Positions 1 to 51,744 of a stretch of DNA of 51,744 bases are shown here, one piece after another. The notes beneath the pieces are model-generated. The model was not told the origin of the DNA and did not search any database. It saw only the letters and a list, made by a program, of their open reading frames with translations. A program made the position numbers and the translations under genes. Position 1 is the first letter of the stretch; each line of letters opens with the position of its first letter. Source of the DNA: an uncultured SAR86 cluster bacterium (GTDB taxonomy: Bacteria > Pseudomonadota > Gammaproteobacteria > Magnimaribacterales > D2472); NCBI GenBank assembly GCA_902623535.1, contig CACNUA010000007.1, positions 1 to 51,744 on the forward strand, in the 5' to 3' direction.

Positions 1-99
1 CTGAGCATGAGTAAATTAGAAGCATAGATAAAACTAAAAAAAAATGATTTTTCATACTAATTAATTCCAATGAATGATTAAAGAATTATAAAGGATATA

Positions 100-813
100 A
101 TGCCTATCATGAAAAGATCAAATGACAGGGCTTTTAACCAGCTTAGAGACGTCAATGTTGAAACTGACATCATTAATAATGCCGAAGGATCTGCATTAAT
201 TAAATTTGGTAATACTCATGTGATTTGTACAGCATCAATTGAAAATTCTGTACCTAGATGGATGAAAAATAGCAATGAAGGATGGATCACAGCCGAATAT
301 GGCATGCTCCCGAGATCAACTCATGAGAGAATGGGAAGAGAGGCTGCCCGAGGAAAACAAAGCGGTAGAACACAAGAAATTCAGAGACTTATCGGTAGAT
401 CCCTTCGACAAAGTGTGAACTTGGAATATTTAAAAGATCACACCATCACAATAGACTGCGATGTGATTCAAGCTGACGGGGGAACCCGAACTGCCGCAAT
501 TACAGGAGGCTGCATTGCTTTATTCTCTGCAATTCAAAATAAATTAAAAGATCATAGGGCTATAAAAAAGCATGTGGCTGCCATCTCCATTGGTCTTATA
601 AATGAAGAGCCTATTTTAGATCTTGACTATAGAGAGGACTCTTCAGCTGAAACTGATCTTAATTTAGTCATGGATGAAGATAATGGCATCATTGAAATAC
701 AAGGCACTGCAGAGGAAAAACCATTTTCAAATGAGCAACTTGAACAGATGTTGGATATTGGGAAAAAAGGCATAGATCATTTGATTGAGCTTCAGAAAAA
801 ATGCCTCAACTAA
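100..813 (+). CDS. rph: Ribonuclease PH
   Basis: Phosphorolytic 3'-to-5' exoribonuclease that trims tRNA 3' ends, releasing nucleoside diphosphates. The 237 residues match the usual family length of about 238. Family signatures seen are the NDR start, the [12 protein letters not shown] segment near residue 90 and the [18 protein letters not shown] core near residues 119-137. The chosen ATG has AAGGA 4 bases upstream; a second ATG at 109 is closer to the usual family start and cannot be excluded. The gene overlaps pyrE by 13 bp, the same rph-pyrE order as in Escherichia coli, so the two are probably cotranscribed. Confidence 0.96.
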
Positions 814-1445
814 AAGATTATCAAATTAACTTTATAAATGAAGCCATGCGTGTAGGCGCATTAGAATTTGGAAAGTTCACCTTAAAATCTGGCAGACAAA
901 GTCCGTATTTCTTTAACGCATCAAAATTACTTTTTGATGCAGATATAAACATCATCATCGAAGGATTTGCACAAAAGTTTATAGAATTTGGTTCGGACAT
1001 TAATCAGTTGTTTGGGCCTGCCTATAAAGGCACTATTTTTGGAAGCATGTTGGGCATGTATCTCAAAAAAACCAATCCTTCTTTATCACTTTGTTTTAAT
1101 AGAAAGGAAGTTAAAGATCATGGTGAAGGCGGGATGTTTATTGGTGAAAGTCCTGCTGGGAATGTTGTGATAGTTGATGATGTGCTCTCAGCGGGAACTG
1201 CTGCCAAGGAATCCATTGATTTAATTTTAGAAAATGATGCGACACCATCTGGTATTTTAGTTGGATTAAATAGACAGGAAAAAGGGACATCCGCTCAATC
1301 TGCAAGCTCTGAGCTAGAGCAAACCTATAACCTTAAAGTCCTATCTGTAATTTGCCTTGATGATTTAATAATGTTCCTTAAAGAAAGTAATCAAACAGAA
1401 CTTATAGATAGCATGGAAAGCTATCGAAATGAGTGGAGAGCCTAG
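801..1445 (+). CDS. pyrE: Orotate phosphoribosyltransferase
   Basis: Joins orotate to PRPP to make orotidine 5'-monophosphate in de novo pyrimidine synthesis. The 214 residues match family length. The PRPP-binding loop [13 protein letters not shown] is near residues 121-134, and the early segment with [13 protein letters not shown] is typical of PyrE. It starts inside the end of rph and its stop abuts the ATG of riboflavin synthase, so all three genes look like one transcript. A second pyrimidine gene, pyrB, lies on the opposite strand only about 600 bp away. Confidence 0.96.
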
Positions 1446-2060
1446 ATGTTCACTGGTATCGTGACTGAACAAGGTATTGTTTCTTCAATTAAATCGAATA
1501 ATGGCTATAGCTCAATTTCAATTAAATGTTCAAAGAAATTTACTAAAGGATTGAAAAAAGGTGCTAGTGTTGCAGTCAATGGCGTATGTCTTACTTCAAA
1601 AAAAGATAGTTCTGAAATGCTCCATTTTGATGTAATCAATGAGACTCTATCCCTAACAAACCTTAAGCAAATTAAAAAAGGTACAAAAATTAATTTGGAA
1701 CGCTCAATGACTATAAATACTGAAATTGGTGGCCACTTGCTTTCAGGCCATATTCATTGTGAGGGGACAATATCAAAAATAACTAAAGTTTCGAATCAAA
1801 CCAAAGACATGTTAATCACTCTGCCCTCCAAAATGATGAAATATATTTTTTATAAAGGATACATTGGCATCAATGGATGCAGCTTAACTATTGGGAAAGT
1901 AAATAAAAATTCTTTCTCAATTCACTTAATTCCTGAAACATTAAAAATTACAAACTTAAATGAATTATCAGAAAAATCAAAAGTTAATATTGAAATCGAA
2001 CAGAGTACTTTGATTACGGTTGAAAGTGTTGAAAAAATTATTGCTCGGAAAAGAGTTTAG
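1446..2060 (+). CDS. ribC: Riboflavin synthase (alpha subunit type)
   Basis: Converts two molecules of 6,7-dimethyl-8-ribityllumazine into riboflavin plus the pyrimidinedione precursor. The 204 residues contain the two tandem lumazine-binding repeats of the family. The first begins with MFTGIVTEQG and carries the VNGVCLT segment; the second begins around GGHLLSGHIHCEG and carries INGCSLTIG. The start directly follows the pyrE stop with no spacer. Its 3' end overlaps the 3' end of the convergent pyrB by 23 bp. The gene is called ribE in some naming schemes. No FMN riboswitch can be placed, because there is no leader. Confidence 0.94.
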   Translation: MFTGIVTEQGIVSSIKSNNGYSSISIKCSKKFTKGLKKGASVAVNGVCLTSKKDSSEMLHFDVINETLSLTNLKQIKKGTKINLERSMTINTEIGGHLLSGHIHCEGTISKITKVSNQTKDMLITLPSKMMKYIFYKGYIGINGCSLTIGKVNKNSFSIHLIPETLKITNLNELSEKSKVNIEIEQSTLITVESVEKIIARKRV

Positions 2061-2943
2061 CTAAAACTGCCATTCTAAGACCCACGCCATTTGCCACTTG
2101 ATGTGAGACCTTGCAGTTCTCCAAACTAGCGATTTCTTCATTAAATTCTATCCCATAGTTGACTGGCCCTGGATGAAATAGAAGAAAATTCTCAGCAGCA
2201 TTTTTAAGCCTTTCTTTGGTCAATTGATATTTACTTACATATTCAGCATGGTCAATGCTTAATATATCTTGCATTCTTTCTTTTTGAATTCTCAATCCAA
2301 TCACTAAATCAGAATCCTTGATGACGGAATCCATATCGGGGTCAAATTTACCAAAATTAGAATCAAAAAAAGTAGTGCATAATTCGGGAAGCCCAGAAAA
2401 TCTTAAAGTCTTACATCCAAGCTTTTTTGTTAATTCAACAAAAGATTTAGTTACCCTTGAATGATCAAGGTGACCAATAATTGAAATGTTCATTTGAGAT
2501 ATTTCTCTATTGAATTCCTTTATTGTTAATAAGTCAGTCAATGCTTGGGTTGGATGTGATTCTGCTCCTGCTCCAGCATTTATAAAGCAAAGGTCAGGAT
2601 ATTGATTTGCAAGGTCACTAATTATGGGCTCTGAATGCCTAATTATAAAAAGGTGTACTCCCATTAATGCCAAAGTTTCTATAGTGTCGCCAACTGATTC
2701 TCCTTTAACTATTGATGAAGTATCTGGATTGATGTCTATGTAGCTGGCACCAAGATTCATTAATGCTATTTGAAATGATGATTTAGTCCGAGTGCTTGGT
2801 TCAAAAAATAACAATGCTGCCTTTTTGTCACCATAAATAAGCTCTTGATTAAATCCTCCCACATCAGATCTAAATTGAGAAGCAAGCAAAATAATGTCTT
2901 CTATTTCTTTTGTGTTTAGAGACTCAATATCGATTAAATTCAT
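2038..2943 (-). CDS. pyrB: Aspartate carbamoyltransferase catalytic subunit
   Basis: Catalyses carbamoyl phosphate plus aspartate to N-carbamoyl-aspartate, the committed step of pyrimidine synthesis. The carbamoyl phosphate motif F-x-P-S-T-R-T is near residues 48-54, HPTQALTDLLT lies mid-protein and the aspartate-side segment FHPGPVNYGIEF lies near the end. The 301 residues are near the family norm of about 310. No pyrI regulatory-subunit gene is adjacent. It is the last gene of the leftward operon, one base after ridA; ridA also neighbours pyrB in enteric bacteria. The stop overlaps the end of the convergent riboflavin synthase gene. Confidence 0.95.
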   Translation of the reverse strand: MNLIDIESLNTKEIEDIILLASQFRSDVGGFNQELIYGDKKAALLFFEPSTRTKSSFQIALMNLGASYIDINPDTSSIVKGESVGDTIETLALMGVHLFIIRHSEPIISDLANQYPDLCFINAGAGAESHPTQALTDLLTIKEFNREISQMNISIIGHLDHSRVTKSFVELTKKLGCKTLRFSGLPELCTTFFDSNFGKFDPDMDSVIKDSDLVIGLRIQKERMQDILSIDHAEYVSKYQLTKERLKNAAENFLLFHPGPVNYGIEFNEEIASLENCKVSHQVANGVGLRMAVLAKLFSEQ

Positions 2944-2944
2944 A

Positions 2945-3331
2945 TTAATTTGGTATTACTAAAATAGCATCGATTTCTATTTCTGCATCTAATGGAAGTT
3001 TTGCAGCCTGAATAGTTACGCGAGCAGGATATGGAGCATTCATCCTTGCTTCCATAATCGAATTTACCTCACCAAATTTTGATAAGTCAGATAAGTAAAT
3101 TGTGAGTTTAACTGCATGATTAAGATCTGAATCCGCAGCCACAGCAATTGCTGATAAGTTATCAAAAACTTTATTAACTTGATCTGAAAATGATGAATCA
3201 ATTAATTTTCCAGAGGCATGATCAAGAGGAATTTGTCCGGATATGTATACTGTATTACTTGCTTTTACAGCTTGATTGTATGGCCCAATCGCAGAAGGTG
3301 CATTTTCTGTTTTAATAATTTGTTTTGTCAT
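2945..3331 (-). CDS. ridA: RidA family enamine/imine deaminase
   Basis: Hydrolyses reactive 2-aminoacrylate and related enamines or imines released by PLP enzymes. The family pattern is clear: N-A-P-x-A-I-G-P-Y-N-Q-A-V at the start, YISGQIPLD mid-protein, and PYPARVTIQAAKLP followed by the EIDAI ending. I start it at the ATG giving MTKQIIKT, which has an AAAGAG motif 6 bases upstream and fits the family length (128 aa). An in-frame ATG 15 bases earlier is the alternative. The gene overlaps the end of spoT by about 20 bp and lies one base before pyrB. Confidence 0.93.
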   Translation of the reverse strand: MTKQIIKTENAPSAIGPYNQAVKASNTVYISGQIPLDHASGKLIDSSFSDQVNKVFDNLSAIAVAADSDLNHAVKLTIYLSDLSKFGEVNSIMEARMNAPYPARVTIQAAKLPLDAEIEIDAILVIPN

Positions 3332-5525
3332 TTTTGCTCTTTGCATCGTTCACGATCCTCACACAACTATTAACAAATTTCTTTGACCTAATTTTTTTCA
3401 TCAAAGCCTTTAGATGATGCAAATTAAGAACGTCAGCCTCAAACAAAAATTCTGTAAATTTTTTATCAAGATCCCTTGTTCTAGCATTGGATATGTTGAT
3501 ATTCATTTTTGCAAAGACTGAAGCTAAATCCGCTAAGCTACCTGGACGATCTTCACCAATAATTTTAATGTGTGCTCGATAGTACCTCTCTTGTCGGTTA
3601 TCGCCCCAAATGGCTGAAAAAAACCTTGAGGCATCATCTCGATTCCTTGAAAGCTGCCTGCATCTTGAATGATGAATCACAATTCCTCTATCAGTATCTG
3701 TATGTGCTTTAATTGGGTCGCCGTATACAGGCATGCAGCACTTAGCATAAACAACATTAACGCCCTCAATATTGTGGTCTTCAAGTATTAATGACCCAGA
3801 AACTTTATTTTTTGAGCCCTTAGCCTGAATTTCTTCAAAAAATTTCTCAGCAACTATTGCACCTGTCTTTCTTCCTAATCCAAGATCAGTTAAAAGATTA
3901 TTTAATGAGTCAACGCCAAGTAGCTTAAGAACTCCTTGAAGTCTGCTGCCACGATAGTCCTCAAGACTTAGGCCGCTTCTTGCAAGTTCAGATTCAAGCA
4001 TTACTTTACCGGCTTTCCTTGCTTGAGATATTTTTTGCTGTCTCAGACTTGACCGAATTGCACTCCTGGCTTTGCTTGTGGTAACAAAGTTAAGCCATGC
4101 CGGACTTGGCTCAGCACCTTCGGAGACTTCAATCTCTATACTTTGCCCGCTTTCCAATTGAATATTTAATGGAGCGTACTTTCTGTTAACTTTACATCCA
4201 ACAGTTTTATTACCAATGTCTGTATGGAGCTCATAAGCAAAATCAATTGGTGTTGCACCATTCTTTAGGTTAAGAATATCTCCATCAGGAGTAAATACAT
4301 ATACTTCATTATTAAAGAGATCAGATTTTATTGTTTCGAAAAACTCATTTGAATTTTTAGCTTCTTTATCATAATCAATAATGCTTTTAAGCCATTTGCG
4401 AGCTCCGAGGCCCTCCGAAGCATCTGATTTTTCTGTTTTATATGCCCAATGTGCAGCAACGCCATTTTCTGCAATCTCAACCATATTTTTTGTTTGAATC
4501 TGAACTTCAATTGGAATGCCCTCTAGAGCAATAAGGGTTGTATGCAGCGCCTGATATCCATTACTTTTTGGAATTGCCACATAATCTTTAAAGCGATTTT
4601 CAATGGGTTTATAAAAATTATGCACAATACCCAAACTCCTATAAGCATCGTCAACAGAATTAATAATTATTCGAAATGCAAAAACATCTAAGATTTCCTT
4701 AAACGGTCTTTTGCGATATTTAATTTTTCTATAGAGACTAAAAAGACTTTTTTGCCTTCCCTTTACTGTTGCCTGCACTCCGTTATCTTTTAGATTTTTT
4801 TTAATTTCCTTTTTTAGTTTATAAACAATTCTTTCGCGGCCCCTCTTTGCATTTTTAATTGCTGATTTAAGGAGTCTAGCTCTCATTGGATGTAAGCATT
4901 TAAAAGCTCTATCTTCGAGCTCTTCTCTAAGATTTTGCATTCCTATTCTGATGGCTATAGGTCCATAAACTTCTAGTGTCTCGATGCATTTTTGTATTTG
5001 CTTGTCTCTTGGAAGAAAATCAATTGTTCTCATGTTATGCAATCGATCGCATAACTTAACTAAGATCACTCTTATGTCTCTAGACATAGCTAATGCCATT
5101 TTTTGAAAACTACCTGCATTCCTCTCGGCAATATTTTTAAAATCCATTTTATTAAGTTTACTGACGCCATCTATAATGCTGACTACATCCTTGCCGAACA
5201 TTTTCTCTAGAGTGGTTTTTTGGACATCGCAATCCTCTAAGACATCATGCATGAAGCCCGCACATACAGATTCAAGATCAACTTTTAGATCCAGCAAGAT
5301 AGAAGCTACTTCAACAGGATGAGAAATATAAGGAGATCCGTCTCTTCTGAGCTGACCTTCATGCGCCTCGAGCGCAACACAATAGGCTAAATTGATTTTT
5401 TTAACTTCTTTTTTATCAAAATATGAAGAAGCTTTTTTAAATATATCCTGCGGAAGTCTTACTAGATTTGATTGATCTGGATTATTAAGAACTGAAAGGT
5501 TGGTGGCTGCTAATTGATCGCTCAA
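3312..5525 (-). CDS. spoT: RelA/SpoT family (p)ppGpp synthetase/hydrolase
   Basis: Makes and degrades the alarmone (p)ppGpp that controls the stringent response. Domains in order: an HD hydrolase domain (about residues 40-200) with MHDVLEDC and KLCDRLHNMRT; a synthetase domain (about 250-370) with GYQALHTTL and GVAAHWAYK; a TGS domain (about 405-465); and a C-terminal ACT domain. Length (737 aa) matches bifunctional SpoT. Both catalytic halves keep their signature residues, and I see no separate RelA in the window. The gene lies in the gmk-rpoZ-spoT order typical of Gammaproteobacteria and overlaps ridA downstream. Confidence 0.96.
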   Translation of the reverse strand: MSDQLAATNLSVLNNPDQSNLVRLPQDIFKKASSYFDKKEVKKINLAYCVALEAHEGQLRRDGSPYISHPVEVASILLDLKVDLESVCAGFMHDVLEDCDVQKTTLEKMFGKDVVSIIDGVSKLNKMDFKNIAERNAGSFQKMALAMSRDIRVILVKLCDRLHNMRTIDFLPRDKQIQKCIETLEVYGPIAIRIGMQNLREELEDRAFKCLHPMRARLLKSAIKNAKRGRERIVYKLKKEIKKNLKDNGVQATVKGRQKSLFSLYRKIKYRKRPFKEILDVFAFRIIINSVDDAYRSLGIVHNFYKPIENRFKDYVAIPKSNGYQALHTTLIALEGIPIEVQIQTKNMVEIAENGVAAHWAYKTEKSDASEGLGARKWLKSIIDYDKEAKNSNEFFETIKSDLFNNEVYVFTPDGDILNLKNGATPIDFAYELHTDIGNKTVGCKVNRKYAPLNIQLESGQSIEIEVSEGAEPSPAWLNFVTTSKARSAIRSSLRQQKISQARKAGKVMLESELARSGLSLEDYRGSRLQGVLKLLGVDSLNNLLTDLGLGRKTGAIVAEKFFEEIQAKGSKNKVSGSLILEDHNIEGVNVVYAKCCMPVYGDPIKAHTDTDRGIVIHHSRCRQLSRNRDDASRFFSAIWGDNRQERYYRAHIKIIGEDRPGSLADLASVFAKMNINISNARTRDLDKKFTEFLFEADVLNLHHLKALMKKIRSKKFVNSCVRIVNDAKSKNDKTNY

Positions 5526-5548
5526 TTAATACTCCGAGGGTTTTTTCA

Positions 5549-5821
5549 TTACCCCACTATATCATCCTTTGGTTTCTGCCTGTCTAAAGAGAATTCATCA
5601 AGCAGCATATCTTCTTCAAGAGTTTTTTCTAAGATTTCGTTATTTATTAACCCTTCTTCAATTTCTCTTAAAGCAACGATTGTAGGTTTATCATCTTCCC
5701 ACTCGACCAGAGGTTCTCGACTGGTTGTTGAGAGTTGTCTTGCACGACCAGAGGCCAATAGAATTAATTCAAATCTACTGTGTACTTTATCTAAACACCC
5801 TTCAACTGTAATTCTAGCCAT
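5549..5821 (-). CDS. rpoZ: RNA polymerase omega subunit
   Basis: Small subunit that helps assemble the beta-prime subunit and contributes to ppGpp binding by RNA polymerase. The opening [13 protein letters not shown] followed by [15 protein letters not shown] is diagnostic, and the 90 residues match the usual length. The gene lies between gmk and spoT, 23 bases before spoT, as in E. coli, which links an alarmone-responsive polymerase subunit with the alarmone enzyme in one operon. Confidence 0.96.
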
Positions 5822-5857
5822 AATTAACCTCGGAGGCGTATTTTAGTGTTTTTATGT

Positions 5858-6472
5858 TTATAAATTCAATAGTTTGGTTAAAAACAATTCTTTTTTTGAA
5901 TTCATTGGAAAACTGCTTTCCCCTGTTATTATTCTTGCAAGATCATTACAACAATCCTCAAAAACATCGTTGACCAAGATATGATCATAGTCTATGCAAC
6001 TGGGTATTTCTTTCATTGCATTTGAAAGTCTTAGCTCAATGCTTTCCTTGGAATTTGTGCCTCTCTCATTCAGCCTTTCAGTTAGAGAGTCAATACTTGG
6101 CGGTAACAAAAAAATAGATTCATGAGGAAAGTTGGTTGATTTAATTTGCTGAACTCCTTGGACATCTATCTCAAGGATGATATTTATCCCCTCAGCAATC
6201 TTTGTTTCAACAAAATCTTTCGAGGTGCCATAAAAATTCCCGTGGACTAATGCGTGCTCTAAAAAGAAATCATTACTTGCTTTATTCTTAAATTCATCTT
6301 CGCTAGTAAAAATATAATAATCTTGACTGCCGCCCCTTTTTTTTCGGGTTGTATGGGAGATTGAAAGTTCTACATTGAAATTTTTAGAATTTAGATTATC
6401 TAAGACTGCATTTATCAGTGAGGATTTTCCTGTTCCTGAGGCTGCAGATATAAGAAAAAGTTTGGCTTTCAT
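5858..6472 (-). CDS. gmk: Guanylate kinase
   Basis: Phosphorylates GMP to GDP using ATP. The P-loop SAASGTGKS occupies residues 9-17, followed by the GMP-binding segment S-H-T-T-R-x-K-R and the EHALVHGNFYGTS segment. The 204 residues match the family. The first codon overlaps the yicC stop by 4 bases (ATGA type), indicating translational coupling, and rpoZ follows 36 bases downstream. Confidence 0.96.
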   Translation of the reverse strand: MKAKLFLISAASGTGKSSLINAVLDNLNSKNFNVELSISHTTRKKRGGSQDYYIFTSEDEFKNKASNDFFLEHALVHGNFYGTSKDFVETKIAEGINIILEIDVQGVQQIKSTNFPHESIFLLPPSIDSLTERLNERGTNSKESIELRLSNAMKEIPSCIDYDHILVNDVFEDCCNDLARIITGESSFPMNSKKELFLTKLLNL

Positions 6473-7317
6473 TGAATGTTTTGTGATTGTTCTCTTAATT
6501 CCTCAACAAGAATTTTTAAATTTATTGCAAGCTTCTTTGCTTTAGAACTATCAAGCTTAACTGACAAAGTATTTGCTTCTCTGAATAATTCTTGCAGCAT
6601 AAAATCAATTTTTTTTCCATGAGGACCTTTTGATTTAAGAATCTTATTTATTTCTTTAATATGAAAACCAATTCTGTCTAATTCCTCAGAGACATCTTGT
6701 TTCATAATCTGCAAAGCAATCTCTCTTTCAATTGCCTCACTAGGATTATCTAAAAAATGATTCATTCTTTCTTTAACACTCTTCTTTCTTTGCTTATTAA
6801 TTGAAGGGATCATTTTTCGAAGTGAGGCTTTTATTGAAAGAATATTTTTAATTTTAATATTCAAAACTTTTAATATTTTATTTCCTTCACTCAATCTTGA
6901 GTGTTTTAAGTCATCTATGGCCTCATTAATAATTTTTGTTAAGTGCGCGTCACTAATGGCAGAATCTTCAGACAATGAAACAGCACTAGGAAGATTTTTA
7001 ATATCACTAAATTTAAGGGTAGCGGTTTCAAGATGCTTTGACTTTTGAATTTCCTTGTTAAGCTGCGCTAGCACATCATTATTTATAGAAAGCTTTGTGT
7101 TACTTCCTCCAAGGACATTTAACCTAACATCGAATTGTCCTCTCCTAAAAACATATTTAAGTCTTTTACTGAGATGCTCTTCTGCTGAGAAGGATTGTTG
7201 GGCTGACCTGAAATGAATATCAATGAATTTGCTGTTTACTGATTTTATCTCACAAGATATTTCAAAATTTTTATTGCTTAGTTTTGAAAAACCGAAGCCG
7301 GTCATGCTCTGTATCAT
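6469..7317 (-). CDS. yicC: YicC/YloC family endoribonuclease-like protein
   Basis: Member of the YicC/YloC family, whose characterised members are endoribonucleases linked to RNA turnover and stationary-phase growth. The family signature MIQSMTGFG opens the protein, and the C-terminal half has the typical QELFREANTLSVK segment. Length is 282 residues against a usual 287. It overlaps gmk by 4 bp. In E. coli yicC lies next to rph, and here rph is also in the same neighbourhood. Function in this organism is inferred from family only. Confidence 0.93.
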   Translation of the reverse strand: MIQSMTGFGFSKLSNKNFEISCEIKSVNSKFIDIHFRSAQQSFSAEEHLSKRLKYVFRRGQFDVRLNVLGGSNTKLSINNDVLAQLNKEIQKSKHLETATLKFSDIKNLPSAVSLSEDSAISDAHLTKIINEAIDDLKHSRLSEGNKILKVLNIKIKNILSIKASLRKMIPSINKQRKKSVKERMNHFLDNPSEAIEREIALQIMKQDVSEELDRIGFHIKEINKILKSKGPHGKKIDFMLQELFREANTLSVKLDSSKAKKLAINLKILVEELREQSQNIQ

Positions 7318-7335
7318 AGATTGATATTATATATT

Positions 7336-8115
7336 TTATCCATCGAGCAATTTACTCTTTAATAAATTTGATATGTCTAATTGCTTACCAGGATTATCTA
7401 TACGAAAAAAATCATCGAAGTTTTTTTCAGGGAAGAGCATTTTAAATCGTTCTTGAGCAAGCACAGTTGGTTCGCTTACATTAAGCAGCAATAAATCTGT
7501 TTTGTTGATACAAAAATTCATAATTATTCGGGCTGCCTGATCCCTGCTAAACCGATTAAGATTTGCACTTATTGGAATTAGCTTGTTCTGAAACTCATCT
7601 ACTTGTTTATAAAAAAACTTATCCTTCATTTCGGGGTCATATAAACCAGACAATCTAAAGATAGTCTTTTGCGATGAATTGATTCCTTTTGAATAGATCG
7701 CTTCGCTTTCTAAAAGGCTTTTGGCTCTAAAATCTTCTAAATTAACATTACTAAGCTCATTAATTGGTTCTTCTGAGTCTTTATAAACTCGTGTGGATGA
7801 AATTAATAATGACTTTTTAAATGATATGTTTTTTACTAACTTAGAAATAAGCTTCATGCCCTCCTCATAACCTTTTTCATAGCCCGCCTCATCAAATGAT
7901 GTTGGGGTTAACGTGATTACAAGACAATCATAGTTTTTAAGAAGGTCAACTTTTTGAGCAGGATTATTGAACCAATCTAAAGCGTGGTATTGATCAGGGG
8001 CAATTGTGGGTTTGAGTGATCGAGAAATCCCTGTAATCAGAAGATCGTCCTGACCAATCGAAGCTAGACGAGAACCCAAATCTCCATACCCAATAAATAA
8101 AATATTCTTTTTCAT
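7336..8115 (-). CDS. NAD(P)-binding SDR/epimerase-like protein (YeeZ type)
   Basis: Atypical short-chain dehydrogenase of the NAD-dependent epimerase superfamily. The N-terminus has a Rossmann fold start, LFIGYGDLGSRLA, near residues 5-17. A STRVYKDS segment near residue 110 resembles the S/T...Y active-site region of YeeZ-like proteins. Substrate is unknown; the YeeZ group is often annotated as nucleoside-diphosphate-sugar epimerase-like. It lies 18 bases upstream of yicC and is probably the first gene of the leftward operon. Its start is 37 bases from the divergent recG start. Confidence 0.75.
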   Translation of the reverse strand: MKKNILFIGYGDLGSRLASIGQDDLLITGISRSLKPTIAPDQYHALDWFNNPAQKVDLLKNYDCLVITLTPTSFDEAGYEKGYEEGMKLISKLVKNISFKKSLLISSTRVYKDSEEPINELSNVNLEDFRAKSLLESEAIYSKGINSSQKTIFRLSGLYDPEMKDKFFYKQVDEFQNKLIPISANLNRFSRDQAARIIMNFCINKTDLLLLNVSEPTVLAQERFKMLFPEKNFDDFFRIDNPGKQLDISNLLKSKLLDG

Positions 8116-8152
8116 TCTTTTAAAGTGCTTATATTAAAAGTATTATCCAGTT

Positions 8153-10213
8153 GTGGCTAATTCAGAGTTACAAAAGCTAAATGGTGTTGGCGCTGCAACG
8201 GTTTCTCAACTTAATAGTTTAGGCCTTTTTACAATTCAAGACCTATGTTTCCATTTGCCAAACACATATCAAAATAAGACAAAGGTTACACCTATTTCAA
8301 ATCTAGATGTTGGAGAGGAAGCATTAATAGAAGGAGAAGTTGTTTCAGTGCAAGCAATCTATCGGCCCAGAAAAATGTTAGTTGCAAAAATTAGTGATGG
8401 TTATTCTTATCTCAATCTAAGGTTATTTTATTTTCATCCAAATCAAACACGTCAATTTCAAAAAGGCTTGAGGATTAGATGTTATGGCAAAACCTCCTTA
8501 AGTAAATATGGTTTAGAAATGATTCATGCCGATTATGAAATAAATCAAAAATTACCACCACTTCAAAAAACACTCAATCCAACATACAGAATATGCAAAG
8601 GGATAAGTCAAAATAAAATAAAAAAATTTATCCGAGAAGCAATTAAGGTTTATGACTTTGAAGATGAAGCAATTAATTTAAACCATTATGATGATGATAT
8701 CCCTTTGTCAATAAAGGATGCCCTAGAAATCATTCATAATCCAAGTGCTGATATTCCTGTAGATGATCTGATTCCTGGAGGAACGCATCCTGCAAGAGTT
8801 AAATTGCTTAAAGAAGAATTAATTGCATTTCAAACCGGAATGGTCTCTTTAAGATCCAAAATGAAAACAAGTAAAGCTGAACCTTGCATTGAAAGTGGTA
8901 GTTGGCGCAAGGACTTTTTATCGATGTTTCCATATGAGTTAACCTCTGCTCAGTCGAGAGTTGAAAGCGAAATAAATAAAGACCTTATTAAATCTGAGCC
9001 CATGATGAGATTGGTCCAAGGTGATGTTGGTTCAGGAAAAACTGCGGTTGCAGTTCTTGCAGCAACTAAAGCATTAGATTCAAATTTTCAAGCTGCATTT
9101 ATGGCACCAACTACTCTGCTTGCCCAACAACACTTCGAAAATATAAAAAAATTTTTTCCAAATCATATCGATGAAATTGAACTGCTGACGAGTGGCCTTA
9201 CTAAGAGCATCAGAAAAAAAATTCTTGAGAAAATTAAATTAGGAAAAATTAAGTTTATTGTTGGCACGCATGCAATCTTTCAGGCAGATGTTGAGTATTG
9301 CAATCTTGCATTGGCAATAATTGACGAGCAGCATCGTTTTGGTGTTAACCAAAGACTTGCACTGATTAAAAAAACAGAAAAACATAATATCCATCCTCAT
9401 CAACTTACCTTAACAGCAACCCCCATACCAAGAACTTTATCAATGAGCATTTATGCCAACATGGATGTTTCAGTTATTGATGAAATGCCACCAGGCAGAC
9501 AGCCAATCATTACTTCGATGCTGTCAATGCAATCTAAGGAAAGTCTTATATCTAGAACAAGGGAGGCAATCTCTAAAGATAGTTTGATTTATTGGATATG
9601 TCCTCTGGTTGAAGAATCTGAAACATTGGACTTAAGTTCAGTTACTCAAACGCATGAAATCTTATGCGATGAATTCGGTGATGATAAAGTCGGTTTAGTG
9701 CACGGCAAACTTTCAAAAGATTCAAAAAATGAAGAGATTGATAAATTTAGAGATGGAAAAACAAAAATTCTTGTTTCAACAACAGTTATCGAAGTCGGGG
9801 TTGATGTTCCTGATGCTGACATAATGATCATTGAGAATGCAGAGCGGTTCGGTCTTGCGCAGTTGCATCAGCTTAGAGGAAGAGTTGGTAGAGGGTCAAA
9901 GCAAAGTTATTGCATTTTGTTGCATAAAGATAAACTCAATGAAGTTTCCTCAGAGAGGTTAGATGTACTTTGCCAAACACAGGATGGTTTTAAGATTGCA
10001 GAAAAAGATCTTGAAATCAGGGGACCAGGTGAAATTATGGGTGCACAACAAACCGGAATAGTTCCCTTTAAATATGCCAATCTGATCAGAGATAGCAGGT
10101 ATCTTGAGGAAACAAAGTTAATTGCTGAAAAAATCTTTAATGAGGATAGACAGCTCGCAAACAAGCTAATCAAAAGATGGGTTTCTGGATCAATGGCCTA
10201 TGCTGATGCATAA
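8153..10213 (+). CDS. recG: ATP-dependent DNA helicase RecG
   Basis: Branched-DNA helicase that remodels stalled replication forks and R-loops. The N-terminal wedge domain (OB fold, about residues 50-150) is followed by helicase domains: Walker A GDVGSGKTAVA near residue 292, the DEQHRFG box near residue 393, TATPIPRTL, and the C-terminal motif with QLRGRVGRG near residue 570. The 686 residues match the family. The start is GTG; no ATG is in a suitable place. The gene lies divergent from the gmk-spoT operon; the trmH found between spoT and recG in E. coli is absent. Confidence 0.96.
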   Translation: MANSELQKLNGVGAATVSQLNSLGLFTIQDLCFHLPNTYQNKTKVTPISNLDVGEEALIEGEVVSVQAIYRPRKMLVAKISDGYSYLNLRLFYFHPNQTRQFQKGLRIRCYGKTSLSKYGLEMIHADYEINQKLPPLQKTLNPTYRICKGISQNKIKKFIREAIKVYDFEDEAINLNHYDDDIPLSIKDALEIIHNPSADIPVDDLIPGGTHPARVKLLKEELIAFQTGMVSLRSKMKTSKAEPCIESGSWRKDFLSMFPYELTSAQSRVESEINKDLIKSEPMMRLVQGDVGSGKTAVAVLAATKALDSNFQAAFMAPTTLLAQQHFENIKKFFPNHIDEIELLTSGLTKSIRKKILEKIKLGKIKFIVGTHAIFQADVEYCNLALAIIDEQHRFGVNQRLALIKKTEKHNIHPHQLTLTATPIPRTLSMSIYANMDVSVIDEMPPGRQPIITSMLSMQSKESLISRTREAISKDSLIYWICPLVEESETLDLSSVTQTHEILCDEFGDDKVGLVHGKLSKDSKNEEIDKFRDGKTKILVSTTVIEVGVDVPDADIMIIENAERFGLAQLHQLRGRVGRGSKQSYCILLHKDKLNEVSSERLDVLCQTQDGFKIAEKDLEIRGPGEIMGAQQTGIVPFKYANLIRDSRYLEETKLIAEKIFNEDRQLANKLIKRWVSGSMAYADA

Positions 10214-10216
10214 AAA

Positions 10217-10248
10217 ATCCAAGCAAAAGCTTGGATCTTAAATTTTTT
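10217..10248. terminator. Bidirectional intrinsic terminator between recG and hppA
   Basis: A perfect 8-bp hairpin, ATCCAAGC-AAAA-GCTTGGAT (10217-10236), sits between the convergent genes. On the minus strand it is followed directly by six T residues, a canonical terminator for hppA. On the plus strand a T-run follows a few bases later (10243-10248), so it can also end recG transcripts. Confidence 0.85.
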
Positions 10249-10257
10249 AGGCTTCCT

Positions 10258-12264
10258 CTAAATGCTTAGTAACGGAGCAATAACTAAGCTTACAATTGCC
10301 ATTACATTAATGAGAATATTCATTGATGGGCCTGAGGTATCCTTAAACGGATCTCCTACAGTATCTCCAACAACTGCAGCTGCATGAGTATCAGATCCTT
10401 TTCCACCAAAGTTACCCTTTTCAACAAATTTCTTCGCATTATCCCAAGCACCTCCGGCATTAGCCATCATTAATGCCAAGGAAACACAACCCAGCAAACC
10501 TCCAGCCAACATTCCACCTAAGGCTTGTGCACCAAGACCAAATCCTACTATTGCTGGCATAGAAACAGCAATGACACCTGGAAGCATCATCTTTCTAAGA
10601 GCTGCTGTGGTCGCAATTTCAACACATTTTTCAGAATCAGGGTCTGCTTTGCCTTCCATCAAACCTTTTATTTCTTTAAATTGTCTTCTTATCTCATTAA
10701 TCATTTCAAATGCGGCGTCACCCACTGCTGTCATCGTGATTGAAGAGACCAAAAAGGGAATGCATGCACCAATGAACATGCCGACAAGAACAATTGGATC
10801 AGAAAGTGAAAGAGAGAATTCAGGATTATTTACAGTTACAACAGCTGAAAAAGCAGAAATAATTGCAAGAGCTGCTAGAGCAGCTGCTCCGATTGCAAAC
10901 CCTTTTCCAATAGCAGCAGTCGTATTACCTAATTCATCCAACGAATCAGTAATATCTCTTACTTTTTTACCCATGCCTGACATTTCAGCGATTCCACCGG
11001 CATTGTCCGCAACAGGTCCATAAGCATCAATTGCCATGGTAATACCAACAGTTGCTAGCATGCCAACTGCGGCAATACCAACACCATAAACACCAGCAAG
11101 ACCAGTTGATACAAATATGATAGTAGCAAGAATCGCGATAGGGATTACAACTGATTGCATACCTACTGAAAGCCCAGAAATCATCACTGTTGCTGATCCA
11201 GTTTCTCCTGATTCAGCTATCTTTTCTACCGGCTTTCCGCCTGTGTAATACTCAGTAATTAATCCGATCAATACCCCGCCTACAGCTCCAGCGATAACAC
11301 ACCACCAAACATTAACCCATGCTATGTTGCCGTCAGTGCTCATGGCTTCGCCAGGAAATGAATCGATTAAATAATAAGCCATGGCAACAAAAATTACTGG
11401 AGCCAATAAGGTTCCCGATCTAAGTGCACTAGCTGGGGCTTTAGCAGACTGAAGCTTAACTATAAAAATTCCAATAATTGAAGCAATAAGACCAGCTGAG
11501 GCCAAAGCCAATGGCAATATCATCATATCTTGTGAGCCAAGGGTATAAGCTATTGCTATGGAGGCAATCATGGAACCGCAATAGGATTCAAAAATATCAG
11601 ACCCCATTCCAGCAACATCACCAACATTATCCCCAACATTGTCAGCAATAACGCCAGGATTTCTTGGATCGTCTTCAGGTATCCCTGCTTCAATTTTACC
11701 CACTAAATCGGCACCAACGTCAGCGCTTTTAGTGAAGATTCCCCCACCGACCCTAGAAAATAATGCTACCACTGATGCACCCATACCAAAGCCTTCAAGC
11801 TTATGAGGATCAATACCAGCAGGTACATAAAAGTAATAAAGGGCACCAAGACCAATCAAGCCTAAAGATGCTACACATAAGCCCATCACTGAGCCCCCAT
11901 AAAAAGATACTGATAATGCTGCAGCTGCTCCTTCTTTTTTGGCAGCTGTGGCTGTTCTAACATTTGCTTTAGTGGCAGCGTACATACCTATAAAACCAGC
12001 AAGCGAAGAGCAAGCGGCGCCAACTATTACAGAGATTGCGGAATACATTCCAAGTCCAAGCCATACTAAGCCAACTAGGATCACAATGAAGATGAATAAA
12101 TATTTATATTCAGTCTTCATGAATGCTAGGGCACCTGAGTGGATTTGATCCCCAATTTTTTTTACTTTTTTCTCTCCGTCCGGATACTGCATTACTAAAA
12201 GGTATACGACGAAGGCTGCAATAAGACCAACGATTCCAAGCACTGGAGGTATTAATGTATTCAT
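10258..12264 (-). CDS. hppA: Membrane-bound ion-translocating pyrophosphatase
   Basis: Integral membrane pyrophosphatase that couples PPi hydrolysis to H+ or Na+ export. The 668 residues consist mostly of transmembrane helices. The catalytic loop carries [11 protein letters not shown] and the [16 protein letters not shown] motif near residues 178-215, and the third conserved loop with [14 protein letters not shown] lies near the C-terminus. At the known cation determinant the sequence reads [10 protein letters not shown] (about residue 444), with A and G where K+-independent enzymes have K and T. This indicates a K+-dependent type; whether H+ or Na+ is pumped cannot be read safely. A GGGAGA ribosome site precedes the ATG. 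Transcription ends at the hairpin downstream. Confidence 0.95.
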
Positions 12265-12320
12265 AATTGGTTCTCCCTAAAAGGGGCAAATTTTAACAAA
12301 ATATCCCTTAAAAAGGTTAA

Positions 12321-13577
12321 TTAGTTTTGGAGAATTGCCTTCTCATCAAGTTTATTTTCAGACCTTGCTACAATACAAGCAACGGTTGCGTCACCAGAAA
12401 TGTTTACGGCCGTTCTGATCATATCCAAGACTCTATCAACAGCAAGAATAATTCCAATAGCTTCTAGGGGAAGATTGAACTGCTGAAGAATTATTACTAA
12501 TGTAATAATGCCAGCTGATGGAACAGCTGCAGTACCTATTGAAGTTGCTACAGCTAATAAGACAATCTGAATGTATTGAAATAAAGTTAAGTCAATCCCA
12601 GAGATTTGTGCAATAAATACGGTTGCTAGACCTTGCATGATAGCAGTACCATCCATATTTATTGTTGCTCCAACAGGAACAACAAATGATGCTACATTCT
12701 TATTAACACCCAAATCCTGAGAAACTGTTTTTAATGTAACTGGAATGGTGGCGGCACTTGATGATGTGGAAAAAGCAAACAAAATTGGCTCTTTCATTTT
12801 CTTAAAAAAAGCAATGGGATTAATTTTTGCTAAATACTTAAGAAATAGAGAATAAGTAAATAGTGCGTGAAAAATTAGTAATGAAATCAAAAGAGCGACA
12901 TAAACAAATACATCTTGAAAAATATCTAGACCATCAGTAATTACAAATCTTCCAATCAAACAAAAAACACCTATTGGTGCAAAAGACATAATCATGATGA
13001 CCAGCTGCATAAATACGGTGTTAAGTTTTTCAAAAGCACTGCTTAGATTGCCGGTCAGATGATTGGTCTTATTTAATGCTATGCCAAATAAAATACTAAA
13101 AAAGACTATTGCCAGCATTTGATTTTCGACAAAGGCTTGAAAAATGTTCTTTGGAAATATGCCTACGATTGTGTCATAAAGTGACTGGCCTGCCGGAAGA
13201 GATTCAATGCTTGTTGGCATTGCAGCAGCATAACCGGCACCAGGCTGAAAAATTGCTCCAACAAATAATGCTGTGCTTACAGCTATTGCTGTAGTCAACA
13301 AATAAAGTCCGATGGTTTTTAAAGATATTGGACCGAGTGTGCTGGTATCTGAGAGTGATGAAATGCCAGAGACAAGTGAGAAAAAAACCAATGGCACTAC
13401 CAAGAGCTTTAATAGATTTAGAAAAATGTCTCCGCCTAAATTAAAAATGTATTGAGCAACAAAATTCTTTAACTCTTCTGTTATAAAAGAAGAATAATAA
13501 AAAAAACTAGCAACCAAAAAACCAAACAGTAACCCTAAAAGAATATTTCTGGTTAGGTTTTTTGGAGTTTCAATCAT
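12321..13577 (-). CDS. Dicarboxylate/amino acid:cation symporter (DAACS family)
   Basis: Secondary transporter of the GltP/DctA/GltT family that imports glutamate, aspartate or C4-dicarboxylates with H+ or Na+. The 418 residues have about eight membrane segments. The re-entrant loop motif with serines, [16 protein letters not shown], and the [11 protein letters not shown] motif of the substrate site are both present, followed by [17 protein letters not shown]. Exact substrate cannot be decided. Its ATG overlaps the stop of the upstream rubredoxin gene by 4 bases. Confidence 0.92.
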
Positions 13578-13744
13578 ATTTCAACCATTTCAAAATCTTC
13601 TTTCCCTACACCGCAATCTGGGCAAAGCCAATCAGAAGGAACATCCTCCCATCTTGTACCTGGTTCAATCCCATCGTCTGGCCAACCATGCTCTTCGTCA
13701 TAAATTAAGCCACAAACAATGCATTCCCATTTTTTAAATTCCAT
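13574..13744 (-). CDS. Rubredoxin
   Basis: One-iron electron carrier of 56 residues. Two CxxCG knuckles bind the iron: C8/C11 in CIVCG and C41/C44 in CPDCG. The intervening aromatic and acidic pattern (Y15, W21-P22-D23-D24-G25, P28-G29-T30, W32, P36, W39) is that of classical rubredoxins. The TGA stop overlaps the ATG of the symporter gene, so the pair is probably cotranscribed, although no functional link is obvious. Possible partners, such as an alkane hydroxylase or rubredoxin reductase, are not in the window. It lies divergent from ubiC. Confidence 0.95.
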
Positions 13745-13807
13745 AGTCGATCCTTAAGTATTTGAAAAAATAAGCAGGCTATAATATCAGTTTAACTGAA
13801 TGAATTC

Positions 13808-14296
13808 ATGCATCCTAAACGAATCTCAAAATGGGTAGTTAAGCCTTTTGTTTATTTTATGGGTAGCAATAATTTTCAAAGAGCTTGGCTCTTTGAACCT
13901 AATTCAATCACCGAAAGAATCAAACGCGATCATTCATTTGAGCTTGAGCTAGTGAGTGAGCACATCGAGGAATTAGATCATCTGGATAAAAGGATTGTTG
14001 GCATTAATGAAAATCAGTCCACGGTTAGAAGAGTTAAGCTCTTTGGGGATAAAAAAGAATTGGTTTTTGGTGAAAGCATTATCCCTCAAGAAACAAAAGA
14101 GTATGGCTTTGCTGGACTGAAAAACCTTGGCTCTAAACCATTAGGTGATCTAATTTTTACAAGCAAGAAATTTAAGAGATTGCGAGTTTTATTCGCAAAA
14201 TTTGAATTTAATAATAAGAAATACTGGGGAAGAATAACTGTTTTCAGCGTGAATGGTTATCCAATGTCCATTAAGGAGATTTTTATAATTGATTAG
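13808..14296 (+). CDS. ubiC: Chorismate pyruvate-lyase
   Basis: Converts chorismate to 4-hydroxybenzoate plus pyruvate, the first committed step of ubiquinone synthesis. The protein (162 aa, E. coli about 165) shows the family pattern R-x-V-x-L-F-G near residue 75, the PLGDLIFTS segment mid-protein and a C-terminal glutamate in KEIF near residue 157; these correspond to the active-site Arg and Glu of E. coli UbiC. Overall divergence is high, but the downstream 8-bp overlap with ubiA, as in the ubiCA operon, supports the call. Confidence 0.87.
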   Translation: MHPKRISKWVVKPFVYFMGSNNFQRAWLFEPNSITERIKRDHSFELELVSEHIEELDHLDKRIVGINENQSTVRRVKLFGDKKELVFGESIIPQETKEYGFAGLKNLGSKPLGDLIFTSKKFKRLRVLFAKFEFNNKKYWGRITVFSVNGYPMSIKEIFIID

Positions 14297-15134
14297 GTTT
14301 ATAAGTGGCTCAATAGCTCTTTGCAGGCTTGATAAGCCTATTGGAATTTATCTTATTTTTTGGCCCGCACTAGCAGCAGCAGTTGTCACAAGCGATATAA
14401 TTTCAAATCTTAATGTTTTTGCAATTATTTTGATTGGAAGCATTTTAGTAAGGTCAATTGGTTGTGTAATAAACGATATCTTTGATAAAGACATTGATAG
14501 CAAAGTTGAAAGAACAAAATCTAGGCCCCTTGCATCTGGTCAGCTCACAACTTTGGAAGGATGGATTATCTTTTCAATCTTAGCCATATGCATCTTAGTC
14601 TTATTGATCCAAACAAACCTTCAAACGGTTATTGTCAGTTCAGTTTTTGGATGCATGATCATTCTATATCCATTGATGAAGCGTTTTTTTCTGGGTCCTC
14701 AATTATTCTTAGGGATTACCTTTAATCCTATTTTTATAGTGCATGCCATAACTGAATCGATAAATTTGGGATCTTTCATATTATTCTTTGCAATCTTCTG
14801 CTGGGTTGTCGCTTACGATACTTACTATGGCTTATGTGACATTGAGGATGATAAAAAATTAGGTATTAACTCCACTCCTCTTTGGTGGAAAGCTCGAACT
14901 CAAAACCTGATATTTGTATTCCAGTTTCTGTTTGTAGTATCTCTTTATTTCGTAGGAAATTTTTATGCTTTCTCAAACTATTGGATCTTTGCGCTTTTGG
15001 TAATTAGTTTATTTTTTGTTTATCAATCACATCTTGCAAAAAATAATGAATATCTTTACGCATTTAAAAATAATAATTTAGTGGGCATGATCTTATGCCT
15101 ATTTTTATTCTTTGAAATTTATCTCATCCAATGA
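14289..15134 (+). CDS. ubiA: 4-hydroxybenzoate polyprenyltransferase
   Basis: Membrane enzyme attaching a polyprenyl chain to 4-hydroxybenzoate in ubiquinone synthesis. The first Asp-rich motif NDIFDKDID is near residue 62, and the second, with YDTYYGLCDIEDDKKLGI, is near residues 178-195. There are about eight hydrophobic helices. The 281 residues and the LDKPIGIYLIFWPALAAA opening fit the family. The start is TTG, with AAGGAG ten bases upstream inside ubiC. It overlaps ubiC by 8 bp and the next gene by 4 bp. Confidence 0.93.
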   Translation: MIRFISGSIALCRLDKPIGIYLIFWPALAAAVVTSDIISNLNVFAIILIGSILVRSIGCVINDIFDKDIDSKVERTKSRPLASGQLTTLEGWIIFSILAICILVLLIQTNLQTVIVSSVFGCMIILYPLMKRFFLGPQLFLGITFNPIFIVHAITESINLGSFILFFAIFCWVVAYDTYYGLCDIEDDKKLGINSTPLWWKARTQNLIFVFQFLFVVSLYFVGNFYAFSNYWIFALLVISLFFVYQSHLAKNNEYLYAFKNNNLVGMILCLFLFFEIYLIQ

Positions 15135-16249
15135 GTTTTGTAGACGGATTTTCAGATCAGCTGAAAAAAGAACTAAAGGATTACACTCCGAAGAATCCAT
15201 TTGAAACATACGAATATTACCAATGTCTTGAGAACAGTGGATGCGCGTCTGAAAATTCTGGGTGGCAACCAAACCATAACTTACAAACTTCTGTTGATGG
15301 AAATTTAATTATTCCTATATACAAGAAAACCAATAGCTATGGAGAATTTATTTTTGATTACTCCTGGGCTAACGCCTTTAATAGATATGGCATTGAATAC
15401 TATCCAAAACTAGTTTCATCAGTGCCTTTCACTCCCTGTCATAGCTCAAAATTAATTGGAAATACTAAATTGCTTAAGGATGCTATTAATGAGGTAGAAG
15501 ATCTAATGTCATCAGGGGGCATACAGTCTTGGCATATTTTGTTTCCATCTGATGATGACTTGCTCAAACTAGAAGATCATGGATTTATTAAAAGATTTGG
15601 CTATCGTTATATTTGGAAGAATTATGACTATGAATCATTTTCAGACTACCTTGCGAGGTTTAAATCTCGACAAAGAAAAAACATCCTCAAAGAAAGAAAA
15701 AGTATCAAAGATGAAAATATTGAGTTTGAGATCTTTTCGGGCAGCTCTATCAATGAGGATGCATGGCAAAAACTTTATAGCTTTTACTGTCAAACTTATT
15801 TTGATAGAGGTCAAAGGCCTTATTTAAACCTCCAATTTTTTATGATGATTGCTGATAAAAAAGAAATAAAGCCAGTTATTTTCTTTGCGAAGTACAAAGA
15901 TGATTTTGTTGGGGCTTCATTATGCTTTGAAGGAAGCGATACCTTGTATGGAAGGCATTGGGGCTCAAATATTTTGTTAAAAAACTTACACTTCGAAGCC
16001 TGCTTCTATCAAGGAATTGAATACTGTATCAACAATGGCATTTCATACTTTGATCCTGGCATACAAGGTGAGCATAAGCTAAGAAGAGGGTTTGAGGTTT
16101 CAAAAAAAGTTTCAATGCATATGATTACTAACCAAGATTTTAGAGATGCAATAGCTTCCTTTTGCAAAGATGAAGAGAATGAAATTAATAGGTATATAGA
16201 ATCTTGCAAAGCCTATACTCCATTTAATATTGATTATAGAATTGAGTAA
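15131..16249 (+). CDS. FemAB/GNAT-like protein (COG3146, DUF482 type)
   Basis: Predicted acyltransferase of the family annotated as peptidoglycan biosynthesis-like GNAT protein (COG3146). The 372 residues include NPFETYEYYQCLENSGC near the N-terminus, FDYSWANAF and KFKSRQRKNILKERK-like basic segments mid-protein, and a C-terminal LRRGFE motif after YFDPGIQGEHK, all typical of this family. The substrate is not known. It is inserted between ubiA and yqiB with 4-bp and 1-bp overlaps, so it is in the same transcript. A link to ubiquinone metabolism cannot be claimed. Confidence 0.82.
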   Translation: MSFVDGFSDQLKKELKDYTPKNPFETYEYYQCLENSGCASENSGWQPNHNLQTSVDGNLIIPIYKKTNSYGEFIFDYSWANAFNRYGIEYYPKLVSSVPFTPCHSSKLIGNTKLLKDAINEVEDLMSSGGIQSWHILFPSDDDLLKLEDHGFIKRFGYRYIWKNYDYESFSDYLARFKSRQRKNILKERKSIKDENIEFEIFSGSSINEDAWQKLYSFYCQTYFDRGQRPYLNLQFFMMIADKKEIKPVIFFAKYKDDFVGASLCFEGSDTLYGRHWGSNILLKNLHFEACFYQGIEYCINNGISYFDPGIQGEHKLRRGFEVSKKVSMHMITNQDFRDAIASFCKDEENEINRYIESCKAYTPFNIDYRIE

Positions 16250-16659
16250 TGAATAAACTGAGTAAAACATCGCATCATCTAAGTGTTTGCTCAGCTAACT
16301 ACCGAAGAATTAAAAAAATTCTTACAAATTTTACTAAACAAGAATATAAATTTTTGCTTGACGAAACAGATGTCACTGCAAGCTTTAAAATTATTGATAA
16401 GCAAAACCATACACTTTTAATTGAAGCGGCCCAGTCTACCTCTAACTCAATAATTAAGTTTAAATTTAGATTGCAAATCTTTTTAGATGCAAGGCTTGCA
16501 GAGGTTGTTTCATATCAAAATGAAAAGCCGGCTCCATTCTATGTAAGCAAACCTCGATCTCAATCATTGGACGAGAAATATCAACAGAACCGTATGCTGT
16601 GTGAGTGGCTGGAATTTATTTTGCTAAAAGGGAGAGTTAAATCTGATTTTCTTCCATGA
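16249..16659 (+). CDS. yqiB: DUF1249 family protein (YqiB)
   Basis: Cytoplasmic protein of unknown function, 136 residues. Recognised from the NYRRIKKIL start region and from the C-terminal DEKYQQNRMLCEWLEFIL-type helix of the YqiB/DUF1249 family. The neighbour downstream is YqiA, the order found in the E. coli yqiB-cpdA-yqiA-parE locus with cpdA missing. Its first base coincides with the last base of the preceding stop codon. Confidence 0.86.
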   Translation: MNKLSKTSHHLSVCSANYRRIKKILTNFTKQEYKFLLDETDVTASFKIIDKQNHTLLIEAAQSTSNSIIKFKFRLQIFLDARLAEVVSYQNEKPAPFYVSKPRSQSLDEKYQQNRMLCEWLEFILLKGRVKSDFLP

Positions 16660-17237
16660 AGAATATCTTATACCTACATGGATTTGCATCTTCGTCTGAT
16701 TCCACAAAAGCTAAGCTTTTCAAAGAATTCGTTAACTCACATAAAAATCTCAATGTTCTAACGCCAGACCTTCCAAATAATCTTATAGGCTGGTCAAAGC
16801 TTATTGAGGAATTATGTGAAAAGCATAATCCTGTTGCTTTTATTGGTAGCTCAATGGGTGGATTCTATTCAACCTTCTTTGCAAGAAATTTAGGTGCTAT
16901 GGATGTTCTTTTAAATCCTGCTGTTTTACCAGCAGAAGGCATGAAAAGTTATCTCGGCAAAAATAATAACTATGCAACGGGTGAAGAATTCATAATGAAG
17001 AATGATGAAATAGAGCACCTTAAATTGATGGAAAAGAGGATTAAAAAAAATAACTATGTTAATGACAGAACAATGGTTTTATTAGAATCAGGTGATGAGG
17101 TTCTCAATTACAAAGAGGCAGTTAGTTTCTATTCGGGAGCACATATTGAGATTATTTCTGGTGGCAGTCATTCACTAGATAGTTTCGGTAATTATCTTGA
17201 TTCATTATTGAAATTCATTATTTTTGCACTTAGATAG
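16656..17237 (+). CDS. yqiA: YqiA-type alpha/beta-hydrolase esterase
   Basis: Small serine esterase of the alpha/beta-hydrolase fold, 193 residues. The opening NILYLHGFASS is diagnostic of YqiA. The nucleophile elbow GSSMGG puts the serine near residue 66; the acid is probably the Asp in LLESGDEVL near residue 150, and the His is in GGSHS near residue 171. It overlaps yqiB by 4 bp. The last codons lie within the first NtrC-like site of the downstream nitrogen promoter, so regulatory DNA has invaded coding sequence. Confidence 0.88.
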   Translation: MKNILYLHGFASSSDSTKAKLFKEFVNSHKNLNVLTPDLPNNLIGWSKLIEELCEKHNPVAFIGSSMGGFYSTFFARNLGAMDVLLNPAVLPAEGMKSYLGKNNNYATGEEFIMKNDEIEHLKLMEKRIKKNNYVNDRTMVLLESGDEVLNYKEAVSFYSGAHIEIISGGSHSLDSFGNYLDSLLKFIIFALR

Positions 17238-17293
17238 TGCATTTTTGTATATAATGCACACATATATGGCATAAAATGTGCAAATTTAGTGCA
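17225..17293 (+). promoter_or_regulatory. Three NtrC-like binding sites upstream of glnII
   Basis: Site 1 (17225-17241) reads TGCACTTAGATAGTGCA, a 17-bp palindrome fitting the NtrC consensus TGCAC-N7-GTGCA. Site 2 (17255-17271, TGCACACATATATGGCA) and site 3 (17277-17293, TGTGCAAATTTAGTGCA) are weaker forms with the same 17-bp size. Centres lie at about -94, -64 and -42 from the start point predicted by the sigma-54 promoter. Site 1 overlaps the yqiA stop codon. Confidence 0.8.
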
Positions 17294-17300
17294 AAATAAA

Positions 17301-17317
17301 TGGCATACAGATTGCAT
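17301..17317 (+). promoter_or_regulatory. Sigma-54 promoter of glnII
   Basis: TGGCATACAGATTGCAT contains the invariant GG (17302-17303) and GC (17314-17315) with exactly 10 bases between them, matching the -24/-12 consensus TGGCAC-N5-TTGC. Transcription would begin near 17327, giving a leader of about 33 bases with an AAGGAG ribosome site before the ATG. The NtrC-like sites upstream and the ntrB-ntrC genes downstream support nitrogen control. Confidence 0.82.
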
Positions 17318-17359
17318 AATACTTATTAGTTATTTAGTTAATTCTATAAGGAGAATATT

Positions 17360-18331
17360 ATGAAAACATATGAATATATTTGGCTAGACGGATACACCCC
17401 TGAGCCAAATATGCGAAGTAAAGTAAAAGCTACCGATGAAGACACAGCTCCGGAATGGTCTTTTGATGGTTCATCAACACAACAAGCAGAAGGAGGAAGT
17501 TCAGATTGTCTTCTATTACCTGTTCAAACTTATGAAAACCCTAATGGGCATGACTTAGTGATGACTCAGGTTCAGGCAGCAGATCATACTACTCACCCAT
17601 CTAATTATAGAGCTGCAGCTGCCGAGGTGGTTACAGATGAGTGGTGGTTTGGATTCGAACAAGAATTTTTCTTTACCGATCCAAATACTGGAGAGCCCTT
17701 AGGCTGGGAAGACGGAACTCCCAAAGAACAAGGTGAGTATTACTGTGGTGTAGGTGCGGGTAATGTTGTAGGTAGAGAAATCTCAGATGTCCATTTACAT
17801 GCTTGTCTTGATCTTGGGATCACTTTAACAGGAACTAACGCTGAGGTTGCCCTTGGACAATGGGAGTACCAATGTTTTGGTAAAGGGATTAAAGCTGCAG
17901 ATGATTTATGGATAAGCAGATATATGCTTTACAAAATCGCTGAGGAATTTGGTGTTGGAGTAAATATTCACCCAAAACCAAAAACAGGTGATTGGAATGG
18001 ATCAGGAATGCATACCAATTTTTCGAATGAAGAGATGAGATCAAATGGATCTGAAGCTTTATTCAATGGAATGTGTGACAAACTTGGCGAGGTTCATGAA
18101 GAAGGTATTGCTTCATATGGTTCTGATAATGATATGAGATTAACAGGACTACATGAAACTCAAAGTATTGAAAAATTTTCGTATGGTGTTAGTGATAGAG
18201 GGGCTAGTATTAGAATCCCTGTATACACTGTGGAGCATGATTGGAATGGTTATCTTGAAGATAGAAGACCAGCATCAAATGCTGATCCATACAAAATTTT
18301 AACTCATATAGTGGGAACTTTAACTAAGTAA
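17360..18331 (+). CDS. glnII: Glutamine synthetase type II (eukaryotic-like)
   Basis: ATP-dependent ligation of ammonia to glutamate. This is the GSII class, not the usual bacterial GlnA. It has 323 residues instead of about 470, begins with the YEYIWLDGYT strand, and carries PEWSFDGSSTQQA, the ATP/Glu region FGFEQEFFF near residue 97, GTNAEVALGQWEYQ, a metal-site segment near GDWNGSGMHTNFS and a final EDRRPASNADPY. The GlnA adenylylation tyrosine loop is absent in this class, so control is probably mainly transcriptional. The gene has a sigma-54/NtrC promoter and is followed by a terminator and then ntrB-ntrC. Confidence 0.95.
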   Translation: MKTYEYIWLDGYTPEPNMRSKVKATDEDTAPEWSFDGSSTQQAEGGSSDCLLLPVQTYENPNGHDLVMTQVQAADHTTHPSNYRAAAAEVVTDEWWFGFEQEFFFTDPNTGEPLGWEDGTPKEQGEYYCGVGAGNVVGREISDVHLHACLDLGITLTGTNAEVALGQWEYQCFGKGIKAADDLWISRYMLYKIAEEFGVGVNIHPKPKTGDWNGSGMHTNFSNEEMRSNGSEALFNGMCDKLGEVHEEGIASYGSDNDMRLTGLHETQSIEKFSYGVSDRGASIRIPVYTVEHDWNGYLEDRRPASNADPYKILTHIVGTLTK

Positions 18332-18340
18332 CGTTTTGAG

Positions 18341-18371
18341 AGCAGCTTCTATTTGAGGCTGCTTTTTTTTT
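18341..18371 (+). terminator. Intrinsic terminator after glnII
   Basis: A 9-bp stem with one G-T wobble (AGCAGCTTC / GAGGCTGCT) and a 5-base loop is followed by nine T residues. It begins 10 bases after the glnII stop and ends only 4 bases before the ntrB ATG. It should therefore reduce read-through into ntrB and separate synthetase from regulator expression. Confidence 0.88.
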
Positions 18372-18375
18372 AAAT

Positions 18376-19503
18376 ATGAATATTCTGTTTCAAGCATTCA
18401 ATCAGCTATCAACAGAAATCATAATTACCGATTTAAACTTTCATATCATTACAATGAATGAATCGGCAGCCTCAAATGGCTGGAAATTAGATAGCCTAAA
18501 TCATTCAAAAGCTCTTGAGAGGGTGATCAGTAAATCAAAAATAAATAAATCTGAATTACCTTCTCTTAATTCTTTGATTGATGATGATTCATTTGAAAAT
18601 CTTAAAGAGGCACTTGAACATACTCAACAAAATTCATCAGCCACTACGAAAAGAGATCTTTTGATTAAATTTTTAAATGGTCAGGAGAGAACCATAGACT
18701 TAACTGTGTCTTTATCGGAAGAATTTGAAGTATATATTTTGGAAATTTCTAGTGTTGATAACCTAAATAAAATTATTGACTCAACAAGAACATTTGCGTC
18801 TCAAAAAATTGCCGCGGGTCTGGCAAGATCACTCGCCCACGAAGTTAAAAATCCCCTTTCAGGAATTAAAGGTAGCGCTCAAATTTTAGAAAAGAAATAC
18901 TCTGATGATTTTTCAAAAAAATTTCTAAAAATTATTATTGATGAGACTGAGCGATTAAATGACATAGTAAATAGGATTCTAACTCCGGCAAAAAAACCTG
19001 ATTTAGATTTCTTTAATATTCACGAAGCAGTTGAAAGAGTTCTAACATTAGCGGTTGCAGATAATATTGACAAAATTGAGATAAGAAAAAATTATGACCC
19101 AAGTATTCCAGAAATCTATGGTGATAAAAATTTATTTATCCAAGCACTACTAAACATAACCCAAAATGCAATTCATGCAATTGGTCTCGGTAAGGATGCT
19201 TTTATTGAAATTTCTACTGGCGTAACTTTTCGACAACCAATTAACGGAAAAATTTTTTCAACACTTGCGACCATAAGAATTGCTGATAATGGATCTGGAA
19301 TTGAAGATGCGATCAAAGATCAAATCTTTTTTCCGATGATTTCAACGAAAGAATCAGGATCAGGTCTTGGATTATCAATCGCTCAGGATATCGTGAGAAT
19401 GCATGGGGGCACAATAAGCCATGAGAGAAAAGAAGGCAGAACCATTTTCTCTGTAGTTGTTCCAATTGAAAGTCAATTACTAGCAGAGCAAGTAAATGCC
19501 TAA
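18376..19503 (+). CDS. ntrB: Nitrogen regulation sensor histidine kinase NtrB
   Basis: PII-responsive kinase/phosphatase that phosphorylates NtrC when nitrogen is limiting. An N-terminal PAS domain (about residues 1-120) is followed by the dimerisation/phosphorylation helix with SLAHEVKNPLSGIKG, where His155 is the phosphosite. An ATPase domain follows with the N-box around NITQNAIHAI, G1 ADNGSGI and G2 GSGLGLSIAQ. The 375 residues resemble E. coli NtrB (349). No Shine-Dalgarno motif is visible: the ATG directly follows the poly-T of the terminator. It overlaps ntrC by 8 bp. Confidence 0.94.
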   Translation: MNILFQAFNQLSTEIIITDLNFHIITMNESAASNGWKLDSLNHSKALERVISKSKINKSELPSLNSLIDDDSFENLKEALEHTQQNSSATTKRDLLIKFLNGQERTIDLTVSLSEEFEVYILEISSVDNLNKIIDSTRTFASQKIAAGLARSLAHEVKNPLSGIKGSAQILEKKYSDDFSKKFLKIIIDETERLNDIVNRILTPAKKPDLDFFNIHEAVERVLTLAVADNIDKIEIRKNYDPSIPEIYGDKNLFIQALLNITQNAIHAIGLGKDAFIEISTGVTFRQPINGKIFSTLATIRIADNGSGIEDAIKDQIFFPMISTKESGSGLGLSIAQDIVRMHGGTISHERKEGRTIFSVVVPIESQLLAEQVNA

Positions 19504-20869
19504 GGTTTGGATAGCTGACGATGACGATGCTATCAGAGCGATTCTTGATGAGCATTTAAAATCCGAAGGATTAGATGTTTCTTCGTTTAGTGATGGTGAG
19601 TTATTACTCAATGAACTAGATAAAGACGTTCCTGACCTTGTAATTTCTGACATAAAAATGCCAGGAATAAATGGCTATGATCTTTTAAAACATCTAAATA
19701 ATAATTACGAACATGTTCCTGTCATTATCATGACGGCATTTACTGATATGCAAGCTGCTCTAGATGCATATGGTGGAGGTGCATTTGAATATCTTCCCAA
19801 ACCATTTGATTTAGAAGAAGCTTCATTGATAGTCAAAAGAGCCTTAGAAAAAAACGAATCTGAAAAACCTAAAAAGATCTCTAAAACTGAAATTATTGGA
19901 TCGGCCCCCTCAATGCAAAATGTATTTAGATCCATTGGAAAACTTTCAAATACTAATGCAACTGTTCTTATTCAAGGCGAATCAGGCACTGGAAAAGAAT
20001 TAATAGCTAAGTCACTCCATAAAAATAGTCCTAGGAATGATATGCCATTTATTGCACTTAACATGGCTGATATCCCTAAAGAACTAATTGAGAGCGAGCT
20101 CTTTGGACATGAGAAAGGTTCTTTCACCGGAGCAGTTGAACAAAGAATTGGAAGATTTGAACAAGCCAATGGGGGGACTTTATTCCTTGACGAGATTGGA
20201 GATATGCCTCTAGAAACTCAAACCAGACTCCTTAGAGTCTTATCAAATAAAGAGTTTTATAGAGTTGGTGGAGACAAGCCGATCAAAGTTGATGTAAGAA
20301 TTCTTGCTGCAACGCATCAAAACCTAGAGAACTTAGTTTCTACTGCTACATTCAGAGAAGATCTATTTTATAGATTAAACGTTATCAGAATAGATGTTCC
20401 ACCCTTACGGAAAAGAATTGAGGATATAGCTGATCTAAGTTCTGCTTTTCTTAAGAGTCATGCTGATGATCTTGTCGAGCCTGTTAAGGTGCTGTCTAAG
20501 GAAGCTTTAAAAAAATTATCTGAGTATTCATGGCCTGGTAATGTGAGGCAGCTTGAAAATACATGCTACTGGCTTGCTTTAATGGCACCAAGCAAGGATA
20601 TTCAGCCAAGTGATTTACCACAGGATATTTTGGACGGAAAAGTTTTTAATCCTAGCAGTGACGATTGGCGCGGTGGGTTCAAGGCTTGGATTGATGGGTT
20701 GCATGAAACAACTCGCGAAAACTTATTAGCATCAATTGAACCAGAAATAGATAAACTATTGATCGAATTTGCTTTGGATAAAACCAACGGGAAAAAGCAA
20801 GAAGCTGCAAAATTGTTAGGCTTGGGAAGAAATACGCTTGCTAAAAAGATTAAAGAGATTAATGGCTAA
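19496..20869 (+). CDS. ntrC: Nitrogen regulation response regulator NtrC
   Basis: Sigma-54-dependent activator. The receiver domain has the acidic pocket DDDD at residues 8-11, phosphorylation site Asp52 in ISDIKMPG, and the conserved T and K in MTAF and PKPFD. The AAA+ domain has Walker A GESGTGKE near 161, the sigma-54 contact loop GSFTGA near 208 (GSFTGA instead of the more common GAFTGA) and Walker B FLDEIGD near 231. The C-terminal Fis-type helix-turn-helix ends near residue 457. Likely target is the glnII promoter two genes upstream. Its 3' end overlaps the convergent glutaredoxin gene by 11 bp. Confidence 0.95.
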   Translation: MPKVWIADDDDAIRAILDEHLKSEGLDVSSFSDGELLLNELDKDVPDLVISDIKMPGINGYDLLKHLNNNYEHVPVIIMTAFTDMQAALDAYGGGAFEYLPKPFDLEEASLIVKRALEKNESEKPKKISKTEIIGSAPSMQNVFRSIGKLSNTNATVLIQGESGTGKELIAKSLHKNSPRNDMPFIALNMADIPKELIESELFGHEKGSFTGAVEQRIGRFEQANGGTLFLDEIGDMPLETQTRLLRVLSNKEFYRVGGDKPIKVDVRILAATHQNLENLVSTATFREDLFYRLNVIRIDVPPLRKRIEDIADLSSAFLKSHADDLVEPVKVLSKEALKKLSEYSWPGNVRQLENTCYWLALMAPSKDIQPSDLPQDILDGKVFNPSSDDWRGGFKAWIDGLHETTRENLLASIEPEIDKLLIEFALDKTNGKKQEAAKLLGLGRNTLAKKIKEING

Positions 20870-21113
20870 GTATCTTTTCTAGGTTACCCTCTTCATATAA
20901 AGCATAAAGATCATCACATCCTCCAATATGCTTGTCATCAAACCAAATCTGAGGAACTGAGGTTTTGCCTGCTTTTTCAGCCATATCAGCTCTTAACGAG
21001 GGCTTGAAATCAACACCGATTTCTTTGTAAGGAACACTTAATTTTTTCAATAAAGATTTAGCCCTATAGCAATATGGACAAGTCATCGTAGTGTAAATAG
21101 TTACATTTTTCAT
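20859..21113 (-). CDS. grxC: Glutaredoxin (GrxC type)
   Basis: Glutathione-dependent thiol oxidoreductase of 84 residues. The dithiol active site CPYC is at residues 12-15, with the later TSVPQIWFDDKHIGGCDD segment containing the cis-proline and glutathione-binding GG. It overlaps the upstream rhodanese gene by 4 bp; yibN-grxC adjacency is conserved in Gammaproteobacteria, although the usual secB does not follow here. Confidence 0.93.
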   Translation of the reverse strand: MKNVTIYTTMTCPYCYRAKSLLKKLSVPYKEIGVDFKPSLRADMAEKAGKTSVPQIWFDDKHIGGCDDLYALYEEGNLEKILSH

Positions 21114-21526
21114 GGTTTTACTAGAGGCATATTATCCTGTTGCCAACTTGAGATTCCGCCTTTCAGCACCGTTAAATTTGTAAAACCTTTCTTTGAAAGC
21201 TTTTCTCCTGTCAGCCCTGCATTTCTTCCAAGTGCACATACTAAAACAATTGGGGTCTCTTTAAATGCAAGCAATTCCTCATAACGAGAATCTATATCCT
21301 GATAAGGAATATTGATTGAGTTTGTAATGATTCCATTTTCAAATTCGTCCTTAGGTCTTACATCCAGTATTTTTGCATTTTCTTTGTTTACCAGGGCTGT
21401 AAGTTCACTTGACGAAATTCTTTTACCCCCTCTTCTAGATTCAGTTCTCCACCAAAGAACTAAAAACAAAAATAAGGGTAGCGAATAATACCAATGGTCG
21501 ATTAAAAATAAATTGAACTCAATCAT
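21110..21526 (-). CDS. yibN: Membrane-anchored rhodanese-like protein (YibN)
   Basis: Single rhodanese domain with an N-terminal membrane anchor (hydrophobic residues about 12-26, WYYSLPLFLFLVLWW). The domain has ILDVRPKDEFENG and an active-site loop starting at Cys97 in VCALGRNAG, so sulfur or thiol chemistry is plausible. The physiological acceptor is unknown. Length is 138 residues, and it starts 41 bases from the divergent gpmA. Confidence 0.88.
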   Translation of the reverse strand: MIEFNLFLIDHWYYSLPLFLFLVLWWRTESRRGGKRISSSELTALVNKENAKILDVRPKDEFENGIITNSINIPYQDIDSRYEELLAFKETPIVLVCALGRNAGLTGEKLSKKGFTNLTVLKGGISSWQQDNMPLVKP

Positions 21527-21567
21527 TTGCGTATTATCGCTTAAAATAGATTTAATGTGAGGAGATA

Positions 21568-22197
21568 ATGGAAGATTTAAATTACTTAATCTTAGTGCGT
21601 CATGGACAAAGTGAATGGAACGAAAAAAACCTATTCACTGGATGGAAAGATCCAGATCTAACAGATCAAGGAAGAAATGAAGCAGAAAGAGCCGGCAAGC
21701 TTCTACTTGAGAAAAAAATTAATTTAGACGAAATGTTCACATCGGTTTTAATAAGGGCAATTAATACTGGGAAAATAATTTTGGATCAGCTTGGCATTGA
21801 ATCATTGCCAACCACAAGGGATCAATCATTAAATGAAAGGAATTATGGTGATCTTGCTGGTCTCAATAAGGACGATGCAAGAAAGAAATGGGGAGAAGAG
21901 CAAGTTCATATATGGAGAAGATCATATGATGTGCCTCCACCAGGAGGCGAGAGCCTAAAAAATACTGGAGAGAGAGTACTTCCATATTTTGAAAATAAAA
22001 TTAAACCGCTCATAGCGGATGGAAAAAACATTTTGATTGCGGCTCACGGCAATTCGCTGCGGTCCCTTATTAAGGAACTTGATAAGCTAAGCGATGATGA
22101 GATTGTAAAACTGGAAATTCCAACCGGTGCCCCGATTCTTTATTCCTTTCGAGATGGATTAATTGAAAACAAAGAGGAGCTTTTTGACAACCAATAG
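21568..22197 (+). CDS. gpmA: 2,3-bisphosphoglycerate-dependent phosphoglycerate mutase
   Basis: Interconverts 3- and 2-phosphoglycerate in glycolysis. The phosphohistidine motif [10 protein letters not shown] has His12, the second catalytic His is in AAHGNSLR near residue 160, and [14 protein letters not shown] and [10 protein letters not shown] are typical of GpmA. At 209 residues it belongs to the shorter version, lacking the C-terminal extension of the 250-residue E. coli enzyme. GGAG lies before the ATG. It overlaps mutY by about 14 bp. Confidence 0.95.
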
Positions 22198-23188
22198 TTT
22201 TTCAGAAAAAGTTATCAATTGGTATGAATCGCATGGTCGTCATGATTTGCAATGGAGAAAGGCGATTACTCCATATCGCATATGGATCTCTGAAATTATG
22301 TTGCAACAAACTCAAGTTGTTACAGTTAAGCCCTATTTTAAAAAATTTATAAAAAAATACCCAACCCTCAAATCTATTAAAGATGCCTCAGAAGATGAGA
22401 TTCTTACCCTATGGTCAGGCTTAGGATTTTATAAAAGGGCAAGAAATATATTTCAAACCAAAGAAATTATCCATTCAGAACATAAGGGACGCTTTCCAAA
22501 AACTTTTGAAGAAATCATTGGACTGCCTGGAATTGGTAAATCAACAACCGGTGCAATCATGTCGATTGCACATAAAATACCTACACCCATTTTAGATGGG
22601 AATGTCAAAAGGGTCCTTCAGAGATATTTCTCTGATGGCAAAAGTATTTTTAGTGAAAAAGAGTTATGGAGTTTATCTTTAAGCGTTTCCAATGCAGCTA
22701 ACTCAAATCTCTACACACAAGGAATCATGGACATTGGTGCAACTGTATGTACTCCTCAGAATCCAGAATGTTCTCGATGTCCTTTAAGCTCTAATTGCAG
22801 CTCAGCATTTTTAAAAATAGAAGCTGTAAAAAGTAAAAAAATAACTGATCTAAAGACTATAAAAATGGAACTTAGTCTTTTTGTAGCAGATCAAGAGATA
22901 CTCTTGAGAAAAATTGATGATCAAGAAATATGGAAAGGGTTGTGGTCACTTCCTTACAGCAATGAATCTTCATCAGAAGTTAATTCCTATAATATTCAGC
23001 TAATTAGACACAAGCTTAGTCATAGAATTTTGGAAATTGATATTAATTTAAAAAAAGTTTCAAAAAAATTCATGCCTAAAAATAATTTTCAATATCAATG
23101 GGTTAAAGTAGGTGATGTTGAAAATATTGCTTTACCAAAACCAATAAAAAAAATAATAGAAAATCATGGAAAAGAAAATCCTTTGTAA
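22184..23188 (+). CDS. mutY: Adenine DNA glycosylase MutY
   Basis: Removes adenine mispaired with 8-oxoguanine. I use the TTG at 22184, preceded by AGAGGAG: with this start the catalytic residues fall at Glu37 (ISEIMLQQ) and Asp138 (ILDGNVKR), the same numbers as in E. coli MutY. A TTG 21 bases earlier is in frame but less likely. The helix-hairpin-helix [12 protein letters not shown] and the iron-sulfur cluster cysteines in C-x6-C-x2-C-x5-C spacing ([17 protein letters not shown]) are present, followed by a NUDIX-like C-terminal domain. It overlaps yggX, as in the mutY-yggX pair of other Gammaproteobacteria. Confidence 0.95.
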
Positions 23189-23435
23189 AAAACTAAATAA
23201 AGAGCTACCCGCACTTGAGAGACCGCCAATGCCTGGTCCAAAAGGAATCGAAATTATGGAAACTGTTTCATCAGAAGCTTGGGAGTTATGGAAGACTCAT
23301 CAAACAATGCTCATTAATGAAAAACATTTAGATTCATCAAATCCCGAAGATAGGCAATGGCTTTTTGGTCAAATGGAGAAGTTTTTTAATAACGAAGAAG
23401 TTGAACAGGCTGCTGGATTCAAAGAACTTGACTGA
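23166..23435 (+). CDS. yggX: Probable Fe(2+)-trafficking protein YggX
   Basis: Small protein (89 aa) proposed to help protect or supply iron for iron-sulfur proteins. The conserved Cys7, the PMPGPKGIEI segment, the SSEAWELWKTHQTMLINE helix and the later PEDRQWLFGQMEKFF are family hallmarks. It overlaps the end of mutY, itself an iron-sulfur enzyme, by 23 bp. Its stop lies three bases from the convergent SDR gene. Confidence 0.95.
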   Translation: MEKKILCKKLNKELPALERPPMPGPKGIEIMETVSSEAWELWKTHQTMLINEKHLDSSNPEDRQWLFGQMEKFFNNEEVEQAAGFKELD

Positions 23436-23438
23436 ATA

Positions 23439-24203
23439 TTAAGAGTGATTCCACCAAGAAGTATCTGTATAAGACCTTAAATCCAATTCATGCGTCCAAG
23501 TTGAACGATGCTGTTTGTAAAGGTAGTAATAGGCTTCTGCAACTTTCTCAGGAAGGATAATCCCATCTTCTTTGCCGCGAGTTTCTCGAAGTTGGTTAAA
23601 TAACTCATCTCCTAGCATTTTGCCTAAAGTATCGGGTGCATCTACCATGCCATCAACTACAACATGAGCAACATGGATGCCCTTCTCTGCAAACTCATCA
23701 TTTAGAGTCTGACACAGCATGCGTCTGCTGCCCATGGCTGCTGCGTGCGAATGTTGTGTTTTATTTCCTCGCATTGCAGCTGTAGCAGAGGTTGCAATAA
23801 TGGTTCCGCTGCCTCTCTCACTCATAAGCGGGCATAAAGTTTTTGCTGCTCTAAATAAACCAAAACTCGCCATTCTCCAGCCCCACTCAAACTCTTTATA
23901 AGAAGTTTCATCCAATAACTTCATCCCTGATTGGGCGCCAAGGTTATAAATCAAAACCTCGATTGGACCAATATCCTTTTCAACTGATTCAATTGTTTTT
24001 TCAATTACACCATCATCAATTGCATTGATTAATTCTCCTGTTGCCTCACCACCCTTGGATTGAATCTGATCTAAGGATTCTTGCAATGCATCACCATCAC
24101 TCCTTCTACACAGGTGTGAATGAAGTCCTTCCATGGCAAACTTTTCTGCAACCGTTGCTCCAATTCCTCTACCGGCTCCTAAAACTAGACAAACTTTTTT
24201 CAT
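23439..24203 (-). CDS. SDR-family protein lacking the usual catalytic Tyr/Lys
   Basis: Short-chain dehydrogenase/reductase fold, 254 residues. The nucleotide-binding G-x3-G-x-G is seen as GAGRGIGA at residues 9-16, the structural NLG motif (classical NAG) near residue 89, and the catalytic serine region IIATSATAAM near 138. Where YxxxK should follow, the sequence reads SHAAAMGSRR, so the Tyr and Lys positions appear to be His and Met. It may be non-catalytic, or may use other chemistry. Function and substrate are unknown. It is divergent from tRNA-Phe. Confidence 0.82.
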   Translation of the reverse strand: MKKVCLVLGAGRGIGATVAEKFAMEGLHSHLCRRSDGDALQESLDQIQSKGGEATGELINAIDDGVIEKTIESVEKDIGPIEVLIYNLGAQSGMKLLDETSYKEFEWGWRMASFGLFRAAKTLCPLMSERGSGTIIATSATAAMRGNKTQHSHAAAMGSRRMLCQTLNDEFAEKGIHVAHVVVDGMVDAPDTLGKMLGDELFNQLRETRGKEDGIILPEKVAEAYYYLYKQHRSTWTHELDLRSYTDTSWWNHS

Positions 24204-24241
24204 AATGATTTTTTTAGTTTATTTATTATTTTATAGAAGTA

Positions 24242-24270
24242 TTCTACGGTTAGTACAGTTCGGTTATAAT
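24242..24270 (+). promoter_or_regulatory. Promoter of tRNA-Phe
   Basis: A perfect TATAAT (24265-24270) lies 17 bases upstream of the mature tRNA start. A weak -35 candidate, TTCTAC (24242-24247), is 17 bases further up. The position and the perfect -10 make it the best promoter for the tRNA; the -35 is poor. Confidence 0.6.
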
Positions 24271-24287
24271 TTCGGTCTTCGATCAAT

Positions 24288-24363
24288 GCCCAGATAGCTC
24301 AGTCGGTAGAGCAAAGGACTGAAAATCCTTGTGTCGGTGGTTCGATTCCACCTCTGGGCACCA
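24288..24363 (+). tRNA. tRNA-Phe (GAA)
   Basis: A complete 76-base tRNA with encoded CCA. The acceptor stem GCCCAGA pairs with TCTGGGC, the D arm contains AGCTCAGTCGGTAGAGC, the anticodon loop CTGAAAA holds GAA at 24321-24323, and the T arm has GGTGG-TTCGATT-CCACC. Sequence is close to E. coli tRNA-Phe. Its 3' half is duplicated 2.77 kb downstream, so this gene is the insertion site of the restriction-modification islet. Confidence 0.98.
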
Positions 24364-24371
24364 TTCCTAAA
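24314..24371 (+). repeat. Left attachment-type repeat (tRNA-Phe 3' half)
   Basis: This 58-bp stretch, from the anticodon stem to eight bases beyond CCA, matches 27079-27136 at 54 of 58 positions in direct orientation. The differences are at 24317, 24327, 24340 and 24366. Repeats covering a tRNA 3' end are the normal footprint of site-specific integration into a tRNA gene. Confidence 0.9.
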
Positions 24372-24400
24372 GGGTTTTTCGAGAGTTTTAGATTTTAAGT

Positions 24401-24438
24401 ATATGCACAGTTATGCACAGTAGTTTTAGTGTGCATAT
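24401..24438. repeat. Iterated TATGCACA motifs at left end of the islet
   Basis: Two tandem copies of TATGCACAGT (24402-24411 and 24412-24421, exact 10-bp period) are followed by an inverted copy, TGTGCATA (24430-24437). One copy, TTATGCACA at 24411-24419, also fits the DnaA-box consensus TTATNCACA. The cluster lies 30 bases inside the left repeat and 40 bases before the nuclease gene. It could be an operator, recombinase arm sites or DnaA sites. Confidence 0.7.
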
Positions 24439-24477
24439 TTATATAGAATCAATTAAATAGTCTTAAATCTTAAAAAA

Positions 24478-25548
24478 ATGAAGTATAGATTCAAAGAAGA
24501 CGAAATATATCAGATGCTTGATTTCGCTAAAGAGTATCATCTTGAACCTACTAAGGGACCTCAAAGAAGAACTGTTGGGGGTTCAGGAGGTTTTGGAGAT
24601 GAACTTGATAGGTTCTTGATAAAAAACTTAACTGAAATTGGTGCATGTAGGATTATTGAGAGTTATTCAGACAATAAAGTGCTATCACCAGACCTCAAAA
24701 TCTATACAAATAGAACAGTTGCAGAAAAAAAAGATGCGGACATTACTAATGTTTATGATAAAAATAAGATGGAAGATAGAGAACCTAATTTTAAGATCGA
24801 GATTAAAAAAACATCTGCAAAAGATCATTGGTTTCATGCCAGAGAAGAACAAATACATGATGATTTAAAAAATAATGTTCGAGGTTATATGGTGCATGTA
24901 TCCTTAGAATTTAATGATGATAAAAATAAAAAACAAAGGGATATTACAGGTTCTGTTTTAAAGAAAATAATCAAAAGTAATAGATTCCATTTAAATGAGT
25001 TCTCAGATATTGAAGATTTGGAAGCGAATATTGAGTTCGCATATAGTTATAGTGATCTAAAAGAACATGGTTTTTATTTTCCTAGCGGACTCATAATGCC
25101 AAGATCAGATTTTCGAGAGATGAGACATGGTCCATTCAGATCAAATGGTGAACCTAGTTCACAATATGAACATGTAAGTGATTTTAATGGCAAGGAAATA
25201 TTAAAAATGAAAACTGAGAAAAATACCATTGGTGATCATGATATTAGTCTGTTTAATAGATGGGTCGTAGAAGGAAATTTTTCAATTTACAAAAAAAATA
25301 ATGGTAATGAATTTATATATGCAAAAGAAGAAACAATAATGGAGAATAAAAATCTTGGAAGATATCTTTTAGAAAAAAATAAAACATATAAGTTTCATTT
25401 AATAAATTCATTGCCTAGAAGATCAGGAGAACCTTTAAAAGGAAACGATGAGTACTCATTCTCAAGACAAAAATTAAAAAATTTACAAAATGATAAAGAT
25501 GATTTTTCAGTTGAATCTGTATGTAAAGAAATAGCAATCGGAATATGA
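24478..25548 (+). CDS. Putative type II restriction endonuclease
   Basis: Protein of 356 residues that I do not recognise by family. The restriction role is inferred from its 4-bp overlap with a complete C5 cytosine methyltransferase gene. A possible PD-(D/E)xK core exists: acidic residues Asp86/Asp88 in KKDADITN, followed by Glu108-Ile-Lys110 in FKIEIKKT, at the end of a predicted strand. A Gly-rich GGSGGFGDELDRF segment lies at residues 34-46. No helicase, methylase or membrane segment is seen. The AT-rich, AGA/AAA-rich coding resembles the partner gene. The ATG has only a weak ribosome site. Confidence 0.68.
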   Translation: MKYRFKEDEIYQMLDFAKEYHLEPTKGPQRRTVGGSGGFGDELDRFLIKNLTEIGACRIIESYSDNKVLSPDLKIYTNRTVAEKKDADITNVYDKNKMEDREPNFKIEIKKTSAKDHWFHAREEQIHDDLKNNVRGYMVHVSLEFNDDKNKKQRDITGSVLKKIIKSNRFHLNEFSDIEDLEANIEFAYSYSDLKEHGFYFPSGLIMPRSDFREMRHGPFRSNGEPSSQYEHVSDFNGKEILKMKTEKNTIGDHDISLFNRWVVEGNFSIYKKNNGNEFIYAKEETIMENKNLGRYLLEKNKTYKFHLINSLPRRSGEPLKGNDEYSFSRQKLKNLQNDKDDFSVESVCKEIAIGI

Positions 25549-26543
25549 AAAATAAGAACTATACAGTCGGAGGTTTATTCTCAGGTGTTGGAGGTATTGA
25601 ACTTGGTTTTGAAAAAGCAGGTTTCAATGTTCTCTGGGCAAATGAAATTGATAAAAACTCATGCATTACCTATAGAAAAAACTACTCACATAAATTGTAT
25701 GAAGAAGACGTAAGAAAAATTAAAGGTAAAGATCTTAAACCTGTAGATGTTTTATGTGGCGGTTTTCCATGTCAGGCATTTTCAATTGCAGGATATAGAA
25801 AAGGTTTTGATGATGATAGAGGAAATGTATTCTTTGAGATCATTAGACTCATTAATGAATTAAAAAGAAAACCAAAGGTTTTATTTTTAGAAAATGTAAA
25901 AAACTTTAGATCTCATGATAAGGGTAGAACTTTTCAAACCGTCGTTAATATTATTCAAGATAATGGTTATTCTGTATTTTTTGATGTGTTAAATACATGT
26001 GACTACACTCAAATACCTCAAAATAGAGAAAGAACTTTCTTGATCTGTTTCAGAGGCGAACATAATTGGGAATTTTCAAGAAAGCAAAATTTGGCTAGTA
26101 GAGAGTTTGCTAAAAGGTTTCCTCCCAAAAGAGTTAAAAGTAATAAAGGCATCCAAGAGTTCCTTGAATCAGGCGAAGTTATGGAGGACTTCTATTACAG
26201 ACAAGATAAATATATGTATCCAGAACTCAGAAAGACCATGAAATCAAAAGATACTCTCTATCAATGGCGGAGACAATATGTAAGAGAAAATAAAAATAAC
26301 AGATGCCCTACTCTAACTGCAAACATGGGTACAGGTGGTCATAACGTACCTCTTGTTGTAACAGATGATGGTTACAGGAAATTAACTCCTAGAGAATGTT
26401 TCAACTTCCAAGGATTCCCAAAAGGTTTCAAATTACCAAACGAGATGGCAAATTCTCATCTATATAAACAAGCAGGTAATGCCGTATCAGTTCCTCTGAT
26501 TAAGGTTTTAGCAAAAGCTATCAGAGAATCTTTAAGTCTATAA
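25545..26543 (+). CDS. DNA (cytosine-5-)-methyltransferase of a type II system
   Basis: Transfers methyl from SAM to cytosine C5 at an unknown recognition sequence. The ordered motifs are all present in 332 residues: I, LFSGVGGIELGFEKAGF (about 11-27); IV with catalytic Cys in GGFPCQAFS (about 77); VI ENVKNFRS; VIII QIPQNRERTFLICF; a short target-recognition region (about 180-255); IX PTLTANMGTGGHNVPL; and X QAGNAVSVPLI. The size suggests a short target. The gene overlaps the upstream nuclease by 4 bp, so expression of the pair is coupled with the nuclease first. Confidence 0.95.
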   Translation: MKNKNYTVGGLFSGVGGIELGFEKAGFNVLWANEIDKNSCITYRKNYSHKLYEEDVRKIKGKDLKPVDVLCGGFPCQAFSIAGYRKGFDDDRGNVFFEIIRLINELKRKPKVLFLENVKNFRSHDKGRTFQTVVNIIQDNGYSVFFDVLNTCDYTQIPQNRERTFLICFRGEHNWEFSRKQNLASREFAKRFPPKRVKSNKGIQEFLESGEVMEDFYYRQDKYMYPELRKTMKSKDTLYQWRRQYVRENKNNRCPTLTANMGTGGHNVPLVVTDDGYRKLTPRECFNFQGFPKGFKLPNEMANSHLYKQAGNAVSVPLIKVLAKAIRESLSL

Positions 26544-26840
26544 ATAATTATCAGTTGTGTATTTAATTTGATATTTATCACATAACTCTCTCAAGTCGGC
26601 AACAGTAAATCTTTCCTCAAAGGTAAACCCCTTGAAGAAACAACAAAGAATAAATTTCGCTACATCCTTTTGATGAATCATCATAAAGTATTCATATTCA
26701 TCAGTTCCCCAGAATTGCTTTACTCCTTCACCAAGATCATGCTCAGTAAAATGTAAGTTACCTTTATCATCCCAATCAACATGAACATTGTGATTAATCT
26801 TCCCTTGAGGAAGTTCGTATTCGCATTTAAATACTTGCAT
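26538..26840 (-). CDS. Hypothetical protein in the restriction islet
   Basis: Unrecognised 100-residue protein, acidic and rich in aromatic residues, starting MQVFKCEYELPQGK. No membrane segment, signal peptide or helix-turn-helix is evident. I choose the ATG preceded by GGAGA six bases upstream; an in-frame ATG 21 bases earlier is possible. It is convergent to the methyltransferase and overlaps its end by 6 bp. Its place between the restriction pair and the right repeat makes it an islet gene. Roles such as accessory restriction factor, anti-phage protein or element maintenance are only guesses. Confidence 0.7.
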   Translation of the reverse strand: MQVFKCEYELPQGKINHNVHVDWDDKGNLHFTEHDLGEGVKQFWGTDEYEYFMMIHQKDVAKFILCCFFKGFTFEERFTVADLRELCDKYQIKYTTDNYL

Positions 26841-27078
26841 ATTTTTCTCCATAAGAAACATACCCGGAATTGAGTATGTAGATGTGAGTAATGGAATTTG
26901 AAATAAGAAGATATTTCTTTCTTTACACTTACTTATATAGGGATTTTTTAATGAAATTCAATGTAATATGTGTTCACAATCTAGTAAGATCTTTCATCTT
27001 TCTCATACAAAATATGAACACTAATATGAACACTAGAGTCTGAAACATGCATATCTATGGGGTTTCTATTTTCGTGAC
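26841..27078. other. Non-coding right end of the islet
   Basis: With the right repeat and the spacer after it, this forms a 329-base stretch without a gene (26841-27169). It must contain the promoter of the small minus-strand gene. It also holds a palindrome TGTGTTCACA (26969-26978) and the tandem ATATGAACACTA repeat (27012-27035). I see no tRNA, terminator hairpin or ORF in it. Confidence 0.6.
27012..27035 (+). repeat. Tandem ATATGAACACTA motifs at right end of the islet
   Basis: Two exact 12-bp copies, 27012-27023 and 27024-27035, end 43 bases before the right attachment-type repeat. The first ten bases (ATATGAACAC) resemble the left-end iteron ATATGCACAG at 8 of 10 positions. An inverted partial copy, GTGTTCA, lies at 26970-26976. 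This parallels the left end and suggests binding sites for one protein at both ends. Confidence 0.6.
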
Positions 27079-27136
27079 AAGAACTGAAAATTCTTGTGTC
27101 GGTGATTCGATTCCACCTCTGGGCACCATTTCTAAA
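27079..27136 (+). repeat. Right attachment-type repeat (tRNA-Phe fragment)
   Basis: Partial copy of tRNA-Phe from the 5' side of the anticodon stem through CCA and eight bases beyond, 54 of 58 identical to 24314-24371. Two differences (27082 and 27092) change one anticodon-stem pair from G-C to A-T together. A third (27105) gives an A opposite C at the top of the T stem. It lacks the acceptor and D-arm 5' half, so it is not a functional tRNA. Confidence 0.9.
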
Positions 27137-27169
27137 AATCAAATATCTTATATGTAATAATTATTCTAC

Positions 27170-28321
27170 ATGAGCAAATCAAATCATTACTCACTTGCCA
27201 ATCCAACCTCATTACTGTTGGATGATAGTCAAATAATTGAGCGTGTTTTTTTTCACATTGATAACAAAACAACTGATTTAGGCGACAAGGTTTGGAAAGA
27301 GCCAGTTAAAAATTACATAGATCAAGAGCGATTTGATAATGAAATAAAATTGCTAAGATCGTTGCCAGTACCCTTTTGTCCTTCAAGTGCTCTGCCAGGA
27401 AAGGGTTCATATGTATCAAGAATTGCAGCTGGAACTCCGATTCTTGTAACTAGAGATGAAGAAAATAATATTAATGCTTTCATTAACGCTTGCAGGCATA
27501 GAGGTATGCAGGTTGCCTCTGGCAGCGGGTGTAAAAAATCTTTTGTTTGTCCCTATCATGGTTGGGCTTATGGATTAAAAGGAGAAAATAGATATATTCC
27601 AGGTGCTGATGGTTTTCCAGGTGTTGACCCAGAAGAACATGGACTTAAGCAAATAAGTGCCATCGAAAAAGGTGGAATTGTTTACGTTTGCCAAGATGGT
27701 GATATCGATAAAAAATTTCTAGATGAAACTTTAGATTATTTTACAAAAGATCAAGCTTTAATTAATCAATCAGGGATCGAAGATGAGGCAAACTGGAAGA
27801 TACTATACGAAACTCTGCTTGAGGGATATCACATCAAATCTCTACATAAGGATACTTTTTATCCCTATGGGTTAGATAATATTAATGTTGTTGAGAACTA
27901 TGGTCAGAATTCACGGATCATCTTCCCATTTAAGCGCATTGAAAAACTGAGAGATATTGAGCCGTCCAATAGAGTGATTGATGGAACCATTACATCCGTT
28001 TATAGCTTATTTCCAAATGTAAGCATCTCGGTCTTGTCAAAGCATACAAACTTAGTAATTTTGGAACCAATTAGTCCCACTCAATCAAAATGGGTCATCT
28101 ATACCTTGATTAATAAGAGCAATAAAAAAGAAAAATTATCTAAAGAAGATGCTATGAGAGATGCAAAATTTGTTGGAAATACTGGTCAAGATGAAGACCG
28201 TGAAGCGGCTAGAGCCATACAGCAAACACTAGGAACTAAGGCCAATGATCATTTAACTTTTGGCCATTTCGAAAAAGCCATCGTGAATTTTCACACACAC
28301 CTAGCTAAACATTTAGAATAA
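27170..28321 (+). CDS. Rieske-type ring-hydroxylating oxygenase, large subunit
   Basis: Rieske non-heme iron oxygenase of 383 residues. The 2Fe-2S ligands are in C-R-H-x16-C-x2-H (about residues 108-129, ACRHRG and CPYHGW). The mononuclear iron site is in LEGYHIKSLH, two His four residues apart, with a likely Asp in GQDEDRE near the C-terminus. Architecture resembles aromatic dioxygenase alpha subunits and choline or carnitine monooxygenase-like enzymes; the substrate cannot be read. No reductase or ferredoxin gene is adjacent, so the electron donor must come from elsewhere. It begins 33 bases after the islet repeat. Confidence 0.88.
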   Translation: MSKSNHYSLANPTSLLLDDSQIIERVFFHIDNKTTDLGDKVWKEPVKNYIDQERFDNEIKLLRSLPVPFCPSSALPGKGSYVSRIAAGTPILVTRDEENNINAFINACRHRGMQVASGSGCKKSFVCPYHGWAYGLKGENRYIPGADGFPGVDPEEHGLKQISAIEKGGIVYVCQDGDIDKKFLDETLDYFTKDQALINQSGIEDEANWKILYETLLEGYHIKSLHKDTFYPYGLDNINVVENYGQNSRIIFPFKRIEKLRDIEPSNRVIDGTITSVYSLFPNVSISVLSKHTNLVILEPISPTQSKWVIYTLINKSNKKEKLSKEDAMRDAKFVGNTGQDEDREAARAIQQTLGTKANDHLTFGHFEKAIVNFHTHLAKHLE

Positions 28322-28334
28322 TAAGAAGTTGTCA

Positions 28335-28368
28335 GTGCCCTATACTATTGAGGGGAATATTAGGGCAC
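28335..28368. terminator. Possible hairpin between convergent genes
   Basis: GTGCCCTA (28335-28342) and TAGGGCAC (28361-28368) form a perfect 8-bp stem, with a further TATT/AATA pairing inside the loop. It lies between the Rieske gene and the convergent TonB receptor gene. There is no strong T-tract on either strand, so termination is only suggested by position. Confidence 0.45.
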
Positions 28369-28385
28369 AGACTAAAGAACTATGA

Positions 28386-30596
28386 TTAGAAAGTTAAATT
28401 AAATTTAACTCCATAGTTTCTTCCTGGTAATGGAACTTCTGACTTGACGTAAGATGAATGATTTCTTGCAACCTCATCAAGCAAGTTATTTCCAAAAATA
28501 GAAACACTTAAATTTGAATTTCCAAGATCAAAAACCTTGGTAAGTCTTGCATTAAGCATTTGATAACCGTTAGTAGGGGTCTCGCCCTCTCCAATATCGC
28601 TTTGTTTATCAACATCTTTAAGCATCAATTTAAAAACCATGCTGTCTTTTGTATAAGCTAAAGAATACATATTTCTTGATGGGGTGATTCTTGGAACGTC
28701 ATGCCCGTCATCAAAAGTTGCAGAAACTTCATCCCTTGAATATCTGAGATCCAATGTGCCTGAAGCAAGTTCAAACATTCTTCCAACTTGCAGTTCAACA
28801 CCTTCAAATTCAGCATTTTGTTGCATGAAATTTGCAAGTGTTAAGCCTTCATGATCGTCATGACCTTCTTCATGCTCTTCATCATGCTCTTCATGCTCCT
28901 CTTCGCTTTCATCCATCAGGTAGATATAATTATCGACACTATTCCTATACATAGTGAATGACGAGTAAGCACCTTCGTTGTTGTAGTTAACAGTAAACTC
29001 AAAATTGGTAGATTCTTCTACTGCTAAATTTGTATTACCCACCTCAAACCTTTGCGTGGCCAAGTGGGGGCCATTCATAAACAACTCAGTCGCACTCGGA
29101 GCACGCTCAACGACAGCAAAATCAAAATCAATATCGAAATAATCATTTAGATCACGATTTAGAGATGCTGCAAAACTAATGTTATCGAAGCTTTTATCAA
29201 AATAGCTGATTTCACCTTCTTCTTCATGATGCTCTTCTTCTTCATGATGCTCTTCTTCTTCATGATGCTCTTCAGATTCAGTGATGGAGCCACTTCGATC
29301 AATTTGATCAAGTCTTAAACCTAAGTCAATTGAATAAGCACCGTAATCACGAGAAAGAAAATATCCAAAAGTTGTTTCATCTGATGCAACCGGATTCATG
29401 AATGATTCAGCACCCATAACTGAAGACTCTTCATCAGCAACATTGATTACAAACTTTTGATTGCCTGTAAGATTAAAAGTTAAGCCAAATTCAGAAGCAT
29501 CATTCGCAAATGTTGTAGGGCCTTCTTCGTGCCCATGATCATCATGATCTTCTTCCTCATCATGATGTCCTTCTTCCTCCGCATGTTGCTCAATTAATAC
29601 ATAGTCAGTGTCTCTGAAGGAGTAATCAATTGCACTTAAAAGGGATCCATTTACATTATAAGAGCCCTTGATATCTAATTTGTCTGAATCAGTTGTTGCA
29701 AAAATACGCTCATCTTCATGCTCTTCTTCTTCATGCTCGTCCTCATCATGATCTTCTTCACCATGTTCATCATGACCATGTTCTTCTCCATGAAAAGGAA
29801 TGCCATGCATATTTTCTAAAGACTTAACAGAAATACCAAAATAACCCCAGTCTCCTGTTTTCGAGATACCAATGTTAGTAGACTCTAGCTCATAATCTGA
29901 GTTTGCTAGAAAACCCTCTTCTTCATCATGATGCTCTTCTTCTTCATGATCTTCGTCTTCATCATGATGCTCTTCTTCTTCATGCATGATTGCACCATCA
30001 GGTACATCAAAGTTACCAAATTCGGCATTTTTATAAGAGAGCGCAACGTTGAAACCACCCACATTGTCAGTGAAGGTGAAACTGGTCGCATCACCATCAG
30101 CAACTGACTGAGATTCAGCGCGGATATTAAATTCAGGACCATCAAAATCTGTCTTAGAAATGGTGTTATCAACAATGTTTATGATTCCCCCAATGCCACC
30201 ATTTGCATAAAGCAGCGATGAGGGACCTTTAATAATCTCTATTTGTTGAACATTATTTAGATCGGTATCGTTTGGATGATCTGGACCGAGTGCAGAAACA
30301 TCTCTGTTCACCATGCCATTATCAAGAACTTTTACACGTATGCCTGACATTCCTCTGATAATTGGTTGCCCAATTGCAGATCCATAATCAGCAGATGAAA
30401 CACCTAAAAGGTCATCAATTGCCTCTCCTAAGCTGCCATTTGCATTGGCTTCAACTTCATCGCCATCTACGACATGCAATGAGCCATTGACCTCAGTATT
30501 AACAAATGAAGATGTAACAATAACTTCATCGAATGCGGTTATATTAAAAATTGAAAGTGCACCTATAACCAAAAATGCTTTAAATGTGTTCTTCAT
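28386..30596 (-). CDS. TonB-dependent receptor with His/Glu/Asp-rich loops (ZnuD-like)
   Basis: Outer-membrane receptor of 736 residues with a signal peptide, a TonB-box-like DEVIVTSS near residue 23, a plug domain (PIIRGMSGIRVKVLDNG, IEIIKGPSSLLYANGGIGG) and a beta-barrel ending in the typical aromatic residue (NLTF). Five inserts rich in His, Glu and Asp lie near residues 203-227, 266-295, 336-358, 441-461 and 561-585. Plug features and His-rich loops resemble the zinc receptor ZnuD; zinc is the most likely cargo, with nickel, copper or cobalt as alternatives. The small secreted CxxC protein gene lies 40 bases upstream. Confidence 0.9.
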   Translation of the reverse strand: MKNTFKAFLVIGALSIFNITAFDEVIVTSSFVNTEVNGSLHVVDGDEVEANANGSLGEAIDDLLGVSSADYGSAIGQPIIRGMSGIRVKVLDNGMVNRDVSALGPDHPNDTDLNNVQQIEIIKGPSSLLYANGGIGGIINIVDNTISKTDFDGPEFNIRAESQSVADGDATSFTFTDNVGGFNVALSYKNAEFGNFDVPDGAIMHEEEEHHDEDEDHEEEEHHDEEEGFLANSDYELESTNIGISKTGDWGYFGISVKSLENMHGIPFHGEEHGHDEHGEEDHDEDEHEEEEHEDERIFATTDSDKLDIKGSYNVNGSLLSAIDYSFRDTDYVLIEQHAEEEGHHDEEEDHDDHGHEEGPTTFANDASEFGLTFNLTGNQKFVINVADEESSVMGAESFMNPVASDETTFGYFLSRDYGAYSIDLGLRLDQIDRSGSITESEEHHEEEEHHEEEEHHEEEGEISYFDKSFDNISFAASLNRDLNDYFDIDFDFAVVERAPSATELFMNGPHLATQRFEVGNTNLAVEESTNFEFTVNYNNEGAYSSFTMYRNSVDNYIYLMDESEEEHEEHDEEHEEGHDDHEGLTLANFMQQNAEFEGVELQVGRMFELASGTLDLRYSRDEVSATFDDGHDVPRITPSRNMYSLAYTKDSMVFKLMLKDVDKQSDIGEGETPTNGYQMLNARLTKVFDLGNSNLSVSIFGNNLLDEVARNHSSYVKSEVPLPGRNYGVKFNLTF
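29221..29274 (-). repeat. Three 18-bp in-frame tandem repeats in the TonB receptor
   Basis: Three copies of an 18-bp unit (plus-strand TCTTCATGATGCTCTTCT; the last copy differs at its final base) encode repeated EEHHEE in the fourth metal-ligand-rich loop. The unit is a multiple of three, so copy-number change would lengthen or shorten the loop without shifting frame. Related stretches occur at 29916-29990, 29711-29792, 29521-29590 and 28843-28915. Confidence 0.85.
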
Positions 30597-30636
30597 ATCT
30601 ACCTCCGTGAAGAAAATTTAAGAAATGGATAAAGTC

Positions 30637-30915
30637 TTAAATCGTCGGCGGAGCTCTAGTTGAGTAACTAGTAGGTAATTGAGGTTCTAATAAACTGATT
30701 GCTGTAATATTTTTAGGTAATTCTTTTGTAATTCTATCGATTTTATTTATCTCAATAGTTGATTCGGTTACGTCATTGCTGCAGATATGGCATTCAATGC
30801 TGTTTTCCTCAGAGGAATCATCATGGAAAAAAGAATCAGCAGAAATGGAAAAAGCAAATAACAGCCCGAAAAAAACTAGCAAGGTTCTATTAGAAGTAAA
30901 GCTTTTGATTCTCAT
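30637..30915 (-). CDS. Small secreted CxxC protein upstream of the TonB receptor
   Basis: Protein of 92 residues with a signal peptide (about residues 1-27, ending FSISA), then a His/Asp/Glu-rich FFHDDSSEE segment, a CHIC motif, and the C-terminus YSTRAPPTI. Small secreted proteins with a CxxC and a final RAPP-type tail occur beside TonB metal receptors and resemble DUF2946-like proteins; this family link is from memory and tentative. I use the ATG at 30915, which puts a proper signal peptide at the N-terminus; a TTG 21 bases earlier is in frame. It probably shares a transcript with the receptor. Confidence 0.72.
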   Translation of the reverse strand: MRIKSFTSNRTLLVFFGLLFAFSISADSFFHDDSSEENSIECHICSNDVTESTIEINKIDRITKELPKNITAISLLEPQLPTSYSTRAPPTI

Positions 30916-30917
30916 GA

Positions 30918-30934
30918 GTGTGATAATGTAACAC
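30918..30934 (-). promoter_or_regulatory. Zur-like palindrome before the metal-receptor operon
   Basis: GTGTGATAATGTAACAC (plus strand) is an imperfect 17-bp palindrome with GTGT/ACAC ends, two bases from the ATG of the small secreted protein. Its inner 15 bases on the minus strand, TGTTACATTATCACA, match the gammaproteobacterial Zur core TGTTATANTATAACA at 12 of 14 defined positions. Location overlapping the start fits repression, but the promoter itself is not clear. Confidence 0.4.
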
Positions 30935-30958
30935 AATTAATCACAAAGATTAAATATA

Positions 30959-30984
30959 AAAGCCCCAATTTGTAATGGGGCTTT
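30959..30984 (-). terminator. Intrinsic terminator after the Gly-rich protein gene
   Basis: A 9-bp GC-rich stem (AAAGCCCCA / TGGGGCTTT) with an 8-base loop lies 9 bases after the stop of the minus-strand gene. Reading in that direction, it is followed by TATATTTAAT, only moderately T-rich after the stem-end T residues. It separates this gene from the metal-receptor operon. Confidence 0.72.
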
Positions 30985-30992
30985 GTAAAAAA

Positions 30993-31355
30993 TTAATTTA
31001 ACTTATATTTGATATTAAGTTGGAAATTATTTTGTGGCATTGAAAAGTTAGTAGGTCTAAATGCGTCCTCAAATGCTGTTGATTCATCGTTAATAAAATT
31101 AAATTCAAATTTATTAACTTTATCCTTAGTTGCTAAGGTAAATTCTTCGGTTACTTCCTCATCAGAGTCCCTGTTTAAAAAATAAATCAAGCCTCCAACA
31201 AGCAACAAGCCAGCAGCAGCACCACCGCTACCACCTCCATAACCGCCTCCACCTGAGCTACCGCCCGAACTGCCATCTCCACTACCACCTCCGTGGTAAG
31301 AAGCAAAACTCAAAGGCGACATAACTAACATTGAAATAAGTAATAGATTTCTCAT
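30993..31355 (-). CDS. Gly-rich exported protein with one hydrophobic segment
   Basis: Unrecognised protein of 120 residues. A signal peptide (about 1-18, ending SFA) is followed by a Gly/Ser/Tyr-rich region (about 20-46), a hydrophobic helix GAAAGLLLVGGLIYFLN (about 44-60) and an acidic-then-polar tail ending in alternating residues NNFQLNIKYKL, which could be a beta strand. It may be an inner- or outer-membrane-attached envelope protein. It has its own terminator and is probably monocistronic. I assign no function. Confidence 0.72.
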   Translation of the reverse strand: MRNLLLISMLVMSPLSFASYHGGGSGDGSSGGSSGGGGYGGGSGGAAAGLLLVGGLIYFLNRDSDEEVTEEFTLATKDKVNKFEFNFINDESTAFEDAFRPTNFSMPQNNFQLNIKYKLN

Positions 31356-31537
31356 AGTTTTTATCCTGTTATAAATTTATAAAGTGCTGAGCGTCCTGAG
31401 TATGTAAGATTTATATGTGCCCACATAAATCAAGAGTCAGGCAAAACAACCCCAATCTAAAATATATATGGTTAAAATAGAATTTTTCAATATTTTGTTA
31501 ATTTGAATGTGGAATTTGGGTGAAGCATAATCATTTG

Positions 31538-32386
31538 ATGAGCATTAAAGTAAAAAAAACGAATGCGTCATGCGGAGCCTATGTAACTGGGATAGATCTT
31601 TCTCAAAAGATATCTGATGATCTTGGCGGCTTACTCAGAGAATACTGGCTGGAGAATAAAGTTTTAATCTTTCCAGATCAAGATTTAACCGATGATGATT
31701 TAGAAAACTTTACTCTAGCATTTGGCGAATTTGGAGATGATCCTTTTTTTGGTCATATAGATGGACATCAAAACATCGCTGCCATCCAACGTGATCCCGA
31801 TGAAACGACTCCCATCTTTGCAGAAGTTTTTCATACCGATTGGAGCTTTTTAGATATTCCGCCTGCTGGTACTTGCCTTTACGGAATTATTATTCCTCCC
31901 AAAGGTGGCAATACTTTATTTGCTGATCAAGAAAAAGCATATGAAGATCTGCCCTCTCATCTGAAAGATAAAGTTGATTCTCTGGTTGCAATTCATTCTG
32001 CTGAATTAGGCTATGCACCAACTGGAGCTTACGGAGAAGAGGATCAAAAAAATGGCAGATCGATGAAAATTATTCCTAGTGAAAAGGCTCGTGAAAAGTA
32101 TAACCATCCTCTGGTTAGGACTCATCACGAAACTAATAAAAAAGCCCTCTATTCCTCTGCGGCTTACATTCAAGGTTTTGAAGGCCTTGAAAAAGAAGAA
32201 AGTGATAATCTACTTATTGAATTATACGAGTGGCAGACAAAACAAGAGCTCATTTACTCTCATAAATGGTCAGAAAAAATGCTTGTGATATGGGATAACA
32301 GATCTCTATTGCATGCTGCAACAGGCGGGTATGATGGATATCAACGCCTATTGCATAGAACTACTGTGGCCGATACCCAGTTTTAA
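31538..32386 (+). CDS. TauD/TfdA-family 2-oxoglutarate-dependent dioxygenase
   Basis: Fe(II)/2-oxoglutarate oxygenase, 282 residues from the chosen ATG. The facial triad is visible as H-x-D in FHTDWSFLD and a distal His in WDNRSLLHAA, with the 2OG-binding Arg in RLLHRTTV. The opening VKKTNASCGAYVTGIDLS is typical of the TauD family. An in-frame GTG 18 bases upstream gives a six-residue extension, which I think is less likely from family alignment. The substrate is unknown: taurine, other sulfonates or aromatic ethers are possible. It is convergent to the Nramp-like gene. Confidence 0.88.
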   Translation: MSIKVKKTNASCGAYVTGIDLSQKISDDLGGLLREYWLENKVLIFPDQDLTDDDLENFTLAFGEFGDDPFFGHIDGHQNIAAIQRDPDETTPIFAEVFHTDWSFLDIPPAGTCLYGIIIPPKGGNTLFADQEKAYEDLPSHLKDKVDSLVAIHSAELGYAPTGAYGEEDQKNGRSMKIIPSEKAREKYNHPLVRTHHETNKKALYSSAAYIQGFEGLEKEESDNLLIELYEWQTKQELIYSHKWSEKMLVIWDNRSLLHAATGGYDGYQRLLHRTTVADTQF

Positions 32387-32402
32387 GATAATATTCAAAA
32401 TG

Positions 32403-33707
32403 TCAGTTCATCTGGCTGAAAATTAGTAGGCCTGCTATGCCTAACTGAAAAACAAGAGTAATGGTGAGAATTATTTTTGTTAAATTACTCGGTTGAAGTT
32501 CTTTATCAAGTTTATTAACTAAATATAAGGCACCAATGTTAACGATTGGCAATCCTAGTGCGGCCCAAATACCCGCTATCATCAATAACAAAATTGGATT
32601 TGGGAGAATAAAATACGCCAGACATGAAAATGCTGGGATTAAAAATGCGATGTAATGTATGAGGGTTTGCCTTGTATTTCCTTTTTCAACAATCAAGCCC
32701 ATTGAAATGAAATAATCTGAAATTGTACGAGTAAACGCTGCGGTGCCTGAAAGAAAAGTTGAAAATAGAACAAAGAATGTTAATGGGATGAAAAACCATC
32801 TAGCCCATTCTCCTAAAATACTAGTGAACATTACCAAAAGTGTTTGGATAATATCTCCATTAGGAGGTGGATACAGACCCTGAGAGTTTAAAATTGATGC
32901 CCCCAATAAAAAGAATGGAATGGTACCAATGGTAACGAGAAAAACTGTTATCCAAACATCAGTTTGCATAGTCTTAATCCAATTTTTAACTAGTTTTGGA
33001 TCGCCATCGTGGTTTGAATATCCTTTTTCTTTGCACCAGTATGTATAGGCCATGATTTCGCCATAACTAATACCTGTAAATCCAAAAACTGCTAACGCTA
33101 ATGCTGTATGCTCGGTTGGAAACTTAAAACTTAGGCCTCCTAGGATATCGTCTGCTTGAATCGAGAAAGGTGTAGATTGCATAGCAATTGCAATGATTAA
33201 AGTGACAATAGAAAAAGTAAAAACCATAGCTAGTAAAATCTTTTCTAGAGACTGATAACCTCCGATATACAAAATCAGCCAAGTAATAAGACACAAGAGA
33301 AATACCCATGTCTCGACGCTGATAATTGAAATCATCAAGTATCCAGATTCAGCAACTGCTCCAATCAAGCCGCCCATTCCTGCAACTGATGGAATAACTC
33401 CAATGAACATAAACCATACCAACCATGAAGCCTGCTTATTATTAAAGTTGGTCTTTGGACCAGGCATTTCTGCAAATGATTCTAGAAAGGTCTTTTTCGT
33501 TGCTACAACATAACGACTGATCTCTGCTTGTATCAAAGGTTTACTCCATAAACTTAATAGAATCCACCACAATAATGAAAATCCTGCGGCTGCGCCTAGT
33601 AAGGGTGATAGTGCTATGGAGCCGCTACCGACAATGCTTCCGGTAACAATTACACTTGGGCCTAGAAATAAGATCCTTTTTAGGAAACTATCTGGAGCAA
33701 TCCTCAT
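32403..33707 (-). CDS. Nramp-like membrane transporter without canonical metal motifs
   Basis: Integral membrane protein of 434 residues with about eleven hydrophobic segments, related to the Nramp (SLC11) family of the LeuT fold. The first helix has GPSVIVTGSIVGSGSIA, where true Nramp proteins have DPGN; the metal-binding Asp and Asn are missing. The sixth helix, FGFTGISYGEIMAY, lacks the MPH motif. It may therefore carry a different ion or solute, or be an Nramp-related transporter of another subclass. Its start is six bases after the TolB/TPR gene stop. Confidence 0.75.
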   Translation of the reverse strand: MRIAPDSFLKRILFLGPSVIVTGSIVGSGSIALSPLLGAAAGFSLLWWILLSLWSKPLIQAEISRYVVATKKTFLESFAEMPGPKTNFNNKQASWLVWFMFIGVIPSVAGMGGLIGAVAESGYLMISIISVETWVFLLCLITWLILYIGGYQSLEKILLAMVFTFSIVTLIIAIAMQSTPFSIQADDILGGLSFKFPTEHTALALAVFGFTGISYGEIMAYTYWCKEKGYSNHDGDPKLVKNWIKTMQTDVWITVFLVTIGTIPFFLLGASILNSQGLYPPPNGDIIQTLLVMFTSILGEWARWFFIPLTFFVLFSTFLSGTAAFTRTISDYFISMGLIVEKGNTRQTLIHYIAFLIPAFSCLAYFILPNPILLLMIAGIWAALGLPIVNIGALYLVNKLDKELQPSNLTKIILTITLVFQLGIAGLLIFSQMN

Positions 33708-33713
33708 GGAACC

Positions 33714-35171
33714 TTAAAGGTGTTGTTCAGCAACAGCTTGGAGCTCAGATTGAAGATCAGGATTGTTTAGATGAAATCTATCTATCTCCATTCGAAAATC
33801 TAAATTATTAAACTTTTGAAGATTTGATTGATACCAATTAAGGTTCTTAAACTCTATCTCATGCTTGCTTTTTAAATGGATATTCAAAAGCCATGATCTA
33901 AAATCCATTTCCATGATCTTATTAAAGAATAATTCAGCATTCTCAAGATCATTTTTTAGATAGTATCCAAAATAAATTGCTGAGACTCGTCTATCAGATG
34001 TGGTCTGACCTTGAGGAATTGGATCTAATTCATACGCCTTTAATAAGAAATCTATTCCCTCATCAAGTTGGTGGTTTCTTAAAAGCGCTTCTCCATAAAC
34101 AGATGTCACTCTTGGATCATTTGGGTTAAGTTGAAAGGCTCTCATACCGCTTAATTTTGCTTCTTCAAATGAATGCATTGAAAGATGGACTTCTGCAAGC
34201 ATTCTATGGGCCTCAAAATCATTTTTATTTAACTTAACTGCGAGATCTATATGAAAGATGATGTCCTCAACAAGCTGGTCAGTATTATCTAAATACCCTC
34301 TCCCTAAGGCTTGACCTAGAACACATGCTTTCCAAGCATGTGCTTGTGAATTATGTTCATCAGCTTGAATTGCTTTTTCTAATACATCCAAAGCTTTTTG
34401 ATTGTCTTCTTTAGTAAAACGGTGATGATAATCTTTACCTTTTAGAAGACATTCATAAGAAGTCATGCTATCAGTGGGTATTCTGTTGGCCCTCTCCAGA
34501 CTTTGAAGCTCAATATTTCCAAGCAAAGAAATAATTGTCTTCCTAACGATCTCATCTTGAACATCAAAAATATCATCTTTATCTAACTCAAATTTATTGC
34601 CCCAAATAATATTTCCTTCATCCATTTCAGATAGCTCTACCGAAATTCTTAGTCTTTCATTTAATGACCTCATGCTTCCTGAAACTATGTAATCAACATC
34701 AAATTTATCTTTGTACTCCTCTAGAGAGTAGTTTTTATTTCGATAATCAAAGCAAGTCTGACGAGAAAGAATTTCGATTTCTTTAATCATTGAAAATTCT
34801 GTAATAAGATCTTCGACGATCCCATCGACAAGAAAAGCTCCATCATCATCCTTATTCAAATTTTCAAAGGGGATGACAGCAATTTTCTTCTTGTATGATT
34901 TATCAAATGAGATTTGATCTTTATAAAGAGCGTCTTGGTCAACGTCACTTTCATTTGATTTTTGAAGTAAATAAGCGAATATTAATATTAAAGGAAGTCC
35001 GATTGGGGCAGCAAAGAATGTAAATTGAATAATTGCAGCTGAACTAAAGCCCAGAGTTTCTTCAAACTCGATGTTGTCAGAAAGAACGCTGATTAACTGA
35101 ATGCTGGCTACGCAAAAGACTATATATCCAGTGGCTACTTTCCAAAGCTGACCAACAATTTTTTTAAACAT
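33714..35171 (-). CDS. Membrane protein with TolB-like and TPR domains
   Basis: Protein of 485 residues with two N-terminal membrane segments (about 13-32 and 46-68), a TolB-N-like domain (about 95-210: IAVIPFENL, DGIVEDLITEF, DYIVSGSM) and TPR-type repeats from about 230 to 440. This layout is found in proteins labelled adenylate-cyclase-like or CadC-like effectors, here without a cyclase or DNA-binding domain. It may sense or scaffold at the inner membrane. It lies upstream of the Nramp-like gene and is probably cotranscribed with it. Confidence 0.8.
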   Translation of the reverse strand: MFKKIVGQLWKVATGYIVFCVASIQLISVLSDNIEFEETLGFSSAAIIQFTFFAAPIGLPLILIFAYLLQKSNESDVDQDALYKDQISFDKSYKKKIAVIPFENLNKDDDGAFLVDGIVEDLITEFSMIKEIEILSRQTCFDYRNKNYSLEEYKDKFDVDYIVSGSMRSLNERLRISVELSEMDEGNIIWGNKFELDKDDIFDVQDEIVRKTIISLLGNIELQSLERANRIPTDSMTSYECLLKGKDYHHRFTKEDNQKALDVLEKAIQADEHNSQAHAWKACVLGQALGRGYLDNTDQLVEDIIFHIDLAVKLNKNDFEAHRMLAEVHLSMHSFEEAKLSGMRAFQLNPNDPRVTSVYGEALLRNHQLDEGIDFLLKAYELDPIPQGQTTSDRRVSAIYFGYYLKNDLENAELFFNKIMEMDFRSWLLNIHLKSKHEIEFKNLNWYQSNLQKFNNLDFRMEIDRFHLNNPDLQSELQAVAEQHL

Positions 35172-35278
35172 TACATTTCATAGATATCACTGTTAGATTA
35201 CTTTTAATCTGATTGATATTCAAACTCACTAATAAAAGCTTTTGTATGTATTAGATTCTTTCTGATAATCTAATAAAA

Positions 35279-36178
35279 ATGAATAAAGAAATTAAACATT
35301 TCAAGGTTACTGACCCCATTGAATCAGTGCTCCATGCGCTTGACGAAGATGCAGGAGTAATCATCGATAATGTAATGACAGATGATCAGCTAAGTAGCAT
35401 ACAAAAAGAACTTAAGCCTTATTTAAAGCAGGCACAAAATGGGCAAGACAATTTTACGGGTTTTAAAACTCAGAGAGTAGGTGCATTAATAGCAAGATCT
35501 GAAACCTCTAGAGATCTTGCAATGCATTCGATGATTAACCAAATGGCTGAGTTATTCCTTCAGGATCATTGCGACAATTATCAACTTCATTTCACCTCTG
35601 CAATTAATATTGGCCCTGGAGAAACGCCACAGATTTTGCATAGGGATCGAGGGGTATGGGGCGGATATGTTCCAAGAAAAATTGAGACTCAGTTCAGTGC
35701 GATATGGGCAATTACAGATTTTACTTTTGAAAATGGTGCCACACAAATTGTTCCGGGTTCTCATAAATGGGATAAAGATCGAGAACCTAAGCCTGATGAA
35801 ATTGCTTATGCCGAAATGAAGGCTAAGTCTGTGCTAATTTATACAGGATCGGTTTTGCATGGTGGAGGAGAAAATAATTCAAAAGAATCGAGACTAGGAG
35901 TGTTTTTGCATTATGCTCCAAGCTGGCTAAGACAAGAAGAAAATCAATACCTTTCATGCCCCCCAGAAATAGCCAAAAATTTCTCACCTGAGTTAAGAAA
36001 GCTTATTGGTTATTCAAAAGGTGGTTATGTGCTTGGGTTTTATACAGATCCAAAAGATGAAACAGGTGAGCTTGAGTCCGTCTCTCCCTCAAGGCTGTTT
36101 AATGATCAAAGAGATGAATACTCAAGAATTGAAAGTGCAAGCGAGCTAGTAAAAGAATCTCTAAAAAAAGGAATATAG
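35279..36178 (+). CDS. Phytanoyl-CoA dioxygenase (PhyH) family protein
   Basis: Fe(II)/2-oxoglutarate dioxygenase of 299 residues. H-x-D is seen at His121/Asp123 in LHRDRG, the distal His in GSVLHGGGENNS, and the 2OG-binding Arg shortly after in SRLGVFLHY. The PhyH family acts on varied substrates, such as CoA esters and ectoine-like compounds; this one cannot be assigned. It is 15 bases upstream of the iminopeptidase gene and may share its transcript. Confidence 0.88.
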   Translation: MNKEIKHFKVTDPIESVLHALDEDAGVIIDNVMTDDQLSSIQKELKPYLKQAQNGQDNFTGFKTQRVGALIARSETSRDLAMHSMINQMAELFLQDHCDNYQLHFTSAINIGPGETPQILHRDRGVWGGYVPRKIETQFSAIWAITDFTFENGATQIVPGSHKWDKDREPKPDEIAYAEMKAKSVLIYTGSVLHGGGENNSKESRLGVFLHYAPSWLRQEENQYLSCPPEIAKNFSPELRKLIGYSKGGYVLGFYTDPKDETGELESVSPSRLFNDQRDEYSRIESASELVKESLKKGI

Positions 36179-36192
36179 TTTTTATTCTCTAG

Positions 36193-37137
36193 ATGAAAAC
36201 ACTTTATCCAGACATTTCTCCCTTTAATTCTGGTTTCCTTGTCCAGGGCTTTCATAAAATTTATTTTGAAGAGTCAGGAAATCCAGACGGTAAACCAGTT
36301 GTTTTTTTGCATGGAGGGCCTGGGGGTGGCGGAGATAAAAATGTCAGACGTTTTTTTAATCCTGAGCTATACCGAATTGTTAACTTTGATCAACGAGGTT
36401 GTGGACGTAGTAAGCCAAATGGACTGCTTGAAGAAAATACGACGTGGCATTTAGTTGAGGATATTGAAGCCATTCGTGAAAAATTAAACATCGATAGCTG
36501 GATGGTTTTTGGTGGTTCTTGGGGAAGTACTTTAGCCCTTACTTATGCTCAAACTCATCCTGAAAAAGTCTCTGAAATGGTACTTAGGGGAATTTTTCTT
36601 TTAAGAAAAAAGGAGCTTGATTGGTTTTATCAAGAAGGTGCGAGCAAAATTTTTCCAGATAGTTGGCAAAAATTTATTAAAGTCATAGAACCTGACAAAA
36701 GACATAACCTCATGAATGCTTATTATGAAATCTTTAAAGGCACTGATAAACATATGAAGGCAAAAGCAGCTGTTGCTTGGTCGCAATGGGAGGCTGCAAC
36801 CAGTAGCATCTTGATCAATGAAGCTAGGATTGAAGGTTTTTCAAATATTGATTTTGCGATTGCGTTTGCAACTATAGAAAATCATTATTTTATCAACGGT
36901 GGTTTTTTTGATAATGAAGATCAGCTTATTAAGAATGTAGAATTAGTAAGATCTATCCCGTCAGTGATTATACAAGGTAGGTATGACGTTGTTTGTCCCA
37001 TGGAAACCGCTTGGGAACTTCATGAAGCATGGCCTGAAGCTAAATTTATTGTTGCCGATAATTCTGGGCACAGCGCATTTGAAAAAGAGATTACCCATCA
37101 TTTAGTTAATGCAACCGATACGTTTGCTAGTCGATAA
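36193..37137 (+). CDS. pip: Proline iminopeptidase
   Basis: Alpha/beta-hydrolase that removes N-terminal proline from peptides. The 314 residues show HGGPGGGG near residue 41, FDQRGCGRS, the nucleophile elbow GGSWGSTLAL near residue 112, a later Asp in QGRYDVVCP and a His in NSGHSAFE, completing the triad. Family length and motifs match S33 peptidases closely. Its 3' end overlaps the convergent PhzF gene by 11 bp. Confidence 0.94.
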   Translation: MKTLYPDISPFNSGFLVQGFHKIYFEESGNPDGKPVVFLHGGPGGGGDKNVRRFFNPELYRIVNFDQRGCGRSKPNGLLEENTTWHLVEDIEAIREKLNIDSWMVFGGSWGSTLALTYAQTHPEKVSEMVLRGIFLLRKKELDWFYQEGASKIFPDSWQKFIKVIEPDKRHNLMNAYYEIFKGTDKHMKAKAAVAWSQWEAATSSILINEARIEGFSNIDFAIAFATIENHYFINGGFFDNEDQLIKNVELVRSIPSVIIQGRYDVVCPMETAWELHEAWPEAKFIVADNSGHSAFEKEITHHLVNATDTFASR

Positions 37138-37918
37138 AAATCTTTCCTTCCAAATAGAGCACTGCCCTTCCACCAATCAAGACCCTATCATTTTCAATGA
37201 TGCAAGTTAGCTCGCCTCCTCGCTCCGACAATTGTGCAGCAAGAAGCTTTTTCTTGGAAAGTTTTTTTGCCCAATACGGCGCAGTAACACAATGAGCTGA
37301 GCCGGTAACTGGATCCTCATTCACACCTGTCTGCGGAAAAAAACATCTTGAAACGAAATCATAAGTTGATGATTGTGCGGTTACTATTAGGCCCATCGCC
37401 TCGAACTTAGCAACAGCAGAAAAGTCTGGTTTTAACTCTTTGACTATTTTCTCATTATCCACCACTGCCATTAATTTTGTTTCTCCAACAAAACATTCAT
37501 TTACTTCAGCTTTTATCGCCTTCGAAATTTCTTTAGATAAATTAGTTGGGATCGCAATATCTGCAGGAAAATCTAGAAAAATTCTATCATCAGCTTTTTT
37601 TGCAATTAAAATTCCATGCTCTAAACAAGTAAACTCAATTACTTCACCAGCAATTTGGGGATAGTACTCAAACAGAGCCTTTGCAGAAGCAAGAGTTGCA
37701 TGTCCGCATAAATCAACTTCAATAGTTGGAGTGAACCACCTTATCTCAAATGGCATTTTCGATACATTTATAAATGCGGTCTCAGATAAATTATTTTCAA
37801 ATGCGATTTGTTGCATTAAGTCTGCTGAAATTTTTTTTTCTAAAATAACAACAGCTGCAGGGTTTCCTTTAAACTGAGAATTAGTGAATGCATCAACTTG
37901 AAACATTGGTAAGTGCAT
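37127..37918 (-). CDS. PhzF family isomerase-like protein
   Basis: Diaminopimelate-epimerase-fold protein of 263 residues. The family opening FQVDAFTNSQFKGNPAAVV, the Glu in NNLSETAFI (equivalent to the catalytic Glu45 of PhzF) and NEDPVTGSAHC near residue 205 are present. Members isomerise small molecules; phenazine synthesis is not implied because no other phz gene is nearby. The start lies 21 bases from the divergent symporter start. Confidence 0.9.
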   Translation of the reverse strand: MHLPMFQVDAFTNSQFKGNPAAVVILEKKISADLMQQIAFENNLSETAFINVSKMPFEIRWFTPTIEVDLCGHATLASAKALFEYYPQIAGEVIEFTCLEHGILIAKKADDRIFLDFPADIAIPTNLSKEISKAIKAEVNECFVGETKLMAVVDNEKIVKELKPDFSAVAKFEAMGLIVTAQSSTYDFVSRCFFPQTGVNEDPVTGSAHCVTAPYWAKKLSKKKLLAAQLSERGGELTCIIENDRVLIGGRAVLYLEGKIFID

Positions 37919-37939
37919 TTGTTAACTTTAAACTCTGAG

Positions 37940-39361
37940 ATGACAAAGGACAATCTACCCCTAAAAACAAAACTTGCCTTTGGCATAGGTTCAACTGGAG
38001 AAGCCGCGACAAACTGGGTCTTTTCTGGCTTAGTATTTTTCTACTACAACCAAATCATTGGTCTTCCTGGAACACTGACTGGCATTGGTGTATTCATTGC
38101 GATGATGTTTGATGCTATTTCGGATCCTTTGGTGGGATCAATCTCAGATCGGTTTAAATCAAAATATGGAAGAAGGCATCCATTCATGTTTTTTGCTCCA
38201 ATACCTACATCCATTGCCTTGATATGTATTTTTTACCCGCCTGATGCAATGTCAACATTCGGTTTGTTTACTTGGTTTCTTTTTTCAACAATCTTTTTGC
38301 GACTCAGCATTACGATGTTCACAGTTCCTCACCTTGCTCTTGGTGCAGAGCTATCGGACGACTACATCGAAAGAAGCAAAGTCATGAGTTTTAATAACAT
38401 CTTTAACTACGGAGGCTGGGTGATCATGCATATTTTTGTATGGATTATCATTTTTCCTAATTACGGTGGCGATAAAGTTGGTCAACTTGTTAGAGAGTCT
38501 TATTTACCTATTATCTCTTTTACTGTCATATTGGTGACGGTATGCATCCTTCTTTCAGCAATTTTTACACGCGACAGAATTCCCTTGCTAAAAAAACCCA
38601 GCTCTGACTTAGATGAATTTAACTTTAAAAATTTATTTTTAGATATTAAAGGGGCGTTATCGAATAAGAACTATCAGAACCTATTGCTGGGACTTCTTTT
38701 TCTAGCTGTATTAATAGGAACTCACGAAACACTCTCTATCTACATGGCTACGTTTTTTTGGGAACTTTCACCCATTCAAATTGGCTATTTGGTTCTAAAT
38801 AATATCATTGGTTATGGTGTGGGATTTGTTATTACTGCAAAACTTCATGATAAGTTTGATAAGCCATTAGTGATATTCATTTCAGTTTTTGTGCTAACAA
38901 TCTTTTGGTCATTACCAATTATTTTAGGATTATTAGGTGCGGCTCCACAAAATAGTTCGACTGAACTTGTAATATTTTTGATATCAATTTACGCCGTAGC
39001 TTCTGCAAGTGGGTCAATATTAAATATAAGTGTTATGTCTGCACTTGCTGATATTACTGATGAGCACGAATTAAAGACTGGCAAACGCCAAGAAGGAATT
39101 TTTTATGCTGCCAGGGCTTTCTTTTCTAAGGCATCGAATGGTATGGGGCAAGTTGTGGCTGGACTATGTCTCGATATTATCAACTTTCCAAGAAATGCAA
39201 TACCTGGTGAAATCCCAAGAGAAACTATTATTGAGCTAGGCTACATTGATGGGCCTTTTGCAATGATTTGGGGTTTCATTGCTCTAATTTTTTACAAACG
39301 TTATAAAATTAACAAGGCCTACCATGATGAAATTAAGGCTGAATTAATCAAAAGAATATGA
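37940..39361 (+). CDS. GPH-family sugar:cation symporter (MFS)
   Basis: Twelve-helix transporter of the glycoside-pentoside-hexuronide:cation symporter family (MelB type). I start at MTKDNLPLKTKLAFGIGSTGE; a GTG 27 bases earlier would overlap the divergent phzF start. DAISDPLVGSISDR and KYGRRHPFMFFAP between helices 2 and 3 are family hallmarks. A second DITDEHELKTGKRQEGIFY motif lies in the C-terminal half. The substrate cannot be identified. It overlaps thiD by 4 bp. Confidence 0.88.
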   Translation: MTKDNLPLKTKLAFGIGSTGEAATNWVFSGLVFFYYNQIIGLPGTLTGIGVFIAMMFDAISDPLVGSISDRFKSKYGRRHPFMFFAPIPTSIALICIFYPPDAMSTFGLFTWFLFSTIFLRLSITMFTVPHLALGAELSDDYIERSKVMSFNNIFNYGGWVIMHIFVWIIIFPNYGGDKVGQLVRESYLPIISFTVILVTVCILLSAIFTRDRIPLLKKPSSDLDEFNFKNLFLDIKGALSNKNYQNLLLGLLFLAVLIGTHETLSIYMATFFWELSPIQIGYLVLNNIIGYGVGFVITAKLHDKFDKPLVIFISVFVLTIFWSLPIILGLLGAAPQNSSTELVIFLISIYAVASASGSILNISVMSALADITDEHELKTGKRQEGIFYAARAFFSKASNGMGQVVAGLCLDIINFPRNAIPGEIPRETIIELGYIDGPFAMIWGFIALIFYKRYKINKAYHDEIKAELIKRI

Positions 39362-40140
39362 TGAAAGAGTTGGTTTTAGTAATAGGTGGATCTGATTCAT
39401 CAGGAGGCGCTGGTATTCAAGCTGATATAAAAAGCATTACAGTCCAGGGCGCTTATGCCGCTAGCGCAATAACTTCCATTACCTCTCAAAATACACAAGG
39501 AGTTCAAGAAATATTTGATTTACCAACTGACTTAATAGTCTCACAGATCGATTCTGTAATATCAGATCTTGATATAAAGGTAATTAAAATTGGGATGCTA
39601 AATAATATTGATTTAATTCGATTTATTAGTAAGGAGTTAAAAACCAAACAGTTAGTAATTGATCCTGTGATGGTTGCAACATCAGGCGACGTTTTGGTTT
39701 CTGAAGAAGTAATAGGCATTATGAAAGATATGTTATTTCAGAATGCCGAAATCATAACTCCCAACCTTGCAGAGGCAGAAGTTTTATCTGGAGTGAAAAT
39801 CAATAATAAGAAAGATCAATTAACCGCAGCAAAAGAGCTACTTAAACTTGGCCCAAAGCATGTCCTAGTTAAGGGTGGTCATTCAGAGGGTGAAATGATT
39901 AAAGATATCTTGGTAACAAATTATTATGAAAAGCATTTTGAGCATAAAAAAGTTTTAACTAAAAATACTCACGGCACCGGATGTACTCTAGCCAGCTCAA
40001 TAGCTGCTAAGCTGGCCCAAGATATTCCAATAAAAACCGCAGTCGAAGAATCCATTAATTTTGTTGTAAATTTGTTGAAAGCTTCGCCAAAAGTTGGCAG
40101 AGGTAATGGGCCGTTAGTCCATGGAGTTAAAATTAACTAA
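39358..40140 (+). CDS. thiD: Hydroxymethylpyrimidine/phosphomethylpyrimidine kinase
   Basis: Phosphorylates HMP and HMP-P for thiamine synthesis or salvage. The 260 residues show GGSDSSGGAGIQADIK near the start, TSQNTQGVQ, DPVMVATSGD and the C-terminal anion hole in KNTHGTGCTLASSIAA. No other thiamine gene and no TPP riboswitch is seen. The upstream transporter overlaps by 4 bp and could supply a precursor, but that is speculation. It overlaps the end of the convergent small membrane protein gene by 4 bp. Confidence 0.95.
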   Translation: MMKELVLVIGGSDSSGGAGIQADIKSITVQGAYAASAITSITSQNTQGVQEIFDLPTDLIVSQIDSVISDLDIKVIKIGMLNNIDLIRFISKELKTKQLVIDPVMVATSGDVLVSEEVIGIMKDMLFQNAEIITPNLAEAEVLSGVKINNKKDQLTAAKELLKLGPKHVLVKGGHSEGEMIKDILVTNYYEKHFEHKKVLTKNTHGTGCTLASSIAAKLAQDIPIKTAVEESINFVVNLLKASPKVGRGNGPLVHGVKIN

Positions 40141-40370
40141 TGCTTTTTTCTTGAACCGCGAAGAAACCTCATTCTTATTGAATATACCCTTAACAGAGCA
40201 ACAAAGGTGATTATTAATTGCGTAAAAATTGAAATCATCAAAGTATTTTTCCAATCCCAAATATCAATGGTGAGCCACAACAGAAAAGTCTGAAGAGGAA
40301 AATTAATCACCAATCCCATCAGTACAACAATGATGCTCTCTCTAAAAGCTGTTTTTTCAGTTTTGTTCAT
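40137..40370 (-). CDS. Small membrane protein, DUF7220-like
   Basis: A 77-residue protein with two hydrophobic helices (about 13-35 and 42-61) and a basic tail, RMRFLRGSRKK. The pattern ESIIVVLMGLVINF, then ISIFTQLIITFVALLRVYSIRMRF, resembles a small membrane protein family common in phages and phage-like regions (DUF7220); this is a pattern-based match, not proven. Function is unknown. It lies 5 bases after the sulfotransferase-like gene stop on the same strand. Confidence 0.65.
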   Translation of the reverse strand: MNKTEKTAFRESIIVVLMGLVINFPLQTFLLWLTIDIWDWKNTLMISIFTQLIITFVALLRVYSIRMRFLRGSRKKH

Positions 40371-40375
40371 AACTT

Positions 40376-41020
40376 TTAAGGGAGCAGATTGTAATTTAAT
40401 CGTTCCATTAAGTCTTTATCTAAATGATGATTGATAGTTTCAATTTCTAATTTTGAAAGGTGAGGTAATTTAAGGGACTTTGAAACATCTTTTTCTTCAG
40501 TATAGCCTCTTCCGCCAACATATGAATCAATAGGTATAAATTTCCCATTAAGCTGAACCTTTTCAGAAACCTGATTAAAAATGTGAAATTGATCAGAATG
40601 AAAATCCTCTATACGGACTGCTAACCCATAAGGTAGCAATTCTTTCATTTCTAAATAACTGCGATTTTTCTCATTCCAAAGTGTAATAACATTTTCATAG
40701 TCCTCAATCTGAAACTGAACAAAATTTATAAATTCTAATTCTGTTATTCGTCTATAGTGAGAATAGTAAGGCTCATGATGCATAGATTTTAGCCAGCTGT
40801 AAGGATTTCTGAATGTGAAAACAAATAAGGTTGTTTCGAGGTCAAATTTTTCAATTTCAGATAGTTTTGGTGCCAATCGATGTTTCCAACCTAAATAATC
40901 ATAATATTTTAATTCTAGATTAAAATTCTCCCTGAGAAAAAGGCTAACAGCATTTGTTCCGGTATGCCTTTCACCAAAGATTTTGAAACTATTAATCTTC
41001 AAGTTTGACTGCTGTGCCAT
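40376..41020 (-). CDS. Sulfotransferase-like protein
   Basis: Protein of 214 residues with a sulfotransferase-type phosphosulfate-binding loop, FGERHTGTNAVS near residue 14, and a second motif, FTFRNPYSWLKSMH near residue 72, equivalent to the R-x-P 3'-phosphate-binding strand. Short proteins of this kind occur in marine bacteria and viruses. The acceptor is unknown. I start at the ATG giving MAQQSNLK; a GTG 21 bases upstream is in frame. It overlaps the end of ybjQ by about 29 bp. Confidence 0.72.
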   Translation of the reverse strand: MAQQSNLKINSFKIFGERHTGTNAVSLFLRENFNLELKYYDYLGWKHRLAPKLSEIEKFDLETTLFVFTFRNPYSWLKSMHHEPYYSHYRRITELEFINFVQFQIEDYENVITLWNEKNRSYLEMKELLPYGLAVRIEDFHSDQFHIFNQVSEKVQLNGKFIPIDSYVGGRGYTEEKDVSKSLKLPHLSKLEIETINHHLDKDLMERLNYNLLP

Positions 41021-41309
41021 AAGCAATGACTTCTGAGGCACCTGGCGTGATAGTAGAGGTTTGGAATCTAAAATTTACTACAGCATTAGCTCCCATAGAA
41101 GTTGCGGTTTCTATCATTCTTGATAAGGCTTCCTCCCTAGCTCCTTCAAGCAAGCGAGAATAACTGATCAGCTCTCCGCCAACGAGATTCTTTAAATTCG
41201 CTAAAATATCACTTCCAAAATTTCTAGCTCTTACCGTGCTACCAGTTACAATGCCTAAATATTCTTTTATCTTTTGATTTTCAAGATTTGGTGTGCTTAC
41301 AATTAACAT
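40992..41309 (-). CDS. ybjQ: YbjQ/UPF0145 family protein
   Basis: Protein of 105 residues of the YbjQ family, forming a pentameric fold of unknown function sometimes labelled heavy-metal-binding. Signature segments are YLGIVTGSTVRARN, a central EEALSRMIETATSMGANAVV helix and the end EVIAYGTAV. The ATG is 20 bases from the divergent hspQ start. The gene runs into the sulfotransferase-like gene with coding overlap. Confidence 0.92.
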   Translation of the reverse strand: MLIVSTPNLENQKIKEYLGIVTGSTVRARNFGSDILANLKNLVGGELISYSRLLEGAREEALSRMIETATSMGANAVVNFRFQTSTITPGASEVIAYGTAVKLED

Positions 41310-41329
41310 AATGTTCTATTTTTTGACTC

Positions 41330-41668
41330 ATGATAAATGAAACGCACATAGAAACAAAGTTCGCTATTGGTGAACTTGTGCAACACAAGTTCTTGGCATT
41401 CAGGGGTGTGATCTTTGATATTGATCCATCATTTAATAACACTGAAGAATGGTATCTTGCTATTCCAAAAGACTTCAGGCCAAAGAAAGATCAACCCTTC
41501 TATCATTTACTAGCTGATAATGGAAACATGTTTTATAACGCTTATGTTTCCGAGCAAAACCTTATTGTTGAACAGTCACCAAAGCAGGTCAATCATCCTG
41601 ATATCAATTTTTACTTTTCAAAATTTGATGGAAAAAGATATCAACTCAACAAACAAAGAGTTAATTAA
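41330..41668 (+). CDS. hspQ: Heat shock protein HspQ
   Basis: Small YccV/HspQ-type protein (112 aa) that in E. coli binds hemimethylated DNA and acts as a specificity factor for Lon. FAIGELVQHKFLAFRGVIFDIDP and the WYLAIP, PFYHLLAD and YVSEQNL segments are diagnostic. It is divergent from ybjQ, and its stop is immediately followed by the stop of the convergent aminotransferase gene. Confidence 0.93.
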   Translation: MINETHIETKFAIGELVQHKFLAFRGVIFDIDPSFNNTEEWYLAIPKDFRPKKDQPFYHLLADNGNMFYNAYVSEQNLIVEQSPKQVNHPDINFYFSKFDGKRYQLNKQRVN

Positions 41669-42901
41669 CTACTTTTCAGAGCAAGCTATTTTCACTGATA
41701 GAACAAAAACATCAATTGCGTCTTCTAATTGCTCTATGGAAATAAATGTAGGTGCTAATCTAATATTTGAATCATTAGGGTCATGCATACCAGGATAGGT
41801 AGAACCGGCAGGCGTAAGATATACCCCCAAGTCTTTACAAATACTAATTATCTTTTTTGCTTTACCTTTAGGAGCATTAAAGGAAATAAAATATCCTCCG
41901 GTAGGAATAGTAAAGCTTCCGCATTCATTATCTAGAGATTTAAGTTTATCAATGACTAAATCAAACTTTGGTTTAACAAGTTTTGCATGTTTTTCCATAT
42001 GCTTTTTTACATCTGCTGCGGATTTAAAAAATAATGAATGACGCATTTGATTGACTTTATTAGGTGCAACAATCATTGATCCTCTTTGATGGTTCACTAA
42101 ATCAAACAGCTCTTTGCCAGCTGCAAAGAAAGAGATACCACCTGCTCCAAAAGTTACTTTTGAAAATGAGCTGATAACAATCGCTTGATTGGTCACCTCT
42201 GCCTCCTCAATTAGTTTCCAGGTAGCAGATTGAGGGCTCGTTTCATCAAAATCATGAAGTAAATACGCGTGATCAAAGATACAAACCAGTTCTGAAGAAT
42301 AATTTTTAAACATTTCAAGCATGCTGATCAGATTCTCATCAGAATAAACATCACCAGATGGGTTTGAATGTCTAGGAACAATAATTGCTCCCATAACATT
42401 AATCGTTTCTTCTAAAACTTTCTTCAGCGCATTCAGATCGATGCCCTTTCCAGTCAGTGGAACAGTAATAATTTCAATTCCTAATTCTTCAAGCATTCTA
42501 AAGTGCCTGTCAAATCCTGGAACTGGACAGATAAATTTAGGATTTAATACATCCTTCAATGGCTTTTTTAAACCTTTTAAGTAAAGGGCCAAGCAAGTTT
42601 GATAAGTCACAAGCAGGCTTGATTGTTCTGCAACTGCGGTCAGCTCAATCGGGGATGATAGTAGCTCTGATGCAAGCTTTCTTGCTGATTGGATTCCCAA
42701 TGGTTCACCGTAATTTCTTAGATCTACATCATTTTCATCATGAGAAGGAGCACTAATTGAAAGCAATTCATTGGACAAATCTAACTGATCAGCTCCTGGC
42801 TTACCTCTCGTTAAATCAATATTCAATGATTTTGATTTTAATAATTCAAATTTAGATTGAAGATGTTCATCCATAGTATGATAGAAATCAATTGCATTCA
42901 T
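41669..42901 (-). CDS. Aspartate aminotransferase-like enzyme (type Ic)
   Basis: PLP-dependent fold-type I aminotransferase of 410 residues. LTRGKPGADQLDLS near residue 30 and LRNYGEPLG near 82 are typical of the type Ic aspartate aminotransferase subgroup described in actinobacteria and some other bacteria. The PLP lysine lies in SSFSKVTFGAGG near residue 246, with HSNPSGDVYS before it and the carboxylate-binding Arg in NIRLAP near the end. Aspartate or a related amino acid is likely; the exact substrate is inferred. Confidence 0.87.
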   Translation of the reverse strand: MNAIDFYHTMDEHLQSKFELLKSKSLNIDLTRGKPGADQLDLSNELLSISAPSHDENDVDLRNYGEPLGIQSARKLASELLSSPIELTAVAEQSSLLVTYQTCLALYLKGLKKPLKDVLNPKFICPVPGFDRHFRMLEELGIEIITVPLTGKGIDLNALKKVLEETINVMGAIIVPRHSNPSGDVYSDENLISMLEMFKNYSSELVCIFDHAYLLHDFDETSPQSATWKLIEEAEVTNQAIVISSFSKVTFGAGGISFFAAGKELFDLVNHQRGSMIVAPNKVNQMRHSLFFKSAADVKKHMEKHAKLVKPKFDLVIDKLKSLDNECGSFTIPTGGYFISFNAPKGKAKKIISICKDLGVYLTPAGSTYPGMHDPNDSNIRLAPTFISIEQLEDAIDVFVLSVKIACSEK

Positions 42902-42918
42902 ATTAAAACAATTTTGTT

Positions 42919-44001
42919 ATGGAGAATATAACTTTAGTATTAATAATAGTTTTTATGGCTCTAACTATGAGTCTATTAATGATTTTCTTCTTTAAGAATC
43001 AGAGAACAGAGAGTATTGAAAATGCATTCAAGGTAATTGCTGCAAAAGTTTTGGAAGAGAAAAACTCCTCGCTCACTAAAGAAAATATTGAAAGGGTAAA
43101 TGTAGTTCTTGAACCATTCAAAGAGCAAATAAAAGAACTCAATAACCAAATAAATGACTTAAAAAAAGAACAAGCTGTTGCAAAAGAAACTTTTAGAAAT
43201 GAAGTTTCGAAAGTCATTGAGCAAACATCGAAGATTAGTATTGATGCAGAAAACCTGACAACTGCACTGAAAGGTGATTCTAAAAAACAAGGTAGTTGGG
43301 GTGAAATGGTTCTCGAGAAAACTCTTGAAGAATCAGGTCTAAGGCTTGGAAAAGACTATCAACTGCAACAAAGTTTTAGGAATACTCAAGGAGAACTCCT
43401 AATACCTGATGCTGTAATTTATTTACCAGGGGAAAGAAATATTATTATTGATTCAAAGGTTAGCTTGAAAAGCTATAAGGCATATATTGATTCGGATAAT
43501 GAAACAAAAAAAGATGAAGCTCTTAAAAATCACATTTCTTCATTAAAGGAACATATAAAAAATCTTAACTCAAAAGGCTATAACCATATTGAAAAGTTAA
43601 ATGCGCCTGATTACATACTAATCTTTGTACCTTTGGAGTCTGCACTATCACTTGCTCTTACAAGTGATTGGGACCTTCAAAGACTAGCAATGCAAAATCA
43701 AATTGCTTTTGTAACACCAACAAACCTGATAGCAATTTTAAGAATGGCAGAGAGCTTATGGAAACTAGATGCACAAAATGAAAATGCATCTAATATTGCT
43801 AAAAGAGCTGGGCGTCTCATCGATAAATTTTCAGGCTTAAATGATGACTTAGGAAATATTGGTAAGTACCTAAGCTTAGCAGGCAAGGCATTTGATGCTG
43901 CTGATAACAAGCTCTCAAGTGGCAAAGGAAATCTCTTCGACCAAATTAAAGAACTTGAAGCTCTTGGAGCAAAATCAAAGAAACTTATTTCAAAGAAATA
44001 A
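42919..44001 (+). CDS. rmuC: DNA recombination protein RmuC
   Basis: RmuC family protein that limits inverted-repeat rearrangements; a PD-(D/E)xK-like nuclease domain is predicted in the family. An N-terminal membrane helix (about 1-24) and a coiled coil (about 50-105) precede the conserved GSWGEMVLEKTLEESGL and IIDSKVSLKSYKAYID segments. Length 360 residues is on the short side for the family. Two bases separate it from the permease gene. Confidence 0.92.
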   Translation: MENITLVLIIVFMALTMSLLMIFFFKNQRTESIENAFKVIAAKVLEEKNSSLTKENIERVNVVLEPFKEQIKELNNQINDLKKEQAVAKETFRNEVSKVIEQTSKISIDAENLTTALKGDSKKQGSWGEMVLEKTLEESGLRLGKDYQLQQSFRNTQGELLIPDAVIYLPGERNIIIDSKVSLKSYKAYIDSDNETKKDEALKNHISSLKEHIKNLNSKGYNHIEKLNAPDYILIFVPLESALSLALTSDWDLQRLAMQNQIAFVTPTNLIAILRMAESLWKLDAQNENASNIAKRAGRLIDKFSGLNDDLGNIGKYLSLAGKAFDAADNKLSSGKGNLFDQIKELEALGAKSKKLISKK

Positions 44002-44003
44002 AG

Positions 44004-45536
44004 ATGGAGCATTTAAAACCATGGTTTCAGATTGCATTACCAGTAGTTATTTCAATAAATATTTTCTTTCTTAGCTTTATTGCTCTAATTGCTTTTGCAG
44101 AATCTAGTCTGACTTTAGAGCATGAGAGAATAATAAGTGCAACTATCAATACAATAATTTTAGGTATTTTAACTGCACTTTTGTCAATTTTATTTGGTAC
44201 TTTCTTTGCAGTACTAACAACATATTATGATTTTCCTCTAAAAAAAATAATATCAATTGCACTTGTTCTTCCAATTGCATTTCCCCTCTATGTATATGCA
44301 TTCATTTTTGTAGGAGGTCTTGAATATAGTGGTGGTATTGCAACATGGATAAGATCTTTTGATATAGAAATAGGTTCACCTAGAAATATATTAAGTGGAG
44401 CGATTATCTTTAGTATGTGTGTTTATCCATATATATACCTATTTACAAAATCTAGGTTGAGTAATATTTCTTTCAGTATCTTTTTAGCATCAAAGTCATT
44501 AGGCAATTCAAATGTAAAGACAATATTTAAAGTCATATTGCCTTTAGTAAAGCCAGCAATAACTGCTGGTGCAATTCTAGCTTTTTTTGAGGTAATCGCT
44601 GATTTTGGAGGGGTTACAGTTTTACAAATTCAGACCTTGACTACCGAAATCTACTCCACTTGGTACGGCTTACAGGATTTTATTGGTGGTGCGAGATTAA
44701 GTATTGTTTTGTTTGTAATTGCAATAGTTGTCTTAATCCTTGAGAAAGTTTTGCAAAACAAGAAGTCGCTCTCATTAAATTCTGCTGACAAGATTATTCC
44801 GATCAAAAGCAGGTATGCAATGCTACAAACCATTCTATCGATTGCTTTCTTATTAATAGCATTGGTTGGTCCTTTGGTTCAGCTTTTGGCTTGGATCGAT
44901 ATATCTAGTTTTCTGCCATCACTAAGAACTGCATATTTATCAAATTCTTTAGCATTAGGAGTGATTTGTGCTGTTATAGTTTTGATCTTTGGCCTACTAA
45001 TTTCAATGGGGTATAAGTTAGCTGTATCCTCTTCATTAATTTATCAATTTAGTCTGATTGGCTATGCTGTACCAGGTACAGTTATCGCAGTTGGTTTAAT
45101 GTTCGTAGTTGATTCATTCTTTGGAGTAGGCATCACTCTATTTGGAATCACAGGTTTAATCGTCTGCCTAGTAATTCGTTTTTTACCGATCGGGTATAGG
45201 TACTTTTTTACAGCTATAGATCAAATACCAAAAAATAATACTCATGTACTGGCATTGTATGACTTAAAGGCTTGGACAGCATTTAAAAATGGTTATTTTG
45301 GCTTTCTGAAAAAGCCTTTTGTGTTTGGATTTTTATTCATAACAATTGAGTGCATGAAAGAGCAGCCTGCAACTATCTTATTGAGGCCCTCAGGATTTGA
45401 AACATTATCCACAAAGGTTTACAACTTCACCAGCGAGGGTCAGTGGGAATTAGCAGCAAATCCAAGTCTTATCCTTGTAATTATTAGTACCCTGCTTGCT
45501 ATAATTTTAGTAACAGAATCAAAGCAAAATAAATAA
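44004..45536 (+). CDS. ABC transporter permease, Fe(III)/FbpB type
   Basis: Inner-membrane permease of 510 residues with two fused permease domains and about twelve helices, as in FbpB/SfuB-type iron(III) transporters. Each half contains an EAA-like loop: LASKSLGNSNVKTIFKVILP in the first, and a degraded ALYDLKAWTAFKNGYF in the second. No substrate-binding protein or ATPase gene lies in the window, so partners must be elsewhere. It is embedded between rmuC and gcvT with spacings of 2 and 0 bases. Confidence 0.87.
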   Translation: MEHLKPWFQIALPVVISINIFFLSFIALIAFAESSLTLEHERIISATINTIILGILTALLSILFGTFFAVLTTYYDFPLKKIISIALVLPIAFPLYVYAFIFVGGLEYSGGIATWIRSFDIEIGSPRNILSGAIIFSMCVYPYIYLFTKSRLSNISFSIFLASKSLGNSNVKTIFKVILPLVKPAITAGAILAFFEVIADFGGVTVLQIQTLTTEIYSTWYGLQDFIGGARLSIVLFVIAIVVLILEKVLQNKKSLSLNSADKIIPIKSRYAMLQTILSIAFLLIALVGPLVQLLAWIDISSFLPSLRTAYLSNSLALGVICAVIVLIFGLLISMGYKLAVSSSLIYQFSLIGYAVPGTVIAVGLMFVVDSFFGVGITLFGITGLIVCLVIRFLPIGYRYFFTAIDQIPKNNTHVLALYDLKAWTAFKNGYFGFLKKPFVFGFLFITIECMKEQPATILLRPSGFETLSTKVYNFTSEGQWELAANPSLILVIISTLLAIILVTESKQNK

Positions 45537-46586
45537 ATGAAAAAAACATTTTTATATGAGGATCATCTTTCTCATGCTGCTAAGATGGTTGATTTTTCTG
45601 GTTGGAGCATGCCTATCAACTATGGATCACAAATTGATGAGCATCACCAAGTAAGAAATGATGTTGGTGTCTTTGATGTTTCACACATGAGTATTTTTAA
45701 GATCTCAGGTCAAAATGCAGAAAGCTATTTAAGATATATTTTTTCGAATGATGTAAAAAAAATAAGTAGCAAAAATAAGGCCTTGTATGGTCTGTTGCTA
45801 AATGAAAATGCCGGAATTATTGATGACCTAATTGTTTATTGTTTGGAAGGTGATTTCTTGATTGTCTCTAATTGCGCAACAAAAGAAAAAAACGAAGACT
45901 GGTATCAAAGGCATGCAAGTGAATTTGATGTCTCTGTTGAGTACGTTGATAACCAAGGTATCTTGGCTGTTCAGGGTCCTAATTCAATAAAAGTAATTGA
46001 AAAAATATTTGGGGAAGAAGCATCATCTCTCAACACATATGAATGTATAAAAGTTAATGGGGTGATGATTGCAAAAACAGGCTATACAGGCGAAGAAGGT
46101 TTTGAGGTGATATGCGAAAACAAATATCTTCGAAAAATTTGGAATTCTGTAATGGAAAGTGGAGCTAAACCCATAGGCCTAGCTGCAAGGGATACGTTAA
46201 GACTGGAAGCTGGATTTTGTTTATACGGATCAGATATGGATGAGTCAGTCAATCCATATGCCTGTGGTCTAAGTTGGACGGTGGATCTAAATGATGGGGA
46301 CAGAGAGTTTATAGGTAAGCAAGCTTTTTTAGAGATGAATGAGGAAGATGAGCAGAAAATGATTGGAGTTCTTCTCAATGACAAAGGTATTTTAAGGCCA
46401 GGATATGAAATTACTCACGTAGATGGGAAGGGAGTAGTTTTATCAGGTACCTTCTCTCCAACACTTAAAAGAAGTATTGGTCTTGCAAGGGTTGATCAAA
46501 CAGATGAGCAAATCGGACATGTAAAAATTAGAAATAAAGAGCTTGTAATTGAATTTGTTTCCCCTAGATTCCTAAAAAAAATATAA
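45537..46586 (+). CDS. gcvT: Glycine cleavage system T protein (aminomethyltransferase)
   Basis: Transfers the methylene group from the lipoyl arm of GcvH to tetrahydrofolate and releases ammonia. The 349 residues show [15 protein letters not shown] near the start, [10 protein letters not shown], the folate-region [10 protein letters not shown] and [15 protein letters not shown] motifs. It starts directly after the stop of the permease gene, leaving no room for a glycine riboswitch at this position. gcvH follows 8 bases later. Confidence 0.95.
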
Positions 46587-46594
46587 AATATGTC

Positions 46595-46981
46595 ATGAGT
46601 GAAATTCCAGGTGATTTGAAATTTCTTTCCTCGCATGAATGGGCAAGACTTGAAGATGATGGTACTGTTACTGTAGGTATCAGTGATCATGCTCAAGATT
46701 TATTGGGAGACATAGTTTTTATTGAACTTCCTGAGGTTGGTAAAGAAGTCGAAGCTGAGGGAGATGCTGCAATAGTTGAGTCTGTAAAAGCAGCATCAGA
46801 TGTGTATACGCCCATTAGTGGAGAAATTATTGAAGTGAATTCAGCTCTAGAGGAACAACCTGAAACTGTAAATGGTTCTCCTTATGATGATGGTTGGTTT
46901 TTTAAAGTAAAGCCTATCAATGTAGATGAGATGAGTAATCTGCTAAGCCCAGAACAATACTCAGAAGTTTGTGAAGACTAA
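46595..46981 (+). CDS. gcvH: Glycine cleavage system H protein
   Basis: Lipoylated carrier protein shuttling intermediates between P, T and L proteins. The lipoyl attachment Lys65 lies in [29 protein letters not shown] opens the fold, and [13 protein letters not shown] is typical of the end. Length is 128 residues. It sits between gcvT and gcvP in the same order as the gammaproteobacterial operon. Lipoate ligase or synthase genes are not in the window. Confidence 0.96.
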
Positions 46982-46998
46982 AACATTCTAAATTTTGT

Positions 46999-49884
46999 AT
47001 GAAAAAAAACCTTAAAGCTGAAAACAGCTCTAATGACAATTACTTAACTAATGTTAAGGAAACCCTATGTGGTTTTGCTGCAAGACACATTGGTTTAAGT
47101 CCTGATGATATTAACCATATGCTTGGTACTCTAGGTTATAAAGATATAGATGCCTTTACTGAAGCAGTTGTTCCAGAGAATATTCTCAATAATGATTTGC
47201 CCGATATAGGAGAACCCTTATCAGAACAAAATGCTCTTAAGAAACTTAAAGAAATTTCTAAAAAAAATGTTGTGGTGAAATCAATGATTGGTCAAGGCTA
47301 TTACTCTGGATATATGCCAAATGTCATCAAGCGAAACGTATTTGAGAATCCGGGCTGGTATACATCATATACTCCCTATCAAGCTGAAATTTCTCAGGGA
47401 CGCTTGGAAGCACTAATTAACTTTCAAACAATGGTTGCTGATTTAACAAACCTAGATATTGCTAATGCCTCTTTGTTAGATGAGCCAACTGCTGCTGCTG
47501 AAGCCATGACACTTGCTCATAGATCTTCAAAATCAAAAAGTGATACTTTTCTTGTAGATAAGAATTGTTTTCCACAAAACATTGCAATAGTTAAGGCGAG
47601 AGCTAAACCATTAGGCATTAATGTTGAAGTTGTTGATTTAAAGGAATTCAATGTAAATGAAGCTTTTGGAGCATTGTTCCAGTATCCAGGAAATGATGGC
47701 TCAGTTGAGTTTTCAACAGAATTGTTAGCTCCTCTAAAAGATAAAGGCATAATAACTATAGCTGCAACAGACTTGCTAGCTCTTACTTTAATCAAAGCGC
47801 CTGGGGACCTAGGGTTTGATATTGCTATAGGCAGCTCTCAGAGGTTTGGTGTTCCACTGGGTTTCGGTGGACCTCATGCTGCATTTATGGCAGCAAATGA
47901 AAAATTTAAAAGGTCTTTACCAGGCAGGCTCATTGGAGCGTCAGTGGATAAGCTTGGAAATACCTCTTATAGACTTTCACTGCAGACTCGTGAGCAACAT
48001 ATCCGAAGGGAAAAAGCTACATCAAATATCTGTACGGCGCAGGCTTTGCTTGCAATTATTGCAGGCTTCTATGCTGTTTATCATGGTCCTAAGGGCTTAA
48101 AAAAAATTGCGCTTTCGATAAATAATAAAACCGAAAGTTTGGCTAATTTCTTAATTGAAAGTGATTATGAAATCTTATCTTCCACTTTCTTCGATACCCT
48201 AGTAATTAATACTAAAGATAAAACAGAAAAGATTATTGATGCCGCAGAATCAGCTGGCTACGGCTTCAGAAAATTTGATAATGATCATGTTGCTCTATCT
48301 ATTGATGAAACTACTGAAGATGAGGATTTAATAATAATTAGAAAAATATTTGAAAATGAAAAGCAGACAAAAATTAAATCAAAGCTAAATTCAATACCTG
48401 CTTACACAAAAAGAGAATCTGATTACCTTACCCATCCTGTATTTAATACTTATTTTACTGAAACTGAATTATTAAGATACATTAGGAAGTTAAGCGATAA
48501 AGACATCGCTCTTGACCGAGCTATGATTCCCCTTGGTTCATGCACAATGAAATTAAATGCAACCTCTGAAATGATTCCGGTTGGCTGGGAAGAATTCTCA
48601 TCTATTCATCCCTATGCACCCAAACATCAAGTTAAAGGCTACCTCCAGTTAATAGATAATCTAGAACAAATGTTAGAAAAAATTACTGGGTACAACGCAA
48701 TTTCATTACAACCTAATGCGGGCTCTCAAGGAGAATATGCTGGCTTGCTAGCTATTGATGCTTTTCATAAAAGCAATGGTCACCACAATAGAAAAGTCTG
48801 CCTAATACCAGAATCTGCACATGGGACTAATCCTGCTTCTGCCCAAATGGCAGGCATGAAAGTTGTGCCTGTTAAATGTGATAAATCTGGCAACATTGAT
48901 CTAGATGACCTTCAAGATAAGGCTCAAAATAATTCAGAAGAACTTGCTGGAATTATGATTACTTATCCTTCTACACATGGAGTGTTTGAAGAAACCGTCA
49001 CAGAAGTCTGTAATATTATTCATTCCCATGGTGGCAAGGTATATATAGATGGAGCTAACCTAAATGCAATGGTATCTCTTTGCAAGCCTGGTTTATTTGG
49101 TGGGGATGTTTCTCACTTAAATCTTCATAAAACTTTTTGTATACCGCATGGCGGAGGCGGTCCTGGAGTCGGACCTATTGGAGTAGTAGAAGAATTATCA
49201 GACTACCTACCCTCTGATCCTCTCACATATTCAGATGAAAATACAACTGGTCCAATCTCAGCTTCAAATTTTGGAAGTGCTTCAATTCTCCCAATCAGCT
49301 GGATGTATATTCAAATGATGGGCTCACAGGCTTTACGATTAGCTACTCAAGTAGCCATTCTTAGTGCTAACTATATTGCCCATAAGTTAAAGGAACATTA
49401 CTCCATTCTTTACACTGGTCAAAATGGCATGATTGCCCATGAATGCATTATTGATATCAGACCTTTAAAAGAGAGTATTGGGATTGAGGTCGATGATATT
49501 GCAAAACGACTGGTAGACTTTGGCTTTCATGCACCAACAATGTCATTCCCGGTTCCCGGAACTCTAATGATAGAACCTACAGAGAGCGAATCATTAAAAG
49601 AGATAGATAGATTTTGTGATGCAATGATTGAAATCAGAAGTGAAATAAGTGAAGTTGAGAATGGAGATTACCCATTGGATAATAATGTTCTCAAACATGC
49701 CCCTCATTCAGCCGAGGAAGTTACTAGTGATATATGGGAGCATCCATACTCAAGAGAAAAAGCTGTTTATCCACTCAAGTATCTAAAAAAATCAAAGTAT
49801 TGGGTGCCCGTGTCAAGAATTGATAATGTTCACGGTGACAGAAATCTTATGTGCTCTTGTCCTTCAATTAAAGATTTTGAGTGA
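46999..49884 (+). CDS. gcvP: Glycine dehydrogenase (decarboxylating), P protein
   Basis: PLP enzyme that decarboxylates glycine and loads the aminomethyl group onto GcvH. It is a single fused chain of 961 residues containing both halves seen as separate subunits in some bacteria. [13 protein letters not shown] starts the N-terminal half. In the C-terminal half the PLP lysine is in [16 protein letters not shown] near residue 710, preceded by [11 protein letters not shown]. It is the last gene of the gcvT-H-P operon and ends two bases from the convergent HAD gene. Confidence 0.96.
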
Positions 49885-49886
49885 TT

Positions 49887-50552
49887 CTATATTCTGGGCA
49901 AGTCTAATATTTTCCAGCCCCTTGTAATTGATATTTTTTCTAACTTTGCATCGGGATTAACTGCTATAGGATTATTAACTTTTTCCAATAAAGGCAGATC
50001 ATTAATTGAATCACTATAAAAGGTTGCAAGCTCTAAATTAAAACCTTTAATCTTTGCCCAATCGGTCACAAGTTTTAGTTTGCCCTCTCCTAAAGCTGAG
50101 GGTGGTAAATAGTTACCAGTGCACTTATTGTCAATAAATTCTACTTTTGTACCTAAGTAATCAACCACCTCCAGCCTCTTTGCTATTGGTTTTACAATAA
50201 GTTCATTAGTAGCACTTGCTATAAGAATCTTGCACCCATCATCTTGATGATCATGAATAATCTTGAGAGCATATATATTGATCATTGGCTCAATGACTGC
50301 TTTTACAAATTCAATGGTGAGTTCACTAATTTCAATATGGCTCATACCAATAAATGATTTAAGGGCAAATTTAGTGTATTCATCAAAATCTAGCTTACCT
50401 TTCTTATAGTCGTCCATAAAAGATTGATTAACATCAAGAGCTGAATTATCAAGAATTGATTTTGCTACCAAGAAATTGATCATGGAATAATCTGAATCAC
50501 CATTTAGAATGGTATTATCAAGATCAAATATAACTAACTTCTCTTCGCTCAT
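49887..50552 (-). CDS. HAD-IB family phosphatase
   Basis: Haloacid dehalogenase-type hydrolase of the phosphoserine-phosphatase-like IB subgroup, 221 residues. Motif I FDLDNTIL has Asp10 and Asp12, motif II is the Ser/Thr in LIASATNELIV, and motif III the acidic pair in FYSDSINDLPLL. A helical cap lies between motifs I and II. HAD-IB members act on small phosphomonoesters; the exact substrate is open. The start is 7 bases from the divergent rppH start. Confidence 0.88.
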   Translation of the reverse strand: MSEEKLVIFDLDNTILNGDSDYSMINFLVAKSILDNSALDVNQSFMDDYKKGKLDFDEYTKFALKSFIGMSHIEISELTIEFVKAVIEPMINIYALKIIHDHQDDGCKILIASATNELIVKPIAKRLEVVDYLGTKVEFIDNKCTGNYLPPSALGEGKLKLVTDWAKIKGFNLELATFYSDSINDLPLLEKVNNPIAVNPDAKLEKISITRGWKILDLPRI

Positions 50553-50559
50553 TTATAAA

Positions 50560-51042
50560 TTGAATACTACAAGATACAGAAAAAATGTTGGCCTAATAAT
50601 TATAAATGATCAAGGAAAAGTCCTGCTGTGTAGAAGAAAAAAAAGCAATTCATGGCAATTTCCTCAAGGTGGCATTGATCAAGGTGAAACTCCCAAAAGA
50701 GCTGCTTATAGAGAGTTATATGAAGAAGTAAATATTAAAAGAAATGAAATAAAATTTATGGGATCAACAAATTTTTGGGCAACATATGAACTTCCTGATA
50801 AGTATAAAAAAAATAAAAAAAATCTCAGAGGCTTTTTAGGTCAAAAGCAAAAATGGTATTTATTTAAATTATGTAAAGATTCAGACATACATTTTAACAA
50901 TGATAATGATCAGGAATTTGACGGGTACGAATGGGTTAGTTTTTGGTATCCTCTTAGAAAGATTATCTTTTTTAAGAAGGGTGTGTATAAAAAAGTCTTG
51001 AGATTTTTTTCAAGTCATTATTCTGAGCTTAATGTTAGTTGA
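50560..51042 (+). CDS. rppH: RNA pyrophosphohydrolase (Nudix)
   Basis: Removes pyrophosphate from mRNA 5' ends to trigger decay. The RppH start RYRKNVGLIIIN and WQFPQGGID, then Nudix box G-x5-E-x7-REL-x-EE, identify it. The box ends VNI where VGL is usual, replacing the final Gly. I use TTG at 50560, which gives the normal short N-terminus (160 aa). An ATG at 50509 would add 17 residues and overlap the divergent HAD gene. No ribosome site is seen. It overlaps the next gene by 11 bp. Confidence 0.88.
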   Translation: MNTTRYRKNVGLIIINDQGKVLLCRRKKSNSWQFPQGGIDQGETPKRAAYRELYEEVNIKRNEIKFMGSTNFWATYELPDKYKKNKKNLRGFLGQKQKWYLFKLCKDSDIHFNNDNDQEFDGYEWVSFWYPLRKIIFFKKGVYKKVLRFFSSHYSELNVS

Positions 51043-51744
51043 AATATTACTGTTGATTGGCGTTGGAGCTATAGCAGGTTTGATCGCTGGGCTTCTTGGT
51101 ATTGGTGGTGGGACAATTATCGTTCCTGCATTAATTTTTCTTTTTGAATTTTCTGATACAAACACCGATCAAATAATTCAAATGTCAGTTGCTACATCAA
51201 TGGCATGTATTGTGATTACAAGCATTTCTTCAACTTACGCACATCATCAAAAAAATGGTGTTATGTGGAACCTAGTTAAATCAATAGGTATGGGTATACC
51301 CCTAGGAGCTTTGTTTGGAGTGGTATTAGTTAACTTAATTTCAGGGTTTCTTTTAAAGATTTTAATTGTAATTTTTATGATTTACATCGGCATTAATATG
51401 CTCTCAAGTAAAATTAAAGTGACTAAAAACAACATGCTCCAAAATACTAATCATTTTTTTCCTGGTTCAATAATTGGCTTTCTATCAATTCCTTTAGGAA
51501 TCGGAGGAGGAACCTTTACCGTCCCATATCTAAAATCACTTGGCTATGATATTAGAAAAGCAATTGGTACCTCCGTAGCTTGTGGAATTGTGATAGCAGT
51601 AACTGCAACAGTTTTCTTTAGCCTACCTATAGAATTAGCTTCAATTCGGCTCAATGAAAATCTTATCTATTGGCCTGGAGTGTTTTGGATTGGCTTCAGC
51701 AGCATTATCTTTTCAAGATTAGGTGCTAGACTAACCTATCTAAT
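51032..51744 (+). CDS. TauE/SafE family membrane permease, partial
   Basis: Sulfite exporter TauE/SafE-type transporter, cut by the window end after 237 codons. The repeat motif GLIAGLLGIGGGTIIVPAL near residue 16 recurs in the second half as SIPLGIGGGTFTVPYL near residue 150, and multiple hydrophobic helices are present, as in the family. The ATG lies inside the end of rppH, so the two are probably cotranscribed. Substrate, possibly an organosulfur anion, is unproven. Confidence 0.87.
   Translation, partial: MLVEILLLIGVGAIAGLIAGLLGIGGGTIIVPALIFLFEFSDTNTDQIIQMSVATSMACIVITSISSTYAHHQKNGVMWNLVKSIGMGIPLGALFGVVLVNLISGFLLKILIVIFMIYIGINMLSSKIKVTKNNMLQNTNHFFPGSIIGFLSIPLGIGGGTFTVPYLKSLGYDIRKAIGTSVACGIVIAVTATVFFSLPIELASIRLNENLIYWPGVFWIGFSSIIFSRLGARLTYL

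What the first reader, a model, noticed from the sequence alone, without database searches (positions are those of the whole stretch)
24401..27035. Related iterated motifs just inside both ends of the islet
The left end has tandem TATGCACAGT x2 at exact 10-bp period plus an inverted copy. The right end has tandem ATATGAACACTA x2 plus an inverted partial copy. Left and right units share 8 of 10 bases (ATATG-C/A-ACA). The layout resembles arm-type recombinase sites, iterons or end-recognition sites. One left copy is also a perfect TTATNCACA DnaA box, raising a possible link to replication of an excised form.
Basis: partly seen in the sequence, partly recalled or inferred. Interest (0 to 1): 0.65.

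Follow-up and report, generated by a model that had tools for sequence, protein, structure and literature searches.

The report
Recombinase docking sites bounding mobile islets
Short repeated DNA words sit at set places just inside both ends of many small DNA inserts next to a tRNA gene in the ocean bacterium group SAR86, and they look like docking sites for a DNA-inserting enzyme that most of the inserts do not carry themselves.

Summary
The window belongs to SAR86. The islet (24372-27078) sits at tRNA-Phe, bounded by a 58-nt duplicated core, and is absent in two congeners. It carries a C5-methyltransferase, an unidentified gene that may be its nuclease, and no integrase. I collected 30 such islets with varied cargo from 26 genomes. 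Tandem pairs occur just inside the left end in 15 of 30 and the right end in 18 of 30 (about 2 expected each), at near-fixed distances from the core. The unit differs between islets, but the two ends of one islet tend to share it (27 elements, permutation p = 0.00002; 7 of 27 do not). Two integrase-bearing elements show the same layout with their own units, and their integrases have an arm-DNA-binding domain. Best reading: arm-type sites of lambda-like tyrosine integrases, with the enzyme supplied in trans for nearly all islets. The window's 8-of-10 match is an exception: the islet is a hybrid of two donors with different units. The DnaA/iteron reading is not supported. A similar right end was found at tRNA-Ile. 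The helper integrase was not found; binding and excision are untested.

The parts
24288..24363 (+). tRNA-Phe(GAA), the integration target; its 3' part is regenerated by the left end of the islet
   Evidence: ARAGORN; directly followed by chromosome in congeners G001 and G002
24314..24371 (+). left copy of the duplicated 58-nt core (attL side)
   Evidence: direct repeat D1
24402..24411 (+). left arm unit, copy 1, TATGCACAGT
   Evidence: shuffle test
24412..24421 (+). left arm unit, copy 2, TATGCACAGT; overlaps the DnaA-box-like TTATGCACA at 24411-24419
24430..24437 (-). inverted left copy TGTGCATA; with copy 2 it can form a hairpin
24478..25548 (+). 356-aa cargo gene, perhaps the restriction endonuclease (by position only; no family match)
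25545..26543 (+). C5-cytosine DNA methyltransferase, cargo
   Evidence: PF00145, E 2.4e-86; TIGR00675
26538..26861 (-). 107-aa protein of unknown function, found in many islets
   Evidence: relatives in 38 of 203 order genomes; no Pfam, NCBIfam, PHROGs or PADLOC match
26835..26966 (.). zone of the hybrid junction: G143-like to 26966, G112-like from 26835
26970..26978 (-). inverted third right copy, GTGTTCACA; a counterpart is seen in 13 of 20 right ends
27012..27023 (+). right arm unit, copy 1, ATATGAACACTA
27024..27035 (+). right arm unit, copy 2, ATATGAACACTA
27036..27078 (+). spacer between right arm pair and core, partly conserved (consensus CTCTGAAACATGCA..TTATAGGGTTT..CGAGTC)
   Evidence: alignment of 20 right ends
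27079..27136 (+). right copy of the core (attR side), displaced tRNA-Phe 3' fragment, 54 of 58 identical

Best explanation
The motifs are arm-type binding sites of lambda-like tyrosine integrases, part of the attachment sites of a small integrated element. In the circular form they would flank the core (anticodon stem-loop and 3' half of tRNA-Phe): the left cluster on one arm (two direct sites and one inverted), the right cluster on the other (two direct sites and one inverted further out). The N-terminal domain of the integrase would hold the arm sites while its catalytic domain exchanges strands in the anticodon loop. Seen in the sequences: duplicated core, empty sites, near-fixed geometry, persistence with different cargo, left-right agreement of the unit, the same layout in two integrase-coding elements, and exchange of islet parts between genera. 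Inferred: integrase binding, excision, and supply of the enzyme in trans, since 29 of the 30 tRNA-Phe islets appear to lack an integrase. The window islet is a hybrid with ends of two unit types and a worn right core, so it may no longer be mobile.
For: Core duplication and empty sites. Pairs at left ends in 15 of 30 and right ends in 18 of 30 islets, about 2 expected each. Right pair at about -64/-52 from the core in 17 of 20 chosen right ends, an inverted third site in 13 of 20. Left sites at +24/+34 and inverted +47 in six islets. Right unit matches its own left end at 8.22 of 9 positions against 6.81 for other left ends, 27 elements, p = 0.00002. G005 and G070 elements encode integrases with PF00589 and PF13356 and carry matching pairs at both ends. 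7 of 11 PF13356 integrase genes have a tandem pair around their start against 7 of 112 control ORFs. The GAACAST pair pattern: 12 of 15 matches in 203 genomes lie at tRNA-Phe right ends. Islet parts 88-97% identical to other genera whose aligned chromosome stretches are 66-78% identical.
Against: No binding or recombination was shown. No integrase with GAACAST-type arm pairs was found. 15 of 30 islets lack a left pair and 12 of 30 a right pair at the 8/9 level. 7 of the 27 elements with a right pair do not match their own left end better than about chance. In 4 of 11 PF13356 integrase genes no pair lies near the start. Three of the 15 pattern matches lie at one orthologous place without an islet. 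The window's two ends are not of one unit type.
Confidence: 0.76

Rival explanations
1. The sites are arm-type sites, but the integrase-less islets are fixed remnants of integrase-coding elements that lost the gene by deletion; nothing mobilises them now.
For: G005 shows that a tRNA-Phe element with an integrase exists; many islets lack one of the two clusters; the window's right core is worn and its ends differ in type.
Against: Only one of 30 islets has the integrase, yet 20 elements keep own-end agreement of 8 or 9 of 9; islets of three species are 99% identical to each other, and islet parts cross genera, which suggests recent movement, though homologous recombination could also do it.
Confidence: 0.18
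2. The repeats bind an excision factor (Xis/RDF) or another accessory protein rather than the integrase.
For: Accessory factors also bind short repeats near the core (PMC2951348 passages).
Against: The same unit sits on both arms, and tandem pairs lie beside integrase genes that have the PF13356 arm domain.
Confidence: 0.08
3. The left cluster is an operator of the cargo promoter, or its hairpin (copy 2 plus inverted copy) is a terminator behind the tRNA gene.
For: Left ends fold into hairpins (80-nt windows, -12 to -26 kcal/mol, no shuffled control); in the window the cluster lies just upstream of the first gene.
Against: In four islets with a left pair the first predicted gene runs towards the cluster; neither reading explains the same unit in the right pair or the agreement of the two ends. 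A terminator role as a side function is not excluded.
Confidence: 0.04
4. Iterons and a DnaA box of a replication origin used by an excised form.
For: TTATGCACA at 24411-24419 fits TTATNCACA.
Against: TTATNCACA near the ends of only 4 of 40 elements, three times within GCACAGT-type units; no replication gene recognised among the three window genes.
Confidence: 0.02

Closest known systems
Phage lambda-type attachment site with Int arm-type and core-type sites (PMC4880445, PMC2951348: passages; lambda site layout partly recalled)
   Same: Core flanked on both sides by short repeated sites, tandem on one arm; integrases of the family have an N-terminal arm-binding domain
   Different: Unit sequence varies from islet to islet; the islets themselves mostly have no integrase; binding not shown
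Arm-type site pairs around tRNA cores of mycobacteriophages (PMC10865867, passages)
   Same: Pairs of putative arm sites flank a tRNA-gene core
   Different: Phages with their own integrase
Cis-mobilizable elements, e.g. ssrA islands without integration module in Dehalococcoides (PMC3146451, passages)
   Same: Neither integration nor transfer genes, tandem islands, att cores retained
   Different: Serine-recombinase system in that case; no matching arm-site codes described in the passages seen
tmRNA-integrated islands with tyrosine integrase and restriction-modification cargo, I55 type (PMC12595487, abstract and opening)
   Same: Small island next to an RNA gene, direct repeats, defence cargo, no transfer genes
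   Different: They encode their own intY; carried by jumbo phages, which is not known here
Tycheposons (PMC10872708, passages; original paper not in the library)
   Same: tRNA-bounded cargo elements of streamlined marine bacteria
   Different: 4-200 kb with a tyrosine recombinase; this islet is 2.7 kb without one
MITEs and CALINs as hitcher elements (PMC11389934, passages)
   Same: Recombination sites kept, enzyme supplied by another element
   Different: Transposase or integron integrase instead of a tRNA-targeting tyrosine integrase

Membership tests
Attachment sites of a lambda-type (arm-binding) tyrosine integrase | Core identical at both junctions, with an empty site in relatives | tested here: met
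   core 54 of 58 identical in the window
Attachment sites of a lambda-type (arm-binding) tyrosine integrase | Repeated sites of one unit on both arms at set distances | tested here: inconclusive
   Met in 20 of 27 relatives and allies with a right pair (own match 8 or 9 of 9); in the window itself the units are of two types, 8 of 10
Attachment sites of a lambda-type (arm-binding) tyrosine integrase | A cognate integrase with arm-binding domain | tested here: inconclusive
   Present in the G005 and G070 elements; PF13356 not found in the window's genome, which is 71% complete
Attachment sites of a lambda-type (arm-binding) tyrosine integrase | Integrase binds the repeats | not testable with these tools
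   Needs footprint or gel shift
Cis-mobilizable element | No integration or transfer genes of its own | tested here: met
   (no integrase among the three genes; two PF00589 matches in the genome, the number expected for XerC and XerD)
Cis-mobilizable element | Functional att sites, moved by a neighbouring or incoming element | not testable with these tools
   Tandem islets exist in G039, G129, G018 and G116, movement not shown
Tycheposon | Tyrosine recombinase within the element, 4-200 kb | tested here: not met
   2.7 kb, no recombinase; definition from passages of PMC10872708
I55-type island | Own tyrosine integrase | tested here: not met
   definition from abstract
DnaA-dependent iteron origin | Conserved DnaA boxes or iterons with a replication gene | tested here: not met
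   TTATNCACA near the ends of 4 of 40 elements; no replication gene recognised

The most novel reading that the evidence does not exclude
SAR86 holds an order-wide pool of integrase-free cargo cassettes, many with restriction-modification genes and some under 1 kb, that share a few tRNA targets but carry different address codes in their arm sites. Each code is written at both ends and would select which helper integrase can move the cassette; the window islet shows such codes being exchanged by recombination between islets.
Probability: 0.4. Interest if true: 0.78.

Novelty: new variant of a known kind. Interest (0 to 1): 0.62.

Why it matters
SAR86 is among the abundant, mostly uncultured bacteria of the surface ocean (recalled), and how such streamlined cells exchange phage-defence genes is not well known (recalled). 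The islets give a concrete mechanism to test, with defined ends, target and predicted binding sites. The agreement of left and right units would be a sequence-only way to pair integrases with the non-autonomous elements they could move, and to look for helpers in metagenomes.

Tried and rejected
Viral contigs: the 107-aa protein, the tRNA core and the G005 integrase gave no relative. The GAACACT pair gave 3 stretches and the GAACAGT pair 17. In none of these 20 does a tRNA-Phe-like sequence lie within 1 kb of the pair; two (L145, L151) have a weak tRNA match further off. The AT-rich L148 was read and shows no integrase in the 2.2 kb held. The other 19 were not searched for integrases.

Structure of the 107-aa protein: mean pLDDT 75, no PDB fold match at E 0.001. 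The 356-aa protein was folded without an alignment and gave a useless model (pLDDT 34), so it was not searched. The small protein found in viral contigs: none.

Rows dropped and limits. The match list was cut, so more islets with short fragments may exist. G030, G121 and G015 have a right fragment but no complete tRNA on the same contig and are outside the 30 islets. Of the 27 right ends printed, 21 were aligned: G005, G030 and four ends of other designs were left out; G121 was also dropped for the model (20). The 20 ends were chosen for their design. The one-per-type tests use elements that I picked. The test over the 27 elements with a right pair (of 40) was not picked by outcome, but the 27 are not independent. 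Of the 23 strong hits of the right-end model, 20 are its training ends; 59 of 203 genomes have some match at E 0.01, and most weak ones were not examined.

DnaA origin, operator and terminator were considered and rejected as whole explanations (see rivals). Host XerC/XerD as the enzyme was considered but not tested.

Full report
What is there. The window comes from a SAR86 genome: the 107-aa protein of the islet has 24 related loci in named genome records, all titled SAR86 cluster bacterium, and the window is contig C7 of an assembly of 1.20 Mb in 36 contigs, 71% complete. A tRNA-Phe(GAA) gene lies at 24288-24363. A 58-nt stretch, its 3' part plus 8 nt, recurs at 27079-27136 with 93% identity. 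Between the two copies lie three genes: a 356-aa protein without family match, a C5-cytosine methyltransferase (PF00145, E 2.4e-86) and a 107-aa protein on the other strand. None matches a recombinase. In two congeners, G001 and G002, the tRNA-Phe is followed directly by the chromosomal sequence that in the window lies beyond the right core. So this is a 2.7-kb insertion at tRNA-Phe.

The observation. They are unlikely by chance in the window itself, and the comparison with relatives is decisive.

Relatives. A search with the tRNA-Phe sequence in 107 genomes of the family gave matches in 106, some of them only weak matches to other tRNA genes, and its match list was cut. In at least 26 genomes a complete tRNA-Phe is followed on the same contig and strand by one or two displaced 3' fragments, giving 30 islets of 0.6 to 9.5 kb; G039, G129, G018 and G116 have two in tandem. 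The cargo differs: several methyltransferases and putative nucleases, genes that look like type I restriction-modification, a desaturase-like protein with a regulator, small proteins with signal-like starts (read by eye, whose output was cut). Just inside the left end 15 of 30 islets have a tandem pair matching in at least 8 of 9 positions, with 2.07 expected; at the right end 18 of 30, with 2.20 expected.

Geometry. In 17 of 20 right ends chosen for this design the two direct units lie at -64 and -52 from the core; two are one nt further out and one (G087) nearer because its core start was set differently. An inverted third copy lies 95-118 nt from the core in 13 of 20, in 12 of them at -107 to -109. 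At the left end G006, G103, G112, G110, G129 and the second G171 islet have direct units at +24 and +34 and an inverted one at +47, counted from 8 nt behind the tRNA; G137 differs by one nt; the window and G143 have theirs 9-10 nt further in. A second left layout with CTGTTCA and TTGAACAG units occurs in G010, G071 and G087 and less clearly in G192. Other islets have other designs: a TAACACAC array at the left end only (G058, G042, G126, G133), or neither pair.

Left and right agree. The unit varies between islets, but the two ends of an islet mostly carry the same one. For 27 of 40 elements, those with a right pair, the right unit matches the own left end at 8.22 of 9 positions and other left ends at 6.81 (permutation p = 0.00002). 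Seventeen match at 9, three at 8 (the window, G005, G014) and seven at 6 or 7 (G046, G055, G039, G060, G026, and the tRNA-Ile elements of G009 and G040). With one element per unit type (n = 10, my choice) p = 0.00002.

The window islet is a hybrid. Its first 48 nt and positions 1189-2595 resemble the islet of G143 (94% and 88%), while its last 240 nt are 97% identical to the end of the islet of G112. The aligned chromosome stretches are only 66-69% (G143) and 67-78% (G112) identical. The right core differs at 4 of 58 positions from the tRNA copy.

Who binds. Two elements of the order carry an integrase and the same end design. In G005 a 9.5-kb islet at tRNA-Phe encodes a 494-aa integrase and has AAGTCATCA twice at the left and three times at the right. 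In G070 a 12.8-kb element at tRNA-Val encodes a 454-aa integrase and has TGTACGGCA pairs at both ends. Both proteins match PF00589 and the arm DNA-binding domain PF13356; for the latter G070 is over the cut-off, and G005 is below it as a protein (23.8 against 27) and just over it in the six-frame search (27.3). PF13356 was found in 12 of 203 genomes of the order and not in the window's own. Of the 11 such genes that I read, 7 have an 11-12 bp tandem pair between -250 and +60 of their start, against 7 of 112 other ORFs of the same loci (Fisher p = 1.3e-5). This ties tandem pairs to arm-binding integrases.

The missing enzyme. Of the 26 islet-bearing genomes, 22 have at most two PF00589 matches, the number expected for XerC and XerD (not all their places were listed). 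The four with three are G005, where the third lies in the islet, and G014, G110 and G129, where it lies on another contig than the islet. In G071, G192, G087, G171, G162, G109, G009 and G040 no PF00589 match lies in or near the islet. A pattern search for GAACAST-type pairs found 15 single matches in 203 genomes: 12 at the right end of tRNA-Phe islets and 3 at one orthologous place without an islet. None of the 12 lies beside an integrase, so the enzyme for these units is unknown. The genomes are incomplete, so a resident helper cannot be excluded.

A second target. A sequence model of the right end without the core found 23 strong hits (E below 1e-8) in 203 genomes, each before a tRNA-Phe fragment; 20 of them are its training ends, and G162, G121 and G030 are new. 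Among weaker hits G040, G009 and G109 (E 1e-5 to 8e-5) lie before a tRNA-Ile fragment. In G109 both ends carry ATACACA pairs, and the two large genes may be a restriction-modification system (by eye). In G009 and G040 the ends do not match.

Judgement. Arm-type sites of lambda-like integrases explain position, multiplicity, orientation, near-fixed distance, left-right agreement and variation between islets together. An operator or terminator explains only the left cluster. Replication iterons or DnaA boxes are contradicted by the absence of the DnaA match in most relatives. Whether the islets still move, with an enzyme from elsewhere, is an inference.

Literature. The closest kinds are lambda-type attachment sites (PMC4880445, passages; PMC2951348, passages), pairs of arm sites around tRNA cores in phages (PMC10865867, passages), cis-mobilizable islands (PMC3146451, passages), tmRNA islands with restriction-modification cargo (PMC12595487, abstract and opening), tycheposons (PMC10872708, passages) and hitcher elements such as MITEs and CALINs (PMC11389934, passages). 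Searches for SAR86 with islands, integrase, mobile elements or restriction-modification and for tRNA-Phe islands of streamlined marine bacteria, seen as listings only, showed no paper on these islets; the library lacks most subscription journals.

Noticed in passing
window 26538-26861 (-): The 107-aa protein is a recurring small gene of SAR86 islets (38 of 203 order genomes), also at places without tRNA-Phe; no family match; AlphaFold model of middling confidence without PDB match. Other small proteins (about 130 and 70 aa) also recur among islets.
   Followed up: partly
L195, L196, L197: Islets with a similar right-end design at a tRNA-Ile gene in G040, G009 and G109; in G109 the two ends carry the same ATACACA unit.
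   Followed up: partly
L084:1791-14670: A 12.8-kb element at tRNA-Val duplicates the 5' half of the tRNA gene (positions 1-43), not the 3' half, and carries an integrase, an AlwI-like nuclease with methyltransferases, and a PvuRts1I-like nuclease.
   Followed up: partly
L045, L046, L057, L060: A second islet design at tRNA-Phe (G058, G042, G126, G133): a TAACACAC array at the left end only, and a single gene that runs almost into the right core.
   Followed up: no
L056:3308-4063 and L058: A 0.75-kb islet is 99.3% identical between G129 and G043 and 99.5% over 573 nt in G039; near its right core lies an inverted repeat GAGCA..TGCTC.
   Followed up: no
window 24478-26543: The methyltransferase is shared with the islet of G143 (88% over 1410 nt with its surroundings), but no nucleotide match was found for the gene before it, as if the partner gene had been swapped.
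   Followed up: no
right cores of G006, G143, G055, G026: The right core is flanked so that an inverted repeat GACACAAGGA-CTGAAAA-TCCTTGTGTC forms around the anticodon loop, which would suit a 7-bp strand-exchange region (read).
   Followed up: no
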